Assembly: GCA_021766785.1 (NCBI GenBank)
Contig: JAICBP010000076.1
Span: 129,225-183,740, forward strand
Direction: 5' to 3'
Origin: Sulfurimonas sp. endosymbiont of Alviniconcha boucheti
Lineage (GTDB): Bacteria; Campylobacterota; Campylobacteria; Campylobacterales; Sulfurimonadaceae
Length of the DNA stretch: 54,516 nucleotides
This document shows positions 1 through 54,516 of this stretch, piece after piece. A model generated the notes under the pieces. It was not told the origin of the DNA, did not search any database, and worked only from the letters and a program-made list of their open reading frames with translations. A program made the position numbers and the translations under genes. How positions within the stretch are numbered: position 1 is the stretch's first letter; every line of letters starts with the position of its first letter.

Positions 1-891
1 GGTGTATCACTAAAAGCTGAGAACCTAGGTCTTGCCCAAATGGCAGAAGTACCTTTAGTTCTTATAAATGTTATGCGTGGTGGTCCTTCAACTGGTCTTC
101 CAACTCGTGTATCTCAAGGTGATGTACTTCAAGCAAAAAACCCATCTCATGGTGATTACAAATCAATCACTTTATGTGCTGGTTCACTAGCTGAATGTTA
201 TACAGAAACAGTAAGAGCATTTAACCTTGCTGACCGTTTTATGCAACCAGTTATTGTTTTACTTGATGAGACTATTGGGCATATGCATGGTAAAGCAGTT
301 ATTCCAACTGCTGAAGTTGTTAAAGAGGGCATTGTCCCGCGTAAATCATTTGATGGTCCTGCTGAAGAGTATTTTCCGTATGAGTGTGAAGCTGATGAAC
401 CAGCTGTTTTAAATCAAATGTTTACAGGGTATAGATACCACTTTACAGGTCTTCATCATGATAAAAATGGTTTCCCAACGGAGGAGATAGAGACTTGTCG
501 TAAACTTATCCAACGTTTAGAAGATAAGGTAGCAGTACACGAAGATGAGCTTGAGTCATATGAAGAGTTCATGATGGATGATGCAGATGTAATGCTAGTA
601 GCATATGGTTCTGTTTCGTTAGCCGCTAAAGAGACTATTCGTAACTTACGTGCAGAGGGTATTAAAGCTGGTCTATTTAGACCTATTACCTTATGGCCAT
701 CACCTGCAAAAAAGATGAAAGAGCATACTGATAAAATCAAAAATGTTTTAGTAATTGAATTAAATATAGGTCAATATCACTCAGAAGTACAACGTGCTAC
801 TGCAAGGTTAGATATTGATGGACTATTCAAAGTAAACGGTAGAGCAATTTCACCACAAGAGATCGCTTCAAAAGTTAAGGAGTTATACTAA
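1..891 (+). CDS. oorA: 2-oxoglutarate:acceptor oxidoreductase subunit alpha, 5'-truncated by window edge
   Basis: The frame is open from base 1, so this is the last 296 residues of a longer protein; the Met codon at 40 is internal. It contains the RGGPSTGLPT segment and a C-terminal domain typical of the alpha subunit of the 2-oxoacid:ferredoxin oxidoreductase superfamily. With OorB and OorC directly downstream it should convert 2-oxoglutarate + CoA to succinyl-CoA + CO2, or run the reverse carboxylation in a reductive TCA cycle, using ferredoxin or flavodoxin. The stop overlaps the oorB start by one base (TAATG), which implies translational coupling. A small ferredoxin subunit gene (oorD) is expected just upstream, outside the window. 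Choice of 2-oxoglutarate rather than pyruvate as substrate rests on the separate A/B/C subunit layout and resemblance to OorABC. Confidence 0.93.
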   Translation, partial: GVSLKAENLGLAQMAEVPLVLINVMRGGPSTGLPTRVSQGDVLQAKNPSHGDYKSITLCAGSLAECYTETVRAFNLADRFMQPVIVLLDETIGHMHGKAVIPTAEVVKEGIVPRKSFDGPAEEYFPYECEADEPAVLNQMFTGYRYHFTGLHHDKNGFPTEEIETCRKLIQRLEDKVAVHEDELESYEEFMMDDADVMLVAYGSVSLAAKETIRNLRAEGIKAGLFRPITLWPSPAKKMKEHTDKIKNVLVIELNIGQYHSEVQRATARLDIDGLFKVNGRAISPQEIASKVKELY

Positions 892-1748
892 TGGCATTTA
901 ATTATGATAAATATTTAAGATTGGAAAAGATGCCAACACTATGGTGTTGGGGGTGTGGTGACGGTGTTATTTTAAAAGCATTTGTTAGAGCCATTGATAA
1001 GATGGGGGTAGATCAGAATGATGTATGTGTTGTTTCAGGAATTGGCTGTTCGGGAAGATTTTCTTCTTATGTAGATTTCAATACTGTTCATACTACTCAT
1101 GGTCGTACTGTTGCTTATGCTACAGGTATTAAACTTGCTCGTCCTGATAAACTTGTTATCTGTGTTGCCGGAGATGGTGATGCACTTGCTATTGGTGGTA
1201 ACCATACTATTCATGGTTGTCGTCGCAATATTGATCTTACCATGATAATTATTAATAACTTTATCTATGGTCTGACAAATTCACAAACCTCACCAACCAC
1301 TCCTAAGGGTATGTGGACAGTCTCTCAAAAAGCTGGTAATATTGATCCAACTTTTGATACTTGTAAACTTGCGATAGCGGCTGGTGCTTCATTCGTTGCA
1401 CGAGAGACTATGCTTGAGCCAAAGAAACTCGAAAAAGTTCTTGTAAAAGCTATGCAACATAAAGGTTTTTCAATGATGGAAGTACTTTCCAATTGTCATA
1501 TTAACCTTGGTCGTAAAAATAAAATGCTTTCTGCTATGGAAAATCTTGAGTGGATTGATAGCATTACTGTATCTAAGAAAAAGTACGATGAAATGACTCC
1601 AGAAGAGCAACTTAACCTATTACCAACTGGTGTTTTAAAAGAAGATACTGAGGCAGATGAGTATTGTGAGATGTATGCCGAAATTCAAAAAGTTCATCAA
1701 GGTCAACGTGGCAAGATTACACAAGATGACTTTGCTAAAAAAATATAA
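891..1748 (+). CDS. oorB: 2-oxoglutarate:acceptor oxidoreductase subunit beta (TPP-binding)
   Basis: 285 residues, the usual size for the beta subunit. The N-terminus has the WCWGCGDG and GIGCSGR cysteine-containing segments, THGR, and then the thiamine-diphosphate/Mg motif GDGDALAIGGNH followed by NNFIYGLTNSQTSPT. These features are standard for TPP-binding beta subunits of 2-oxoacid:ferredoxin oxidoreductases, where this subunit performs the decarboxylation/carboxylation chemistry and passes electrons to Fe-S centres. The ATG overlaps the oorA stop by one base; oorC follows after nine bases. Part of a single oor operon ended by the hairpin at 2331-2361. Confidence 0.95.
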   Translation: MAFNYDKYLRLEKMPTLWCWGCGDGVILKAFVRAIDKMGVDQNDVCVVSGIGCSGRFSSYVDFNTVHTTHGRTVAYATGIKLARPDKLVICVAGDGDALAIGGNHTIHGCRRNIDLTMIIINNFIYGLTNSQTSPTTPKGMWTVSQKAGNIDPTFDTCKLAIAAGASFVARETMLEPKKLEKVLVKAMQHKGFSMMEVLSNCHINLGRKNKMLSAMENLEWIDSITVSKKKYDEMTPEEQLNLLPTGVLKEDTEADEYCEMYAEIQKVHQGQRGKITQDDFAKKI

Positions 1749-1757
1749 GGAAGACGA

Positions 1758-2321
1758 ATGAGTGATTCTAAAGTATTAATGAGATTTACAGGTGTTGGTG
1801 GACAAGGTGTTCTTCTTGCTGGTGAGATTTTTGCAGCTGCAAAAATTAAAACTGGTGGACAAGGGTTAAAGACCGCTACATATACATCGCAAGTACGTGG
1901 TGGTCCAACTGTTGTTGATATCCAACTTGATGATAAAGAGATCTATTATCCTTATGCTGTAGATGGAGATGTTGACTTTATGCTCTCCGTTGCAGAGATG
2001 AGTTATAGACTCTTTAAAAATGGGGTAAAGCATGGTGGAACAATTATTGTTGATCCAAATCTAGTTCACCCAACAGAAGAAGATAGAAAAACATGGAATA
2101 TTCATGAGATTCCTATTATAACAATTGCAAAAGAAGAGGTTGGTAATGTAATTACTCAATCTGTTGTTGCTCTTGCAATTGCAAACACAATGATGGATGC
2201 AATTAATAAAGATGTTCTTATTGAGACTATGCTTTCAAAAGTACCTGCTAAAGTTCATGAAGTAAATAAAAAAGCTTATGAACTAGGCGAAAAGTATGCT
2301 TTAAAAGCGATGGGTAAATAG
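1758..2321 (+). CDS. oorC: 2-oxoglutarate:acceptor oxidoreductase subunit gamma
   Basis: 187 residues. The N-terminal GVGGQGVLLAGEIFA segment and RGGPTVVDI are hallmarks of the gamma domain of 2-oxoacid:acceptor oxidoreductases, which contributes to the CoA-binding part of the complex. It sits nine bases after oorB with a GGAAGA-type ribosome site. It is the last gene of the operon, and the terminator hairpin begins ten bases after the stop. Length and motifs are complete and nothing looks damaged. Confidence 0.94.
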   Translation: MSDSKVLMRFTGVGGQGVLLAGEIFAAAKIKTGGQGLKTATYTSQVRGGPTVVDIQLDDKEIYYPYAVDGDVDFMLSVAEMSYRLFKNGVKHGGTIIVDPNLVHPTEEDRKTWNIHEIPIITIAKEEVGNVITQSVVALAIANTMMDAINKDVLIETMLSKVPAKVHEVNKKAYELGEKYALKAMGK

Positions 2322-2330
2322 TACTCAAGT

Positions 2331-2361
2331 AAAAAAAGCAAGTTGAAAAGCTTGTTTTTTT
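2331..2361 (+). terminator. Rho-independent terminator of the oor operon
   Basis: An A-rich arm ending in AAGCAAG pairs with CTTGTTTTTTT across the loop TTGAAAAG. The T-run forms both the outer stem and the U-tail. It begins ten bases after the oorC stop and lies before the oppositely oriented tetR. Confidence 0.75.
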
Positions 2362-2487
2362 ATTTACTATAGAAAAAAAGTGTTCTATAGTTGCTTTATA
2401 AGTTACAAAAAACATTTCTCAATCCCTTTTCATACAACAAATAGTAATGAACTTATAGGAAGAGTAGGGGTACCTTTTGAAGAGTAC

Positions 2488-3105
2488 TCAAATCTTGATA
2501 CTTTCCCAGAAAAAATCTACATGTTTTTCAAATTGAGTTGCTAGTGCATTTGTTGAGAGGCTATCAAAACGTAATAGCATCACTTGTAAGCGAATATAGA
2601 ATAGGGTGCTTACAAATTCATAAGCTATAAGTATAGGATCACTAGATTTGATCATAGAGTTCTGCATCATTATAAAAAAACCTTCAGAGAGAAGCTTAAT
2701 ATTTTTATTATGAAATTCGCTTTGAAACTGTTCACGTAAATCTCTATTTTGCATCAACTCTATCATCAGTAATCTAAACATATTTTCATTCTTTTTATCA
2801 AATGTAAGCATCTTATACTGCATAGAAAATTTACTTAAAAAGGGTTTACCCCTTAGTGCTAATTCTTTTATCTCTTCTGTAGAAATAGAGAAAGGTGATG
2901 AAAAAATTCCTTTTGCAACTTCAAGAAAAATCTCTTCTTTGTTCTTGTAATGATTATAAATTGCACTCTCTCTAATACCTACTTCTTTTGCAATTTTTCG
3001 CACACTTGCACCTCTATATCCTAATTCTGAGAATAGGGTAGTGGAGACTTTAAGTATTTTTTCTTTAGTACTACTACATTTAGTTTTTTCCGTATTTTTA
3101 GGCAT
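2488..3105 (-). CDS. TetR/AcrR family transcriptional regulator
   Basis: 205 residues with an N-terminal TetR helix-turn-helix at about residues 13-60: TKEKIL, then GYRGASVRKIAKEVG, then SAIYNHYKNKEEIF. The C-terminal two thirds is an alpha-helical ligand-binding/dimerisation domain of unknown ligand. The ATG is preceded by AAGGA in a good position. The gene stands alone: no transporter or enzyme gene is next to it. The 165-base gap upstream, before rnpB, holds four evenly spaced palindromes (3128-3235) that are likely its own operators, so autorepression is a reasonable inference. The ligand and further targets cannot be told from sequence. Confidence 0.9.
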   Translation of the reverse strand: MPKNTEKTKCSSTKEKILKVSTTLFSELGYRGASVRKIAKEVGIRESAIYNHYKNKEEIFLEVAKGIFSSPFSISTEEIKELALRGKPFLSKFSMQYKMLTFDKKNENMFRLLMIELMQNRDLREQFQSEFHNKNIKLLSEGFFIMMQNSMIKSSDPILIAYEFVSTLFYIRLQVMLLRFDSLSTNALATQFEKHVDFFWESIKI

Positions 3106-3127
3106 TCTAAATCCTTTTTTACTGTAT

Positions 3128-3235
3128 GAACATCTGTTAATTAACTATGTATTATATATGAACACTAGTTAATACTAGCTTAGAATATCAAGAACATTTG
3201 TTCACTAAATAAAAGTAATAGAAGAACAATCGTTC
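3128..3235. promoter_or_regulatory. Four-site TetR operator-like array with 32-base period
   Basis: Four 12-base elements share the form GAACAnnnGTTm: GAACATCTGTTA (3128-3139), GAACACTAGTTA (3160-3171), GAACATTTGTTC (3192-3203) and GAACAATCGTTC (3224-3235). The last two are inverted repeats with GAACA/TGTTC or GAAC/GTTC arms. Successive starts are exactly 32 bases apart, about three helical turns, placing all sites on one face of the DNA. They fill the divergent gap between tetR and rnpB. Assignment to the adjacent TetR is inference from position and palindromy. Confidence 0.6.
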
Positions 3236-3280
3236 TTCTTATATAAAAAGCTAAATAAAGGATAATTTTAGTAGAATTTC

Positions 3281-3699
3281 ATAGGTGCAAGGATAGTTAC
3301 TTGAAGTTTTTCAAGAGGAAAGTCCGAGCTGCTGTAAGACAGTGTTCCATTTAACGAATGGCCGTAGTAATACGAGGGAAAGTGCAACAGAAATATTACT
3401 TCCATTATAGTTCACTAATGAAAATAGATTAAGCATTTTTATACTTTAGTGCCAGAGAGGCTAGTGAAAGATAGCTTTGGTTATCTATATAGTGGTAAAG
3501 GTGAAAAGGTGGTGTAAGAGACCACCAGTCTCTATAGCGATATAAGAGAGCTTGAAAACCCAACATGGCAGAAAGAAACAGATGGTTAGCGTCTTACTGA
3601 GTGCCTTTACACTCATGCTTTTGTTTCGCTAGAGGTACAACGCAAGTTGTACAGTAGATTAATAACTATCACTACAAAACTCGGCTTACTTGTACCTAA
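3281..3699 (+). ncRNA. rnpB: RNase P RNA (bacterial type A)
   Basis: The conserved P4-strand segment GAGGAAAGTCCG is at 3315-3326, and its distal partner region, with ACTATCACTACAAAACTCGGCTTA, ends near 3688. The ends close as helix P1: TAGGTGCAAG (3282-3291) pairs with CTTGTACCTA (3689-3698), with one G-U. An ACTTGAA/TTCAAG hairpin follows P1. Total length of about 418 nt fits bacterial RNase P RNA, the catalytic RNA that removes 5' leaders from tRNA precursors. Candidate -10 elements (GATAAT at 3261, TAGAAT at 3272) lie just upstream. Exact 5' and 3' ends are estimated from P1. Confidence 0.93.
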
Positions 3700-3852
3700 T
3701 AATACTAAAAAATATGAATACTTATATTAATATTAAAAGATATGGATAAAAAAGCTAAAATTATTTTTGATATATAAACACTCTTGAGATCAGTAGGTAT
3801 ATTTCAAGAGAATTTACATTATGTTAACCAATAGAGATAAAATGGAGTTATT

Positions 3853-4059
3853 ATGAATAAAAAGGAACAATTAATTCAAGATATACAAAACTTACTAAAC
3901 ACACATGAAAAAGTAACGACAACTGCTATAAACCCTAATCTCTTAGAGTTTATGGATGAAGAGACACTAAAAAGTATCATCGGCTCTCTTTTAGACCAGA
4001 AAGAAGCTTCTAAAAAAGATAATATAGAGTGGTTAGAACAGTTTAAAATGATTAAATAA
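3853..4059 (+). CDS. Small hypothetical protein, 68 aa
   Basis: I do not recognise this protein. It begins at an ATG preceded by TGGAG at good spacing, and it is acidic to neutral, soluble and probably helical (repeated Leu, Glu and Lys; no cysteines or membrane segment). It lies alone between rnpB and tRNA-Glu. A 7-base inverted repeat (CTCTTGA 3781-3787 / TCAAGAG 3804-3810) lies about 40 bases before the start and could be a regulator site or 5'-UTR hairpin. A real short gene is more likely than not because of the ribosome site and normal codon use. Confidence 0.6.
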   Translation: MNKKEQLIQDIQNLLNTHEKVTTTAINPNLLEFMDEETLKSIIGSLLDQKEASKKDNIEWLEQFKMIK

Positions 4060-4171
4060 CAGTTTGTTCTTAGTTGCTGGTTATTTTAATTTGATAACTT
4101 CTTTATCTTTTTTTAAGCATAGTCTATCTATAATTCCAGCTCAACAAAATAAGTTGTATAAATGCATTAAT

Positions 4172-4246
4172 GGCCCCGTCGTCTAGCGGTTAGGATCCAT
4201 GGTTTTCATCCATGTTACAGGAGTTCAATTCTCCTCGGGGTCACCA
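4172..4246 (+). tRNA. tRNA-Glu (anticodon TTC)
   Basis: 75 nt including an encoded CCA end. The acceptor stem GGCCCCG pairs with CGGGGTC (one G-U). The anticodon stem CATGG/CCATG encloses the loop TTTTCAT, giving anticodon TTC. The T arm carries GTTCAATTC between GAG/CTC stems. It lies about 120 bases before glnS, so a glutamate tRNA sits beside a glutaminyl-tRNA synthetase and a GluRS paralogue. The gene is probably transcribed alone. Confidence 0.96.
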
Positions 4247-4365
4247 CTTCTTCTTTATAACTTCTAAAAATAAGAACTTTTACAAACGCCAATTCTAATT
4301 TCTAAGCTCTTTTTTGCTAAAATACTTCTCATAAATAAGTTTTCATGAATAAAGGTCTAATAATA

Positions 4366-6618
4366 ATGAAAAAGAGCAAAAACTTTCTACAAACAATAGT
4401 TGAAAAAGATTTACAATCAGGAAAGTATAAAGAGATAATAACAAGATTTCCTCCTGAGCCAAATGGATTTCCACATATTGGACATGCAAAATCTATTTTT
4501 ATTAACTTTGGTATTGCTCGTGATTATAATGGTCACTGTAACCTGCGTATGGATGATACAAATCCAACAAAAGAGGATACAAAATATGTTGAAGCACTCA
4601 AAGATGCTGTTCTTTGGTTAGGATATAGGTGGGAAGGGAATATCCATTTTACTTCTGATTATTTTACTCAAATTCATGAATATGCTATAAAACTCATTAC
4701 AATGGGTAAAGCTTATGTTGATAGTGTTGATGAAGAGAAAATGAGAGAGCTTCGTGGAACTGTTACAGAAGCTGGTAAACGCAGTAAGTATGCAAAAAGA
4801 ACTGTAGCAGAGAACTTAGATATGTTTGAGCGCATGAGAAAGGGTGAGTTTAAAGATGGAGAACATGTTCTTCGTGCAAAGATAGATATGTCTTCTGCAA
4901 ATATGAAAATGCGTGATCCTCTTATGTATCGTATACGTCATGCTGAGCATTTTAGAACTGGAAATAAGTGGTGTATCTACCCTATGTATGATTTTGCACA
5001 CTCTCTTTCAGACTATATAGAAGGAGTCTCCCACTCTATCTGTACCTTAGAGTTTGAAAACAATCGTGATATTTACAACTGGGTACTTGATACATTAGAC
5101 TTAACTCCTCCTCGCCCCTACCAACATGAGTTTGCGAGACTAGGTATAAACTATACAGTTATGAGTAAACGTAAACTCTTAGAGTTAGTCAAAGGGAAGT
5201 ATGTTAATGGATGGGATGATCCGCGTTTACCAACTATTGCAGGATTACGAAGAAAAGGTTATACTCCTGAGTCTATAGTTACTTTTTGTGATAAAGTTGG
5301 TATTGCAAAAGCAAACTCTATGGTTGATATTGCTCAACTAGAGTTTACTATAAGAGCTGATCTAAACACTAAAGTACCTCGTGTTATGTGTGTACTTAAT
5401 CCATTAAAAATAACGTTGGTAAATTACAGGGAAAAAGGAGAAAAACTTGATGCCTCTTACTATCCTGATGATGTGCCCAAAAAAGGATCACGTGCACTCC
5501 CTTTTTCTCGTGAAATTTATATTGAACGTGATGATTTTGAAGAGAATCCTCCCAAGGGCTATTTTCGTCTTACACCTGAGCAACCAGTAAGACTCAAACA
5601 TGGGTATATTATTGCTTGTAAAGAGATTATCAAAGATATTAATGGTTGTATCACAGAAATAAAAGCGGAGTATTACCCTACTTCTCAAAGTGGATCAGAT
5701 AGTAGTGGCATTAAAGTCAAAAGTGCTATCCACTGGGTAAGTGCTGATACGGCAAAAAGAGTAGAAGTGAGACTATACGATAGACTTTACTCCTCTGAAA
5801 TTCCAGAGAGTATAGAAGATCTCAACCCTAACTCGCTAAAAGTTATAACAGATGCACTTATTGAACCTGCTGTCGTCAATGAAAAACCTGATGAAAGATT
5901 TCAGTTTGAGAGACAAGGATACTTCTATGCTGATCCAATTGACTATACAGATGAAAAACCAGTTTATAATAAAATAGTAGGTCTTAAAGATTCTTGGGGT
6001 AAAAAGACAAAAGTTACACTACAAAAATCACAGACAAAAGAGAAAAAAGAGCAGATTGATGGTGAGGTTGTAGCTATGACTCCAGAACAAGAGAAGCTTT
6101 TTGATAGATACAAAAAAGAGTTGAAGCTCAATAGTGAGATTGCGAATACTCTTGCACGTGATGCAGATCTTTCAGCTTTTTTTGAGATGGCATTAAAAGT
6201 ACTGTATAGTCCTATTAACCTAGCAAATATCATTACAAATGAAGTAGCACGTGAGATAAAACAGAGTTCAAAGGATAGTCTCAAGTTTACCCCTAATCAG
6301 ATAGCAGAGCTTATTGAAATGGTGGATAAAGCTACTATTTCAAATAAAATTGCAAAACAAGTTTTTGAAGAGATGGTAACTTCTGGAGCTAATCCAAAAG
6401 AGATAGTAGAGAAAAGAGGACTTTTACAGATAAGTGACCCTGACCATATCGGAAGAGTTATCGATGAAGTTATTGAAAAAAACTATGAGAATCTTGAGAA
6501 ATTTAGAGCTGGAAATAAAAAACTCTTAGGCTTCTTCGTTGGGCAGGTACTTAAAGCTACAGGTGGTAAAGCTAACCCAAAACTAGTCAACCAACTTCTA
6601 GTACAAAAGTTAGGATAA
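4366..6618 (+). CDS. glnS: Glutaminyl-tRNA synthetase with C-terminal YqeY/GatB-like tail
   Basis: A class I synthetase that charges tRNA-Gln with glutamine. The HIGH motif is intact (FPHIGH, residues 37-40) and the KMSKS loop is VMSKR (265-269). The chosen ATG at 4366 has AAAGG ten bases upstream; an in-frame ATG at 4345 lacks a ribosome site. The protein has 750 residues against about 550 for E. coli GlnRS. The extra part from about residue 565 to the end is a helical tail ending in segments such as GFFVGQVLKATGGKANP that match the YqeY/GatB C-terminal tRNA-binding domain, as described for Deinococcus GlnRS. Direct GlnRS is unusual in this phylum, whose better-known members make Gln-tRNA with GatCAB. 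The degenerate GluRS gene follows after 12 bases. Confidence 0.95.
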   Translation: MKKSKNFLQTIVEKDLQSGKYKEIITRFPPEPNGFPHIGHAKSIFINFGIARDYNGHCNLRMDDTNPTKEDTKYVEALKDAVLWLGYRWEGNIHFTSDYFTQIHEYAIKLITMGKAYVDSVDEEKMRELRGTVTEAGKRSKYAKRTVAENLDMFERMRKGEFKDGEHVLRAKIDMSSANMKMRDPLMYRIRHAEHFRTGNKWCIYPMYDFAHSLSDYIEGVSHSICTLEFENNRDIYNWVLDTLDLTPPRPYQHEFARLGINYTVMSKRKLLELVKGKYVNGWDDPRLPTIAGLRRKGYTPESIVTFCDKVGIAKANSMVDIAQLEFTIRADLNTKVPRVMCVLNPLKITLVNYREKGEKLDASYYPDDVPKKGSRALPFSREIYIERDDFEENPPKGYFRLTPEQPVRLKHGYIIACKEIIKDINGCITEIKAEYYPTSQSGSDSSGIKVKSAIHWVSADTAKRVEVRLYDRLYSSEIPESIEDLNPNSLKVITDALIEPAVVNEKPDERFQFERQGYFYADPIDYTDEKPVYNKIVGLKDSWGKKTKVTLQKSQTKEKKEQIDGEVVAMTPEQEKLFDRYKKELKLNSEIANTLARDADLSAFFEMALKVLYSPINLANIITNEVAREIKQSSKDSLKFTPNQIAELIEMVDKATISNKIAKQVFEEMVTSGANPKEIVEKRGLLQISDPDHIGRVIDEVIEKNYENLEKFRAGNKKLLGFFVGQVLKATGGKANPKLVNQLLVQKLG

Positions 6619-6630
6619 AAGGGATTTTTT

Positions 6631-7905
6631 ATGTTAAGATTTGCCATTAGCCCTACAAGTGACTTGAAACTAGATACCCTGCGTATCGCTCTATATAACT
6701 ATATAGTTGCGAAACAACGGGGAGAAGATTTTATTGTTCGTATTGAAGATATGGAGAAAGAGAGAGTTATTGATGGGATGGATGATGAGATTTTAGATTT
6801 ACTTGCTCTTTTTGGTGTGCAGTTTTCTCAAGTTATTCATCAGAGCCAAAATGTACGTTTTCATTCAGCTATGGCACTGCAACTTGTGCATGAGAGAAAA
6901 GCATTTAGCTGTTTCTGTTCAGATAACTGGTTAGAGAACAAACGCGAAGAGGCAGAACAAGCAGGTAGAGTCTATAGTTATGATGATGCTTGTAGAAACC
7001 TCCCTGTAGAGCTTATTATAGATAATACAAATCCTTTTAGGATTAGAGTTGTAAGACCTGATGCCGATATTATTATTCATGATAAAATTTTAGGTGATAA
7101 AAAGTTTATACCAAATGCGGTAGATAGTTTTGTCATTTTAAACCAAGACAAAACACCGACATATAACTTCTCTGTAGCTATAGATGATATGTTAAGTGAT
7201 ATCTCTCTTATTATTCGCTCTGAAGAGTTTATAGAAGAAACGCCAAAACAAGAGTATATACGATCAGCACTTAAGTATAAAAAGCAAGTGGAGTATGCTC
7301 ATCTCCCTTTAATGAATAATCTTGATAGTGCACCAAGTGTTAAAGCATTACTTAAAGAGGGTTTTCTTCCTAATGCTATTTTAAATTATTTAGTATCAAT
7401 CGGAAATAAAGTACCTCAAGAGATATTTACATTACAAGAAGCTATTGGCTTTTTAGACTTAGAGAGAGTATCAAAGACTCCAGTAAATTTCGATATAAAT
7501 GTATTAAAACAAGTCAATAGAGCTCATCTTAAAGCACTAGATACAAAAGAACTTTCACGTTTCGTCGGTTTTGCTGATGCAGAGATAGGTGCATTAGCTC
7601 GCATTTACCTAGATGAAGTTACAACTACAAAAGAGCTAAAGGCTAAAATAGCTTCCATATTTGCAGAGCGAAATATTCCTAAAGCATTTGCTAAGGAGTG
7701 TAGTATATTAATTAATATTATTACAAATACACCCTACTTTGAGAAGTATGATGCATTTAAAAAAGAGACTCTTAAAGCATCTGGCTTAGAGAGTGAAAGA
7801 TATGAGATTGCCCTGCGTTTACTACTAACAAACGCGACAGAGGGTCCAGATATTGCTGAAATATATCAGCACATTAAAAATTACATTGGGGAGATTGTAA
7901 AATAA
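6631..7905 (+). CDS. GluRS-like protein lacking HIGH and KMSKS motifs (probably inactive paralogue)
   Basis: 424 residues, full length for a bacterial glutamyl-tRNA synthetase and similar to it throughout (RFAISPT start, RIED, CFCSD, TPTYNFSVAIDDM, FLPNAILNYL, NYIGEIVK end). However, the positions of the ATP-binding HIGH motif read K-L-D-T (residues 13-16). The usual GEDH-type segment reads R-S-E-E-F (196-200). The lysine-rich GKKMSKR loop is missing, replaced by a short NNLDSAPSVK (229-238). A class I synthetase without these motifs should not activate glutamate. The frame is intact and sits between glnS and yggT with tight spacing, so selection seems to keep the protein. It may descend from the tRNA-Gln-specific GluRS2 made redundant by GlnRS. 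A tRNA-binding or regulatory role is possible but not shown. Confidence 0.88.
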   Translation: MLRFAISPTSDLKLDTLRIALYNYIVAKQRGEDFIVRIEDMEKERVIDGMDDEILDLLALFGVQFSQVIHQSQNVRFHSAMALQLVHERKAFSCFCSDNWLENKREEAEQAGRVYSYDDACRNLPVELIIDNTNPFRIRVVRPDADIIIHDKILGDKKFIPNAVDSFVILNQDKTPTYNFSVAIDDMLSDISLIIRSEEFIEETPKQEYIRSALKYKKQVEYAHLPLMNNLDSAPSVKALLKEGFLPNAILNYLVSIGNKVPQEIFTLQEAIGFLDLERVSKTPVNFDINVLKQVNRAHLKALDTKELSRFVGFADAEIGALARIYLDEVTTTKELKAKIASIFAERNIPKAFAKECSILINIITNTPYFEKYDAFKKETLKASGLESERYEIALRLLLTNATEGPDIAEIYQHIKNYIGEIVK

Positions 7906-8189
7906 TGCAAGCACTTATAGAGATAATACAGGGAATTGGTAACATTTTCATCAGCCTTATTGGCGTTTATATTTGGGTACTCATCATCCAAGCACTTCTG
8001 AGTTTCGTAAATCCAGATCCATATAACCCAGTCGTACAGTTTTTACATCGTATAACTACTCCAGCTTATAGTTTTGTAAGAAGATTTATAAGAACTGACT
8101 ACAATGGACTAGACCTCGCACCTTTAGTACTTATAATAGGTCTTCAGATAGTAACAGTTATATTAGGCACCCTACTTCGTTCTCTTTAG
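7905..8189 (+). CDS. yggT: YggT family integral membrane protein
   Basis: 94 residues with two strongly hydrophobic stretches (about residues 8-33 and 70-92) flanking the family signature FVNPDPYNPVVQFLHRITTP and an Arg-rich RRFIRTDYNGLDLAPLV segment. YggT proteins are small inner-membrane proteins of uncertain function, linked to cell division, osmotic tolerance and membrane protein biology in various bacteria. The ATG overlaps the preceding gltX-like stop by one base, so it is co-translated with it. Its 3' end overlaps the convergent lipoprotein gene by four bases. Confidence 0.9.
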   Translation: MQALIEIIQGIGNIFISLIGVYIWVLIIQALLSFVNPDPYNPVVQFLHRITTPAYSFVRRFIRTDYNGLDLAPLVLIIGLQIVTVILGTLLRSL

Positions 8190-8647
8190 TCCTCTTTTTT
8201 GTAGATAAGAGGGTCTGAAGTGAAATTACTATTTTTAGCTATAAAGCTTAGTCTATTATCAAGTTTCTTAAACCGTACAAGATAGTATCTTTTCCACTCC
8301 TGTGTTGAAGAGAGGAGATATGAAAATTTATTTTTTACTTGTAACTCTTTAACGCTGAGTGCTTCTTCTCCATTGAGAAAAAACTTTATATCTCTCCCTT
8401 TATCTTTTGTTGTGTAGATAGAGACATAAAACCATTCATCTTCATTATATGTTTTAGCAAGTACTTGATTGAGGTAGAGAACACTCAGAGTACCTATTGT
8501 TTTATTTTGAGAATGAATTTTGGAACTTAAAATACTATTTTCACATTTAATCTGCATAGAGGTAAGGTTGAACCTAGAAAAAGCATTTGAGCTTGAACAT
8601 CCTATAAAAAGTGTTGAAATTAAAATAATTAGTAAAAAAGTTTTCAT
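8186..8647 (-). CDS. Putative lipoprotein, 153 aa
   Basis: The N-terminus MKTFLLIILISTLFIGCSSS is a clear type II signal with lipobox LFIG-C, so Cys17 should be lipidated. The remainder is a small, lysine-rich, probably beta-structured domain that I do not recognise. The gene is convergent with yggT (four-base overlap) and divergent from mobB. A putative lipoprotein at this spot between yggT and mobB matches the gene order I recall from Campylobacter, where a lytic transglycosylase also lies nearby; none is present here. Confidence 0.78.
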   Translation of the reverse strand: MKTFLLIILISTLFIGCSSSNAFSRFNLTSMQIKCENSILSSKIHSQNKTIGTLSVLYLNQVLAKTYNEDEWFYVSIYTTKDKGRDIKFFLNGEEALSVKELQVKNKFSYLLSSTQEWKRYYLVRFKKLDNRLSFIAKNSNFTSDPLIYKKED

Positions 8648-8732
8648 TTTTTTCCTTTTGTATAGTCGAAATTATATCTTATTAAACTCTTCTTTTGTAT
8701 AATCATTGAAATTTTATTTTAGGACTTATATA

Positions 8733-9236
8733 TTGAGTAAAAGATTAGCAGTAGCATTTACTGGACCATCTAACAGTGGAAAAACAACTCTTATTTTAAA
8801 AGTAGCAAGAAAACTCATCCATGATCATAAGCTTAAAATAGCTATTATTAAACACGATCCAAAAGATAAGGCTCGTTTTGATGTAGAGGGAAAGGATAGC
8901 TATAAGTTCAGCGATACTGGTGCAGAGGTAATAGTAACCTCTCCTAACCGTACAACTTACTTTTCACAACATAAATCAGAACTTGATGATATGATAAGAC
9001 TATTTAATAAGTTTGATATTTTACTAGTAGAGGGTCTAAAAAATCTTCCTCTACCAAGAATAAGTGTATTCCGTAATCATATTGACAAGGATTATTTACC
9101 CTATATGAATGCTTTAGCAACGGATAGTAGTATTAACATACAGAACTACGATATTCCAGAAAATATTGAGCAACTTGATCTAAATGATATAGATGCTGTA
9201 ATAGAGTGGATATTAAAAAACGCCAAAAAAGTTTAA
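8733..9236 (+). CDS. mobB: Molybdopterin-guanine dinucleotide biosynthesis protein B
   Basis: A small GTPase-like protein that assists MobA in attaching GMP to molybdopterin for Mo/W enzymes. The P-loop GPSNSGKTT is at residues 11-19, followed by IKHDPKDKARFDVEGKDS and LLVEGLKNLPLPRI, all typical of MobB. I place the start at a TTG at 8733 because AGGA lies eight bases before it; an upstream in-frame TTG at 8706 lacks a ribosome site and would add nine atypical residues. Product 167 aa. It leads the mobB-fbp-small Cys protein group. No mobA is in the window. Confidence 0.9.
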   Translation: MSKRLAVAFTGPSNSGKTTLILKVARKLIHDHKLKIAIIKHDPKDKARFDVEGKDSYKFSDTGAEVIVTSPNRTTYFSQHKSELDDMIRLFNKFDILLVEGLKNLPLPRISVFRNHIDKDYLPYMNALATDSSINIQNYDIPENIEQLDLNDIDAVIEWILKNAKKV

Positions 9237-9249
9237 ATAAAGGACAAAA

Positions 9250-10092
9250 ATGAGAGATATATTTAACGCAATACAGAGAAGTGCTAGGAGAATTAAACAT
9301 GCCATAGATGTAAAAGATATAGGCTACTCACAACTAGAGAACAGTTCTGGGGAAATGCAACTTCAACTTGATATTCAGTGCGATTTGATTATTCAAGAGG
9401 AGTTCTCTAAAGTTGCTTCTATCCATACGATAGCAAGTGAAGAGAAAGAGAGAGAGATGCTTTTAGATGAAAATGGAAAGTATTATATTGCTTATGATCC
9501 TCTTGATGGTTCTTCTTTAGTAGATGTAAATCTTAGTGTTGGCTCTATTTATGGTATCTATGAAAATGCATTTGGTACAGCAAATATGGTAGCAGCTTGT
9601 TATGTTGTTCATGGTCCTCGCGTTGAGATGGTTTTTGCAGAAAATAAAACAAAACTTTACTTGCTTCAAGATGGTGAGTTTGAGTTTGTTAAAGAGATAA
9701 GAGTTGGTGATAAAGGTAGGCTGATGGCTCCAGGTGGAACACAGAAAAATTGGGCTCCTTATCATAAAAATATGATAGACTCATTTTTCCAAGAAGGCTA
9801 TAGACTTCGTTATTCTGGTGGTATGGTACCTGACTTACATCAGATACTTCTTAAAGGTGGTGGACTCTTCTCTTACCCAGGGACTAGTGATAAGCCAGAG
9901 GGAAAACTTCGTCGTCTTTTTGAAGTGTTTCCTTTTGCATTTATTTATGAAAAGTCTGGTGGCTATGCAATAGATGGTAAAAATGACCTCATGACATTAG
10001 GTCATGCACATATACACGATACTGCAATCTGCTTCTTTGGTTCAAAGTATGAGATAGATCGTGTTAAAGAGGTTTATATAAAAAATGCATAA
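9250..10092 (+). CDS. fbp: Fructose-1,6-bisphosphatase class I
   Basis: 280 residues, somewhat short for class I FBPase but complete in motifs: the metal site D-P-L-D-G-S (83-88), GSIYGIY, and [17 protein letters not shown] near the active site. It hydrolyses fructose-1,6-bisphosphate to fructose-6-phosphate in the cytoplasm, the committed step of gluconeogenesis, which is needed for biomass from CO2 via the rTCA cycle. It has AAAGGA ahead of the ATG, lies 13 bases after mobB, and its 3' end overlaps the next small gene by eight bases. Confidence 0.94.
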
Positions 10093-10282
10093 TGAGCAAA
10101 AAGACAAATTCGAACTTTTTCTTGATGAGATGATACAAAAGCTTCAAAATTGTCAAGAGAACAAAGGGCATAAAAGTTGTAGTCTCTGTGAATTATGCAT
10201 TGGCTGTTCCTTGAGAAATGAATATGTAAAAGCAGTCTATAACAGTATGTCTAAGGGTGATACTGGTGGATTTGAATTTTAA
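10085..10282 (+). CDS. Small Cys-rich protein, 65 aa, coupled to fbp
   Basis: I cannot name this protein. It has five cysteines: one after QN (residue 23), then [10 protein letters not shown] (CxxCxxCxxC) in the middle, a pattern suited to an Fe-S cluster or zinc. The ends are hydrophilic and charged. It starts inside the last codons of fbp (eight-base overlap), so it is almost certainly translated from the same mRNA. A small gene between fbp and metG is, to my recollection, conserved in related Campylobacterota. No signal peptide is seen, so it is cytoplasmic. Confidence 0.72.
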
Positions 10283-10494
10283 CAAAATATATATCTTAGT
10301 CTTTTATAGCTTTAATGACGATCTCAAATGCAATTTTTAATATTTTTATAAATTTTCTGCTCTTATTGCTAGATGGATATGTTGAAAACTATTTCCTCTG
10401 ATTTACCTACTCCTTACATAAATTTTACATGATTTGGGATATATCTAAGGCTATTTAGGTAAAATAACATCAATACATTTGACAGGACAAGAAA

Positions 10495-12447
10495 TTGAGT
10501 AAATACATAACTACACCTATATACTATGTAAACGGAGAGGCTCATATTGGGCATGCTTATACGACTTTTATCGCAGATACTACTGCGAGATATGAACGAT
10601 TAAAGGGAAATAAGACTCTCTTTTTAACGGGAACTGATGAACATGGGCAGAAAATTGAGGAGTCAGCACAAAAAAATGCTAAACCTACTCAAGAGTTTGC
10701 AGATGAGATAAGTGCTACATTTAAAAATCTTTGGGATGAGTTTGAGATCTCTTACAGCAAGTTTATACGTACAACTGACAAAGACCATATGGTTGGCGTT
10801 CAAAAAGCATTTGTAAAGATGCTTGAAAAAGATGATATTTACAAAGATTTTTATGAGGGTCACTACTGTGTAAGCTGTGAGACATTTTTTCCTGAAACAC
10901 AACTTGTTGATGGTGAGTTCTGCCCTGATTGCGGACGTACAACTAGTATTGTAAAAGAGGAAAGCTACTTCTTTAGACTCTCCAAATATGAAGATAAACT
11001 CCTTCAGCATTATAAAGAAAATCCTGATTTTATAATGCCACGTTCTCGTGCAAATGAGATCACAAACTTTGTAAAAGGTGGACTTCATGACCTCTCTGTT
11101 ACTCGTACATCTTTTACATGGGGGGTTAAAATGCCTAAATCTTTACATGATGATAAGCATGTCATATATGTTTGGCTTGATGCCCTACTCAACTATATTA
11201 CGGCATTAGGTTATGGAGATGATGAGGCAGATATGAATTTCTGGCCAGCTTCTACTCACTTTGTAGGTAAAGATATTTTACGTTTTCATGCTATCTACTG
11301 GCCTGCATTCTTGATGAGTCTGGATCTACCACTTCCAAAAACTATTGGTGCTCATGGATGGTGGACTCGTGATGGTGAAAAGATGTCTAAGTCAAAAGGC
11401 AATGTAGTATCGCCTAAAGAGGTTTCAGATGCTTATGGTGTTGAAAATCTTCGTTATTTTATGCTTCGTGAAGTACCGTTTGGTCAAGATGGGGACTTCT
11501 CTCAACGTGCATTAATAGACCGTATCAACTCCGAACTCTCTAATGATCTTGGTAATCTTTTAAATCGCATTATCGGTATGAGTGGAAAATATTCTGCTTA
11601 CGAGATAGATAGTACAGATGTTGCAAAGTACCATACTCAAGAGCTTGATGCAATAGATAAGGTTCTTGACTCTTTAGATCACTACATGAGTGAGATACAG
11701 ATACATAGATATCTTGAAGAGCTATGGAAACTTTTCTCTATTGGCAACGCTGCAATTACAGAACATGAGCCATGGGTAAAAATAAAAGACAATGAAACAG
11801 ACAAGGCTTTAGCTACTGTTGCATTGGTTGCAAATATCTTAGCTAAAGCTGCAATAATGCTCTCTCCTATTATGCCTAAAACTACCACCACTATTGCTAA
11901 TGCTTTAAACTTTGAGATAAATAATAAGAGTTATAATGAACTAGTAGTCAACAAAAAACTATTAAAACTATTTAATATTAAAAAAGTACCTCCTCTCTTC
12001 CCTCGTGTTGAAGCACCACTTATGCAAGAAGTATTACAAGCTGAAGCAAACTCTTCAAAAGTGGAGAAAAAGAGTTCTAAGAAAAAGGAGAAGTTTGAAT
12101 CTGCTGCAAATTTTGGTGAAAACCTTATAGAAATAGGAGATTTTTTTGAGACATCACTCAAAGTAGGAACAGTTCTTGAAGCTGAGAACGTACCAAAGAG
12201 TAAAAAACTTCTCAAGTTAAAAGTGAGTCTTGGAGTAAATGATACTAGACAGATAGTAGCTGGAATTCGTGAGTCATACTCTGCTGAGTCGCTTGTCGAA
12301 ACACAAGTCTGTGTCGTGGCAAACTTAAAACCTACAAAACTTATGGGAATTATGAGTGAAGGGATGTTGCTTGCTGCTAAAGATGAAGATGGACTCTCTC
12401 TAATACGACCAGAAAAACCTAAAAAGGCAGGTACTCTTATTGGATGA
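10495..12447 (+). CDS. metG: Methionyl-tRNA synthetase with C-terminal tRNA-binding domain
   Basis: 650 residues. Class I motifs are intact: A-H-I-G-H at 16-20 and K-M-S-K-S at 296-300. A zinc-type pair CVSC...CPDC lies in the connective peptide. The tail from about residue 550 (IGDFFETSLKVGTVLEAENV onward) is the EMAPII/Trbp111-type OB-fold that binds tRNA and often dimerises. It charges tRNA-Met, including the initiator. The start is a TTG at 10495 with AGGA upstream; no nearer ATG fits. A Lys/Ser-rich linker (SSKVEKKSSKKKEK) joins the domains. The next gene overlaps by four bases. Confidence 0.95.
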   Translation: MSKYITTPIYYVNGEAHIGHAYTTFIADTTARYERLKGNKTLFLTGTDEHGQKIEESAQKNAKPTQEFADEISATFKNLWDEFEISYSKFIRTTDKDHMVGVQKAFVKMLEKDDIYKDFYEGHYCVSCETFFPETQLVDGEFCPDCGRTTSIVKEESYFFRLSKYEDKLLQHYKENPDFIMPRSRANEITNFVKGGLHDLSVTRTSFTWGVKMPKSLHDDKHVIYVWLDALLNYITALGYGDDEADMNFWPASTHFVGKDILRFHAIYWPAFLMSLDLPLPKTIGAHGWWTRDGEKMSKSKGNVVSPKEVSDAYGVENLRYFMLREVPFGQDGDFSQRALIDRINSELSNDLGNLLNRIIGMSGKYSAYEIDSTDVAKYHTQELDAIDKVLDSLDHYMSEIQIHRYLEELWKLFSIGNAAITEHEPWVKIKDNETDKALATVALVANILAKAAIMLSPIMPKTTTTIANALNFEINNKSYNELVVNKKLLKLFNIKKVPPLFPRVEAPLMQEVLQAEANSSKVEKKSSKKKEKFESAANFGENLIEIGDFFETSLKVGTVLEAENVPKSKKLLKLKVSLGVNDTRQIVAGIRESYSAESLVETQVCVVANLKPTKLMGIMSEGMLLAAKDEDGLSLIRPEKPKKAGTLIG

Positions 12448-13460
12448 GACTTGAAAATGTCCTTGCACTTACATACGGCACTTTAGTAAACAAGCCCTTT
12501 GTAAAAATCTTTACTAATGTTGTCCTAGAAGCAAAAGCTGTCAAACGAGGTGATCTTTTCATGGCGTTTGATGAGACAAGTATAGAAGAAGCTATCCTTA
12601 ATGGTGCTTACGGCATAATATTCTCAACTCCCACAGATATAAGTGATGATGAAATTGCTTGGATAAGAGTTGAAAATATAGAAAATGCACTCAAACGCCT
12701 TCTCCGATTTCGACTTATAGATAAAAATATCAAAGCTTATAAAACAAATGAGATAGTCTTAAAACTTGCTTTACAAGTTGTTACAGAAGAGTCATTTATC
12801 GCTGTTTTAGGAGATATTCAGACTTTAAGTAAGCACCTTTGGGAGATTGATAAGGGTACTATCGTACTATTTTGCCCTACTTTGTGTGATAAAGAGATCT
12901 TTACAAATACTATAGAACTCTCAGATCGTGCCTACAAACATGTAAATATTATAGAGCAAACTCTTTTTGAAACCTCTTTTATTTACAACGATACATTTTA
13001 CGAACGCCAACTAATTTCGCCCTTTTTTATTCCCTATTTGGAGATACTTCTGCACCTTTTTAAGAACTTAGGTATAACCTATAAACTTAAAAAATTTATG
13101 CCTATAGATCATTTTGAAGCAGTATTTACAAATAAAAGGTTTGAGATCAAAGAGTTTGGAACGAGTGATAAAGTACTTATTTTTGAAAAAGATAGTAAGC
13201 TTATAGAGTCTGAGATACTTTTTTTAGAACGTGAGGTTACATGGGCAAAAACACTCTATGTACTTCCATCTTCACAAAAAGATATGGTTAATAAAATAAA
13301 AAATAGAGAGGATGTAGTACTCTATAAAAATCAAAATGAGATACTTAATATCTTACGAGAAAATTATTTTCACTTTGCACTAATAGTTGGAGTAGATAAA
13401 AGTTTACTTGCAAAACCTCTAGTTTCACAGAGAGAACTTACACTTTTTGATATTACATAA
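12444..13460 (+). CDS. MurF-like protein with Mur ligase N-terminal domain but no ATP site
   Basis: 338 residues. The first ~90 residues resemble the N-terminal substrate-binding domain of MurE/MurF: AKAVKRGDLFMAFDE, then IEEAILNGAYGIIFST, the pattern that follows DSR in Mur ligases. The GxxGKT(S) ATP-binding loop and ligase centre do not follow; the rest is an unrecognised domain. A real Mur ligase is therefore unlikely, and a role as peptidoglycan-precursor binding or regulatory protein is speculation. It overlaps metG by four bases (ATGA) and is followed after nine bases by the TRAP binding protein. A hypothetical gene after metG is, as I recall, usual in the phylum. Confidence 0.72.
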   Translation: MRLENVLALTYGTLVNKPFVKIFTNVVLEAKAVKRGDLFMAFDETSIEEAILNGAYGIIFSTPTDISDDEIAWIRVENIENALKRLLRFRLIDKNIKAYKTNEIVLKLALQVVTEESFIAVLGDIQTLSKHLWEIDKGTIVLFCPTLCDKEIFTNTIELSDRAYKHVNIIEQTLFETSFIYNDTFYERQLISPFFIPYLEILLHLFKNLGITYKLKKFMPIDHFEAVFTNKRFEIKEFGTSDKVLIFEKDSKLIESEILFLEREVTWAKTLYVLPSSQKDMVNKIKNREDVVLYKNQNEILNILRENYFHFALIVGVDKSLLAKPLVSQRELTLFDIT

Positions 13461-13469
13461 GGAAAAAAT

Positions 13470-14600
13470 ATGAATAGAAGAACCTTTTTAGTTACAGCTA
13501 CTTCAAGTGGTGCAGCTCTTGCTATTGGTGGATGCAATGAGAGTAATCATCAGGCAATAGACTACTCAAAACATCCAAGAAAATCTAATAAACTCAAGCA
13601 TATAAATATAAATCGTAATAAAAAAGTCATTATAAAACTTGCTACTTCATGGCCTGCACATTTTCCCATCATGGGGAGTGGTGTTGAGAAGTTTGCTCAG
13701 CGTGTTAAAGATATAAGTGGAGGTAGTTTAGAGATAAAGATTTACCCCAAAAATGTTCTTATTCCTGCATTAGCTGTTTTTGATGCCTGCTCTAGTGGTC
13801 AGATAGATGCCTTTCACTCGGGCCCTTACTACTGGAAAGGAAAAAACTCCTCTTTTTCTCTCTACAGTGGTATTCCTTTTGGTTTTACAGCTGAAGAGAT
13901 TAACTCTTGGATGACTTTTGGTAATGGACTAAAACTTTGGCGAGAGCAGTATAAAAAATATAATCTACATCCATTTTTAGGAGGAAATACTAACATTCAG
14001 ATGGGTGGATGGTTTAGAAAACCTATTAACTCTCTTGCAGATATGCATGGACTTAAAATGCGTATACCTGGTCTAGGAGGAGAAGTTTTCTCAAAGATAG
14101 GTGTAAATCCTGTACTATTGCCTGCAGGCGAGATATACACCTCTCTTGAACGTGGAGTTATTGATGCAACTGAGTGGGTTGGACCTGCTCTTGATATCAA
14201 AATGGGATTTTACAAAATTGCTCCTTATTATTACTCTGGTTGGCATGAACCTGGTTCTATTTTAGAGCTAACTTTTAATAAGCACTCTTTTTCTAAGCTT
14301 GCATTCGAGCATCAGTCTATTATAGAAGTATGTTCTTCTGAGATGAATGCAAATATGACTTCAGAGTTTCACCATAATAATATTTATGCATTACAAAAAC
14401 TTAAAGATTTAGGTGTAACACTCTCAAACTTTCCAGAAGATGTAAATAGTGCTGGTAAAAAAGCTCTCATTGAAGTTGTAGATGAATTAAGTAGTAAAAA
14501 TAGGGACTTTGCAGAAGTCTATGCAGATATAAGAGACTATTTAGATCTTTCTAAATCATGGAGTAATATTAGTCTAAAAAATTTTCTTAATGAGAGATAA
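13470..14600 (+). CDS. TRAP transporter solute-binding protein (DctP family), Tat-type lipoprotein
   Basis: 376 residues. The N-terminus MNRRTFLVTATSSGAALAIGGC has the twin-Arg motif (RRTFL) and ends in a lipobox-like AIGG-C, suggesting export by Tat and lipid anchoring. The mature part is a DctP-type binding protein: TSWPAHFPIMGSGVEKFA, IKIYPKNVLIP, GQIDAFHSG, the MRIPGLGGEVF segment with its ligand-contacting Arg, and GVIDATEWVGP. These proteins capture organic acids or similar solutes for TRAP permeases. No dctQ/dctM permease gene is adjacent, so the partner is elsewhere or the protein works alone. It is the last gene of the metG cluster. Confidence 0.87.
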   Translation: MNRRTFLVTATSSGAALAIGGCNESNHQAIDYSKHPRKSNKLKHININRNKKVIIKLATSWPAHFPIMGSGVEKFAQRVKDISGGSLEIKIYPKNVLIPALAVFDACSSGQIDAFHSGPYYWKGKNSSFSLYSGIPFGFTAEEINSWMTFGNGLKLWREQYKKYNLHPFLGGNTNIQMGGWFRKPINSLADMHGLKMRIPGLGGEVFSKIGVNPVLLPAGEIYTSLERGVIDATEWVGPALDIKMGFYKIAPYYYSGWHEPGSILELTFNKHSFSKLAFEHQSIIEVCSSEMNANMTSEFHHNNIYALQKLKDLGVTLSNFPEDVNSAGKKALIEVVDELSSKNRDFAEVYADIRDYLDLSKSWSNISLKNFLNER

Positions 14601-14660
14601 AAGTAATGGAGTTTATTTTTTTACTGTATTATTGTAAAAATTTAAAAATATGGGTATCTT

Positions 14661-15887
14661 TTGAATAAATTCTTTCTTCTATCCTCTTTTTTTCCTTGTT
14701 TACTTATGGCTTCCTTTGGTGGTTTTTTAGTTGATATAAATAACTCAAAACCAGTAAAAAATGCTCTTGTTATTGATGGAAATAAAACTACATATAGTGA
14801 TGCCAATGGTTCATTTAGTATAAATAATCCCTCATCAATTATTCATATAAAAGCTTATGGATATAGACCATTAGCCATAGATACAAATAGTACACAAAAA
14901 ATCTTCAAACTTCAATCCATCAAAGTAAAAGCACTTTATCTTACATTTTGGGGGGCTAGCAATAACTCCCCAAGACTCAAAAAAATTATAAAACTCTTAA
15001 AAGAGACTCAAGCAAATGCTATTGTAGTGGATGTCAAAAATGAATATGGCTTTACCTCTTTTCTTACAGGATCTCAACAAGCAAACGCCTATGGTGCACA
15101 TAAGAGTAGGACAAATCATAATATAAAGAAATTTATTAAAACTATGAAAAAGCATCATATATACACGATAGCGCGTATTGTAACTTTTAAAGATGAGATT
15201 CAAGCATCTCACAACCCTGAATATGTATTAAGACGTAATGATAATGGTTCAATTTGGAGAAATCATGACAAAATAGCATGGGTAGATCCTTTTGATTTAC
15301 GTTCACATAGCTATTCAATTACTATTGCAAAAGAAGCTGCAAAAGTTGGTTTTGATGAGATAAACTTTGATTATATTCGCTTTCCTGCAAAAAAGGGGCT
15401 TCATTTTTCAAAAAAAAATACACAAAAGAACCGTGTAGAAGCTATAGAAAAATTTTTAGATATGGCAAAAGAGAGATTAGAACCTTATGGCGTTTTTATC
15501 TCAGTGGACACCTATGGAAATATTTTGTGGAGCAAGAAAGATGATAATAATGTTGGGCAGGTACTTCTCTCACTCACAAAACACTCTGATTATATCTCAC
15601 CAATGCTCTATCCATCTGGATTCTCCTATGGCTCTTTTCATTTTAAACACCCTGCAAATCATCCATATGCTGTCATACAAAGAAGTTTGAAGAACATAAA
15701 AGATAAAGTAGATATTACAAGAGTTCGACCTTGGTTACAGTACTTTAGAGACTATACATCAAATAGGAGAGTATATGGAAAGTTTGAAATACAAGAACAG
15801 ATACGAGCAACAGAAGAGCTCAATACTAATGGCTGGATGATGTGGTCACCATCGAGTAGATACCACAAAAGTTATCTTACCAAGTAA
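14661..15887 (+). CDS. Secreted putative glycoside hydrolase-like protein (DUF4015 type)
   Basis: 408 residues starting at TTG 14661, which yields a good signal peptide (MNKFFLLSSFFPCLLMAS). Residues ~20-85 form a small carboxypeptidase-regulatory-like beta domain (GFLVDINNSKPVKNALVIDG...TYSDANGSFSI). The rest is a TIM-barrel-like domain of the putative glycosyl hydrolase family PF13200/DUF4015: ALYLTFWGASN, ANAIVVDVKNEYGF, IARIVTFKD, IAWVDPFD, GFDEINFDYIRFP, SPMLYPSGF and MMWSPSSRY. The acidic residues in DVKNE and NFDYIRFP are likely active-site residues. A periplasmic or envelope polysaccharide role is inferred. The 3' end overlaps the convergent ygjP-like gene by 11 bases. Confidence 0.82.
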   Translation: MNKFFLLSSFFPCLLMASFGGFLVDINNSKPVKNALVIDGNKTTYSDANGSFSINNPSSIIHIKAYGYRPLAIDTNSTQKIFKLQSIKVKALYLTFWGASNNSPRLKKIIKLLKETQANAIVVDVKNEYGFTSFLTGSQQANAYGAHKSRTNHNIKKFIKTMKKHHIYTIARIVTFKDEIQASHNPEYVLRRNDNGSIWRNHDKIAWVDPFDLRSHSYSITIAKEAAKVGFDEINFDYIRFPAKKGLHFSKKNTQKNRVEAIEKFLDMAKERLEPYGVFISVDTYGNILWSKKDDNNVGQVLLSLTKHSDYISPMLYPSGFSYGSFHFKHPANHPYAVIQRSLKNIKDKVDITRVRPWLQYFRDYTSNRRVYGKFEIQEQIRATEELNTNGWMMWSPSSRYHKSYLTK

Positions 15888-16404
15888 TGTCTATTTCCTG
15901 TAAACTTATCCTATACTTTTTTTCTTCTTGAAGATAGGATTTGACTAAAGAGTGAAACTCCTTTGAGTGATTCATATACCGTAAATGTGCTAATTCATGG
16001 ACTATAACATAATCTACTAATTCGCTTGCTACATAAAAAAGTGCCCTGTTGAGTGTAATAACACCCAAAGAACTACAAGATCCCCACCTTCGCTTCATTT
16101 TTCTAAACTTTAATTGTGAGTAATGTAAAGACATCTTTTGTGCAAAATAGTTAACACGTTCCTCTATCGATTCTTGAGTGTGCAACTCTATATTTCCAAG
16201 TTTTTTACAATTTTTTATTTTTTGAAGTTGTTTTAGTATCCATTCTTCTCTCTCATCAATAAAAGTAGCTATAAATTTTTGAGAAGAGATAGGTGTTTTG
16301 ATTTTAAGTTTACCCTCTTTTGTAACACTTAGATAGCTATGTTTTAATTTTTTATTAATCTCAATAGAGAGATTATAGTTTTTATATTGTTTAGTATCAT
16401 ACAT
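15877..16404 (-). CDS. YgjP-like M48-type metallopeptidase-fold protein (DUF45)
   Basis: 175 residues with the zinc motif H-E-L-A-H in YVIVHELAHLRYMNHSKEF and the family signature KRRWGSCSSLGVITLNRAL upstream of it. The DUF45/YgjP family has the SprT/zincin fold. A UTP pyrophosphatase activity has been reported for some members, so a proteolytic role should not be assumed. It lies downstream of queC with an eight-base overlap, likely co-transcribed with it. Confidence 0.88.
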   Translation of the reverse strand: MYDTKQYKNYNLSIEINKKLKHSYLSVTKEGKLKIKTPISSQKFIATFIDEREEWILKQLQKIKNCKKLGNIELHTQESIEERVNYFAQKMSLHYSQLKFRKMKRRWGSCSSLGVITLNRALFYVASELVDYVIVHELAHLRYMNHSKEFHSLVKSYLQEEKKYRISLQEIDITW

Positions 16405-17080
16405 ATTTTATGGGGTCTGTTACTCCAGCTTGAAGAAATCCATTTAAACGAAGACGACAGCTATCACAAACGCCACAAGCGATATCCGAATTTTTATAGC
16501 AAGACCATGTAAGGGAGAGCGGTACTTGCAGTTCTATCGCTTTTGCTACTATTTCAGATTTCTTTAAATGTACAAGTGGCATATCAATTTTTATATTTGT
16601 CTCATCTTTTGTACCGAGATTTATGGCATTTTGCATAGAGTGAATATAACTCTCTTTGCAATCTGGATATCCACTGCTATCTTCCTGAACAACGCCTATA
16701 CTTATAAGTTCTGCACTCTCTTTTTCTGCAATAGCTGCTGCCATAGAGAGAAAGATACCGTTACGAAAAGGGACATATGTAACAGGGACAATGCCCTCTT
16801 CCACTCCATCTATAGGTATCTCTATTGTTTTATCTGTAAGTGCAGAAGTAGCTCCTAGCTGCTTAAAAAAGTCTAAATCTAAGATATATTTTCTTGTAAC
16901 TTTCAATGCATCAGAAATATTATGAAAACACTCTAACTCTTTGCTCTGTGTTCTTTGGTTATAGTTAAAATGTACAGCTATTATATTATAACCTCTTGTT
17001 TGCATCATATATGCACTAAGAGTAGAGTCCATCCCACCACTCATAATACAGACAGCAATTTTATTGTTTATTTTTTTCAT
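16397..17080 (-). CDS. queC: 7-cyano-7-deazaguanine synthase
   Basis: 227 residues. The PP-loop SGGMDST is near the N-terminus and the zinc-binding cysteines are in SCYKNSDIACGVCDSCRLR near the C-terminus, the QueC signature. It converts 7-carboxy-7-deazaguanine to preQ0 with ATP and ammonia for queuosine in tRNA. Other queuosine genes are not adjacent. It lies 34 bases downstream of the Wzz-like gene on the same strand and overlaps the ygjP-like gene by eight bases. Confidence 0.95.
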   Translation of the reverse strand: MKKINNKIAVCIMSGGMDSTLSAYMMQTRGYNIIAVHFNYNQRTQSKELECFHNISDALKVTRKYILDLDFFKQLGATSALTDKTIEIPIDGVEEGIVPVTYVPFRNGIFLSMAAAIAEKESAELISIGVVQEDSSGYPDCKESYIHSMQNAINLGTKDETNIKIDMPLVHLKKSEIVAKAIELQVPLSLTWSCYKNSDIACGVCDSCRLRLNGFLQAGVTDPIKYV

Positions 17081-17114
17081 AGAGTAATTTTAGCATAATT
17101 TTTCACTCTTTTTG

Positions 17115-18050
17115 TTAGAGAGTAAGCTCATCACTTGAACTTTTTTTCAAAGACACAAACTCCAAAAAGAAAAGTAAAAACACTCCTAGTACAATACCTA
17201 AAATAAATGAAACTACTAAAATAAGTGCACGTTTTGGTTTGATTTTATCTTTTATGTATGCTGGAGTAGCAGTAGTTAAGAGGTCACATTGATAATATCT
17301 CTTTGAATGCATCATTACATTCTCTTTTAATACATCAGAAATAATATTTGCAATACTTTGACGGAGTTCAAAACTTTCAGCACCTCTTAACTCTTTTTTA
17401 AAATAGATTAGTTTACGATTGTTTATTTTTAAATGATTCTCTATTAAATATTTGCTTGCATCGTTTAAAAAGGCCTTAATAATCTTGGGTGGAAACTCTC
17501 TATCACTATCACTACAAGCAACAGAGATAAGCCCTGTTTTTTTATCACTACTAATAGAAATATGTTTTCTTATCTCTTTTACAACATCAAATATAACCTG
17601 TTCAAAATCCTTCTCATCATCTTTATCTGATTGAAATAGATCATACAGAGCACGAAAATTAAATGCAAAAACATAATTTTTATCTCTATTGCTACTTAAA
17701 TAGTATCTATCAAATTTATTTTTAATAACAAATGTTTTCATAAAATTATAATCATCTAGTAGGGTATTAAACGCCACATCTGGAGTCATACTCCCTCCAC
17801 CAACATTCATTCCAGCCAAAGAAGCGAGACCACCAAGCTTCGCTAATCCACCAGAAGAGTTACTATTCATAGGCATAAGCGTAGTTTTAGACTCATATAC
17901 ATTTGGTAATTTTAAAACATATAAAAAAGCAAAAAACACTAGAACTATAGTGGTAAGAGCAATAATTTTCCTACCCTTTACTATTTTCTGCCATAACTCT
18001 CTTAAATCTATCTCATCCTCTTGTATCATAGTAATCTCTTGCGTATTCAT
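17115..18050 (-). CDS. Wzz-type polysaccharide chain-length/export inner-membrane protein
   Basis: 311 residues with the two-membrane-segment layout of polysaccharide co-polymerases: TM1 at about residues 31-50 (IIALTTIVLVFFAFLYVL), a long periplasmic domain, and TM2 near residues 275-297 (ALILVVSFILGIVLGVF). A Gly-rich LGGLASLAGMNVGG segment follows TM1, common in Wzz/KpsE-like proteins. It lacks a tyrosine-kinase domain. Its ATG overlaps the stop of the SLBB exporter by one base, so the two form a transenvelope export pair for a surface polysaccharide. No glycosyltransferases are adjacent. Confidence 0.87.
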   Translation of the reverse strand: MNTQEITMIQEDEIDLRELWQKIVKGRKIIALTTIVLVFFAFLYVLKLPNVYESKTTLMPMNSNSSGGLAKLGGLASLAGMNVGGGSMTPDVAFNTLLDDYNFMKTFVIKNKFDRYYLSSNRDKNYVFAFNFRALYDLFQSDKDDEKDFEQVIFDVVKEIRKHISISSDKKTGLISVACSDSDREFPPKIIKAFLNDASKYLIENHLKINNRKLIYFKKELRGAESFELRQSIANIISDVLKENVMMHSKRYYQCDLLTTATPAYIKDKIKPKRALILVVSFILGIVLGVFLLFFLEFVSLKKSSSDELTL

Positions 18051-20899
18051 TAGAAAAGGCCTAAAGTACTAAGAGAAGCAGCAGTAAGAGCAAATGAGGC
18101 CATAATTTTAGAGACACTATCCCAAACCTTAAGTTTACTATACTCTTGGATATAAAGAGGTACTACAATAGTATCTCCTTTTTTAATATCTACATGGAAG
18201 CTAAAAATCCACCATCCTCTTTGAATAGGTTCACTAGTTCCATCAGCATGAATAACATAAACACTATTCTTATCTGCACCTTGTGTATATCCACTCGCTA
18301 ATTCAATATAATCACTTCCATCCAGCTCATCATTATAGACAAAGGAGATAGGGTTAAAGACCTCTCCAAATAGAGTTACCGTATCAATTTGAGATGGTAT
18401 TGTAATTGTGTCTTTATCTTTTAACACTAAATTGTATTTGCTCTTTTCAAATTTTGAAAGATCCCTGTCTATATCAATACTTACTCTTCCAAGTGGAGTA
18501 TATTGTACGGCTTCTTCAACTATTTTATCAAGTTTTGCTGTTGATGTTGTTGGATTTTTTTGCATATTAGCAGGCATTGCATTAAAGAGAGAGAGTTGAC
18601 GTTTTAGACGTGTGAGATTATTTTTATATTCACGTTTCTGTCTTGCTTGTATACTCGCTCGTGTAAATACAGTTCCCTTAATAAAAGCTTCATGGGTAAA
18701 ACCACCTGCCCTTTTAAGGACACTACTTAACTTCTCTCCACTCTCAATAGAGTATGTACCTGGAAATTTTACTTCACCTTTTAATGTTACACTCTTCCTC
18801 TCATTCCATTTTGGAATCTTAAAAATTTGTACTTCATCATAGGCATGAAGTATAATGTTTTTTAGAGGTTTTTGTATAGTGCTAATCTTAAAAACGACTC
18901 GTTCTCTCTCTTCATCTTTATTTACTTTATATCTTACTATTTCCAAATTATGTTTGTATGCTTTTGGAGTAAATCCACCAGCTATATCTATTAAATCAGC
19001 TACACTCATATTTTGTTCATAAGCAACTGTAGTAGGATTTAGAACTTCTCCTTTAATTGTCACAGGTGTAAGCAAATGCATATCATAATAATCAAATACC
19101 TCTACTTCATCATAAGGTTTTAAAGTGGTATTTCCCTCATCCTTTAGTGAATAGAAAGTTGTCTTTGGCATAAGATTTTTAGTGCTGTATGTTGTTACAC
19201 GCACTTTATCATCTAAAATACCATTAATTCCTGAAGCATTGAGGGCATCATTGATAGTGATTCCTTTGATAAACTGAATCTTTCCTGCCTTTGTTAATAA
19301 TTTTCCTTTTGTGAAGATATAGGTATTTCTATATATATCATTATATGCGTATATATATATCTCATCACCAGCTAGGAGAGGTATAGTCTGTTTGCCCTCT
19401 ATCACATCTAAGAGATTAAATGAATAACTATTATACTGTAGATTTTCTCCATAATGCTTGATAACCCCATACTTAAAATATGTATTTGGAAGAAAAAACT
19501 TCTCTTTTCCATATTGTAAAACATCTTTAAAAAAAGCATTAAGTGTATGCTCTTTATTGAGATGGTACTCCCCTGGTCTTATAATATTACCATACACCTG
19601 CACACTATTTTTTGAGCTATAATCGAGTGGATAGATATAGACTCTATCTCCATCTTTCATTTTAAATTTTTCGCTCTTTTTGTAGGAGATTTTATAACTT
19701 TTTTGCTCTAAATTATTATCATAACGACTGATTTTTATCTCTCTTTTAGATGCATTTGGACTCATACCTCCAGCATAATCTATGAGAGATTTTAATGTCT
19801 CTTGATCCTTGAGTTCAAAAATAGCTTTATTATTAACAGCACCATCAATACTCACTAATTTTTTTGCTTTATTGATAACAACAAGATCCCCATGCTTTAA
19901 GAGCAGTGAAGTAAAAGATTTTCCTCTAAAAAGAAGATCATAAAAATCTATATGAGCAATTACTCTACCCTCTCTTTTCACTACAATATCTCTTACTGAT
20001 GCACTTTTTCTTATACCATTAGAGACTATTAAAAGATCTTTTACAGTTGCAAAAGAGGAGAGATTGTAGAGTCCTGGATATTTCACATCTCCAATAAGTG
20101 TGACTTGGATTGTGCTATATTTTTCTATATTGACGCTAAACTCACTTGTTTTAAAATGTTTTTTTAGATTTTCAATAAGATATTTTTTTGCATCTATAAA
20201 TTTCATACCACCAAGTTTGATTGGTCCAATATATGCTAAATCTATCTTCCCATCATTTTTAATAGTCACCACAAAGGAGTCATCTCTATCTCCATAGATG
20301 TGAATAGTCAAAATATCTCCAACAGACATAATATAATTATCTGGTGTAGGGAGAGAAGAGGTGTCTAATTTATTTTTATTTGCATAAAAAGAGTGAGAAT
20401 AGCGATTTAACTTTTTGTATGAGAGGGGATTTTGCTGTCGTGCTTTAAGTGCTTCGTGTATCTCGCTATTTGTTTTATAAGTAAAAGGAGCATTCTCTTT
20501 ATTTTTGCTCTTTATTTTTGCTATTTTTTTTTGCTCTTTATCCTCTTCTTCATTACTTACTTCATTATCTTTCTCTTGAGACGACTCATTAGTACTCTCT
20601 TCTTCTTCATCTTGAGCTACATCGTCCTCTTTATCTATCTTTAGAACAGATTTCTTTAGTTCATTGATCGTTAAAATTTTTTTTGCTTGTTCTGAGGAGT
20701 TGGCAAGCTTCTGTTTTACTTCACTTTTAGTTACACCTCTTTTTGCCATTTCAGCTTTTGCTTCTTGTGTGTCAAGAAGTTGAGGGTTCTCAGAAATAGC
20801 TTTTTTCGCCCGAGCTATATCCTCTGGAGTTGGTGTATCTGTATAAGCGAGTGTAAATGTAGTAGCAAAAGAGATTAGCAGTAATAATCGTATAAACAT
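18050..20899 (-). CDS. Large SLBB-repeat polysaccharide export protein (Wza/KpsD-like)
   Basis: 949 residues from the chosen ATG at 20899, which has AAGGA five bases upstream and begins a clean signal peptide (MFIRLLLLISFATTFTLAYT). An upstream ATG at 20935 would bury that signal. Order: an N-terminal helical part, an acidic low-complexity linker at about residues 88-125, a polysaccharide-export domain (YIMSVGDILTIHIYGD), then about seven SLBB-like repeats marked by GDVKYPGLY, GAVNNKAIF, GNIIRPGEY, KGKLLTKAG, GEVLNPTTV, GEVKFPGTY and GEVFNPISF. A short hydrophobic C-terminal helix follows (IMASFALTAASLSTLG). Wza-type proteins form the outer-membrane conduit. This one is much longer than Wza (about 380) or KpsD (about 560). 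Coupled to the Wzz-like gene. Confidence 0.88.
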   Translation of the reverse strand: MFIRLLLLISFATTFTLAYTDTPTPEDIARAKKAISENPQLLDTQEAKAEMAKRGVTKSEVKQKLANSSEQAKKILTINELKKSVLKIDKEDDVAQDEEEESTNESSQEKDNEVSNEEEDKEQKKIAKIKSKNKENAPFTYKTNSEIHEALKARQQNPLSYKKLNRYSHSFYANKNKLDTSSLPTPDNYIMSVGDILTIHIYGDRDDSFVVTIKNDGKIDLAYIGPIKLGGMKFIDAKKYLIENLKKHFKTSEFSVNIEKYSTIQVTLIGDVKYPGLYNLSSFATVKDLLIVSNGIRKSASVRDIVVKREGRVIAHIDFYDLLFRGKSFTSLLLKHGDLVVINKAKKLVSIDGAVNNKAIFELKDQETLKSLIDYAGGMSPNASKREIKISRYDNNLEQKSYKISYKKSEKFKMKDGDRVYIYPLDYSSKNSVQVYGNIIRPGEYHLNKEHTLNAFFKDVLQYGKEKFFLPNTYFKYGVIKHYGENLQYNSYSFNLLDVIEGKQTIPLLAGDEIYIYAYNDIYRNTYIFTKGKLLTKAGKIQFIKGITINDALNASGINGILDDKVRVTTYSTKNLMPKTTFYSLKDEGNTTLKPYDEVEVFDYYDMHLLTPVTIKGEVLNPTTVAYEQNMSVADLIDIAGGFTPKAYKHNLEIVRYKVNKDEERERVVFKISTIQKPLKNIILHAYDEVQIFKIPKWNERKSVTLKGEVKFPGTYSIESGEKLSSVLKRAGGFTHEAFIKGTVFTRASIQARQKREYKNNLTRLKRQLSLFNAMPANMQKNPTTSTAKLDKIVEEAVQYTPLGRVSIDIDRDLSKFEKSKYNLVLKDKDTITIPSQIDTVTLFGEVFNPISFVYNDELDGSDYIELASGYTQGADKNSVYVIHADGTSEPIQRGWWIFSFHVDIKKGDTIVVPLYIQEYSKLKVWDSVSKIMASFALTAASLSTLGLF

Positions 20900-21054
20900 A
20901 TGTATCCTTGATAAAAATTTTCTTAATTGAATCATCTGCAGATTTGTACAGTTAAGTTAATTTTTTATAGTTAAAAAGTTTAAAATTATATCTTTATTTT
21001 TAAAAATATGGCTTAAAAAAAGACATGTTGATGTGAACTATACCACTTAATTAA

Positions 21055-21084
21055 AGTATATTTTAACCACACTTTAAATATACT
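21055..21084. repeat. 9-base inverted repeat in divergent promoter region
   Basis: AGTATATTT (21055-21063) and AAATATACT (21076-21084) are exact inverted copies 12 bases apart. They lie in the 217-base gap between the export gene and the UDG-like gene, about 33 bases before the latter's start. Could be an operator or just AT-rich chance; no partner regulator is visible. Confidence 0.3.
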
Positions 21085-21116
21085 CACACTCAATTAACTA
21101 TTTTTGGTGGTAGCAT

Positions 21117-21773
21117 TTGAAATCTTATCAAAACCTGTCTCTTTTGCAAAATCTTTATAGACTAAGAGCCATAGGTTATGAGTATATTGACCATTTTAAT
21201 ACAGATGAGAAAAGAGCTTATGAGACACCTTCTAGTATGGATGAACTTGCATCAAACATTGCCTCTTGTCACCTCTGTGCTTTGAGTAAATCATGTACAC
21301 AGAGTCTAAGTGGTTATGGGTCTCAACATGCAGATCTTATGCTTCTAGATTTCAGTGTCTCTCAAGCACAAGATGCTACAAATGACTACTATAGTGGTAG
21401 ATCAGGGGAAACACTTAAAAAAATGTTAGAGAATGTTCTTCTAATTCGAAGTGAAGATGCTTTTTTAACACACTGTGTCAAATGTAAACCACTTCATGCA
21501 AATAAACCTTCAGCTTCTGAGTATCACTCTTGTAAGAGCTATCTTTACTCACAGATGCAGTTTATAAAACCAAAAGTAATTGTAACACTAGGAGAGGATG
21601 CATATGCTCATCTTACAGGAGATAGTGGAAACTTTGAAAATGTACGTGGACATGTTATTACATTTAAAGATATGAAACTTATTCCTATCTACCATCCACA
21701 ATATTTACTTAGAAATCCAGAATCAAAAATAATAACACTCCATGATCTTCACACTGTAAAAGGATGCTTATGA
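21117..21773 (+). CDS. Uracil-DNA glycosylase family 4-like protein with altered active-site motif
   Basis: 218 residues from a TTG start. Four cysteines fit the 4Fe-4S set of family 4 UDG: C51 and C54 (CHLC), C123 and C139, the last pair 16 apart as in Thermotoga UDG. VIVTLGEDAYAHL and the C-terminal IYHPQYLLRNP motif are present. The first catalytic motif, normally GEGPGxxED, reads L-D-F-S-V-S-Q-A-Q-D (about 77-86), so the glycine-rich uracil-pocket segment is gone. Removal of uracil from DNA is therefore uncertain; a divergent substrate or structural role is possible. Its TGA overlaps the next ATG (ATGA), indicating coupling. Confidence 0.82.
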   Translation: MKSYQNLSLLQNLYRLRAIGYEYIDHFNTDEKRAYETPSSMDELASNIASCHLCALSKSCTQSLSGYGSQHADLMLLDFSVSQAQDATNDYYSGRSGETLKKMLENVLLIRSEDAFLTHCVKCKPLHANKPSASEYHSCKSYLYSQMQFIKPKVIVTLGEDAYAHLTGDSGNFENVRGHVITFKDMKLIPIYHPQYLLRNPESKIITLHDLHTVKGCL

Positions 21774-23107
21774 AAAAGAAACTACTACTACTATTGCCAG
21801 CTTTTGTATTTGCGCAGAGCTTTATCATCTCAAACATTCCTCTGCCTAAGACATATATACAGAACTTATCTCCTCTTGAGTGTAATACCTACTGTATGCA
21901 GAATTATCTAGATAATGGTCAAGTTTTTTCTTTTTTAGCATATGCTGGAAGTAAATTAAAAGATGCGAAGCAAAATGAGGCAAGAGAGCTGTTTGTTCCT
22001 ATCTTCAATCTTGGCTCTATTCATAACTCCAAACAACTTAAAATCGCTCTCCTTCTCCCTTATAAAAAGATAGGAAAATATGCTTCTTCCGTTACAAATG
22101 CAAGTCTTGCATATCTGATGACAAAAGGTCACCCATTTATGTTAAAAAGTTATAAAATAGAGAGCGAAAATATAGAGGATTTGAGTAGTGTGATAAAAAG
22201 GATACACAAAGATGGTTTTGAATATATAATAGCCCCTCTAACACATACAGGAGCAAAAAATATAAGCAACCTTGATCCTACTATTCATATCTATTTTCCA
22301 ACTATCAATAAACAAGATAGTAATAGCACATCTCCATACTTTATATTTGGAGCTATAGATTACCATGCACAAAGCAACCTCCTCCTCAAAGAGGCCTATG
22401 AACCATTAGTGATATTTTCTGATAAATCAAAAATAGGAAAAGCACTTGCTGCATACCAAAGAGAGGAGTTTAGCTACTCTTCTATAGATGATTTAGGTAG
22501 TAGCTCTCTCTTTGGAAATACATTTAGTATCTTTTCTCAAATAAATGAAGAGAGCAATAAACCTATCAAACAAACTACAAAAGAGATACTCAATTACTCT
22601 GTCTCAAGACGAACCACAAATCTTGAGTCCTATTTAAAAGAAAATGAAAAGATAGCAGATGCAACTATCATAGTAAACACGCCTATTATCAAAACAGGAA
22701 TGATACTCTCACAACTTACGCTTTACGATGTAAATGAAACAAATATACTCTCTACACAGATAAATTATGATCCACTTTTACTCTCAATGACTCAATATAT
22801 TGATAGAAAAGAGATGGTTATTGCAAACTCTATTACAGAGCACAACAACATTCTTATAGAGACTAATGCACTACTTGGTAATGATATAGAGTATGACTGG
22901 ATTAATTACACTACGACCATAGGAATTGACTATTTTTATTCTCTTATAACTGGTGATGAAAGAACTTATAATATAAAAATAAAAGATAATCAAATGCTCT
23001 ATGATATAGAACTTCTACAACCTGCAAGATCTCAGTTTGTAAGATATATTCGTCCAACACGAGAGCGAGACTTTATGCAAAAAGAGCAACGAGAAGAGGA
23101 TCAATAA
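21770..23107 (+). CDS. Periplasmic protein with LpoA/periplasmic-binding-like fold, function unknown
   Basis: About 445 residues. The start at 21770 is preferred because AAAGGAT lies at the right distance and the ATG overlaps the UDG stop as ATGA. The N-terminus (MKKKLLLLLPAFVFAQ) is a type I signal. Residues ~80-180 have LKIALLLPYKKIGKYA and GFEYIIAPLTHTGAKNI, reminiscent of the type I periplasmic-binding fold of LpoA-type penicillin-binding-protein activators and of Leu/Ile/Val-binding proteins. The C-terminus is highly charged (PTRERDFMQKEQREED). A role in cell-wall synthesis control is an inference from fold only. Ends 15 bases before convergent hemH. Confidence 0.6.
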   Translation: MKKKLLLLLPAFVFAQSFIISNIPLPKTYIQNLSPLECNTYCMQNYLDNGQVFSFLAYAGSKLKDAKQNEARELFVPIFNLGSIHNSKQLKIALLLPYKKIGKYASSVTNASLAYLMTKGHPFMLKSYKIESENIEDLSSVIKRIHKDGFEYIIAPLTHTGAKNISNLDPTIHIYFPTINKQDSNSTSPYFIFGAIDYHAQSNLLLKEAYEPLVIFSDKSKIGKALAAYQREEFSYSSIDDLGSSSLFGNTFSIFSQINEESNKPIKQTTKEILNYSVSRRTTNLESYLKENEKIADATIIVNTPIIKTGMILSQLTLYDVNETNILSTQINYDPLLLSMTQYIDRKEMVIANSITEHNNILIETNALLGNDIEYDWINYTTTIGIDYFYSLITGDERTYNIKIKDNQMLYDIELLQPARSQFVRYIRPTRERDFMQKEQREEDQ

Positions 23108-23122
23108 AGATATATTTTCGTA

Positions 23123-24073
23123 CTACTTCATCTTCTCATATATCTCAACTAAAGCATCAACAAACAAAGAGCTATCATTGGAGCATTTAACAACACGATA
23201 CTCACTAAAGCCCAACTCCTTAGCAACTTCTCTATACTCAACTTCAAGTTCAAAAACTGTCTCTGAATTATCTATAGTAAAAGCGATAGGAACAATAATG
23301 ACACCACGATTACGAACCACTTTTAATTTATCTTCTAGTGAAGGTTTTAACCACTCAAGAGGACCTACTTTTGACTGATATGCCAAATGTATCTCATGAA
23401 AATTTATTCCCTCAGACTCTAACATTTTTTTAAGTATCTCTACATGTTTTTTTATATGACTCTCATAAACATCTCCAGCATCTACGATCTTTTGGGGTAA
23501 ACCATGTGCAGAAAATATCATATCAAAATCTCTATAATTATCACTCCCTACACTTTTTTTTATCTTCTCTATCACAGACTTATTGTAGTTTACATTTTCA
23601 AAAAAGTATTTTTTCTCTACTAAAAGAGCATCCCTACCCTCAAGGTGATAACACTCTTGAAAATCCTCTAATGAAGATTTTGTTGTAGTAGTTGAAAACT
23701 GAGGATAGAGAGGGATAAGATAAATTTTTTCTATATTAGCTTCATTTAAACGCGAAATTACTTCAGAGGCAAAAGGAGGGGTATAGCGCATAACAAAATC
23801 TACTAAGATATCATTACCTAGTTTTTTTTGAAGCTTTGAAACAAGACTTTTTGTATGATCAACTATAGGAGACTTGCCGCCAAGTTGTCTGTAAATCTCT
23901 TGAGAAGATTCTACACGATTAAAAACAATCATACCTCCTATCAATTTTCGTAAAATACTATTTTTTACAGTAAGTATATTTTTATCTGCAAACATATTTT
24001 TTAAGAACATCTCAACTTCGTTAAGATTATTTGGACCACCCATATTAAGTAATATTACTGCTTCTTTTGCCAT
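23123..24073 (-). CDS. hemH: Ferrochelatase
   Basis: 316 residues, normal for bacterial HemH. Motifs: LLNMGGPNNLNEVEMFL at the start, IYRQLGGKSPI, IPLYPQFSTTTT, the metal-site FSAHGLPQKIVDAGD with its catalytic His, and the acidic SETVFELEVEYRE helix. It inserts Fe2+ into protoporphyrin IX to finish heme. It is the third gene of a ccsBA-DUF2461-hemH run, which joins heme production with cytochrome c maturation. Its start overlaps the DUF2461 stop by one base. Confidence 0.95.
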   Translation of the reverse strand: MAKEAVILLNMGGPNNLNEVEMFLKNMFADKNILTVKNSILRKLIGGMIVFNRVESSQEIYRQLGGKSPIVDHTKSLVSKLQKKLGNDILVDFVMRYTPPFASEVISRLNEANIEKIYLIPLYPQFSTTTTKSSLEDFQECYHLEGRDALLVEKKYFFENVNYNKSVIEKIKKSVGSDNYRDFDMIFSAHGLPQKIVDAGDVYESHIKKHVEILKKMLESEGINFHEIHLAYQSKVGPLEWLKPSLEDKLKVVRNRGVIIVPIAFTIDNSETVFELEVEYREVAKELGFSEYRVVKCSNDSSLFVDALVEIYEKMK

Positions 24074-24777
24074 TATTCCTCTTTTACTCTCAAACTTACT
24101 TCATACATAAACTGCTGTAAAGGTAACATATCTTCATAAATTTCATAGAGTGTATCTATAAGTTTTTTACCATTAGTAATTAATTTAGGCTTTAAAGTTT
24201 TAAAGGTAGCCATTCCTTTATATAAAGATAAATCAGCATTACTCATATCTTTATCGAAACCTTTTGGATACCGTTTGTACCCTTTTTCTAAGTGAGTATA
24301 GCCTTTATTTAAGCCTTTAATATTTTCTAAAATAGAAGCCAACTCTGCCCTCTTTTCATCACTTTTAATATACTCACGATAGGCATCAAGCATAGGTTTT
24401 TCAAACCATCTCACACCTACAGCAACCATAAGCTCTTCAGGAGAAAAGTGCATATAAAAACATGAACTCTGCATACGCTTACTGTTGCCCTGCCAAAATA
24501 TCACACCTATGCGCTCTTTTATAGGCATCTTATTTGCACCCATTCTTCGTGTGTCTCTATAGATACGATAGAGAGATTTATTTATTTTTGGTTCTGCATT
24601 TATAGTAGGGACAAGGGCTTGAAGATGTTCACCCATCTCAACTACAAAAGTTCGAGATGGATTTAATATAGAAGATTCATACTCAAACTTGTGAGCTAAA
24701 AACCACTCTTTATTATTATTTTTCTTTATCTCATTTAAAAAAGAGAGTGCAGTTTCTGGAAATCCTTTAAACTCCAT
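24073..24777 (-). CDS. DUF2461/TIGR02453 family protein
   Basis: 234 residues. FLNEIKKNNNKEWFLAHKFEYE near the N-terminus, NKSLYRIYRDTRR, FYMHFSPEELMVAVGVRWFE and LEKGYKRYPKGFDKD match the DUF2461 family, which is widespread and has no firmly assigned activity. Predicted soluble. Placed between ccsBA (12-base gap) and hemH (one-base overlap). That is interesting company but does not by itself show a heme role. Confidence 0.85.
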   Translation of the reverse strand: MEFKGFPETALSFLNEIKKNNNKEWFLAHKFEYESSILNPSRTFVVEMGEHLQALVPTINAEPKINKSLYRIYRDTRRMGANKMPIKERIGVIFWQGNSKRMQSSCFYMHFSPEELMVAVGVRWFEKPMLDAYREYIKSDEKRAELASILENIKGLNKGYTHLEKGYKRYPKGFDKDMSNADLSLYKGMATFKTLKPKLITNGKKLIDTLYEIYEDMLPLQQFMYEVSLRVKEE

Positions 24778-24789
24778 ACACCCTCCTAC

Positions 24790-27700
24790 TTATGCTATCT
24801 TTCTATTTCTAAACGCCAAAAGGATCACTATAGCCAAGATAGTATAGGTTACAGGAACAAAGTCTGGAATAGGGACAGAATCACCTTTTGCATAAGAGTG
24901 CATACCAGCGAGATAGTAGTTTACTCCAAAGTAAGTCATTAGTACAGATGTAAATGAAAGTAATGAAATAACACTGTAGTTAAACTCATTATAAATAGAC
25001 TTAATAAAACGTAAATGTATAACAACAGCATACACTAAGATAGTCACAAGTGCCCATGTCTCTTTTGGATCCCAACCCCAGTAACGTCCCCAAGACTCAT
25101 TTGCCCAAACGCCACCCAAAAAGTTACCAATAGTAAGTAGAACTAATCCTACCATCAGACTCATTTCGTTAATGGCATTTAACTCTTTTATGGAAAGTGC
25201 TATCACTCTACGGTTATTCTCATTCGCTATAGCATAGAGGAGTACACTAATGAAACCAAGGAGAGCTCCAAGACCTAAGAAACCATACGAAGCAGTAATC
25301 ATGCTAACATGAATACTTAACCAGTAAGAGTTTAGTACGGGAACTAGATTTGTTACCTGAGGGTTCATCCAACTAAGGTGTGCTACAAAGAGAATAAGAC
25401 CTGAGAGTATCGCTGTAGCTGCCAAAGTAATAGGTGAGTGTTTGGAGAAGATAAATCCAGCAAGAACTGTCGCCCAAGCAATATAGGTCATAGACTCAAA
25501 ACCATTACTCCATGGTGCATGTCCAGAGATATACCAACGCAGTGCTAATCCCATAGTATGTAGGACAAAGAAAAGTGCTAAAAGTCCTAAAGCTGAACGT
25601 GAGAGAAGTCTCATCTTTATTTTTGGGTAGATAATATTTGCAAAACTTGCAAAAAGTAGTACAAATCCCATCATAAAATAGAGTGGCCACAGAAATTCAA
25701 AAACATTAGTACTATTATAAAAGAGTTCTGCTTTTATTTTATTAGCACTTGGATATACTGCTGAGCCATACTTATGTTGATAAGCATCAATCTTTTTTAA
25801 AGCTTTATCTGCCTTATCCCATTTTCCATTACTAAGAGCTTCATCAACTGCACTAAAGTAAGCAACTGCAGCATTACGAACCTCTAACCTTACTTCAGGA
25901 GAAAATGTTTCTAGGGCATCTATAGTTGCTAACCATTTATTTGTTTTATCGTGTGGAGCTGGCCAGATTTTAAGAAGTGAACCTGTAAAAACCATATATG
26001 CAACATTCACTCTCTCATCTATTTTAAGCACTGCTTTATCTAATTTATTTCTATCTTTTGGAGCTTTTCTTGTAGCTGTATCCACTAATTCATTAAGCTT
26101 ATACCCTTGCATATTTTTAAAATTTTGAAAGAACTGTGAAAATGAGGCATACTTTGCATTGTGTTTTATACCTAATGTATCATTTATTTTAGGATCACTC
26201 GTGCGAATAAGCTTCACATCTTTATAAATATCAGGTCGAATCATCATTCCTAAGATTACTTGATCTGCATTTAAAGACTTTGAGCCTATCTTTATATCTG
26301 CACTTCTATGCATCTTCTCTAATATTTCAATTGCAAGAGTATTCATAGGCTTCATTCTCCCTCTTGTATCTTGAATAATTAACTTTCCAAATTTCTCTGT
26401 ATGCCCTTTATCAAATAAGAGTATTGTTTTGAGTGCTGGATCTAATTCAGCTGCAATAGATGGAGTAGAAACAGATACCATAAAAAGTGCTAAAATAGCA
26501 GGAGCAACTCTCTTTGCACTCGCTTTGATCGCCTTATCTGTCAGTTTTGCAAATCTATGTTTTTTAGAAAAAAGTGACCAAAATAATCCCAAAGATAAAA
26601 GAAAATAGCCTATATATGTTGGAAGAGTTCCAGGGTCATTATTGACTGAAAGAAGTGTACCTTTTTCATCTCTATCGTAAGAAGCTTGAAAAAATCTATA
26701 TCCACGATATTCTAAAATATGATTCATATAAATCCTATATGGCATATTGATCCCTTTCTCTTTATCAACGAGAATAACATCACTTGCATAAGATGCGGGA
26801 GACATAGATCCTGGATAACGATCAAGTTGAAATTTTACAAGTTTGATCTTAAATGGTATGTGAATATCTTTTACACCAATTGCGATAGAGACCTTGACCC
26901 CATCTATAGTAAGATCTGTTGGAATACCTAACTCACCTTTACGCCAAAAAACATAAACTTCTTTCCTTGTATCATTAACTCTAATAAAAAAACGAAGTGC
27001 ATCTACTCCACTAGAGTTCATTCTCATTTTTCTATTTATTTTAGAAGCTGAGTTACTCACGAGTCTCTTAGCCGCATGTACCATAAAATCACGAAGAACA
27101 AAACTCCCACCACTTGTAGTACTATAAAGTACTCTTTTGTTTAGTTCATCTTTCTCATTTGCTTGTAATTCACCCTTTGAACGATCTATCATCTTAAGAA
27201 AAGAGAGTCTCTCCTTATGCGCGATATAAAGAGTATCATCTTCAAGTATAATTTTTACTACAGGCTTAGTAAATGTTTTGTGAGAACTAAAATCCAAGAT
27301 AAATGATCCAGCATCAAAATACTCACCTTGAGCTATTACAACAGGTTTTCCTACTCCTTGTGATGTTATCATAAACTTTGCTATAGGCTCTCCATTTTTT
27401 TTATCCTCTACTAACGTTTCCACGGCATCAGGAATATATTCAAACAAATTAGCTATAATTTTTTTATCTCCAACTTTTGTTGATAAAGAGAGGATATTGT
27501 CATTTTTATTTGAAAGATAAACGGAACTCTCTGCTTTTGAGTGTTGTCCATTTTCACTTGCTTGTAGTGTTACAAATGTTTCAGCACTCAATATAGAGGA
27601 TGATTCACCACCCTCACGAATGTGCATTGTCCCCTCAAATCCAGTATAGCGAGTTACTGCCGCACCAAAGAGAACCACTAAAAAACCAATATGAAAAATA

Positions 27701-27936
27701 AATAGAGGAGCTTTATGGAGTGTGTACATTTTATATCTGTAAATATTTACTAATAGGTTAAATGCCAAAAGCCCCAAAAGAACTTCAAACCAAATGGCAT
27801 TATATATCTCAGCTTTAGCTGTCATAGTACCAAAATCATTCTCAATTATAGTTGCATACCCTATTGATACTGCAAAAATAAGCATAAGAATTGCCATACT
27901 CTTCATTGATGAGATGAAAGATAGAACTTGTTTCAT
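24790..27936 (-). CDS. ccsBA: Fused cytochrome c synthase CcsBA (system II)
   Basis: 1048 residues joining ResB/CcsB and CcsA. The N-terminal half has the CcsB membrane segments (residues ~8-25, 45-60, 75-95 and one near 430) with periplasmic domains. The C-terminal part has six or more membrane segments and the WWD heme-handling motif WGRYWGWDPKETWALV, plus conserved histidines in FVLHTMGLALRWYISGHAPW and HLSW/IHVSM. The synthase carries heme out and attaches it to CxxCH apocytochromes. A single fused polypeptide is typical of Campylobacterota. A soluble insert of about 250 residues (from KTILLFDKGHTEKFGKL onward) separates the halves. First gene of ccsBA-DUF2461-hemH. Confidence 0.95.
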   Translation of the reverse strand: MKQVLSFISSMKSMAILMLIFAVSIGYATIIENDFGTMTAKAEIYNAIWFEVLLGLLAFNLLVNIYRYKMYTLHKAPLFIFHIGFLVVLFGAAVTRYTGFEGTMHIREGGESSSILSAETFVTLQASENGQHSKAESSVYLSNKNDNILSLSTKVGDKKIIANLFEYIPDAVETLVEDKKNGEPIAKFMITSQGVGKPVVIAQGEYFDAGSFILDFSSHKTFTKPVVKIILEDDTLYIAHKERLSFLKMIDRSKGELQANEKDELNKRVLYSTTSGGSFVLRDFMVHAAKRLVSNSASKINRKMRMNSSGVDALRFFIRVNDTRKEVYVFWRKGELGIPTDLTIDGVKVSIAIGVKDIHIPFKIKLVKFQLDRYPGSMSPASYASDVILVDKEKGINMPYRIYMNHILEYRGYRFFQASYDRDEKGTLLSVNNDPGTLPTYIGYFLLSLGLFWSLFSKKHRFAKLTDKAIKASAKRVAPAILALFMVSVSTPSIAAELDPALKTILLFDKGHTEKFGKLIIQDTRGRMKPMNTLAIEILEKMHRSADIKIGSKSLNADQVILGMMIRPDIYKDVKLIRTSDPKINDTLGIKHNAKYASFSQFFQNFKNMQGYKLNELVDTATRKAPKDRNKLDKAVLKIDERVNVAYMVFTGSLLKIWPAPHDKTNKWLATIDALETFSPEVRLEVRNAAVAYFSAVDEALSNGKWDKADKALKKIDAYQHKYGSAVYPSANKIKAELFYNSTNVFEFLWPLYFMMGFVLLFASFANIIYPKIKMRLLSRSALGLLALFFVLHTMGLALRWYISGHAPWSNGFESMTYIAWATVLAGFIFSKHSPITLAATAILSGLILFVAHLSWMNPQVTNLVPVLNSYWLSIHVSMITASYGFLGLGALLGFISVLLYAIANENNRRVIALSIKELNAINEMSLMVGLVLLTIGNFLGGVWANESWGRYWGWDPKETWALVTILVYAVVIHLRFIKSIYNEFNYSVISLLSFTSVLMTYFGVNYYLAGMHSYAKGDSVPIPDFVPVTYTILAIVILLAFRNRKIA

Positions 27937-28124
27937 TAAAACTCCTTAAAATTCAAATTGTAGTAGCTATAAGCAAATAGATAGTATCTTTTGAGATTAA
28001 ATTGCAATCTTAAATTTTTAAAGGATAATTTTGAAGTCAAAATCTTAAAAAAATAGATTTAAAGGGAAATAATGCTATCCTTTCATTATAAATTTTATCT
28101 CTAATAACACAACTAAGGAAAAAA

Positions 28125-29336
28125 ATGATTAAGTCACTACGTGGAATGAATGATATACTTAGAGAAGATTATGAGCGCTTTACATACTTCATAAGCCTAG
28201 CGACAGAGGTTGCACAAAACTATGGCTTTCATTTTATTGAAACGCCACTGCTAGAGGAGACTGCCCTTTTTAAACGTAGTGTTGGAGAGAGCAGTGACAT
28301 CGTTGGTAAAGAGATGTATCAGTTCATAGATAAGGGTGAAAATGATGTCTCTCTGCGTCCAGAGGGAACTGCTGGTGTTGTTCGTGCCTTTGTAGAGCAG
28401 AAACTTGACCGTGCTGGTGGGATACACCGCTTTTTCTACTATGGATCTATGTTTCGCTATGAACGTCCACAAAAAGGTCGCCTCCGTCAATTTCATCAGT
28501 TTGGAGTCGAGAGTTTTGGTGTTGCAAGTGTTTATGAAGATGCGACTATGATTATGATGATTGCTGACATTCTCAAACGATGTGGGATTGGGTATCGTTT
28601 ACAAATAAATTCACTTGGTGATCAAAACTGTATGCCTGAGTATCGTAACGCTCTTGTAAGTTTTATAGAGTCTATTGAGAATAAAATCTGTGAAGATTGT
28701 CAACGTCGTAAATCTACAAACCCTATCCGTGTACTTGATTGTAAAAATGAGCATTGTCAATCTCTTTATGAGAATGCACCAAAACTCATCAACTCTCTTT
28801 GTAAGGAGTGTGAGAGTGACTTTAATAAGTTAAAACAGATTTTAAATGACAACGGTGTAGCTTTTGAAATAGATACAAATCTTGTTCGTGGATTAGACTA
28901 CTACTCTAAGACGGCGTTTGAGTTTGTAAGTGATAATATCGGTAGCCAAAGTGCTATTGCTGGTGGTGGGCGATATGATAGGCTTGTAGAGTTTTTAGAT
29001 GGCCGTCCTACCCCTGCCGTTGGTTTTGCTATGGGAATAGAACGACTTATGGAGCTTATTGTTATGCCTGAAATTACTCGCAAGGGGTATTACATAGGTG
29101 CTATGGATACAGAGGCTGTAGATTTAGTTGTGCAATTAACACAGATAAAACGCAACAAGACAAAAGTAACTTGTGATTATAAGGCAAAAAGCCTCAAAAA
29201 TCACCTTAAAGCGGCAGATAAAGTTCATGCTAGGTTCTGTTGTGTTATAGGTGAGAATGAACGTAATGATAATACTATTTGGGTAAAGGATTTAGAGACT
29301 AAAACAGAAAAGGTTATGAAGCTTAAGGATTTTTAG
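28125..29336 (+). CDS. hisS: Histidyl-tRNA synthetase
   Basis: 403 residues, class II synthetase. Start MIKSLRGMNDIL; motif 2 in FRYERPQKGRLRQFHQFGVE; histidine-binding LVRGLDYYSKTAFEF; motif 3 in AVGFAMGIERLM. The C-terminal anticodon-binding domain is short. It charges tRNA-His. The 188 bases upstream carry the divergent promoters of hisS and ccsBA. The ATG has AAGGA upstream; speA follows after 20 bases. Confidence 0.96.
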   Translation: MIKSLRGMNDILREDYERFTYFISLATEVAQNYGFHFIETPLLEETALFKRSVGESSDIVGKEMYQFIDKGENDVSLRPEGTAGVVRAFVEQKLDRAGGIHRFFYYGSMFRYERPQKGRLRQFHQFGVESFGVASVYEDATMIMMIADILKRCGIGYRLQINSLGDQNCMPEYRNALVSFIESIENKICEDCQRRKSTNPIRVLDCKNEHCQSLYENAPKLINSLCKECESDFNKLKQILNDNGVAFEIDTNLVRGLDYYSKTAFEFVSDNIGSQSAIAGGGRYDRLVEFLDGRPTPAVGFAMGIERLMELIVMPEITRKGYYIGAMDTEAVDLVVQLTQIKRNKTKVTCDYKAKSLKNHLKAADKVHARFCCVIGENERNDNTIWVKDLETKTEKVMKLKDF

Positions 29337-29356
29337 ATGGAAATTAGGAGATTTCT

Positions 29357-31186
29357 TTGAAACATTATGGTTTACAACATTGGTCGGAAAATAACTTTAC
29401 TATAAAGAATGGTGAACTAATAGTCAATACTAAATCCCACCCTTCTCTCTTGGAGATCACTTCCACTATCCGAGCAGAAGATGTACGAGGACCTATAATT
29501 TTACGTTTTCCACACCTTATACAAAAACAACTTCAAAATCTCTATAAACATTTTGAGTACTCTATAGAAGAGAATAACTACAAAGGCTCTTTTAAAGCTG
29601 TTTTTCCACTCAAGGTAAATCAGTTTCCTCATCTGGTTCAAGCCGTTGTTGATGCTGGAAAAATGTTAAACTATGGTCTAGAAGCTGGAAGTAAAGCTGA
29701 ACTTATTCTCGCTATGAGCCATATAAATGAAGGTGCTTATATAACGGTAAATGGTTTCAAAGATAAGGAGATGATTACTCTTGCCTTTATCGCAGCACAA
29801 AGTGGACATAATATAGTACTCACTATAGAGGGCTTAGGTGAACTTAAAACTATCATTGAGGTAGCCCAAGAGTCAAGTCTCACTATACCAAAAATAGGTA
29901 TCCGTGTACGTTTACATGCTACAGGAAGTGGTTCATGGGCAAAGAGTGGTGGGATGGATGCTAAGTTTGGACTGACAGCTACAGAGATACTCGAGGCAAC
30001 AAGACTCCTTAAAGAGAATAATCTTTTAGAGCACTTTACTATGATCCACTTTCATATTGGTTCACAGATGGATGACATCTCTCCTATGAAACGCTCATTA
30101 AGAGAGGCTGGAAATATATACGCAGAGTTGAAGATGTTAGGTGCTTCAGCACTCTCTAGTATAAATATTGGTGGAGGTTTAGCCGTTAATTATACTCAAA
30201 ATGATCACTCAGTCATGCATAATTATACCCTTGAAGAGTTCTCTAGTAGTGTTGTCTTTTTACTTGGAGAGATTATGGATGCTAAAGGCATTGCACATCC
30301 AGATATTTTTACTGAGTCTGGTCGCTATATTGTCGCATCGCACTCTGTACTTATTACTCCTGTTCTTGAACTCTTTTCTCAAGATTATCATGAAAATTTA
30401 CTTGATTTAAAGAACTCAAACCCTCCTCTAGTTGAAGAGCTTCATGATCTTTATAGGACACTCTCACCTAAAAATGCGCTAGAATACCTTCACGATGCAC
30501 TTGATCATATTGAGTCACTTTTCACACTATTTGATTTAGGTTATATTGACCTTCAAGATAGATCAAATGCAGAAATATTAGTCCACAATATTATAAAAAA
30601 GTCCTTATCTCTCACTTCAAATGTTGAGTCAAAGGAACTAAAAGAGCTACAAGTCCATATGCAAGAGCGCTATCTTATAAATGCTTCCATTTTTCAAAGC
30701 ATTCCAGACCACTGGGGCTTAACACAAAATTTTCCAGTAATGCCTATCCACCATCTTGAGCAAAAACCCCTCCGAGGAGCTTCTATCTGGGATATAACCT
30801 GTGATAGTGATGGAGAGATAGGTTTTAATCCCTCTGAACCATTATATCTACACGATATAGATTTAAAAAATGAAGAGTATTTTCTTGCATTTTTTAATAC
30901 AGGAGCTTATCAAGAAGCACTTGGAATGTCTCATAACCTTTTTACTCATCCAAATGAATATACAATAGAGATTAATGACAAAGATTTTACAATTAGCAAT
31001 GCTCAAGAGTCTAAAAATATCCTAGAGATCCTCTCTTCTCTTGGATATGATGCTCAAAAACTTTTAGAAAAGCTTAAAAGAGAGCTTACAAAAAGCACTT
31101 TTATCACAGAAAAAGAAAAAAATGATACACTATCAAAATTAGAGATTTTTCTCTCTCAAAATGGGTATCTTAGAACAACAAGTTAA
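29357..31186 (+). CDS. speA: Biosynthetic arginine decarboxylase
   Basis: 609 residues, a little shorter than E. coli SpeA (658). Fold III PLP enzyme: the PLP lysine is K86 in FPLKVNQ, with GLEAGSKAEL, IRVRLHATGSGSWAKSGG, IHFHIGSQMDD, INIGGGLAVNY and FTESGRYIVASH typical of SpeA. It makes agmatine from arginine for putrescine/spermidine synthesis. The start is a TTG at 29357 with AGGAG upstream. It sits between hisS and cysE (eight-base gap), probably one operon. Confidence 0.94.
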   Translation: MKHYGLQHWSENNFTIKNGELIVNTKSHPSLLEITSTIRAEDVRGPIILRFPHLIQKQLQNLYKHFEYSIEENNYKGSFKAVFPLKVNQFPHLVQAVVDAGKMLNYGLEAGSKAELILAMSHINEGAYITVNGFKDKEMITLAFIAAQSGHNIVLTIEGLGELKTIIEVAQESSLTIPKIGIRVRLHATGSGSWAKSGGMDAKFGLTATEILEATRLLKENNLLEHFTMIHFHIGSQMDDISPMKRSLREAGNIYAELKMLGASALSSINIGGGLAVNYTQNDHSVMHNYTLEEFSSSVVFLLGEIMDAKGIAHPDIFTESGRYIVASHSVLITPVLELFSQDYHENLLDLKNSNPPLVEELHDLYRTLSPKNALEYLHDALDHIESLFTLFDLGYIDLQDRSNAEILVHNIIKKSLSLTSNVESKELKELQVHMQERYLINASIFQSIPDHWGLTQNFPVMPIHHLEQKPLRGASIWDITCDSDGEIGFNPSEPLYLHDIDLKNEEYFLAFFNTGAYQEALGMSHNLFTHPNEYTIEINDKDFTISNAQESKNILEILSSLGYDAQKLLEKLKRELTKSTFITEKEKNDTLSKLEIFLSQNGYLRTTS

Positions 31187-31194
31187 GGTTTTTT

Positions 31195-31896
31195 ATGGGA
31201 ATTTATACAGATATAAAAGAAGATTTTTCAAATGCTTACCACAATGACCCTGCCCTCAACTCCAAAACTGACTTTCTTTTTAACTACCCTGGCGTTTGGG
31301 CTGTTGCTTGGTACCGTATTGCAAATAGGCTCTACCATGCAAACTTCAAACGTTTGGCTCGTATAATAATGGGAATAAACCAAATCTTTACTCATATAGA
31401 CATTCATCCTGCAGCGACTATTGGAAAGCGTCTTTTTATTGACCATGGAACAGGTGTAGTTATTGGAGAAACGGCAGTTATTGAAGATGATGTTCTCATC
31501 TATCAAGGTGTCACACTTGGTGGCGTTTCACTCGATCAAGGCAAACGCCACCCTACTATAAGAAAAGGTGTAGTAATCGGTGCTGGAGCAAAAGTACTTG
31601 GGAATATTACAATAGGAGAATACTCAAAAATAGGGGCTAATTCTGTTGTAGTCAAAGAAGTACCAGCATGCTCTACTGCTATTGGTATTCCTGCGCATGT
31701 TATAGAAAAAGGTCGCTGTAAAGATCCATTTATGCACAATATGCTTCCTGATATTAACAAAGAGATGTTTGAGTATATGCTCAAACGTGTAGCTGTTTTA
31801 GAACATATTTTAGTTGAAGACAACAAAGAGTTACTTGTGCAAGACCTTGAACTTGAACATATCTATGAATCTTTTATAAATTCTATGAAAAATTAG
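31195..31896 (+). CDS. cysE: Serine O-acetyltransferase
   Basis: 233 residues. The N-terminal helical part has NYPGVWAVAWYRIANRLYHANF. The left-handed beta-helix of hexapeptide repeats contains the catalytic segment HPAATIGKRLFIDHGTGVVIGE and GVTLGGVSLDQGKRHPTI. It acetylates serine with acetyl-CoA, the first step of cysteine synthesis. The length fits the short-tailed bacterial form. Eight bases after speA. Confidence 0.95.
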   Translation: MGIYTDIKEDFSNAYHNDPALNSKTDFLFNYPGVWAVAWYRIANRLYHANFKRLARIIMGINQIFTHIDIHPAATIGKRLFIDHGTGVVIGETAVIEDDVLIYQGVTLGGVSLDQGKRHPTIRKGVVIGAGAKVLGNITIGEYSKIGANSVVVKEVPACSTAIGIPAHVIEKGRCKDPFMHNMLPDINKEMFEYMLKRVAVLEHILVEDNKELLVQDLELEHIYESFINSMKN

Positions 31897-31928
31897 TTCA
31901 CCTTAATTTATATCTACTATTATTTTAG

Positions 31929-31934
31929 TATAAT
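31929..31934 (+). promoter_or_regulatory. Probable -10 element for aspC
   Basis: TATAAT in the context TTTTAGTATAATTC, 30 bases before the ATG and ahead of TGGAG. Campylobacterota sigma-70 promoters rely mainly on an extended -10 box, which this matches; no clear -35. Confidence 0.45.
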
Positions 31935-31964
31935 TCATTTTATATAAATTATGGAGATTTTTTA

Positions 31965-33128
31965 ATGCTAACTCATCGTGTAAACACACTCTCAGAATCA
32001 ATCACAATTGCTGTATCGACACTTGCTCAAGAGCTTAAAGCCAAAGGTAAAGATATTTTAAGTTTTTCTGCTGGTGAACCAGACTTTGGTACTCCACAAA
32101 TCATTAAAGATGCTGCTATTGAAGCGATTAATAATGACTTTACAAAATATACGGCTGTTGATGGTATTCCTGCCCTTAAAAAGGCTATAGCGAATAAACT
32201 ACAACGTGATAATGGACTGACATATACTTCAGATCAAATCATCGTAAATAATGGTGCGAAACACTCTCTCTTTAATCTTTTTTCTGCAACTATAGATAAA
32301 GGTGATGAAGTGATAATCCCTTCACCATACTGGGTTACTTATCCTGAACTTGTTAAATACTGTGGCGGGAGTGTTGTCAAAATAGAGACCCAAGATGTTT
32401 CTGCATTTAAGATTACTCCTAAGCAGTTGAAAAATGCTCTTACACCAAAAACAAAGATGCTTATTCTCACAACACCATCAAACCCAACAGGAAGTGTTTA
32501 CTCAAAAGAAGAGCTTACTGCATTAGCAAAAGTTTTAGAAGGTACTAATGTTATAGTGGCAAGTGATGAGATGTATGAGAAACTTGTTTATGAAGGTAGT
32601 TTTACTTCAGCAGCATCAGTAAGTCAGGATATGTATAAGCGTACTATCACTATTAATGGTCTCTCCAAATCAGTAGCGATGACAGGATGGCGTTTTGGTT
32701 ATATGGCAGCAGATAATAGAGAACTTATTCAAGCAACAAAAAAGCTTCAAGGACAAAGTACATCAAATATTAACTCTATTACTCAGATGGCAGCTATCGT
32801 TGCGCTAGATGGTAAAGCAGATAAAGATATAGAAATGATGCGACAAGAGTTTAAAGCTCGTCGTGATGAAGCTGTAAAACTTTTTAATAATATAAAAGGA
32901 GTAAGTGTCCTAAAACCAGATGGTGCTTTTTACCTTTTTGTAAATATTTCAGAAGTATCTAATGACTCTCTTGTATTTGCTAAAAAACTTCTTGAGAGTA
33001 CTGGTGTAGCTGTTGTTCCAGGTATTGGTTTTGGTTGTGAAGGGTACTTTAGATTTAGTTTTGCAACAGATATTGAGAGTATTCGTATAGGAATTGCACG
33101 TATTGAAAAGTTTATAAAAGAGCTATAG
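31965..33128 (+). CDS. aspC: Aspartate aminotransferase (class I/II, fold I PLP)
   Basis: 387 residues. DFGTPQIIKDAAIEAI, the PLP-phosphate and ring contacts around NNGAKHSLFNLFSA, SNPTGSVY, SDEMYEKLVY and the PLP lysine K235 in GLSKSVAMTGWRFGY; the substrate Arg is in GYFRFSFA. It transfers amino groups between aspartate and 2-oxoglutarate. This subgroup (Ib-type) sometimes also accepts prephenate or other amino acids, so exact specificity is not certain. It has its own promoter after cysE and a hairpin after the stop. Confidence 0.92.
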   Translation: MLTHRVNTLSESITIAVSTLAQELKAKGKDILSFSAGEPDFGTPQIIKDAAIEAINNDFTKYTAVDGIPALKKAIANKLQRDNGLTYTSDQIIVNNGAKHSLFNLFSATIDKGDEVIIPSPYWVTYPELVKYCGGSVVKIETQDVSAFKITPKQLKNALTPKTKMLILTTPSNPTGSVYSKEELTALAKVLEGTNVIVASDEMYEKLVYEGSFTSAASVSQDMYKRTITINGLSKSVAMTGWRFGYMAADNRELIQATKKLQGQSTSNINSITQMAAIVALDGKADKDIEMMRQEFKARRDEAVKLFNNIKGVSVLKPDGAFYLFVNISEVSNDSLVFAKKLLESTGVAVVPGIGFGCEGYFRFSFATDIESIRIGIARIEKFIKEL

Positions 33129-33137
33129 AAGACTCTT

Positions 33138-33164
33138 TTAGAATCTCTACTTAAGAGATTCTAA
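33138..33164. terminator. Convergent hairpin, probable bidirectional terminator
   Basis: A perfect 11-base stem: TTAGAATCTCT (33138-33148) and AGAGATTCTAA (33154-33164) around ACTTA. It lies ten bases after the aspC stop. On the other strand it covers the last codons and stop of the 66-aa gene. T-runs are short on both sides, so efficiency is uncertain. Confidence 0.55.
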
Positions 33165-33347
33165 GGCTTTTATAACTTCGTCTAGGTTATCCATAGGAAT
33201 ATGAACTTTCCAATCAGGTGCTTCACTATTTCCAGTCAATGAGATACCTATACTTGCTACAGGAGCACTATCTTCTCCATAGGGTTTCTCTATTTTAGTA
33301 ACAGAGATTGTCCCTTTTTTTGTTGAATGTAATGGAATCGTTTTCAT
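33147..33347 (-). CDS. Small conserved-type protein, 66 aa
   Basis: I do not recognise it. The sequence is compact and soluble, with an apparent beta-rich front (GTISVTKIEKPYG, ASIGISLTG) and a short helix at the end (NLDEVIKALESLK). It has no cysteines. It is placed 28 bases after lpxD on the same strand and has AAAGGA before the ATG. Its stop codon lies in the loop of the convergent hairpin. Confidence 0.65.
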   Translation of the reverse strand: MKTIPLHSTKKGTISVTKIEKPYGEDSAPVASIGISLTGNSEAPDWKVHIPMDNLDEVIKALESLK

Positions 33348-33375
33348 TTTTCTATCCTTTTATCTATTTTCGTAC

Positions 33376-34326
33376 TTACTTTATAAGTCTAGCTAATTTC
33401 ACCTGAATTTTTAACCACACTCTATGATTCATCAATGGAAAACCTGCAAATGTTTTTCCACTCTCTTTGATACTCTTTGTCACACCACTTCTAGCAGCAA
33501 ATGTATTAAACGGAGCTACCTCTAAATGTCCTGCTACCCCTGATTGTGCACCAAAGACATTGTTACGACCAATGATAGAAGATCCTGCTAGACCACTTTG
33601 AGCTGCAAAAACACTGCCTTCGCCTATTTCACAATTGTGACCAACTTGAATAAGGTTATCTAAACGTGAACCTTTCTTAATAAGAGTAGTACCAAATACT
33701 GCACGGTCAATAGTTGTATTAGCACCAATCTCTACATTATCTTCAATAACAACATTACCAATATGATAAATCTTTTTATGCTCGCCTAGTCTATTTGAAG
33801 CAAAACCAAAACCATCACTCCCAATAACTGTACCAGCATGAATAATAGACTCGCTACCAATTGTACAATCACGATAGAGCACAACATTTGGATAGAGAAT
33901 AGTATTATCGCCTATTATAGCATTTGAGCCTACATAAACGCCAGCCATAAGTGTAGTGTTTTTTCCTATTACTGCGCCATTTGCAACTTCAGCCTTTGGT
34001 GAGATTATACTCCCCTCACCTATTATAGCCTTAGGACTCTCTCTATCTTCAAGAGCAGGAGCAAATTTTGCTGTGACTCTTGCCATCTCCCAGTAAGGTG
34101 CATCGACAACAAGTGCTACCGTTGAGTCTGGGATATACTTCACAGTAGAAGCATCACAAATAATAGCACCAGCGTTGGAGTTTGCGATATCTTTAATATA
34201 CTTAGAGTTTGATACAAAAGAGAGTTCTGTAGTAGTGGCGTTTGAGAGAGTATTCATAGAAGTAATCTCTTTATCAGATCCACTAAAGCTAGCGCCTATA
34301 AGTTTAGCTATTGCACTGAGTTTCAT
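33376..34326 (-). CDS. lpxD: UDP-3-O-acylglucosamine N-acyltransferase
   Basis: 316 residues. N-terminal uridine-binding domain, then a left-handed beta-helix of hexapeptide repeats ([21 protein letters not shown] and so on). The catalytic His is in the [14 protein letters not shown] segment, after the [15 protein letters not shown] turn. It adds the N-linked hydroxyacyl chain in lipid A synthesis on the inner membrane face. It follows ilvN by three bases; an ilvB-ilvN-lpxD order is, as I recall, shared with Campylobacter. Confidence 0.95.
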
Positions 34327-34329
34327 CTC

Positions 34330-34806
34330 TTATCTCTCTAGTGCAACAGCACCACTTCTGACTATCTCTTTTGGATTGTAACGTTTGAGAGCTTTGAGGA
34401 AATTGTCTATACGCTTTGGTTCATCTGCTGCCATGGCAATAATAGTGTTCTCCCCTGCATTAACAATCTTACCATTATAAGCTTCACAAAGGGCTTGAAT
34501 ATCACTAAGATTTTCACTTACAGGAAATTTTATCATAGCTATCTCTTTCTCTACCATATCTTCATGCTCATAGACACGAAGTACAGGAATAAGTTTATGG
34601 AGTTGTTTTGTGATCTGTTCAATAACGCGAATACTTCCTGAAGTTACTATTGTCAAACGAGAGTACTTACTCTCAGGGATAGGAGCCACTGTTAAAGAGG
34701 TAATATTATATCCACGTCCAGAGAAGAGGTCAGTGATACGTGAGAGTACACTTGCCTCATTTACAACGATTACTGAAACTACTCTTCTTTCCCTATTATC
34801 AGTCAT
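34330..34806 (-). CDS. ilvN: Acetolactate synthase small (regulatory) subunit
   Basis: 158 residues with an N-terminal ACT domain (VVSVIVVNEASVLSRITDLFSGRGYNITSLTVAP) and a C-terminal IlvN-type domain (VSENLSDIQALCEAYNGKIVNAGENTIIAMAA). It confers valine feedback control on the catalytic subunit. The ATG overlaps the ilvB stop by one base. The gene is named ilvH in some related genomes. Confidence 0.94.
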   Translation of the reverse strand: MTDNRERRVVSVIVVNEASVLSRITDLFSGRGYNITSLTVAPIPESKYSRLTIVTSGSIRVIEQITKQLHKLIPVLRVYEHEDMVEKEIAMIKFPVSENLSDIQALCEAYNGKIVNAGENTIIAMAADEPKRIDNFLKALKRYNPKEIVRSGAVALER

Positions 34807-36503
34807 TATTTACTCTCCTTTTTCTCTAATAACATCATATTAAATAGACTTCCACCTGCAGGTACCATTGGCATAACATTTTCCATTCTGTGGACTATTA
34901 CCTCTATAAATGCCACTACATTTTTCTCAATAGCATCTTTTAGAGCAGTATCAAACTCCTCCTTTGTATGCACTCTATACCCTACTCCACCGAAAGCTTC
35001 AGAGAGTTTTACAAAGTCTGGCTGTACTGAAAGATCTGTCTCTGAGTGGCGTTTATCATAAAAGAGTGTCTGCCACTGACGAACCATACCAAGAAAGTTG
35101 TTGTTGAGTATGATATTAATGACTGGTATCTTTTTCTCTACTGCAGTCATAAGCTCTTGTACATTCATTAATATTGAGCCATCACCTGTAAAGTTTATAC
35201 TTATTTTTTCAGGACAAGCTGCTTTTACACCGATAGCAGCTGGAAAGCCAAAGCCCATCGTTCCAAGTCCTGAAGAGCTTATAAACTGACGAGGTCTAGT
35301 AAATGGATAAAACTGTCCAGCCCACATCTGATGCTGTCCAACATCTGTAGAGATATTTGCATCATCACCAAGAAGTTCACCAACACGCTTTATAACCCAC
35401 TGAGGTTTAATCCTCTCAGAATCTTCATGAAATGCTAGAGGGTGTAAGGCATTAAAATTTTTAATAGTTTCTCTCCAAGACTCATACTTTAGAGCATCTA
35501 TCTTCTCAATCTGTGTAAGCATATCATTAACAACATTTTTTACATCACCAACTATAGGAAAGTCGGCGTTTACAAGTTTAGAGATGGAAGCAGGATCTAT
35601 ATCTACATGAATTACATCAGCATTTTTAGCAAATTCAGAGAGTTTACCAGTAACACGATCATCAAATCTTGCACCAAGAGCAATTACTAAATCAGTTTCA
35701 CTCATCGCCATATTTGAGGCATAGGAGCCATGCATACCAAGCATACCGACAAGAAGCTCATCATCATAACTTAAAACGCCACGAGCCATAAAAGTCTCAA
35801 CTGCTGGAATACCACTCTTTTGTATAAACTCTCTTACTTCATAGGCTGCATTTGCATTGATAATACCACCACCAAGGTAGAAGAGTGGACGAGAAGCATT
35901 TGCTATCGCTTCTATCGCTTTTTTGATCTGTCTGGGGTTACCATTTGTATGAGGCTTATATGTCTCTAAATCAAGTTTTATATTGTAATCAAACTCCTCT
36001 ATCTGAGCAGTAACATCTTTTGGAATATCAACATGCACAGGACCAGGGCGACCAGTTCTTGCGATATAGAATGCCTCTTTTAATATACGAGGAAGATCTT
36101 TTGCATCAGTTACAAGATAGTTATGCTTTGTACAAGAGCGGCTAATGCCAACAGCATCTATCTCTTGGAAGGCATCTGTTCCGATGAGGCTCATAGGAAC
36201 CTGACCAGAGACAACAACCAGAGGAATAGAGTCCATATAAGCATCAGCTAAACCAGTTACGGCGTTTGTAAAACCAGGACCAGAAGTGATCATCGCCACT
36301 CCTACTTTTCCACTTGCTTTTGCATACCCCTCAGCAGCATGGATAGAAGCTTGCTCATGTCTGTTAAGTATATGATGAAATTTGTTCTGTTTGTAAATTT
36401 CATCATATACATTCATAATTGCTCCACCAGGGTAACCAAATACTGTATCTACACCCTCGGCAATAAATGCTTCAATGACCATTTGTGCACCACTAATTTG
36501 CAT
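34806..36503 (-). CDS. ilvB: Acetolactate synthase large (catalytic) subunit
   Basis: 565 residues. A TPP- and FAD-dependent enzyme making acetolactate or acetohydroxybutyrate for valine, leucine and isoleucine. Features: GYPGGAIMNVYDEI, the catalytic Glu in HEQASIHAAEGYAKASG, ITSGPGFTN, FGFPAAIGVKAA, and the TPP motif GDGSILMNVQEL...NNNFLGMVRQWQ. It heads the ilvB-ilvN-lpxD run. The ATG is preceded by AGGAG. Confidence 0.95.
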   Translation of the reverse strand: MQISGAQMVIEAFIAEGVDTVFGYPGGAIMNVYDEIYKQNKFHHILNRHEQASIHAAEGYAKASGKVGVAMITSGPGFTNAVTGLADAYMDSIPLVVVSGQVPMSLIGTDAFQEIDAVGISRSCTKHNYLVTDAKDLPRILKEAFYIARTGRPGPVHVDIPKDVTAQIEEFDYNIKLDLETYKPHTNGNPRQIKKAIEAIANASRPLFYLGGGIINANAAYEVREFIQKSGIPAVETFMARGVLSYDDELLVGMLGMHGSYASNMAMSETDLVIALGARFDDRVTGKLSEFAKNADVIHVDIDPASISKLVNADFPIVGDVKNVVNDMLTQIEKIDALKYESWRETIKNFNALHPLAFHEDSERIKPQWVIKRVGELLGDDANISTDVGQHQMWAGQFYPFTRPRQFISSSGLGTMGFGFPAAIGVKAACPEKISINFTGDGSILMNVQELMTAVEKKIPVINIILNNNFLGMVRQWQTLFYDKRHSETDLSVQPDFVKLSEAFGGVGYRVHTKEEFDTALKDAIEKNVVAFIEVIVHRMENVMPMVPAGGSLFNMMLLEKKESK

Positions 36504-36591
36504 GAAAAGTCTCCTATTAAAAAATAATTTTAAAATTTTGTGATTATACTCAAAAAGAGTTATGTTTAGGGTTAAAAAAAGGCTAAATTTT

Positions 36592-36609
36592 TAGACTAAG
36601 TCTAGTCTA
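36592..36609 (-). terminator. Hairpin at the 3' end of the WD40 gene
   Basis: Arms TAGACTA (36592-36598) and TAGTCTA (36603-36609) with a four-base loop; on the minus strand it is followed by AAAATTT and, later, a T-run. The WD40 gene's stop codon lies inside it. Possible terminator of the ilvA-WD40 unit before ilvB's own promoter. Confidence 0.35.
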
Positions 36610-38728
36610 AGATTGAAGAGACTATCATAGATGGTTGCCACATACTTAAAGAACCTTGTTTTAGCCGTTTTAAATTCAGCTTTGTAGAGGGGTATTTCTC
36701 TTTAAATTGCATAAAAAAATTCTCTATATGCTCAATAAGACCAAAATGGAGCATATAGTTTTTAATACCCTTTTCTATAGCATGCTGTGAACCATTCGCA
36801 TATGCTATATCTTCTAGTTGTACTATATAGCACCATGAAAAGAGTGTAGCTATAGCTAAATTTTTTGAGTGAATTGTGAAGTATTTTGCTAAAACTTTTT
36901 TAACACATAAAGCATCTCCTTTTGCTGCACACTTATTTGCTTTACTCTGATCTTCTTGCCACCTGTTATACAATATACGACCATCTTCTGTCTTTTCAAG
37001 CTCTTCCATCTCATCCATCATCTCATATGCGATATTGAGATTCTCATTTTTAAGTGCAGTAAAAAATTTTTGTTTTATCTCTATCTCTTGCATTAACTCT
37101 TTTACTTCCTCTTTAAAATCATCAAAAGTTGAGAGTACTCTTAATATCTTCACAGCAGAGTGAGTCTCTCCTTTAGATAGAAGCTCATGGACTTTTATAT
37201 ATAATGTATCCGCATATTTTGCGATAATATCATACTCAGGAATCTCTTTTAAAAAAGGGTACTGTTTTATAAGTTCAAAACAACTTTTAAAGTCCTTTTG
37301 CACAATGGCAATATGAAATCTTTTATAGACTTTACCTTTTGTTAATAGTACTTGTATAATCTTAGTCTTCTCACTTATACCACGATATGGGGCAAAAATT
37401 TCGTTAGCTTTTTCTACTGTTTTTGAGTCAAAAATATATTTTTGAGCTTTTTGACAATCGCTCTTCCATCGTTTCTCTAATGCTTTATAGAGTCCAGACT
37501 CCTTATAGACAGGGTGTGCATTCGCTAGAGTATAGGCAAGAGAGAACTTCTGCTCTTTTACAAATCTTACAAATTTTGGAAACTCTTCATATTCGTTCAT
37601 AACTTTTTGAATAATTTTATTCTTTGAAGGTATGGACTTAAATTGATTTAAAAGCAATATCGCTGTTTTTTTATCCTGCTTTTGCAGTGCTATTTTTGCT
37701 TTTTTTAGCCTACTCTCCCAAAAATCATTTACAAATTTAAATATTTTACTCGTCTTTAAAATAGGATTTTCTGATACCTTTATATAAATAGAATCAAACT
37801 CTTTTCGTTTAAGATATTCTCCCACAATATCCTCTCCCTCATAGATATCATAGGTAAAGATAAAACCATCCTCACTGCCTAATATAAGCAGATTTTTTTC
37901 TTCATCAAACGCCATAGCTGTTATAGAGGAAGCTATCTTTATATATCTAGGAGCTAAAAGTTCATATGTGTTGAGATCATACAGAAGAACATAACCAAGT
38001 TTAGTACCTACAAATAAAAACTCATCATTTTTACTTGTACATATCTGTTTTATCTCATCATGGATACCTTGTAGTCGTTTTAATACCTTGTTAGAGTGAA
38101 GATTCCAGATTATAGCTGATGAATCTTTATCCACACTAATAAGTCTATTATTGATTAAAAATTGCATTTTTATAACAGCTACAGAGTGTGCTTTAAGGTA
38201 TGTTTTTGGTGACATACTTACTAAAGAGTATAAAGAGATCTTTTTATCATAACTACATGTTGCAACCCAATTTCCATTTTGACTAAAGGCTATATCATTA
38301 ACTCTATCTACATGGACAGGAAGAGTGAACACAAGTTTTCCACTTTTTATATCTATTGCAAAGGTCTTACCATCATCACCACAAGAGAACATATACTGAT
38401 TTAAGGAATCAAAACCGATACAAGAGACCTCCCCATGGTGCCTATCTAATTTTGTAATAAGTTTTTTTGTTTTCGCATTATAAAGGTGAGACTCTTTTTG
38501 ATTTGCAGTTAATGTAGCAAAATACTCTCCATTGCTACTAAAAGCTACTACGGAGGAAGTATAATACTTATGTAAAATATTTACTTCAAAACTACCCAAT
38601 ATCCCAAAATCTTCTCTATCTATATAGCAGATTGTTGTTTGATTATCAACTACTAAAAGTTTCCCATCATCGAGAATCTTTAGTAATATAACAGCATGAT
38701 TAATCTCTTTACTATGTATAACATTCAT
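36602..38728 (-). CDS. WD40-repeat protein with helical-repeat C-terminus, function unknown
   Basis: 708 residues, no signal peptide or membrane segment. The first ~300 residues form a WD40-type propeller: repeats such as GEVSCIGFDSLNQYMFSCGDDGKTFAIDI, VNDIAFSQNGNWVATCSYDKKISLYSL and ITAMAFDEEKNLLILGSEDGFIFTYDI. The second half is alpha-helical with recurring 30-35 residue units (FSLAYTLANAHPVYKES, FKSCFELIKQYPFLKEI, LNIAYEMMDEMEELEKT), like TPR/HAT repeats. This scaffold layout suggests protein-protein interaction in the cytoplasm. It follows ilvA by three bases. No specific role can be read from neighbours. Confidence 0.75.
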   Translation of the reverse strand: MNVIHSKEINHAVILLKILDDGKLLVVDNQTTICYIDREDFGILGSFEVNILHKYYTSSVVAFSSNGEYFATLTANQKESHLYNAKTKKLITKLDRHHGEVSCIGFDSLNQYMFSCGDDGKTFAIDIKSGKLVFTLPVHVDRVNDIAFSQNGNWVATCSYDKKISLYSLVSMSPKTYLKAHSVAVIKMQFLINNRLISVDKDSSAIIWNLHSNKVLKRLQGIHDEIKQICTSKNDEFLFVGTKLGYVLLYDLNTYELLAPRYIKIASSITAMAFDEEKNLLILGSEDGFIFTYDIYEGEDIVGEYLKRKEFDSIYIKVSENPILKTSKIFKFVNDFWESRLKKAKIALQKQDKKTAILLLNQFKSIPSKNKIIQKVMNEYEEFPKFVRFVKEQKFSLAYTLANAHPVYKESGLYKALEKRWKSDCQKAQKYIFDSKTVEKANEIFAPYRGISEKTKIIQVLLTKGKVYKRFHIAIVQKDFKSCFELIKQYPFLKEIPEYDIIAKYADTLYIKVHELLSKGETHSAVKILRVLSTFDDFKEEVKELMQEIEIKQKFFTALKNENLNIAYEMMDEMEELEKTEDGRILYNRWQEDQSKANKCAAKGDALCVKKVLAKYFTIHSKNLAIATLFSWCYIVQLEDIAYANGSQHAIEKGIKNYMLHFGLIEHIENFFMQFKEKYPSTKLNLKRLKQGSLSMWQPSMIVSSILD

Positions 38729-38731
38729 ACG

Positions 38732-39937
38732 CTACATACCCCTTAGATATCCCTCTTGCCTAAGAACATTTTGTATCTCTCTTTGATGCTCTTTACCCTT
38801 TGTCTCCATATGTACAGTAACATTTGCATCACCATAATCAAGAGATATGGAAGTTCTATCATATGAAATATGTACAATATTGGCATTTAAATCTTCTAGT
38901 AATTTTGTAAAATGCATCAATGACCCTGGCTTATCAACTAGTGTCACAGTTATATTCATTTTTCTATGAGATTTTAAAAGTCCTTTTTCTATAATAACTG
39001 AAAGTAGTGTAACATCCATATTTCCACCACTTAAAACGATAGCTATCTTTTTACCTTTCAAAAACTCAAGTTTATTGTGTAACAGTGCGGCAACACCTAC
39101 AGCACCTGCACCTTCAACAACAAGCTTCTGTTTTTCCAAAAGATATAAAATAGCACTTGCTATCTCTTCATCATCTACAGAAATAATTTTATCAACATTT
39201 TTTAGTGCATACTCTAAAGTCACCTTTGAAGTATCACGAACAGCTATACCATCAGCAATGGTTCTTACACTTACACTGTCTATAGGCTCTCTTTGCTCAT
39301 AAGATTTTTTAAATGCAGGTGCACCACTAGCACTCACACCTATAACTTTTATCTGAGAATTTTTCTCTTTGAGTGCTGCACTCATTCCAGCTATAAGTCC
39401 TCCACCACCAATAGGGACAATAACAGCATCAAGATTTTGGCAACTCTCTAATACCTCTAATGCTACTGTACCTTGACCTGCTATAACTTCTTCATCTTCA
39501 AATGGATGTATGAATGTCATCTCATTGTTTTTACTGTACTCTAGTGCATAAGAGTAGGCTTCATCATAATTACTACCGTATAAAATAACCTCTGCACCAT
39601 AATGCCTTACCCCACTAACTTTTGTAAGAGGTGTTGACTCAGGCATCACTATGACGGCTTTTATACCAAACTTATTTGCCGAGAGAGCTACACCTTGAGC
39701 ATGATTACCTGCACTTGCAGCTGTAACACCACACTGGCGTTCACTATCACTTAATGACGCTATTTTATTGTAAGCACCTCGAATTTTAAATGCTCCAGTA
39801 ATTTGTAAGTTCTCTTTTTTAAGATATACTTCACAACTAGAGAGTTCGCTAAGATAGGGTGCATAAGCAAGAGGAGTCTCAACTACAATATCTTTGATCC
39901 GTATCTCTGCTTCATATATTTTTTTTAGATTTAACAC
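38732..39937 (-). CDS. ilvA: Threonine ammonia-lyase (threonine deaminase)
   Basis: 401 residues, the short form with one C-terminal ACT-like domain (MNITVTLVDKPGSLMHFTKLL). Fold II PLP enzyme: PLP lysine K51 in TGAFKIRGAYNK, SAGNHAQGVAL, and the Gly-rich phosphate loop VPIGGGGLIAG. It makes 2-oxobutyrate from threonine for isoleucine, fitting with ilvB/ilvN nearby. The single regulatory domain resembles the catabolic/short biosynthetic type, so the strength of isoleucine inhibition is uncertain. Confidence 0.92.
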   Translation of the reverse strand: MLNLKKIYEAEIRIKDIVVETPLAYAPYLSELSSCEVYLKKENLQITGAFKIRGAYNKIASLSDSERQCGVTAASAGNHAQGVALSANKFGIKAVIVMPESTPLTKVSGVRHYGAEVILYGSNYDEAYSYALEYSKNNEMTFIHPFEDEEVIAGQGTVALEVLESCQNLDAVIVPIGGGGLIAGMSAALKEKNSQIKVIGVSASGAPAFKKSYEQREPIDSVSVRTIADGIAVRDTSKVTLEYALKNVDKIISVDDEEIASAILYLLEKQKLVVEGAGAVGVAALLHNKLEFLKGKKIAIVLSGGNMDVTLLSVIIEKGLLKSHRKMNITVTLVDKPGSLMHFTKLLEDLNANIVHISYDRTSISLDYGDANVTVHMETKGKEHQREIQNVLRQEGYLRGM

Positions 39938-40009
39938 ATAAGTTACCTATTGTTTTATATTTATTTTTTTAATTTATAGTTATCATTATAGCAAAATTTA
40001 TCACAATTT

Positions 40010-41281
40010 TTAAATACCTAGTTGATAGAGCTTCTTTCGTTCACTAGAACCTGCAATATTGAGTTGCTTTCTATATTTTGCAATAGTACGGCGAACCATT
40101 TTTACATTGAACTTCTCTTCTATAATTCCAAGAAGCTTTATATCACTAAGAGGTCTCTCTCGACTCTCTACTTTTATTAATGAGACTAAATACTCTTTAA
40201 TAGCGGCATTACTCACATCCTCATCGATAGCTGTTGTAAAAAACTCTTTCATTGCAAATGTACCACGATTACAAGCTATATACTTGTTAGCTATAGCTCT
40301 GGATATAGTTGAAGGATTATGACCAAACTCATCAGCAAGAGTTTGAAGAGTAAGTGGCATAATCTGTCCACCTCTAAAAAAGTCATACTGATACTCTACT
40401 ATCATTAGCCCTACTTTATAGAGTGTTGCTTTTCTCATATCTAATGCATCAACGAGAGACTTTGCCTCTTTTATCTTCTGTGATATTAGCTCATGCTCTA
40501 CACCATAATTTGTATCTATTTTTATGACTGGATAGTAGGCATTATTTAGTTTTACTTCTATATTATCATCTGCATCAAAATAGATCATCAAATCAGGCAC
40601 TATCTGTCTTGACTCTTCTTGATACTCTATATTTGGTGGATTTTTAAAGCTCCCTAAAACATGCATAACCTCACTAAAATGTTCATGCTTTGCATAGTTA
40701 TGAATATCTTGCATATTATTTATAATCTCTACTGCTAAACTATAAGCCTCATCACTTATCTCTGAACTATCAAGTTGAAACAAAAAACACTCTGCTAGAT
40801 CTTTAGCACCGATACCTATAGGCTCAACATGTGCAAAGCGAAGACGAGTTTGCTCAAAGAATTTCTCATCAATGGCATGTTGCTTGCAGAACTCTTTTGT
40901 CTCTCCCTCATAAAAACCAAATTCATTCAGGTTTGCAACAACAAAAGAAGAGATCTCTTGAGATATTGGTGTGGGAAAGAGTGGAGCTTCTAACTGTTCA
41001 TCAAGTATATCGTATAGAGTTTTGCGTTGTATTGTAAGAGCTTCTATATATTGTATTTTAGAGTTACTCACAGAAGAAGAGATAGCTCTATCATGGATCT
41101 TTACCTCTAAATTCTCTTCATAACCAGACTCAACTTCAATAACAGGATTTGCTTCAACAAATGGTGCCATCGCTTCACCAAGATCTGAGAGAGAGGAGTG
41201 TAAAATAGGTAACCAGCTTCTTAGAGTGTTAGAGAGTTTATGCTTTACCTCTACACGCTGAGTCTCTCTTAATGTTGTCAT
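40010..41281 (-). CDS. rpoN: RNA polymerase sigma-54 factor
   Basis: 423 residues, slightly short as in other Campylobacterota. The N-terminal Gln-rich activator region is reduced. The core-binding region has PLFPTPISQEISSFVVANLNEFGF. The DNA-binding part has LADEFGHNPSTISRAIANKYI (HTH) and the RpoN box near the end (VRRTIAKYRKQLNI). In this phylum it drives flagellar and other genes. It sits in trpD-tsaE-lptB-rpoN with eight bases after lptB. Confidence 0.95.
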   Translation of the reverse strand: MTTLRETQRVEVKHKLSNTLRSWLPILHSSLSDLGEAMAPFVEANPVIEVESGYEENLEVKIHDRAISSSVSNSKIQYIEALTIQRKTLYDILDEQLEAPLFPTPISQEISSFVVANLNEFGFYEGETKEFCKQHAIDEKFFEQTRLRFAHVEPIGIGAKDLAECFLFQLDSSEISDEAYSLAVEIINNMQDIHNYAKHEHFSEVMHVLGSFKNPPNIEYQEESRQIVPDLMIYFDADDNIEVKLNNAYYPVIKIDTNYGVEHELISQKIKEAKSLVDALDMRKATLYKVGLMIVEYQYDFFRGGQIMPLTLQTLADEFGHNPSTISRAIANKYIACNRGTFAMKEFFTTAIDEDVSNAAIKEYLVSLIKVESRERPLSDIKLLGIIEEKFNVKMVRRTIAKYRKQLNIAGSSERKKLYQLGI

Positions 41282-41289
41282 TATCGCCC

Positions 41290-42012
41290 TTAAAGCTTAA
41301 AGCTTTCACCGAGATAGTGTTTACGAACATCTTCATTTTTTCCTATCTCATCGCTTGTACCATTTGCAAGGAGTTCACCAGCTTTGATAACATAAGCACG
41401 ATCACATACATGAAGAGTCTCACGAACATTATGGTCTGTTATAAGTACACCAATACCATAAGTCACTAACTGTTTTATAATATTTTGAATATCTGTAACC
41501 GCGATAGGATCTACCCCTGCAAAAGGCTCATCAAGAAGTAAAAATTTCGGTTCATTCACAAGTGCACGAGCTATCTCAACACGACGGCGTTCACCACCAG
41601 AGAGAGTAATTCCCTTTCGATGACGAATTGGCTCTATATTGAACATATCAAGTAACTCTTCTATACGCTTCATCTGAGCCTTTTTTCCTTTTATTCCTAC
41701 TTGTGCAGCGACCATAAGATTATCTTCAATAGTTAAGTCTTTAAAGATAGATGCCTCTTGAGGAAGATAACCTATTCCCTTTAATGCACGTTGGTGTAAA
41801 GGCATATTTGAGAGATTATCTTCATCAAAAAAGACCTCTCCATCACTTGCATTTACCAATCCACATATCATATAAAAAGTAGTTGTCTTTCCTGCACCAT
41901 TTGGACCTAATAATCCTACTACCTCTCCACTTGAAACTTCAAGGCTCATCCCTTTTACTATTTCAAGAGACTTTATGCTCTTTTTAAGGTTTACGGCTTT
42001 AAGAGTGTGCAT
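41290..42012 (-). CDS. lptB: LPS export ABC transporter ATPase
   Basis: 240 residues. Walker A GPNGAGKT (36-43), signature LSGGERRRVEIARAL, Walker B FLLLDEPFAGVDP, then TDHNVRETL: a complete ABC ATPase of the LptB type. It powers transfer of lipopolysaccharide from the inner membrane with LptFG. Its first 14 bases overlap tsaE. Adjacency to rpoN is a classic arrangement. Confidence 0.95.
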   Translation of the reverse strand: MHTLKAVNLKKSIKSLEIVKGMSLEVSSGEVVGLLGPNGAGKTTTFYMICGLVNASDGEVFFDEDNLSNMPLHQRALKGIGYLPQEASIFKDLTIEDNLMVAAQVGIKGKKAQMKRIEELLDMFNIEPIRHRKGITLSGGERRRVEIARALVNEPKFLLLDEPFAGVDPIAVTDIQNIIKQLVTYGIGVLITDHNVRETLHVCDRAYVIKAGELLANGTSDEIGKNEDVRKHYLGESFKL

Positions 42013-42421
42013 ATGTTACCTTATACTTTCGTTTGTTATCTACAGCTTTTTCTATCTCTATAAGTGTTACAGAAATACCTGCATCCTCTAAAAGCTCCTG
42101 AAGTGCTGCATCACCCCACTCTACAAAGTGTAGTCCCTCTTTTTCCAACTCTTCAAGCATACCCAAAGAGATAAAATAGTCTAAACCGTGATTATATAGG
42201 TCATAGTGATATATCTTTTCCCCATAACACTGCTGCAGTGAAAAAGTAGGAGAAGTGACACTCTCCTCTATATTCATAGCTTTTACTATTGCTTTGACAA
42301 GTGTCGTCTTTCCAGTGGCTAAATCTCCTCTTAGAAGAACAACACCATTTACTATTTTTTTATCAAATTTTGAGATGATCGGAAGAAGATTATCCTCACT
42401 TAAGGTATAATTCATTGTCAT
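41999..42421 (-). CDS. tsaE: tRNA threonylcarbamoyladenosine biosynthesis protein, ATPase
   Basis: 140 residues with P-loop GDLATGKT (32-39), SPTFSLQQCYGEKIYHYDLYN and FVEWGD, the standard TsaE pattern. It works with TsaB, TsaD and TsaC to form t6A37 in ANN-decoding tRNAs. The start ATG overlaps the trpD stop as ATGA, with GAGGTGAG further upstream. Confidence 0.93.
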   Translation of the reverse strand: MTMNYTLSEDNLLPIISKFDKKIVNGVVLLRGDLATGKTTLVKAIVKAMNIEESVTSPTFSLQQCYGEKIYHYDLYNHGLDYFISLGMLEELEKEGLHFVEWGDAALQELLEDAGISVTLIEIEKAVDNKRKYKVTYAHS

Positions 42422-43404
42422 AATTTTTGACTCACCTCTCTAATCTGTTTAAGTTTTTTCTTTGCTCTTTTATTTGCAACTGCTTCTCTAGCCATCTCTA
42501 ATCCATCCTGTATATCACGAGCGAGTCCATCTACCATAAGTGAAGCTGCAGTATTTATAAGTACTATATCACGCTGAGCATCTGTAGCTCTCTCATCAAA
42601 GATCTGTGTTGCAATATGCGCATTCTCTTTTGCATCTCCACCCATTATAGCTTCAAGTGGCATCTTTTTTATACCATACTCTTGTGGATCTATGATAAAC
42701 TCACGAGTAACACCATCACGAAGTTGCGAAGCATAAGTAACACCACTTATACTAATCTCATCCATCCCCTCCTGTGAACTTACAACCATTGCAGAGGTAG
42801 CACCATTTATCTGCAGAGCTTCAAGCATCTTTGGTACAAAGAGTTTATCAAAAACACCAAGCATTGACTTTTTCACTCCTGCAGGATTTGTCAAAGGTCC
42901 AAGTATGTTAAAAATAGTCTTCTCTGGTATAGATTTACGTATCGGCATTATAAACGCCATCGCAGGATGATGATTTTGAGCGAACATAAAAGTAAAACCA
43001 CTCTCTTCTAAAAGCCTTGCACTCTGTTTTATACTTAAGTCAAGACGAATACCAAGAGCTTCAAACATATCTGCACTGCCAGACTTTGAAGTAACACTAC
43101 GGCTTCCATGTTTTGCGACAGTTGCTCCACATGCAGCAGCGAGGAGTGCTGTTGTTGAGGAGATATTAAAAGAACCTATCTTATCTCCTCCTGTACCAAC
43201 TATATCAAGAGCTCTCTCTTGCATAAGTTTCTCTATAGGAAGAGCTATGGCGTTTACTCTCATAACCTCTGCTCCTGCTGCTATAGAGTCTGTAGATGTT
43301 GTAGCATCTAACTGCATACTTACTAAAAACTTTCTCATCTCTGTATCACTCATTTTATGAGCGAAAAGTGATAGGAAAGCTTTTTTTGTCTCTTCATAGT
43401 TCAT
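42418..43404 (-). CDS. trpD: Anthranilate phosphoribosyltransferase
   Basis: 328 residues. The PRPP-binding DIVGTGGDKIGSFNIST and AKHGSRSVTSKSGSAD segments, plus the GPLTNPAGVKKSMLGVF loop, are diagnostic. It joins PRPP and anthranilate in tryptophan synthesis. It is separated from other trp genes, and sits between an S4-domain gene (TAATG overlap) and tsaE (ATGA overlap). Confidence 0.94.
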   Translation of the reverse strand: MNYEETKKAFLSLFAHKMSDTEMRKFLVSMQLDATTSTDSIAAGAEVMRVNAIALPIEKLMQERALDIVGTGGDKIGSFNISSTTALLAAACGATVAKHGSRSVTSKSGSADMFEALGIRLDLSIKQSARLLEESGFTFMFAQNHHPAMAFIMPIRKSIPEKTIFNILGPLTNPAGVKKSMLGVFDKLFVPKMLEALQINGATSAMVVSSQEGMDEISISGVTYASQLRDGVTREFIIDPQEYGIKKMPLEAIMGGDAKENAHIATQIFDERATDAQRDIVLINTAASLMVDGLARDIQDGLEMAREAVANKRAKKKLKQIREVSQKL

Positions 43405-43652
43405 TATAACAACTCCTTGATATACTCTGATTGCAAAGATTTTGGTGTAGATTTTGTAGTGGGTATTTGTAGTACCTCATACCTTTTTACACTCTCTAAA
43501 TAGTTTATAGTTATAACATCACCAAGTGTTATATTTTTACTTGGTTTTACAACAGCATCATTTATGGATACTACCTTATTTGCAAGCATATCTTGTGCGA
43601 TACTCCTACGTTTGGTAATATTAACTGCATTTAAAAATTTATCTATTCTCAT
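43404..43652 (-). CDS. S4-domain RNA-binding protein (Hsp15-like)
   Basis: 82 residues from the ATG at 43652, giving the normal S4 start MRIDKFLNAVNITKRRSIAQDML, then KVVSINDAVVKPSKNITLGDVITI. A longer frame to 43709 would add 19 residues not seen in S4 proteins. Hsp15-type S4 proteins bind ribosomal RNA and help rescue stalled 50S subunits. There is no ribosome site; instead a TACAAT -10-like box ends six bases before the ATG, which suggests a leaderless mRNA. First gene of the trpD-tsaE-lptB-rpoN run. Confidence 0.88.
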   Translation of the reverse strand: MRIDKFLNAVNITKRRSIAQDMLANKVVSINDAVVKPSKNITLGDVITINYLESVKRYEVLQIPTTKSTPKSLQSEYIKELL

Positions 43653-43658
43653 GGCATT

Positions 43659-43664
43659 ATTGTA
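43659..43664 (-). promoter_or_regulatory. -10 element placing transcription start at the S4 gene ATG
   Basis: TACAAT read on the minus strand, with exactly six bases before the ATG at 43652. Expected start of transcription is at the ATG itself. No -35 is obvious. Confidence 0.4.
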
Positions 43665-43750
43665 GGGAAAAGTAACTGAAAGTAATGTAAGAAAAGAGGC
43701 AAATTTCAAAGTTGGAACAGTTATTGCATTCTTCGTAACCTGTTTTTGAG

Positions 43751-43756
43751 TATAAT
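43751..43756 (+). promoter_or_regulatory. -10 element placing transcription start at the methyltransferase ATG
   Basis: A perfect TATAAT in TTTTTGAGTATAATTC, with six bases before the ATG at 43763 and no ribosome site between them. Suggests a leaderless transcript. Confidence 0.5.
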
Positions 43757-43762
43757 TCTTTT

Positions 43763-44698
43763 ATGCAAAACTTTTCACAAACCCCATTGATACAAATCAT
43801 TTCGTCTTTAGAGATTGAGGTAAAAAAACTCACGGCTAAAACAACAGTAAGATTCAAAGTGTTAAACCCTGATTTTGGCAGTTCAATTTATAATGGAAGT
43901 AGAGTAAAAATCAATGCACAAGAGTATATATACAGAGGGTATAAAACATGGATAGATTTAGCACAATATTTAGAGTGCCGTATGCTTACCCCAATAGTTG
44001 TTGAGAGAGACTTTATCATCATAACATATGAAAAACTCAATAGCGATATGAGTTTTCACAAAGAAGATACTGATAAAGAAGAGAAGTATGGTCTTAATTC
44101 TATCTTTTCACGCATCCACAAAGATGAAGAGGCATCATATCTCTCCTTCTATTTACAAGCCCTCAAAAATGTCAAAATAGATAAAAAGGTACGAATACTC
44201 AACCTTGGAGTAAATAGAGGAGATGAGTTTCAATCCATTATAGAGATAGCCGACAATTTTAGTAGTTTGGAGGTAGTAGGTATAGACTACTGTAGATCAG
44301 CGATAACAAGTGCACAAAAAAAGTTTAAGAAGCATAAAAACATCACCTTTATTCAAGCAGATATTAATGAACTTGAAACATTACATCTAGGAGAGTTTGA
44401 TCTCATCATAAGTATAGGCACTCTACAGAGCTCAAATCTAAAGTTTACTAAAGTACTTATGTCTCTAGTACAAAAGCAACTCAAGCGTAGTGGTGCTATG
44501 ATACTTGGATTTCCAAATTGTCGATGGATAGATGGAGAGATGGTCTATGGAGCAAGAGTAAAAAACTACTCATTTAGTGAAATGGGACTTCTTTATAAAG
44601 ATGTTGTTTTTGCAAAAAAGTACCTACAACAGAAAAAATTTAGAGTAACAATTACAGGAAAAGATTACATATTTTTAACAGCTACTTCTATTGTGTAG
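43763..44698 (+). CDS. Class I SAM-dependent methyltransferase, target unknown
   Basis: 311 residues. The N-terminal ~120 residues form a domain I do not recognise. The SAM-binding Rossmann part starts near residue 145: motif I VRILNLGVNRGDEFQSII, motif II-like LEVVGIDYCRSAI, then ITFIQADINEL and FDLIISIGTLQSS. The end has SFSEMGLLYKDVVFAKKYLQQKKFRV. Substrate cannot be assigned; small-molecule and RNA targets both fit. Divergent from the S4 gene; followed by the convergent 98-aa gene. Confidence 0.8.
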   Translation: MQNFSQTPLIQIISSLEIEVKKLTAKTTVRFKVLNPDFGSSIYNGSRVKINAQEYIYRGYKTWIDLAQYLECRMLTPIVVERDFIIITYEKLNSDMSFHKEDTDKEEKYGLNSIFSRIHKDEEASYLSFYLQALKNVKIDKKVRILNLGVNRGDEFQSIIEIADNFSSLEVVGIDYCRSAITSAQKKFKKHKNITFIQADINELETLHLGEFDLIISIGTLQSSNLKFTKVLMSLVQKQLKRSGAMILGFPNCRWIDGEMVYGARVKNYSFSEMGLLYKDVVFAKKYLQQKKFRVTITGKDYIFLTATSIV

Positions 44699-44742
44699 CT
44701 GGCGTTTACATTCTCTATCTATATTATAACAGAGATAGACTC

Positions 44743-45039
44743 TTATTCAGAAACTCTATAGACAAGCTGTCCAGCCAACTCCATATAAACACTTTTCTTT
44801 AACTCCTCTAACTTGGCAAGGTTCTCATACTTGTAACGCATAATCATATTATCTAAATCTTCTACATCATGAATCTCTGCAAGCATAGCTTCTAATGTTG
44901 CTATACGCCCGACTAAAACATCGAACTCATCTTTAATCAGATCTTGACTAAGCTGTGACTGAATATCCCAGTATCTTGATTGTGGTGTCCCTGCAAAAAT
45001 ATCATTCTCATCTTCAAATAGTGCATCAAATTTTCCCAC
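44743..45039 (-). CDS. Small acidic helical protein, 98 aa
   Basis: Not recognised. Starts at GTG with AAGGAAA upstream. The N-terminus is acidic (KFDALFEDENDIFAG), and residues ~30-85 look like a long helix or coiled coil (ATLEAMLAEIHDVEDLDNMI, NLAKLEELKKSVYMELAGQL). Soluble, without cysteines. Nine bases after ppaC on the same strand, so probably in its operon. A weak hairpin (TCTATCT/AGATAGA) lies between it and the methyltransferase. Confidence 0.7.
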   Translation of the reverse strand: MGKFDALFEDENDIFAGTPQSRYWDIQSQLSQDLIKDEFDVLVGRIATLEAMLAEIHDVEDLDNMIMRYKYENLAKLEELKKSVYMELAGQLVYRVSE

Positions 45040-45048
45040 GAAATTTCC

Positions 45049-45972
45049 TTAATCAAATTGTGGTTGTACAAAAGGTACAACCTGCTTTTTACGACTTAAA
45101 ACGCCATCTAGCCAAACTTGGTTATTCTCAAATTTTTTGTTAAATGCGGCTTCTATCTTTTTTATATCATCACTCACACACAAAAGCTGTGATCCCTCTT
45201 TCATAATATCTGTTAAAAGAACGATCATAGTGTGTAAATTCTCTTCCTCTTTCATCATGAGCATATCAGAATAGATCTCATCTTTTCTTCTATCAAGTGC
45301 TGAAATATCTATCATCTCTAGTTGATTTATGCCAACTCTTACATCACCCATATTAAAAACTTTATAGTCTCTAGTGTTAAGATCTCTTGCCGTTGCACCA
45401 TCAGTTCCAGACTTGACTATGAACATCTCCTGTGCTAATGCTTTGTAATCCTCTATCTCTGCAATTTTTGCAAGCTCTTTGACTGCTTTTGTATCGACAT
45501 TTGTGCATGTTGGTGACTTGAAAATAACTGTATCACTGAGTATCGCAAGCATCATCATTCCAGCAATATCTTTGGGGATTGCTATGCCCATAGCGTCATA
45601 GACCTCTTTGACAATACTATTTGAACATCCTATTGGACGTATCCAGCACTCAAGAGGAGTAGAGGTCATAATATCACCTAATTTATGATGGTCTATAATC
45701 CCTAAAATAGTCGCCTCATCAATATCATCTTGAAAATGTGGTTTATCAGTAGAATCTACAAGATAAACTCTCTCTCCTGCTACAGATGTTTTAAGCTCTG
45801 GAAGTTTACCTCCGAATCTATTCAAAATAAACTCAGTCTCAGCAGAAATATCTCCTTGACGAGCTGGAATGTACTCCTCATCTTCAATCTGATTTTTTAA
45901 GTAAGATATAGCAATAGCTCCTACAATAGAGTCACTATCAGGATTTTTGTGTCCAAAAACATAAACTGACAT
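45049..45972 (-). CDS. ppaC: Manganese-dependent inorganic pyrophosphatase (family II)
   Basis: 307 residues of the DHH/DHHA2 superfamily: FGHKNPDSDSIVGAIA at the start, LVDSTD, the DHH triad in IIDHHKLGD, and the C-terminal SRKKQVVPFVQ with the substrate Arg-Lys-Lys. It hydrolyses pyrophosphate to drive biosynthesis forward. Upstream is the gltD 3' end (111-base gap) and downstream the 98-aa gene. Confidence 0.95.
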   Translation of the reverse strand: MSVYVFGHKNPDSDSIVGAIAISYLKNQIEDEEYIPARQGDISAETEFILNRFGGKLPELKTSVAGERVYLVDSTDKPHFQDDIDEATILGIIDHHKLGDIMTSTPLECWIRPIGCSNSIVKEVYDAMGIAIPKDIAGMMMLAILSDTVIFKSPTCTNVDTKAVKELAKIAEIEDYKALAQEMFIVKSGTDGATARDLNTRDYKVFNMGDVRVGINQLEMIDISALDRRKDEIYSDMLMMKEEENLHTMIVLLTDIMKEGSQLLCVSDDIKKIEAAFNKKFENNQVWLDGVLSRKKQVVPFVQPQFD

Positions 45973-46083
45973 AGATATAACCTTTAATAATTTTTCGTGA
46001 TTATACTACACTTTTATAAAATTTTTTACTCTCTTTAATTGTTCATAAAAAAATTAAACTTTTTGTTAAACAAGAGACTCGTG

Positions 46084-47469
46084 CTATTTAAGTAGAGATT
46101 CTGCGATACTTCTTGCTGCTTCACGACCATCAAACGCCGCTGTTACAACAAGATCTGCACCACGGAAACAATCACCTCCAGCATAGATACCAGCGGTAGT
46201 AGTCTCATGCGTCTCCTCATCTATAATAATCCCACCCCAGGAGTTAGTATCAATACCATTTTCTGCTAAGAAAGAAGGGACAGCAGGATCAAACCCTAGT
46301 GAGAGTATAACTACATCTGCATTTATACGTGTCTCAGATCCTTTAACAATCTCCATACATTGACGACCATCTTCACCTTTTGCACCCAAAGTGGTCTTTA
46401 CATACTCTACAGCTATAGCACTTCCAGATTCATCAAGCACGATCTCTTTTGGAGAAGCAAGAAAAGTAAAATCTATACCCTCTTCCATAGCATTTTTATA
46501 CTCTTTTTTTGATCCTGGCATATTATATTCATCACGACGGTAGAGACAAGTGACAGATTTTGCACCTTCTCGTTTTGCAGTGCGAAGACAATCCATAGCA
46601 GTATCACCACCACCAATCACTACTACATTTAAATCTTTAAAATCAAACTTTTTCTCATAACTTATCTTAAAATTTTTCCTCTGGATATTTGTAAGGTAGT
46701 CCATAGCAGCATAAACATTTGATGCTTGTTCACCAACAAGACCTGCAGACTTCGCTTTTGTTGCACCAACACCAATAAACATCGCATCATGCTCATTAGC
46801 GATCTCTTCAAATGTTTTATCTTTTCCAACTTCACAGTTTAGAATAAGTTGCATCCCTGCGTCTTCAAGAAGTTTCACACGGCGTTCGACTACTTTTTTG
46901 TCAAGCTTAAAGTTAGGAATGCCGTATGTTAAAAGTCCACCAGCACGATCAGATCTCTCATACATAGTAACACCAATACCTGAACGTAGAAGATAGGTAG
47001 CAGCAGAGAGCCCAGCAGGACCAGAACCTATAATAGCTACTTTTTTATCAGATGTAATACCAGGAAACTCAGGAGTTAAACCAGCCTTAAAGCCCTCTTC
47101 TGTAATATGAGTCTCAACACTACCAATAGTAATAGCACCATGACCATCATTTAGTGTACAGTCACCCTCACAAAGCCTATCATGAGGACAAACACGCCCC
47201 ATAACCTCTGGAAAAGGTGAAGGCTCATTAGAGAGCTTAAATGCAAACTCTAAATCTTTTTCAGCGATTGACTTTAACCACTGTGGAATGTAGTTGTGAA
47301 GTGGACATTTATTCAAACAGAATGGATCTCCACACTGTATGCATCTTTCACTCTGACTTGCTGCATCATTTTTATCAAATACTTCATAAATTTCATCAAA
47401 ATCTTTCGTACGCTCAACTACTAATCTTTTTGATGGGTCAACCCTCTCTGTTGTTAAATATTCTCTCAT
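46084..47469 (-). CDS. gltD: Glutamate synthase small subunit
   Basis: 461 residues. N-terminal cysteines for two 4Fe-4S clusters (CIQCGDPFCLNKCPL and CPHDRLCEGDC), the FAD fold GSGPAGLSAATYL, and the NADPH fold VVIGGGDTAMDCLRTA with the closing AGGDCFRGADLVVTA. It feeds NADPH electrons to GltB. It begins five bases after gltB stops, so both form one operon for ammonium assimilation. Confidence 0.96.
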   Translation of the reverse strand: MREYLTTERVDPSKRLVVERTKDFDEIYEVFDKNDAASQSERCIQCGDPFCLNKCPLHNYIPQWLKSIAEKDLEFAFKLSNEPSPFPEVMGRVCPHDRLCEGDCTLNDGHGAITIGSVETHITEEGFKAGLTPEFPGITSDKKVAIIGSGPAGLSAATYLLRSGIGVTMYERSDRAGGLLTYGIPNFKLDKKVVERRVKLLEDAGMQLILNCEVGKDKTFEEIANEHDAMFIGVGATKAKSAGLVGEQASNVYAAMDYLTNIQRKNFKISYEKKFDFKDLNVVVIGGGDTAMDCLRTAKREGAKSVTCLYRRDEYNMPGSKKEYKNAMEEGIDFTFLASPKEIVLDESGSAIAVEYVKTTLGAKGEDGRQCMEIVKGSETRINADVVILSLGFDPAVPSFLAENGIDTNSWGGIIIDEETHETTTAGIYAGGDCFRGADLVVTAAFDGREAARSIAESLLK

Positions 47470-47474
47470 GATCG

Positions 47475-50400
47475 TTAATCTCCATTCTCTAAGTTAAGTG
47501 GTAATTTTGTTAAATTCTTCGGTTTTACTAACCAGAAGTTACGAACTTCTACACGGAAGTTCTCAAGTAATTCTTTAGCCTTCTCACTAGCAGTTTCAAC
47601 AACATAATCTTTGAGAAGTCGCTTGAGATAGTGACGAGCCTCATCACCCTCATCTGTATCTATTCGTACCGCTTCTACAAGTTCATGGTTTACATTTTCA
47701 ACAAATTTATGCTCTTTATCATATACAAAACTAATACCACCTGTCATACCAGCACCAAAGTTTATACCAGTAGATCCAAGGATTACGACCACACCACCTG
47801 TCATATACTCACAAGCATTATCTCCTGTTCCCTCTACAATAGCAAAAGCACCTGAGTTACGAACAGCAAAACGCTCCCCTACACTTCCAGAGATATAGAG
47901 TTTACCACCTGTAGCACCATAAAGACAAGTGTTTCCACCAGCTGCATACCTTTCACCCTCATTCTTAGAAGTGATAATAATTTTACCACCATTCATACCT
48001 TTACCTATGTAATCATTTGCTACACCATCAAGATAGATAGACACACCAGGAGCCAAAAATGCACCAAGTGCCTGACCAGCGATACCTGTTAAATTTATCT
48101 TAATAGTATCTGATTTGAGCCCATCATCACCATAATACTCAGCGATCTCACCAGAGACTAAAGCACCAAAACTTCTATGAATATTTTTAATTTCTCGTTG
48201 AATTTTAATTGGTTGCTCTGGACTTTTTATTGCTATAATCGCTTCTTTTAAAACATCTTTTTCAAATGCATTATCATCAAATGGATGGTTAAATGGTTGT
48301 TGGTGAGTATTTACACCCTCTTCTTTATGGAGGATAGAGCTAAAGTCAAATTTGTGAGCAAATGCATCATCTTTAAGCTGTAGAAGATCTACTTGACCTA
48401 TCATCTCTTCCATACTCTTGTAACCTAGCTCTGCCATGATAGATCGGATATCTTCCGCTAAAAGTGTAAAGTAGTTAATAACCTGATCAACATGTCCTTT
48501 AAAGAACTCTTCACGAAGTTTTTCATTTTGAGTTGCTATACCAACGGAACACTTATTGACATGACAGATACGTAGCATTTTACAACCAACGATAGTAAGG
48601 ACACCTGTACCAAAGGCAAAAGATTCAGCACCAAGAAGTGCTGCTTTTACAACATCAAGACCAGACTTTAGTCCACCATCAGTTTGCAGTTCTACTAGTC
48701 CACGAAGATTGTTTGCTTTGAGTGCATTATGAGCTTCAGAGAGTCCGAGTTCCCATGGATTACCAGCAAACTTAATAGAGGTAAGGGGTGCAGCACCTGT
48801 TCCACCATCACCACCAGAGATAATGATTTTATCCGCGTAAGCTTTTGCAACACCTCCAGCAATAGTTCCAACACCAACAGTAGAAACAAGTTTTACAGCT
48901 ACTCTAGCCTTAGGATTTACCTGTTTGAGATCAAAGATAAGCTGTGCCAAATCTTCAATAGAGTAAATATCATGATGTGGTGGTGGGGAGATAAGTGTCA
49001 CACCAGGTACAGTATGGCGAAGTTTTCCAATAAGTGGAGTAACTTTATGACCTGGAAGCTGTCCACCCTCCCCTGGTTTTGCACCTTGTGCAACTTTTAT
49101 TTGAATCTCTTCAGCAGAACGTAGATATGCAGGAGTTACTCCAAAACGACCAGAGGCAACTTGCTTAATCTTTGAGACTCTCTCTGTACCAAAACGAGCT
49201 TTATCCTCTCCACCCTCACCAGAGTTTGACTGTCCACCAATACGGTTCATAGCAATAGCAATAGTCTCATGTGCTTCAGGAGATATAGACCCAAGACTCA
49301 TAGCAGCAGAAGCAAAGCGTTTAAATATTGCCTCTTTTGGCTCTACTTCTGAAATGTCAATAGGTTTTCTCTCTGATTTAATATCAAAAAAATCACGAAT
49401 AAATTTCAATCCACGTTTATTGACTAAATCACGAAGAGTATTAAAATCCTCTTTTTTACCACTTTGTGCCACAGCATGAATTGCATGAATCACAGCTGGA
49501 CCAAAATCATGATGCTCCTGTCCTGTATAGAACTTATAGTAACCACCTATATTAAGTGGAAAGATTTTCTTAAAGCCATCATTTTTAAATGCAGAGTTAT
49601 GAAATTTTGTAATTCTCTCATCAATATCATCATAAGTAAGACCAGCTATTACAGAGTGAGATGTTTTAAAACACTCCTCTACTATCTCTTTACTAAGCCC
49701 CATAACGTCAAAAAGAGCAGAGTTTCTATAAGAAGCAATAGTAGAGATACCCATCTTAGACATAATTTTTAAAAGACCACCATTGAGTGCTACATGTACT
49801 GCTTTGTAGGCTTCAGAAGAAGTAATATTTATCGATTTTGATTTTGCTAACTGCGAAGTTACTGTCGCAAAGAGTAGATTAGGATAGATGGCAGATGCAC
49901 CATATCCTATAAGAACTGCGGCAGAATGAGAGTCAATAACCTCTGCAGTGACAGCTATCATAGAGACAAGATGACGGATTTTCTCTTTAAGAAGAGCGAT
50001 ATTTAAACGACCAATAACCATAGCCATAGGAATAATTTTTGTATGCTCATCAAAGGCAGCATCATCAAGAATGATGATACGAGTTCCTCTGTTTTTTACA
50101 GAGTCTATTACTTTTTCTACTAATGCGTCTAATGATGCTTTTAATCCTTTTGTATAAGCAGTTGAAAATGTAGTATTTTGGTAAAAAGCTTGGTATCGTG
50201 GTGATTTTTTATCTCCAAATGACTTAAGTACTTCTAACTTTTCTCCTGTGATGATAGGAGAGATAGACTTAAGCCTATGTGCGTGAGAGGGAATCTCATC
50301 TAAAATATTGTGTACTTCCCCAAAACCAGTGTTAAGGCTCATAACAACCTTTTCACGAATAGGATCAATAGGTGGGTTTGTTACTTGTGCAAATTTTTGT

Positions 50401-51914
50401 TTAAAGTAGTCTGTAAAACTTCTCTGTTTTTCTGAAAATGCTGCTAAAGGTGTATCATCACCCATAGAACCAACAGCCTCTTTAGACTCTCTCATCATAG
50501 GTTCTATAACCTGCTCTACTACCTCTTGTGTAACATTAAAAAACTTCTGTTTTTTCACAAGCATCTCTTCATTCAACTCATCACAAACTGAGTACTGCTC
50601 TTCTACATGCTCTTGAAGATAAATCATATGCTCATTTAACCACTTCATATAAGGGTTAGTAGATTTAAGATAATCATCTATCTGATTTGACTTAAGAAGC
50701 TTACCAAACTTAAGATCTAGTCCAAGCATCTCACCAGATTGCAAACGCCCACGCTCTTTGATCTCTTCCTCTGCTATGTCCACAACACCATACTCAGAAG
50801 CGATTAGAAGATTATCATCTTTTGTCACTATGTATTTAGAAGGTCGAAGTCCATTTCTATCAAGTACACAACCGATATAACGACCATCTGTCACAGAGAA
50901 TGCTGCTGGACCATCCCATGCCTCAAATACAGTTGAATGGTACTCATAAAAAGCACGAAGTTCGGGATCCATATGTGGAGCATTTTGCCATGCTGAAGGA
51001 ATAACTGCACGAACTGCCTTAAAAAAATCCATACCATTTACTATCAAAAATTCAAAAAAGTTATCTGCTGAAGCAGAATCAGAAGCGTTCATTTGAAGAA
51101 TAGGCAAAATTCTCTCTATCTCTTCATCTGTAAAAACATCGGACTTTATAGATTCAGATTTTATCTCTACATTTATACGGTTCCCCTCAACAGAGTTAAT
51201 CTCCCCATTATGGGCAACTGCACGAAATGGTTGTGCTAAACGCCACTCTGGAAGTGTGTTTGTTGAGAAACGTTGGTGAAATAGTGAGAAAGATATTTGA
51301 AAGGTTTCATTTTGAAAATCTTTATAAAACTCCTTGATATGTGTTGGCATAACAAGACCCTTATATGAGAGTACTTTTGAACTCATAGAAGCGATATAGA
51401 AATCTTTATCTTCTATAAGCTTATGCTCTGCCTCTTTTCGAGATAGATATAAAAGTGCATCAAATCTATTTGTAGCCATAATAGAGTTAGGAACGATAAA
51501 AAGTTGCATAATGTTTGGAAGTGAAGCTATAGCTTGATCACCAAGTGCGTTTATATCTACTGGAACTTCACGGCGAAGAACAATTTTGAGATCATTATTT
51601 GCACAGGTTGCTTCTAGTATATCTAAATGCTCAAGATCTTTTGTAAATACAGAAGCAACTGCAAACTGACTTGAGAGTTCAACACCAGCTTTTTGTGCTA
51701 TTTCTACCATAAACTCTGTAGGCATAGAGAGAAGTAAGCCACTACCATCACCTGTTTTACCATCAGCAGCAACTGCTCCACGATGCATCATACGTTCCAA
51801 TGCAGTAACTGCATCATCTAAGACCTTATGTGAAGCCTTGTTTTTTATGTTAGCAACAAGACCAAAACCACAATTATCTTTAAATGATCTTAATAAATCA
51901 TGATGTTCAACCAT
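47475..51914 (-). CDS. gltB: Glutamate synthase large subunit
   Basis: 1479 residues from the ATG at 51914; AGGAG sits five bases upstream, while the GTG six bases earlier overlaps that ribosome site. After a 14-residue propeptide comes the N-terminal nucleophile Cys15 (DNCGFG) of the glutaminase domain. Then the central domain, the FMN/synthase domain (SGEGGEDKARFG, KPGEGGQLPGHKV, GGDGGTGAAP), the 3Fe-4S cysteines in CKMLRICHVNKCSVGIATQ, and the C-terminal beta-helix. It makes two glutamates from glutamine and 2-oxoglutarate, the product of the oor reaction encoded at the window start. Confidence 0.96.
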   Translation of the reverse strand: MVEHHDLLRSFKDNCGFGLVANIKNKASHKVLDDAVTALERMMHRGAVAADGKTGDGSGLLLSMPTEFMVEIAQKAGVELSSQFAVASVFTKDLEHLDILEATCANNDLKIVLRREVPVDINALGDQAIASLPNIMQLFIVPNSIMATNRFDALLYLSRKEAEHKLIEDKDFYIASMSSKVLSYKGLVMPTHIKEFYKDFQNETFQISFSLFHQRFSTNTLPEWRLAQPFRAVAHNGEINSVEGNRINVEIKSESIKSDVFTDEEIERILPILQMNASDSASADNFFEFLIVNGMDFFKAVRAVIPSAWQNAPHMDPELRAFYEYHSTVFEAWDGPAAFSVTDGRYIGCVLDRNGLRPSKYIVTKDDNLLIASEYGVVDIAEEEIKERGRLQSGEMLGLDLKFGKLLKSNQIDDYLKSTNPYMKWLNEHMIYLQEHVEEQYSVCDELNEEMLVKKQKFFNVTQEVVEQVIEPMMRESKEAVGSMGDDTPLAAFSEKQRSFTDYFKQKFAQVTNPPIDPIREKVVMSLNTGFGEVHNILDEIPSHAHRLKSISPIITGEKLEVLKSFGDKKSPRYQAFYQNTTFSTAYTKGLKASLDALVEKVIDSVKNRGTRIIILDDAAFDEHTKIIPMAMVIGRLNIALLKEKIRHLVSMIAVTAEVIDSHSAAVLIGYGASAIYPNLLFATVTSQLAKSKSINITSSEAYKAVHVALNGGLLKIMSKMGISTIASYRNSALFDVMGLSKEIVEECFKTSHSVIAGLTYDDIDERITKFHNSAFKNDGFKKIFPLNIGGYYKFYTGQEHHDFGPAVIHAIHAVAQSGKKEDFNTLRDLVNKRGLKFIRDFFDIKSERKPIDISEVEPKEAIFKRFASAAMSLGSISPEAHETIAIAMNRIGGQSNSGEGGEDKARFGTERVSKIKQVASGRFGVTPAYLRSAEEIQIKVAQGAKPGEGGQLPGHKVTPLIGKLRHTVPGVTLISPPPHHDIYSIEDLAQLIFDLKQVNPKARVAVKLVSTVGVGTIAGGVAKAYADKIIISGGDGGTGAAPLTSIKFAGNPWELGLSEAHNALKANNLRGLVELQTDGGLKSGLDVVKAALLGAESFAFGTGVLTIVGCKMLRICHVNKCSVGIATQNEKLREEFFKGHVDQVINYFTLLAEDIRSIMAELGYKSMEEMIGQVDLLQLKDDAFAHKFDFSSILHKEEGVNTHQQPFNHPFDDNAFEKDVLKEAIIAIKSPEQPIKIQREIKNIHRSFGALVSGEIAEYYGDDGLKSDTIKINLTGIAGQALGAFLAPGVSIYLDGVANDYIGKGMNGGKIIITSKNEGERYAAGGNTCLYGATGGKLYISGSVGERFAVRNSGAFAIVEGTGDNACEYMTGGVVVILGSTGINFGAGMTGGISFVYDKEHKFVENVNHELVEAVRIDTDEGDEARHYLKRLLKDYVVETASEKAKELLENFRVEVRNFWLVKPKNLTKLPLNLENGD

Positions 51915-52092
51915 TTTCACTCCTAAATCTATTAAATTTGTATATATTCTTAATATTTTAAGTTGTTTTTAAAGCAACTTAGTCTATTTAGAGATTAAAG
52001 TTGCTCATTATACTAGATAAAGGTTTAAAGAAGCATAATAAAAGTAATATTTTATTTATAAAATAAAAAAGTGTGCATTTAGGGAGCATTTC

Positions 52093-52710
52093 GTGAAGGG
52101 TTACATCATAAATCTTAACAAAGTCAAAGAAGAAGATTTAATAGTAACCATTTTATCTGATGGGAACTTAGAAACTCTTTATAGGTTCTATGGAGCACGC
52201 CATGGAACTATCAACATAGGTTTTAAAATAGACTACGAGATAGAGCCAAGTGCCAAGAGTACTATTGGGCGACTCAAAGATATTGTCCATATTGGCTTTC
52301 CTTGGATAAACGACTTTAAACTGCTAAGACTTTGGCAGGATTTCAGTGGACTTTTTTACAAACATCTCAAAGATGCAGAAGAGATAGGCTCTTTTTACTT
52401 TAAACTACTAGAAAATGCATCTACAGAGTGGAACAAACAAAACCCTAAGAGAGTTGCAGTTGAGTCTTATGTCAAACTTTTAGAGCATGAGGGACGACTT
52501 CATAAAGAGCACTACTGCTTTTTATGTTCTAAGGAGATTACTCAGGATATTTCACTTATCCGTGCATATCTTCCTACACACTTTAACTGTTCTCATACTC
52601 TAAGTATTAACAAAGATGCACTTAAGGAACTCAACAGCAACAAATCCTCTCTTTTTTTAAATGATAAAGAGGTTGAAAGACTCTGGAGTGTTTTAATGGA
52701 AGGTTTATAG
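52093..52710 (+). CDS. recO: Recombination protein RecO
   Basis: 205 residues from a GTG at 52093 with AGGGAG seven bases upstream. N-terminal OB-fold (MKGYIINLNKVKEEDLIVTILSDGN, RFYGARHG), then a helical part and a zinc-like HYCFLCSKE ... HFNCSHT pair. The sequence is short and divergent as usual for epsilonproteobacterial RecO, which loads RecA with RecR. Divergent from gltB; the structured noncoding region follows its stop. Confidence 0.88.
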   Translation: MKGYIINLNKVKEEDLIVTILSDGNLETLYRFYGARHGTINIGFKIDYEIEPSAKSTIGRLKDIVHIGFPWINDFKLLRLWQDFSGLFYKHLKDAEEIGSFYFKLLENASTEWNKQNPKRVAVESYVKLLEHEGRLHKEHYCFLCSKEITQDISLIRAYLPTHFNCSHTLSINKDALKELNSNKSSLFLNDKEVERLWSVLMEGL

Positions 52711-52727
52711 TTTTACTAGTGTATCTA

Positions 52728-52799
52728 TTCCCATAGAGAACAATGGGAAGAAGAGAAACTGCTAGCAACTTTTCTCGTGACTAAGCTCTAGCTTAGTCA
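52728..52799. other. Three consecutive hairpins between recO and the DUF1566 gene
   Basis: TTCCCAT (52728-52734) pairs with ATGGGAA (52743-52749). GAGAAA (52753-52758) pairs with TTTCTC (52771-52776). TGACTAAGCT (52778-52787) pairs with AGCTTAGTCA (52790-52799), ten bases each side of a two-base centre. None has a T-run right after it, so they are not standard terminators, though the first may end recO transcripts. The rest of this 159-base gap shows only the hairpin at 52846-52859. Confidence 0.55.
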
Positions 52800-52845
52800 T
52801 GCATATCTCTTATTTTTGGCTTTATTTTGTTGTTGTAGTTTTCTA

Positions 52846-52859
52846 GGAGCTAATGCTCC
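52846..52859 (-). other. GGAGC-ATTA-GCTCC hairpin after variable region A
   Basis: A five-base stem with a four-base loop, ten bases after the DUF1566 stop codon. It is matched at the same distance after the second DUF1566 gene (53464-53477), with near-identical flanks. This resembles the hairpin that follows the initiation-of-mutagenic-homing site in DGR target genes. Confidence 0.55.
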
Positions 52860-52869
52860 AAAAGTTAAA

Positions 52870-53274
52870 TCATCTAACACACCTAACATCAGAGTTATTG
52901 CCCTTAGCGGAAGAGTCTACACGGCCATAATGGAAGAAAACAACCCAAGCATAGGACTTATTTTTCTCATAGCTGGTAGAAGACCAATAGTAGTTAAAGC
53001 TAGTATTCTCAAATCCTACGGCGATAGCTGGATTTACTTTAGACCTATCAACTATGCTTTTAAGCTCATTTATGTTTGGGAGTCTCCAGTCACTATATCC
53101 ATCTAACTCTAAGGCTTCACATCTATCTATAGCAGCCTGCCAAGTTATAGATGAACCTACTGCATCATCTTGCCACTCTAACTTTGAGAGACTATCTTTT
53201 ACTATGTTTCCTGTCTTTGTAAAGTCTGCTTGTAGCAGACTAAGCCCTATTATAATCAAAAGGATTATTTTCAT
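52870..53274 (-). CDS. Secreted DUF1566 (Lcl C-terminal) protein, candidate DGR target A
   Basis: 134 residues. A signal peptide (MKIILLIIIGLSLLQA, cut before DFTK) leads directly into a DUF1566 domain: LEWQDD, TWQAAIDRCEAL, GYSDWRLPNINELKSIVD (59-76), NYYWSSTSYE (94-103), AWVVFFHYG (109-117) and the terminal VRCVR. DUF1566 has the C-type-lectin/FGE-like ligand fold found in many DGR variable proteins, where the last strands display variable residues. The ATG has AGGAG upstream, 36 bases after the Avd-like fragment. It lacks the DGQ tail present in copy B (nine bases missing). Secretion and ligand binding are inferred; the ligand is unknown. Confidence 0.85.
   Translation of the reverse strand: MKIILLIIIGLSLLQADFTKTGNIVKDSLSKLEWQDDAVGSSITWQAAIDRCEALELDGYSDWRLPNINELKSIVDRSKVNPAIAVGFENTSFNYYWSSTSYEKNKSYAWVVFFHYGRVDSSAKGNNSDVRCVR
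52888..52965 (-). other. Candidate variable region A (26 codons)
   Basis: Bounded by a 20-base block identical to copy B (52976-52995) on the 5' side and by the shared GTTAGGTGTGTTAGA on the 3' side. Within it, codons after Ala-Trp differ from copy B at 20 of 38 first/second positions but only 6 of 19 third positions (hand count). That is the reverse of ordinary drift under purifying selection and fits adenine-directed replacement of AAC/AAT-type template codons. Confidence 0.5.
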
Positions 53275-53310
53275 TTAAAACTCCTATGTTTTTTTGTAAA
53301 TTGTAGCTAT

Positions 53311-53442
53311 TTAAGTGCTGTATATAAGACTCAAATGAAGCTTTATGCCTTTTTTATACTTGTCAAAACTTTTAACAATTGTCTCTATGTAAACACAAAG
53401 TTCTAATGCCGATCGAAATATAGGATAGTCTTGACTTGCCAT
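53311..53442 (-). pseudogene. avd: Truncated Avd-like gene (DGR accessory protein fragment)
   Basis: A 43-codon ORF with a strong GGAGG four bases before its ATG at 53442, starting 21 bases after hairpin B. The product begins MASQDYPIFRSALELCVYIE and continues TIVKSFDKYKK before a divergent end and a stop. The opening M-A-S-x-D-Y-P-I-F and amphipathic helix resemble the first helix of Avd / four-helix-bundle proteins encoded next to DGR variable regions, which normally run to about 110-130 residues. Three quarters of the protein is missing, so it is probably a remnant. It could instead be a genuine short peptide; identity rests on about 30 residues. Confidence 0.5.
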
Positions 53443-53463
53443 ATATCCTCCAAAATTTTTCTA

Positions 53464-53477
53464 GGAGCTAACGCTCC
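53464..53477 (-). other. GGAGC-GTTA-GCTCC hairpin after variable region B
   Basis: Same stem as the copy at 52846-52859, with a GTTA loop. It lies ten bases after the stop of the large DUF1566 protein, inside a noncoding block (TTTGACTTTTGGAGC onward) shared with copy A to TAGAAAA. Conservation outside coding sequence argues for a DNA- or RNA-level role. Confidence 0.55.
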
Positions 53478-53487
53478 AAAAGTCAAA

Positions 53488-54516
53488 TCACTGTCCATCT
53501 CTAACACACCTAACATAACCATTAGCGCGTTTAACGTTGCGACCCACATCGCCACGGTTGAAGTTAACAATCCAAGCACGGTACTTTTCCTCCTCATAGC
53601 TAGTAGAAGACCAATAGTAGTTAGAGCTAACATTTTTAAAATAAGCAGTATCTATCGCTAGAGTATATTTGCCATAATCAATTATACCCTCTAACTCTGT
53701 AGATGTAGGAAGTCTCCAGTCTGTGTAACCTCCAAGAGTTAAGTCACTACAATATGTTGCAGCTGTGTCACCACTTGTGTTGTAACATACAGGTGAGTTT
53801 TTATAATTTGAGCATGTATTATAGTTCGCATTGGTAAGCCATGTTTTTGTTACACTAGCTACAGCCGCATTATCTTGCCACATAAGTTCTGTAAGTTCAT
53901 CTGTTACGATGTCTGATGCTCTTGTGTATTGAGGAGTTAACCCTTTTTGGTAGTAACCATCATCTTTGAGAGAGCCATCTGTCACTTCATTTCCACTTGC
54001 ATCATAAGACTTTGTTTGTCCTGTTTTTTTGGTGGCAGTTTGTATGGCGTTTATAGTTATGTTTATAGTTGCTATAACCGAATCAACACTACCATCATTT
54101 ACTTTATATGTAAAACTGTCTGTACCGCTATAGTTTTCATTTGGAGTATAAAGTAAATTTGGAGCTGTACCACTTAGTGTTCCATGTGATGGATTCTCAA
54201 CTACTATGTATGTTAGAGTATCTCCATCTTCATCCTCACCTACTAGAGTAATATTAAAATTTTTATCTTCATCAGTTACAAGAGTAAGAGCTCTAGCCGT
54301 TGGTATTTTATTGGGGTTGGCAGTTTGTATGGCGTTTATAGTTATGTTTATAGTTGCTATAACCGAATCAACACTACCATCATTTACTTTATATGTAAAA
54401 CTGTCTGTACCGCTATAGTTTTCATTTGGAGTATAAAGTAAATTTGGAGCTGTACCACTTAGTGTTCCATGTGATGGATTCTCAACTACTATGTATGTTA
54501 GAGTATCTCCATCTTC
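53488..54516 (-). CDS. Large Big_9-repeat adhesin-like protein with C-terminal DUF1566 domain, candidate DGR target B (partial)
   Basis: The frame is open from the right window edge to the TGA at 53488, showing the last 342 residues. From the edge: two Ig-like/cadherin-like units of about 95 residues of the PF17963 (Big_9) kind (VTDEDKNFNITL, DEDGDTLTYIVVENPSHG, LLYTPNENYSGTDSFTYKVN). Then a linker TATKKTGQTKSYDASGNEV, then a DUF1566 domain (ELMWQDNAA, TYCSDLTLGGYTDWRLPTST, NYYWSSTSYEEE, AWIVNFNRG, VRCVRDGQ-stop). Extra cysteines lie in NTCSNYKNSPVCYN. Such proteins are long surface or secreted binders. The start and any secretion signal are outside the window. Confidence 0.85.
   Translation of the reverse strand, partial: EDGDTLTYIVVENPSHGTLSGTAPNLLYTPNENYSGTDSFTYKVNDGSVDSVIATINITINAIQTANPNKIPTARALTLVTDEDKNFNITLVGEDEDGDTLTYIVVENPSHGTLSGTAPNLLYTPNENYSGTDSFTYKVNDGSVDSVIATINITINAIQTATKKTGQTKSYDASGNEVTDGSLKDDGYYQKGLTPQYTRASDIVTDELTELMWQDNAAVASVTKTWLTNANYNTCSNYKNSPVCYNTSGDTAATYCSDLTLGGYTDWRLPTSTELEGIIDYGKYTLAIDTAYFKNVSSNYYWSSTSYEEEKYRAWIVNFNRGDVGRNVKRANGYVRCVRDGQ
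53515..53592 (-). other. Candidate variable region B (26 codons)
   Basis: Same length and bounds as variable region A, preceded by the shared 20-base block at 53603-53622. It holds AAC and A-to-other type codons (AAC, CGT, GAT, GGT, CGC, GCT, TAT), as expected if an AAC/AAT-rich template were read with changes at A. It encodes the loop after AWIV of the DUF1566 fold. Confidence 0.5.
54034..54516. repeat. Tandem Big_9 repeat, 285-base period, 198 bases identical
   Basis: Bases 54034-54231 recur exactly at 54319-54516, where the window ends, so identity may continue. The period of 285 bases equals one 95-residue repeat. The intervening 54232-54318 holds the first part of the visible unit. Exact DNA identity implies recent duplication or gene conversion. 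Confidence 0.95.

Follow-up and report, generated by a model that had tools for sequence, protein, structure and literature searches.

A helically phased operator array and its tetR-family gene form a dif-linked module in Campylobacterales

In the genome of a Sulfurimonas endosymbiont of Alviniconcha boucheti, a row of evenly spaced palindromes stands between a tetR-family gene and rnpB; which protein would bind this row, and which of its neighbours does it serve? The window, the whole stretch of DNA that was analysed, is 54,516 nucleotides long and contains the following features.

2488–3105, minus strand: tetR-family gene of 205 aa, the probable array binder (open reading frame, Pfam TetR_N)
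3128–3139, no strand assigned: operator 1, GAACATCTGTTA, in the 5′ leader of tetR, downstream of its −10
3151–3156, minus strand: tetR −10 hexamer TATAAT (from sequence; conserved in relatives)
3160–3171, no strand assigned: operator 2, GAACACTAGTTA, in the −35/−10 spacer, directly upstream of the tetR −10
3192–3203, no strand assigned: operator 3, GAACATTTGTTC
3224–3235, no strand assigned: operator 4, GAACAATCGTTC, nearest to rnpB
3281–3703, plus strand: rnpB, RNase P RNA class A (Rfam RF00010, 211.7 bits)
3802–3829, plus strand: dif site TTTCAAGAGAATTTACATTATGTTAACC, differing in a single base from the S. denitrificans dif of PMC2731167

Sequence comparison shows the operator array to be real, strongly conserved and helically phased; it is linked to tetR and to dif as part of one module, and one of its operators is inside the tetR promoter.

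The operator array and its TetR protein

A preliminary description of this DNA had reported four TetR-type palindromes at an exact 32-base period, and the window sequence confirms their coordinates: four GAACANNNGTTM palindromes start at 3128, 3160, 3192 and 3224. With the pattern KAAC-N4-GTTM, in which at least one outer base matches, there are no sites in the 54.5-kb window besides these four; a first-order Markov simulation yields 2.4 scattered sites of this kind per window, and pairs 31–33 bp apart arose in 0 of 300 simulations. In relatives the full operator is a 16-bp palindrome, approximately ATKAACANNTGTTCAT (n = 311 sites).

Of 109 loci containing a tetR relative, we added the best 80 to this window, giving 81 upstream regions, with nearly all locus records named Campylobacterota and most of them Sulfurimonas. 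Sites were scanned with a symmetric matrix built from the regions’ own sites, and spacing was not an input. Three to five operator sites lie upstream of the tetR orthologue in 79 of the 81 regions, the exceptions being L122, whose 96-bp flank contains two sites, and L102, with none; a stricter letter rule finds four sites at 31–33 bp in 67 of the 81. The 231 gaps between sites take the values 22 (3 cases), 31 (40), 32 (173), 33 (13) and 63 bp (2) and no others. In G053, from a distant family, four sites stand at 22-22-22 bp, and thus the phase is kept while the distance is not; G039 has gaps of 33-31-22. Because all of these values are near whole DNA turns, the spacing appears to change by about whole turns, which supports the preliminary reading that the sites share one helical face. 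It had also proposed checking whether the period is conserved in relatives, with loci that keep tetR but show no periodic sites as contrary evidence; with at least three phased sites in those 79 regions, this check did not refute the reading. Cooperative binding of TetR dimers to the same face is therefore what we predict, as a likely outcome of this spacing.

The pair pattern is present in 47 of 79 genomes; most of its occurrences are at the tetR locus, with a few single matches elsewhere. Between the sites conservation is lower than within them, apart from AAG in front of the third site (counting towards tetR) and ATATATAAT behind it. We also observed that the central 4-mers of operators are 38% alike within a locus vs 18% between loci (65 dereplicated arrays; 0 of 2000 shuffles), pointing to concerted change or else to co-evolution with TetR. 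As a separate observation, L102 is the sole tetR locus with flank but without array, and it also has neither rnpB nor, within 3 kb, dif.

The window protein belongs to the TetR family (Pfam TetR_N PF00440, E 1.7e-13, 50.6 bits vs a cut-off of 24), and matches to tetR at E ≤ 0.001 occur in 50 of 60 related genomes, 36 of them at E < 1e-45. Forty-six orthologues align at 73% mean column identity, and conservation is highest in the last 15 residues (0.90 vs 0.77 for the helix-turn-helix region). A profile search of PDB chains gives general TetR regulators, RefZ (6mj1) and CmeR included; the AlphaFold model is of moderate quality (mean pLDDT 77.5) and matches many TetR regulators about equally, as a generic TetR regulator fold. 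From the co-occurrence of tetR and array, we consider it very likely that this protein binds the neighbouring array.

The claim that the array overlaps the tetR promoter is borne out, and operator 2 is the site in question. On the tetR strand, TATAAT (3156 to 3151) directly follows operator 2, and conservation of the −10 columns is 0.77–0.97 across the 65 dereplicated arrays; in G045 an operator fills the 17-bp spacer of TTGACA-N17-TATAAT. An operator in the −35/−10 spacer makes autorepression likely, and from this position we are fairly confident that an occupied array should block tetR. In most loci the gene that tetR faces is convergent with it, and no partner gene is constant. In L116, L117, L127, L128 and L130, tetR overlaps a downstream ORF on the same strand; by eye, these ORFs encode a membrane protein plus a glycosyltransferase-like protein, or a NUDIX-like one. 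Given the overlap (in L116/L117 and in L127/L128/L130), tetR could control them.

The rnpB neighbour and sites elsewhere in the genome

The preliminary description had further suggested that the array is tied to rnpB. Regulation of rnpB, making the output of RNase P RNA depend on a signal that TetR senses, would fit the short distance (the Rfam start of rnpB is 45 bp past the end of operator 4) and the adjacency of rnpB to tetR and array in 63 of 81 loci. However, the array is retained in 17 of the 18 tetR loci without adjacent rnpB, where the next gene is a Xer-like recombinase, a small ORF, a DUF808-like ORF or another (names by eye). Conversely, the Sulfurimonas genomes G023 (L200) and G066 (L203) have rnpB behind oorC, and neither tetR nor array separates the two. 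A TetR tree of 86 rows requires 4 changes of the rnpB label; deep branches are without rnpB, and the adjacency is limited to part of the tree. Since the array persists without rnpB and rnpB without the array, we reject control of rnpB as very improbable; rnpB is a bystander of the tetR-array module.

The Gram-positive LexA box resembles GAAC-N4-GTTC, and its core letters are the same as those of the operators, so that the sites might be SOS boxes bound by LexA. Yet LexA_DNA_bind has a match in just 1 of 78 genomes, none of the genus, with control genomes positive. This reading is rejected, and we give it practically no weight.

A genome-wide search for a regulon had also been proposed; in this genome, GAACANNNGTTM has 22 matches vs 30 for the reversed control, so that motif counts do not surpass the control, no promoter-type regulon was found, and a regulon in this genome is rejected. 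Solitary sites were tallied in the 15 tetR-positive genomes with complete listings (G030 left out; palindromes count on both strands), giving 164 non-array rows vs 65 for the reversed control. The spread is wide, from 19 vs 0 in G012 to 5 vs 8 in G000, which is this genome, and 1 vs 1 in G026. Of the cases fetched, 53 of 54 lie inside ORFs, and because the sites are often in the same genes of several genomes they are not independent. By eye, these recurrent genes are one for a hydroxyacid dehydrogenase, ilvD, recJ and nth. The comparison with tetR-less genomes consists of the two clear ones, which lack tetR beside an intact rnpB (G023, 10 vs 4; G066, 5 vs 9). In genomes of uncertain tetR status, where rnpB was not found, the counts are 1 vs 8 (G019), 15 vs 4 (G021, one contig of which starts inside rnpB) and 19 vs 4 (G063), and in part genomes they are 2 vs 1 (G017), 4 vs 7 (G068) and 6 vs 2 (G008). 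Synonymous shuffles of 304 kb of CDS give 3.1 per Mb for the pattern and 4.1 for its reverse. As to location, 27 of 34 solitary sites lie in the origin half of five complete genomes, with the record start taken as origin; a sampled PWM scan at score 9 gives 13 origin-half vs 2 terminus-half matches, with a total below that of permuted matrices, and its last set, G032, gives 3 vs 1. These data conflict, and we do not claim the solitary sites as real sites.

Linkage of the module to dif

About 570 bp beyond the array, the window contains a dif site that was missed in the first reading. It is a published-type Sulfurimonas match to XerCD dif and lies near a GC-skew shift, the sign change in the window being near 16 kb, about 12 kb from dif. 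The S. denitrificans dif, as listed in the accessible text of PMC2731167, has a core identical to GAATTTACATTATGTTAACC. That classical dif is found at most other loci, and in several rnpB-less loci AGTTTGAAAATTATAGTTTTCAATACT, the reverse strand of published difH, stands beside the array. The linkage of the tetR and array module to dif is new here; no account of a dif-linked TetR array was found in the accessible portion of the open-licence literature.

In 55 of 80 loci, a dif of either type occurs within 3 kb upstream of tetR, and every time it is on the array side and has the same orientation. The 25 loci in which dif was not seen within 3 kb comprise 13 whose flank is shorter than 1 kb and 12 whose flank is about 3 kb. 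The array is present in 40 genomes of the genus and shares its contig with dif in 36; in the others (G001, G018, G025 and G035), the contig is short or ends less than 2 kb away on the dif side. The distance from array to dif in these 36 has a median of 653 bp and is within 3.1 kb in 33, and the three longest are 6.4, 11.7 and 17.1 kb; in G002, G070 and G062 dif is 6–17 kb away. These three genomes, the 12 flanked loci lacking a dif within 3 kb and L069, where the array is complete although rnpB and dif are both missing from the nearest 3 kb, show that close contact with dif is not needed.

Families with XerH and difH likewise have tetR and array linked to difH, 69 bp away in G053. Besides tetR, the Sulfurimonas and Hydrogenimonas groups have almost no clustered neighbour in common, with the exception of a GGDEF-like cluster (C10). 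In five single-contig genomes, dif lies at 47–53% of the record. Many families have dif but no such tetR, and the linkage could be one of inherited position only. Two observations concern the surroundings of dif: a 68-aa ORF at 3853–4059 of the window follows it, with similar ORFs after dif in L128, L130 and L312; and G023 and G066, both Sulfurimonas, are genomes without tetR, array and the usual dif, the dif search pattern being absent from either.

A candidate terminus platform and its relation to known systems

The explanation that we favour, and to which as a whole we give an even chance, is a dif-linked, autoregulated TetR platform. The array would be the binding platform of the TetR encoded beside it, on which three to four dimers, whole DNA turns apart on one helix face, would form a cooperative row; one dimer would cover the tetR promoter, and TetR would thereby limit its own synthesis. 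Together, tetR and array would make up a compact module that several Campylobacterales families carry next to dif, at the replication terminus, where it would act as a nucleoprotein mark instead of controlling rnpB. As no promoter-type regulon can be detected, and as the module stays with dif while rnpB and other neighbours change, it probably plays its main role locally, at the terminus.

The same array might instead serve solely for tight cooperative repression of tetR, with the protein a small-molecule sensor, the proximity to dif inherited and meaningless, and the real target either a gene next to it, in some lineages, or a small number of weak, unrecognised sites. We regard this as a serious contender that falls somewhat below even odds. 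The operator in the promoter spacer, the array and tetR of L069 away from both rnpB and dif, the generic ligand-binding type of the modelled fold and the few loci in which tetR overlaps downstream ORFs all agree with it; but dif stays while the neighbours on both sides differ between families, tetR, opposite a convergent gene in most loci, is without a constant partner, and four phased operators exceed the needs of autorepression.

That the favoured platform has a function at the terminus is a reasoned guess, less likely than not to be right, and a function in the manner of SlmA or RefZ is put forward only tentatively. In its fullest form, which we think rather unlikely, the proposal is that this Campylobacterales TetR is a chromosome-terminus factor. 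Its dimers would form a phased row beside dif, scattered sites would be excluded from the remainder of the terminus half, and the row would serve to mark the terminus for division, for segregation or for Xer recombination; such a factor would work like SlmA or RefZ while belonging to neither, and would have remained beside dif through the change between XerCD/dif and XerH/difH.

Beyond Xer, the marking and organisation of the terminus in these bacteria are little described in the open-licence literature accessible to us, and a gene and operator array accompanying dif in different families and under two Xer systems would give a handle on terminus organisation. Even on the plainer reading, in which the array serves tetR repression, these are unusually clear natural operators at two or three whole turns, and thus cooperative same-face binding by TetR can be tested directly.

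Several known systems resemble this module in part. Classical autoregulated TetR repressors have an operator between the −35 and −10 of their own gene in a divergent layout, and both the spacer operator and the divergent layout recur here; however, the operators number three to four, their helical phase is conserved, and a constant divergent target gene is lacking. MatP does not belong to the TetR family, and the likeness to it is specific DNA binding linked to the terminus, predicted here. According to the accessible text of PMC3116907, matS occurs in 23 copies spread over the Ter domain, whereas the pair pattern gives a single cluster per genome here and no Ter-wide spread. The accessory sequences of ColE1 cer, which bind PepA and ArgR, adjoin the Xer core site (PMC5357621, in the part accessible), and the putative protein-binding DNA described here is likewise near a Xer site, but its distance from dif, anywhere between 69 bp and 17 kb, is not strict enough for a synaptic complex of fixed form.

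Closer in family are SlmA, the nucleoid occlusion factor, and RefZ (YttP, with its RBMs, in Bacillus subtilis), both TetR proteins like that of the window. The accessible parts of PMC6657595 and PMC3116907 describe many SlmA sites, mainly in coding regions with none in the terminus, and describe no array at dif; the solitary sites here, candidates whose counts conflict between genomes, are similarly in ORFs and mostly in the origin half. The window protein scores 26.7 bits against SlmA (NF007015), for which the cut-off is 120. RefZ, which acts on chromosome capture and division as given in the accessible part of PMC6657595, has the best NCBIfam E-value in all 46 orthologues scanned and spans residues 14–165 of the window protein; the score of the latter, 41.4 bits, is so far below the cut-off of 180 (NF037937) that it is not a RefZ member. 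The arrangement of the sites differs as well, for RefZ has five single sites around oriC, whereas here a phased array lies beside dif.

Follow-up and report, generated by a model that had tools for sequence, protein, structure and literature searches.

The window, by which we mean the whole stretch of 54,516 nucleotides analyzed here from the genome of a Sulfurimonas endosymbiont, contains a second glutamyl-tRNA synthetase gene, gltX2, between a glutaminyl-tRNA synthetase gene and yggT. The features of this locus are given below, where dead and intact refer to the state of the HIGN and KMSKR motifs in GluRS2 orthologues:

4345–6618, + strand: GlnRS-YqeY fusion (glutaminyl-tRNA synthetase; PRK14703, 1176 bits; TIGR00440, 688 bits), with HIGHAKS and MSKRK intact
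6631–7905, + strand: gltX2, a predicted GluRS2 pseudoenzyme with a full-length fold (424 aa; TIGR00464, AF2 model, structure superposition and omega)
6667–6678, + strand: KLDT instead of HIGN, residues 13–16, the first ATP-binding motif lost (orthologue alignment)
6910–6993, + strand: CFC..YDDAC elements, residues 94–121, a putative zinc-binding insertion, retained (C94, C96, Y117 and C121 in 73/73 dead genus orthologues)
7216–7230, + strand: RSEEF instead of RGEDH, residues 196–200 (orthologue alignment)
7318–7323, + strand: site of an 8-residue deletion between residues 230 and 231, the GKKMSKRD loop gone (orthologue alignment)
7549–7578, + strand: ELSRFVGFAD, residues 307–316, GluRS2-specific and retained in dead copies (nearly every position in 71–74 of 74 dead orthologues)
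7624–7662, + strand: TTKELKAKIASIF, residues 332–344, a retained helix, aligned to the one used for anticodon recognition in other GluRS (conservation, GluRS1 comparison and profile alignment)
7888–7893, + strand: GGGGAG, the likely Shine-Dalgarno sequence of yggT within the gltX2 3' end (from sequence; only the last codons show increased synonymous constraint)
7905–8189, + strand: yggT, whose ATG overlaps the gltX2 stop (TAATG at 7903–7907)

The gltX2 product matches the bacterial GluRS profile TIGR00464 (gltX_bact) over residues 2–416 with 298.6 bits, against a cut-off of 290 (289.95), and PF00749 with 159 bits against a cut-off of 23.4, which places it in the bacterial GluRS fold family. 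Its AF2 model (mean pLDDT 91.9) superposes end to end on whole GluRS structures, including that of E. coli GluRS (Z 36.6 over 417 residues). The profile coverage and the superposition bear out the first-pass annotation, which had described a full-length GluRS paralogue with its ATP-binding motifs erased. The erasure itself is evident from comparison with intact orthologues of 432 aa that read HIGN, IRGEDH and GKKMSKRD: the window copy has KLDT and IRSEEF at the first two and lacks the loop of the third, and is thus without both the HIGH-type and the KMSKR-type ATP motifs of a functional GluRS. It is closest to the GluRS2 of its relatives (43–77% identity, versus about 32% to GluRS1), and its synteny, before yggT, and its separateness from GluRS1, which has its own locus at C82, both fit the Campylobacterota GluRS2 group. 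Taken as sequences, these comparisons confirm gltX2 as an orthologue of the Campylobacterota GluRS2, with the active site lost and the reading frame whole. We also considered GluQRS (YadB), another GluRS paralogue with a non-standard role, whose profile is matched by the catalytic half of gltX2; this identity was rejected on score (TIGR03838, 140.1 bits against a cut-off of 276.7). The two also differ in make-up: GluQRS is a catalytic enzyme with no C-terminal domain, whereas the gltX2 product has that domain and no ATP motifs.

Immediately 5' of gltX2, across a gap of 12 nt, lies the GlnRS-YqeY ORF, in agreement with the GlnRS assigned there in the first pass; this is the enzyme that makes charging by GluRS2 redundant. 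The second, canonical gltX that such a reading called for is found elsewhere in the same genome (GluRS1, at G000:C82:520968, with an LHIGG motif), as are a tRNA-Gln(UUG) gene and a GatB match. A profile search of the source genome gave no AsnRS match above the cut-off; hence, GatCAB is presumably still required for asparagine. A tRNA-Glu(UUC) gene lies at 4172–4246, just 5' of the GlnRS gene. The placement of GlnRS varies: it is co-directional with gltX2 and within about 30 nt of it in the window's clade, divergent and 78–216 nt upstream in 38 GlnRS-bearing genomes, and elsewhere in the genome in others. On the 3' side, gltX2 and yggT overlap by 1–16 nt across almost the whole set of Sulfurimonas orthologues, both dead and intact, and the stop/start overlap suggests that their translation is probably coupled. 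In other Campylobacterota, yggT is part of a yggT-slt-lipoprotein-mobB-fbp cluster, which we compared over loci L287, L288 and L290–L292; slt has apparently been lost in most Sulfurimonas, including the window (8186–10092), and at the ends of contigs L287 and L288, both from Sulfurimonas, there is an slt-like ORF.

A GluRS2 was detected in 117 of the 135 Sulfurimonas genomes, and a GlnRS in 84. We aligned 130 GluRS2 orthologues, 17 of them from other families, and scored 129 rows on HIGN and KMSKR. When GlnRS is present, 75/77 GluRS2 are dead and two intact; when it is absent, 47/52 are intact and five are not (Fisher p ~7e-27, with phylogeny ignored). One of the GlnRS-bearing genomes with a dead gltX2 is that of Sulfurimonas indica. 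When the motif columns were left out of the tree, phylogenetically independent pairs typically gave five in agreement and none opposed, too small a number for significance at 0.05 in a sign test. At least 15 changes in GlnRS presence are counted on the GluRS2 tree, with gain and loss not told apart, and 12 in motif state; the quick tree has long dead branches, so that some of the grouping of dead rows may be an artefact. The motif loss first noticed in the window copy is therefore common to about 75 orthologues, and its recurrence together with its tracking of GlnRS excludes chance. Most of the exceptions can be put down to contig breaks, a fragment, incompletely assembled genomes or transitional states. 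Among those lacking GlnRS, the contigs of G018 and G091 begin 20 and 0 nt upstream of gltX2, a place commonly occupied by GlnRS; G029 is a 79% complete assembly, G154 has a fragment with KMSKR intact, and G155 reads KMSKQ and PTDNF. The transitional genomes cover several stages: G156 has GlnRS with all GluRS2 motifs intact, G104 and G078 keep KMSKR with other active-site segments altered, and in G130, G144, G139, G066, G109 and G100 the KMSKR loop is there, in mutated form. Four dead copies (L131, L132, L130 and L133, from G112, G085, G122 and G088, respectively) have a further in-frame deletion around residues 258–281.

Across the class, GlnRS is present in 29/200 members (at least 90% complete), distributed over 16/47 genera. 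Four genera other than Sulfurimonas include both genomes with dead and genomes with intact GluRS2 (G272 versus G314, G039 versus G058, G202 versus G041, and G281/G317 versus G046). Their lesions vary (KMSPS, LSPHD and loop deletions of unequal length), which makes the deaths appear independent; dead GluRS2 thus looks, on sequence, to have arisen several times, also outside the Sulfurimonas family. A further transitional genome, G313, has GlnRS and intact-looking GluRS2 motifs (HIGN, KISKR). In three other GlnRS-bearing genomes (G042, G045 and G332), the yggT locus is assembled, gltX2 is absent and yggT is free-standing, indicating that certain lineages can do without GluRS2 when they have GlnRS. 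An apparent absence of both GluRS2 and YggT from G025, G152 and G019 was considered as a sign of functional linkage and set aside as most likely due to assembly gaps, since the contigs of G025 and G152 stop inside an ORF 5' of fbp (called slt-like from its position and by eye) and G019 is also without fbp. The contig of G141 ends 52 nt upstream of yggT.

The first-pass annotation had proposed that GlnRS arrived and GluRS2 lost its job. The tracking of GlnRS by motif loss, the transitional genomes and the same contrast in four other genera all favor this history, and we regard it as almost certain that GlnRS made GluRS2 redundant. GluRS2 of the Campylobacterota charges tRNA-Gln with glutamate for GatCAB; acquisition of GlnRS-YqeY would have brought in direct charging of tRNA-Gln and rendered the chemistry of GluRS2 dispensable. 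The comparison shows that the GluRS2 residues for ATP, for glutamate and for the acceptor end then decayed. In H. pylori, GluRS2 indeed makes Glu-tRNA(Gln) (PMC6523644). A different division of labor was suggested for the epsilonproteobacteria in 2014, namely that GlnRS is idle and that GluRS2 with GatCAB still makes Gln-tRNA: PMC3927822 reports that six of the ten epsilonproteobacterial genomes then known, Sulfurimonas autotrophica among them, have GluRS2 together with a GlnRS that may be non-functional, with GlnRS patchily distributed and GluRS2 seemingly obligatory across the ten. Against this, HIGHAKS is kept in 23/23 full-length GlnRS ORFs of the named loci, the window GlnRS has an omega of 0.071 in its clade, and it is GluRS2 that loses its motifs where GlnRS is present and is missing from three GlnRS-bearing genomes with an assembled locus. 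An idle GlnRS is, thus, extremely improbable, and the 2014 suggestion seems to have the roles of the two enzymes the wrong way round. The passages of PMC3927822 consulted report no motif loss in GluRS2, with KMSK not found in its main text, and we found no description of a GluRS2 pseudoenzyme in the open-access literature.

A whole reading frame over a scrambled active site could also belong to a young pseudogene, with stops and frameshifts yet to come. We estimated omega (GY, F3X4) for eight clades dead throughout and five intact clades. The dead clades range from 0.041 to 0.160 (seven of eight at 0.10–0.16, and the sparse P_del clade at 0.041) versus 0.019–0.047 for the intact ones. That these values are three to six times those of intact clades, and that the scrambling of the active site differs from lineage to lineage, would both suit ongoing decay. 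However, omega is far below one within clades that were already dead at their common ancestor, and omega = 1 was rejected in every clade (2dlnL 126–546 for the dead ones). Synonymous sites may be saturated in the deep clades, but an omega of 0.16 is also obtained for P_D, the clade with the shortest tree (length 0.56). Moreover, there are no internal stops in any Sulfurimonas GluRS2 orthologue, against more than 40 stop gains expected in a neutral simulation of the window clade, which is crude in that its synonymous fraction is assumed. A young pseudogene is, hence, highly unlikely. The gltX2 of the window clade itself, with an omega of 0.133 (2dlnL 426 against omega 1) and no stops, has none of the marks of drift that the first pass had named as the alternative to its "kept but non-charging" protein; the omega of 0.10–0.16 in most dead clades agrees with the latter. 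As judged from these substitution patterns, dead GluRS2 has been under continued purifying selection after its death.

The residues lost and kept offer pointers to what is being selected. Positions invariant in intact copies and scattered in dead ones (H13, G15, N16, T41, R171, Y178, N179, R196–H200, N203, KMSKR, W239 and R286, with the letters of the intact class) cluster in motifs around the active site, and we infer that dead GluRS2 has lost aminoacylation. It is conceivable that an unusual site lacking HIGH and KMSKR still activates glutamate or charges tRNA, given that R3, S7, E/D39 and D40 of the glutamate-site region are kept in some dead copies. Yet dead copies differ freely from one another in the ATP motifs and at Y178, N179, R196 and H200, and the lesions differ by lineage, unlike those of a remodelled active site; residual activity is accordingly very improbable. 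Basic positions (R105, K112, R116, K387 and K389) are also lost. In general, hydrophobic invariants are retained best in dead copies (mean 0.84) and basic ones worst (mean 0.63), and mean net charge goes from -9.3 in intact to -17.7 in dead copies. This preferential loss of invariant basic residues argues against ordinary acceptor-end tRNA binding, while the helices on the anticodon side are kept.

Kept almost without exception in dead copies are C94, C96, Y117 and C121, of which the cysteines may bind zinc, ELVIDN..PF.R, S166-F167, D185–M187, R211, residues 307–316, much of 332–344, Y412, N417 and Y418. Within the 307–316 element, E307, S309, R310, G313 and A315 vary in GluRS1 of the same species. 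A single profile alignment matches residues 332–344 to the E. coli GluRS helix carrying R350, which we take to be an anticodon-recognition position. Over the same 20 species, whole-protein mean identity is 60% for dead GluRS2 versus 81% for GluRS1; by entropy, dead GluRS2 is the more conserved of the two in residues 305–345 (0.65 versus 0.72) and 407–424 (0.75 versus 0.96), and they are equally conserved in residues 76–97. Constraint at the RNA level was ruled out for the internal conserved elements, where synonymous codon identity is at background, so that selection there acts on the protein; the last gltX2 codons additionally hold the yggT ribosome-binding region.

The main rival to a binding role for this protein holds that translation of gltX2 serves solely to bring ribosomes to the yggT start that overlaps it, in which case its frame must remain open and its product need only fold harmlessly, with no function of its own. 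The stop/start overlap in nearly every genus orthologue, dead or intact, the superior retention of hydrophobic invariants over basic ones, and the free-standing yggT of the three genomes that lost GluRS2 are all in keeping with it, and the need to fold during yggT-driven translation could by itself explain conservation. It sits less well with the many charged or polar residues that never vary among dead copies (E127, D131, R139, K174, R211, K218, E307, S309, R310, D316, T332 and T333), with the ten-residue run 307–316 conserved across all helix faces, or with C-terminal elements that surpass GluRS1 in conservation; a shorter ORF would, moreover, serve coupling equally well. We therefore hold this explanation to be unlikely, though a serious one. 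Our preferred reading, which we consider somewhat probable, is that dead GluRS2 is kept for a non-catalytic binding role. It draws on the regions 305–345 and 407–424 that are more conserved than in the live GluRS1, the lack of synonymous constraint on the internal elements and the predicted full fold. GluRS2 would have had such a role besides charging, and the dead protein would survive as a partner-binding pseudoenzyme, most likely through its C-terminal anticodon-side helices and the cysteine-bearing insertion. Candidates for the partner are a protein and tRNA-Gln, the latter gripped at its anticodon arm. The tRNA is plausible in light of the alignment of 332–344 with the R350 helix, but is weakened as a candidate by the loss of K387, K389 and other basic residues, in view of which a protein is no less likely. 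The absence of gltX2 from G042, G045 and G332 shows that some lineages can do without any second role of GluRS2, which counts against the binding role. The more general proposal, that the Campylobacterota GluRS2 has an ancestral aminoacylation-independent function, exerted via a GluRS2-specific C-terminal ELSRYVGFAD/TTKEL element and repeatedly unmasked when GlnRS acquisition leaves pseudoenzymes maintained for that function alone, might equally be right or wrong.

Some dead aminoacyl-tRNA synthetase paralogues, such as HisZ, act as accessory or regulatory subunits. Dead GluRS2 would resemble them, should the binding role prove correct, as a non-charging synthetase body kept by selection; it differs in belonging to another class and family, and in that its death repeatedly follows acquisition of a replacement enzyme. 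Of the known systems, the Campylobacterota GluRS2 (e.g., the tRNA-Gln-specific enzyme of H. pylori; PMC6523644, PMC3927822) is the one to which gltX2 is orthologous, with a similar length class, the place before yggT, the C-terminal element and, in intact relatives, a HIGN-type N-terminus; unlike it, gltX2 has HIGN, RGEDH and KMSKR destroyed and co-occurs with GlnRS. The Thermotoga maritima-type paralogue is likewise a second GluRS, which charges neither tRNA-Glu nor tRNA-Gln according to PMC3927822, as gltX2 would not going by its motifs; by the same paper that paralogue differs in originating from a duplicated catalytic domain, and it is linked there neither to GlnRS arrival nor to erased ATP motifs. 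Within one genus, then, the switch from the indirect (GluRS2 and GatCAB) to the direct (GlnRS) route to Gln-tRNA is caught repeatedly, with intermediates. Should the dead protein truly have a retained function, then GluRS2, which Helicobacter and other Campylobacterota share, does more than charge tRNA-Gln, and the dead copies would constitute dozens of natural separation-of-function alleles for finding that function. The C-terminal element is recognizable in the GluRS2 of most other families, dead copies included. The most eroded GluRS2 (L266 and L270, from G333 and G315) are about 380 aa long and have lost the CxC element and kept the C-terminal FGFADSDIG.LAKLYLE..ST element.

Follow-up and report, generated by a model that had tools for sequence, protein, structure and literature searches.

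The right-hand end of the window (the whole stretch of 54,516 nucleotides analysed here, from a Sulfurimonas sp. endosymbiont of Alviniconcha boucheti) very probably carries a decayed diversity-generating retroelement (DGR), a reading to which we give a probability of about 0.93. The locus comprises two target genes with former variable regions (VRs), while the core of the reverse transcriptase (RT) and the template (TR) have been lost. Four lines of evidence lead to this reading: stumps of avd and RT lie between the targets and are each the sole match in the genome; cassettes of the same genus have the same gene order, an RT tail that likewise overlaps the target start, and adenine-biased VR–TR mismatches; the differences between the window VRs fall on TR adenine columns; and changes in an orthologue of a sister species are concentrated in the VR at codon positions 1 and 2, a pattern absent from the VRs of G066, G067 and G132.

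Two Lcl_C targets and their variable regions

Both targets lie on the minus strand. Target 1 (52870..53274) encodes an exported Lcl_C protein of 134 aa, while target 2 (53488..54516) encodes a lipoprotein-like protein with two Big_9/cadherin-like repeats (Pfam matches) and a C-terminal Lcl_C domain. Target 2 extends ~200 bp past the window end, onto L013, and its N-terminus contains a lipobox-like LLFTGC. The matches of targets 1 and 2 to Pfam Lcl_C (PF07603, formerly DUF1566) score 113.8 and 107.3 bits against a gathering score of 34.9 (E = 7e-33 and 7e-31), and the VR is positioned at the C-terminus of each lectin-like (CLec) domain. Judged by family and export signals, both proteins most likely bind ligands at the cell surface. 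For target 1, the AlphaFold model has a mean pLDDT of 57, too low to be used in a fold search. A 2-base N gap (L013:1-2) directly follows window position 54516 and interrupts the near-identical Big_9 repeats of target 2, the number of which may therefore be mis-assembled.

The VR modules of target 1 (52873..52995, minus strand, 41 codons) and target 2 (53500..53622, minus strand) have homogenised ends and a scrambled core. As the preliminary description had reported, positions 52976-52995 and 53603-53622 carry one and the same 20-base sequence, GTAGAAGACCAATAGTAGTT, which is followed by a scrambled block of equal length; the two modules align codon for codon with no gap. At the ends of the modules, 1/30 bases differ in the first 10 codons and 0/15 in the last 5. 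In the 19 codons after Ala-Trp, differences occur at 20/38 first and second positions and at 6/19 third positions, exactly the counts given earlier. Five of the third-position differences are C/T, which adenine mutagenesis of a single AAY template could not by itself produce; they count against the DGR reading, and the preliminary description had already pointed to the third positions. Ordinary drift after RT loss would fit these differences, as would two slightly different templates. Upstream of the VRs, the same two genes differ at 31, 30 and 40 of 77 aligned codons at positions 1, 2 and 3, respectively; ordinary paralogue divergence fails to account for the VR pattern because third positions are the most diverged upstream. 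The codon-position counts of the window pair are no more than suggestive by themselves, and the weight is carried by two further tests.

The first test places the VR differences on the TR columns of same-genus relatives, which supply the A positions in place of the lost TR of the window and belong to template families that differ at several codons. With third positions excluded, the window VRs differ at 23/47 A columns vs 2/35 non-A columns (P=1.3e-5); limited to the VR core, the test gives P=4.6e-4. The second test uses the orthologue of target 1 in a sister species (G075), which is 78% identical overall. Upstream of the VR, amino-acid identity is 86% over 93 codons, with 10, 9 and 17 differences at codon positions 1, 2 and 3, whereas in the 35-codon VR identity is 51%, with 14, 14 and 8 differences, a shift to positions 1 and 2. 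The sister comparison suggested in the preliminary description thus finds variation concentrated in the VR, and together these results support a DGR origin of the two Lcl_C tips.

The matching noncoding sequence noted after the stop codons is likewise present, as a 34-nt block with a 5-bp stem and a 4-nt loop located 3′ of target 1 (52839..52872, minus strand) and a second copy, 94% identical to the first, located 3′ of target 2 (53457-53490). The loops of the two 5-bp hairpins are ATTA and GTTA, the hairpins are no better than those of shuffled sequences, and hairpins in intact cassettes vary. In phage DGRs the hairpin has a 7–10 bp GC-rich stem and a GRNA loop; Bordetella phage BPP-1 requires a hairpin after the VR, whereas that of the window is weak. 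The post-VR hairpin, weak here and inconsistent in intact cassettes, was therefore dropped as proof of a DGR target site. The would-be homing site at the VR ends, GTTAGGTGTGTTAGA, is intact in both copies.

Remnants of avd and RT between the targets

Profiles made from same-genus RTs and Avds each give one match in the genome of the window, and both matches lie between the targets, on the minus strand. The avd remnant (53350..53442) covers model positions 4-34 of 120, ~31 codons, with E=1.6e-9 in the whole-genome search; the truncated avd open reading frame, MASQDYPIFRSALELCVYIETIVKSFDKYKKG..., ends at 53311. The RT remnant (53240..53344) comprises model positions 339-372 of 372 and the stop codon (KASFESYIQHLNSYNLQKNIGVLNENNPFDYNRA*), and has no start codon; the DGR-RT profile matches these last 34 RT codons at 53243-53344 with E=8.3e-7 in the whole genome. 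The joint between the two stumps (53345..53349) is 5 bases long, compared with ~1.5 kb in the intact cassette L073, relative to which the window lacks the remainder of avd as well as the TR and the RT core.

The RT tail ends in ...NENNPFDYNRA-stop, and in another frame these bases encode the hydrophobic leader of target 1, MKIILLIIIGLSLL. Upstream of the ATG, the RT tails of several other relics contain stops or have lost homology, while the overlapping part is readable; the overlap with the target leader therefore probably explains why the RT tail has persisted.

We infer the following minus-strand order for the ancestral cassette: target 2 (VR)–avd–TR–RT–target 1 (VR). At the intact stage, RT would have reverse-transcribed the TR RNA, making errors at adenines, and both VRs would have been overwritten by the resulting cDNA. 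The outcome would have been a pair of exported Lcl_C (C-type-lectin-like) proteins that agree at the VR ends and differ in their variable residues. Loss of ~1.5 kb within the cassette would then have brought avd, at about codon 34, into contact with RT at about codon 339 and removed the TR and the catalytic part of RT, after which the targets would no longer have been rewritten and would have evolved as ordinary genes.

The assembly of the window genome is an 83-contig draft of 2.24 Mb with a completeness of 99.99% and a listed contamination of 0. The DGR-RT profile finds no full DGR RT in it, only the stump. A VR/TR pattern that accepts any base at the variable positions and 3 further mismatches recovers only the two VRs in the genome, and BLAST for the TR yields nothing beyond the VRs but a 17-base chance match. 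Six strong RVT_1 matches were rejected as DGR RT; these are LINE-type proteins of ~500–1200 aa encoded on small contigs, and several of them carry an endonuclease domain at the N-terminus. LINE-type retrotransposon proteins lie on contigs C1, C69 and C75 (L001-L006) of the bacterial bin, and these contigs are probably contaminating animal DNA despite the listed contamination of 0. With respect to the features of a functional DGR, the assembly thus has no full-length RT with an (I/V/L)GxxxSQ motif and no TR, and its Avd is truncated. The preliminary description read the paired C-termini as a DGR signature and proposed a search for RT and template as the check: the reading holds for origin, on the strength of the stumps and of the adenine-biased homologous cassettes, but a working DGR at the locus is not supported. 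The description had named a missing RT and template as refuting, and with respect to activity this is the result obtained.

These searches also bear on whether both targets could still be diversified in trans, by an RT and TR located elsewhere outside the assembly or by a cassette present in part of the population. DGR targets can sit away from the RT, the genome is a draft in many contigs, and the VR ends are intact in both copies; nevertheless, the near-complete assembly yields only the RT stump and the two VRs, and the C/T third-position differences suggest a time without rewriting, making diversification in trans improbable. Still less likely is an assembly artefact, in which an intact cassette was collapsed and avd and RT are only apparently truncated. 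VR/TR repeats can collapse, and the N gap lies inside target 2, but the joint is located inside avd and RT, where collapse of the VR/TR repeat would not place it; moreover, other genomes also contain stumps, with breakpoints that differ.

The island containing the decayed DGR is bounded on the left by a 60-bp perfect direct repeat (52774..52833, plus strand), the partner of which lies beyond the window (L013:343-402). The 33-bp core of this repeat has only two copies in the genome with up to 3 mismatches allowed, and the repeats are possibly an insertion footprint. The repeat contains a near-perfect palindrome, TGACTAAGCTCTAGCTTAGTCA. No comparable bounding repeat is present in the intact cassettes L074 and L075, and flanking direct repeats were therefore rejected as a general cassette feature. 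In close relatives that have both neighbours on one locus, the methyltransferase and the RecO-like gene enclose no DGR at the observed distances. In the closest relative (G101, RecO 90% identical), the DGR site is occupied by an endonuclease-III-like open reading frame (L090:869-1486) syntenic with window 52711-54516; this gene was not found in the window genome in a search run without a positive control.

Intact, decayed and frozen cassettes in the genus

We searched 135 same-genus genomes, including that of the window, for Lcl_C and RVT_1. Lcl_C paralogues are present in 85/135 genomes, and Lcl_C lies side by side with RVT_1 and an intact RT in G018, G043, G044 and G047; a fifth case, G123, is cut by a contig end. 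The order of the intact cassettes is target–avd–TR–RT–target, and the start of the second target lies within the 3′-terminal part of the RT gene; the contig of G043 ends before the expected first target. VR–TR mismatches concentrate on adenines: the two VRs have 22 and 24 adenine changes and 0/72 non-adenine changes in L073, 20 and 23 adenine changes and 0/72 non-adenine changes in L074, and 11 and 14 adenine changes with 0 and 1 of 81 non-adenine changes in L075. The sole case of its kind is L076 (G043), in which a VR (1276-1398) has 8 non-adenine differences from the TR beside a full-length RT; the VR may be older, may stem from a foreign template or may mark the onset of decay. We infer that the homologous cassettes are active.

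The RT of these relatives contains the motif LPIGNLTSQ and shares 29% identity with BPP-1 Brt, while their Avd matches Pfam bAvd and NCBIfam DivGenRetAVD below the curated cut-offs. Viral contigs contain only distant RTs (48% identity at best), so the cassettes show no sign of an origin from the sampled phages. A scan of named genomes identified DGRs in Candidatus Sulfurimonas ponti, other Sulfurimonas, Sulfurovum, an Arcobacter MAG and other Campylobacterales, and the adenine pattern recurs in most of them.

Relic loci number 15 in 12/135 genomes, against four intact cassettes and the one cut by a contig end, a ratio that is approximate since some relics (e.g. G035) touch contig ends. They are found in the window, in G020, G029, G035, G046, G049, G056, G067, G075 and G132, twice in G059 and three times in G097; the shortest remnants (G067, G075 and G132:C6) rest on short tails in the overlapping frame. 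Because breakpoints differ, several of the losses are probably independent. The relics show stages of decay: an RT core replaced with the TR intact (G046), stumps only (the window), and a frozen VR (G066, G067 and G132). The G046 locus (L084) is a recently killed DGR; its TR is intact, all VR–TR mismatches (23/23) are adenine changes, with 0/80 non-adenine, and a GIY-YIG-like open reading frame replaces the RT core. This reading frame (L084, G046:C6, 1301-1806) has short repeats at both sides. In L080 (G075, 6254-6828) and L165 (G097:C265, 1360-1897), a small open reading frame whose product is similar to four-helix-bundle proteins (23S rRNA intervening sequence) stands in place of the DGR core, flanked by GAGAATGGAAAATGG-type repeats.

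The VR common to G066 (L038), G067 (L024) and G132 (L177) is frozen. Its sequence, DGAWVVDFYDG...SNYKGTTLFVRCVR, is conserved in three species whose genes have diverged elsewhere (89–94% identity in the VR vs 70–78% upstream), and third-position changes dominate. No RT core was found in G066, G067 or G132, and adenine-column enrichment is absent in the two tested pairs of these VRs. G067 and G132 have both flanks in common, and the VR was therefore inherited. A locus that never had a DGR, with diversifying selection or gene conversion acting between Lcl_C paralogues, is the least probable explanation of the window, for although such paralogues are common and a ligand-binding loop can evolve fast, it is contradicted by the avd and RT stumps between the genes, by the position of the differences on TR adenine columns, and by the opposite pattern of this RT-core-less trio, in which the protein is conserved and third positions change.

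Loss of the RT core with retention of both diversified targets could, as a tentative proposal that we hold at somewhat less than even odds, be a recurrent and possibly selected end state of Sulfurimonas DGRs, in which a target is diversified, a good variant is fixed and the mutator is discarded, and in which RT fossils survive because their last codons double as target leader codons.

Comparison with known systems

The closest counterparts of the decayed DGR are the cassettes of Candidatus Sulfurimonas ponti (JACNLH010000020.1; L181/L073), L074, L075 and L076, which have the same order, Lcl_C targets, homologous avd and RT, and an RT tail over the target start codon; they keep full avd, TR and RT, whereas the window keeps ~31 avd codons and 34 RT codons. 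The BPP-1 DGR (brt, TR, mtd) is an element of the same kind with the TR/VR adenine pattern, but it is phage-borne with one target, whereas the locus in the window lies on the chromosome, has two targets and is inactive. DUF1566 has been reported as the Pfam domain most often found in DGR targets (PMC6642488). The Lcl_C protein that has been studied, Lcl of Legionella, is an adhesin of the cell surface whose trimeric head is C-type-lectin-like (PMC11162425), and its C-terminal domain (PDB 8Q4E, 8QK8), of the same family as the window targets, binds glycosaminoglycans; the window targets differ in having no collagen-like stalk, and the direct sequence match is weak (E=0.007). The window targets probably now serve as fixed adhesins.

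DGRs are usually found via their RT, and dead DGRs therefore escape standard searches. The DiGReF survey of 2012 noted truncated RTs and suggested that, as DGR activity fades, a target that is already well adapted may become fixed (PMC3521204). Compared with those degenerate DGRs, the window has lost both RT core and TR and would be missed by an RT-based search, and in the present set losses recur within one genus, with frozen VRs. The earlier remark that DGRs are little described in this phylum is fair: a text search of the literature retrieved no paper on a Sulfurimonas or Sulfurovum DGR, although the 2012 survey tabulates Delta/Epsilonproteobacteria hits (PMC3521204).

Taken singly, the window locus adds one degenerate example to a known kind of element; what makes it interesting is that the loss is repeated, that VRs are frozen and that a fossil persists in the overlapping frame. 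DGRs with the adenine pattern are hereby documented in chemosynthetic Campylobacterota, and among the genomes searched, recognisable dead DGRs outnumber intact ones in the genus. Relics at different stages make the fate of DGR-diversified genes directly testable, where the earlier survey could only suggest target fixation (PMC3521204).
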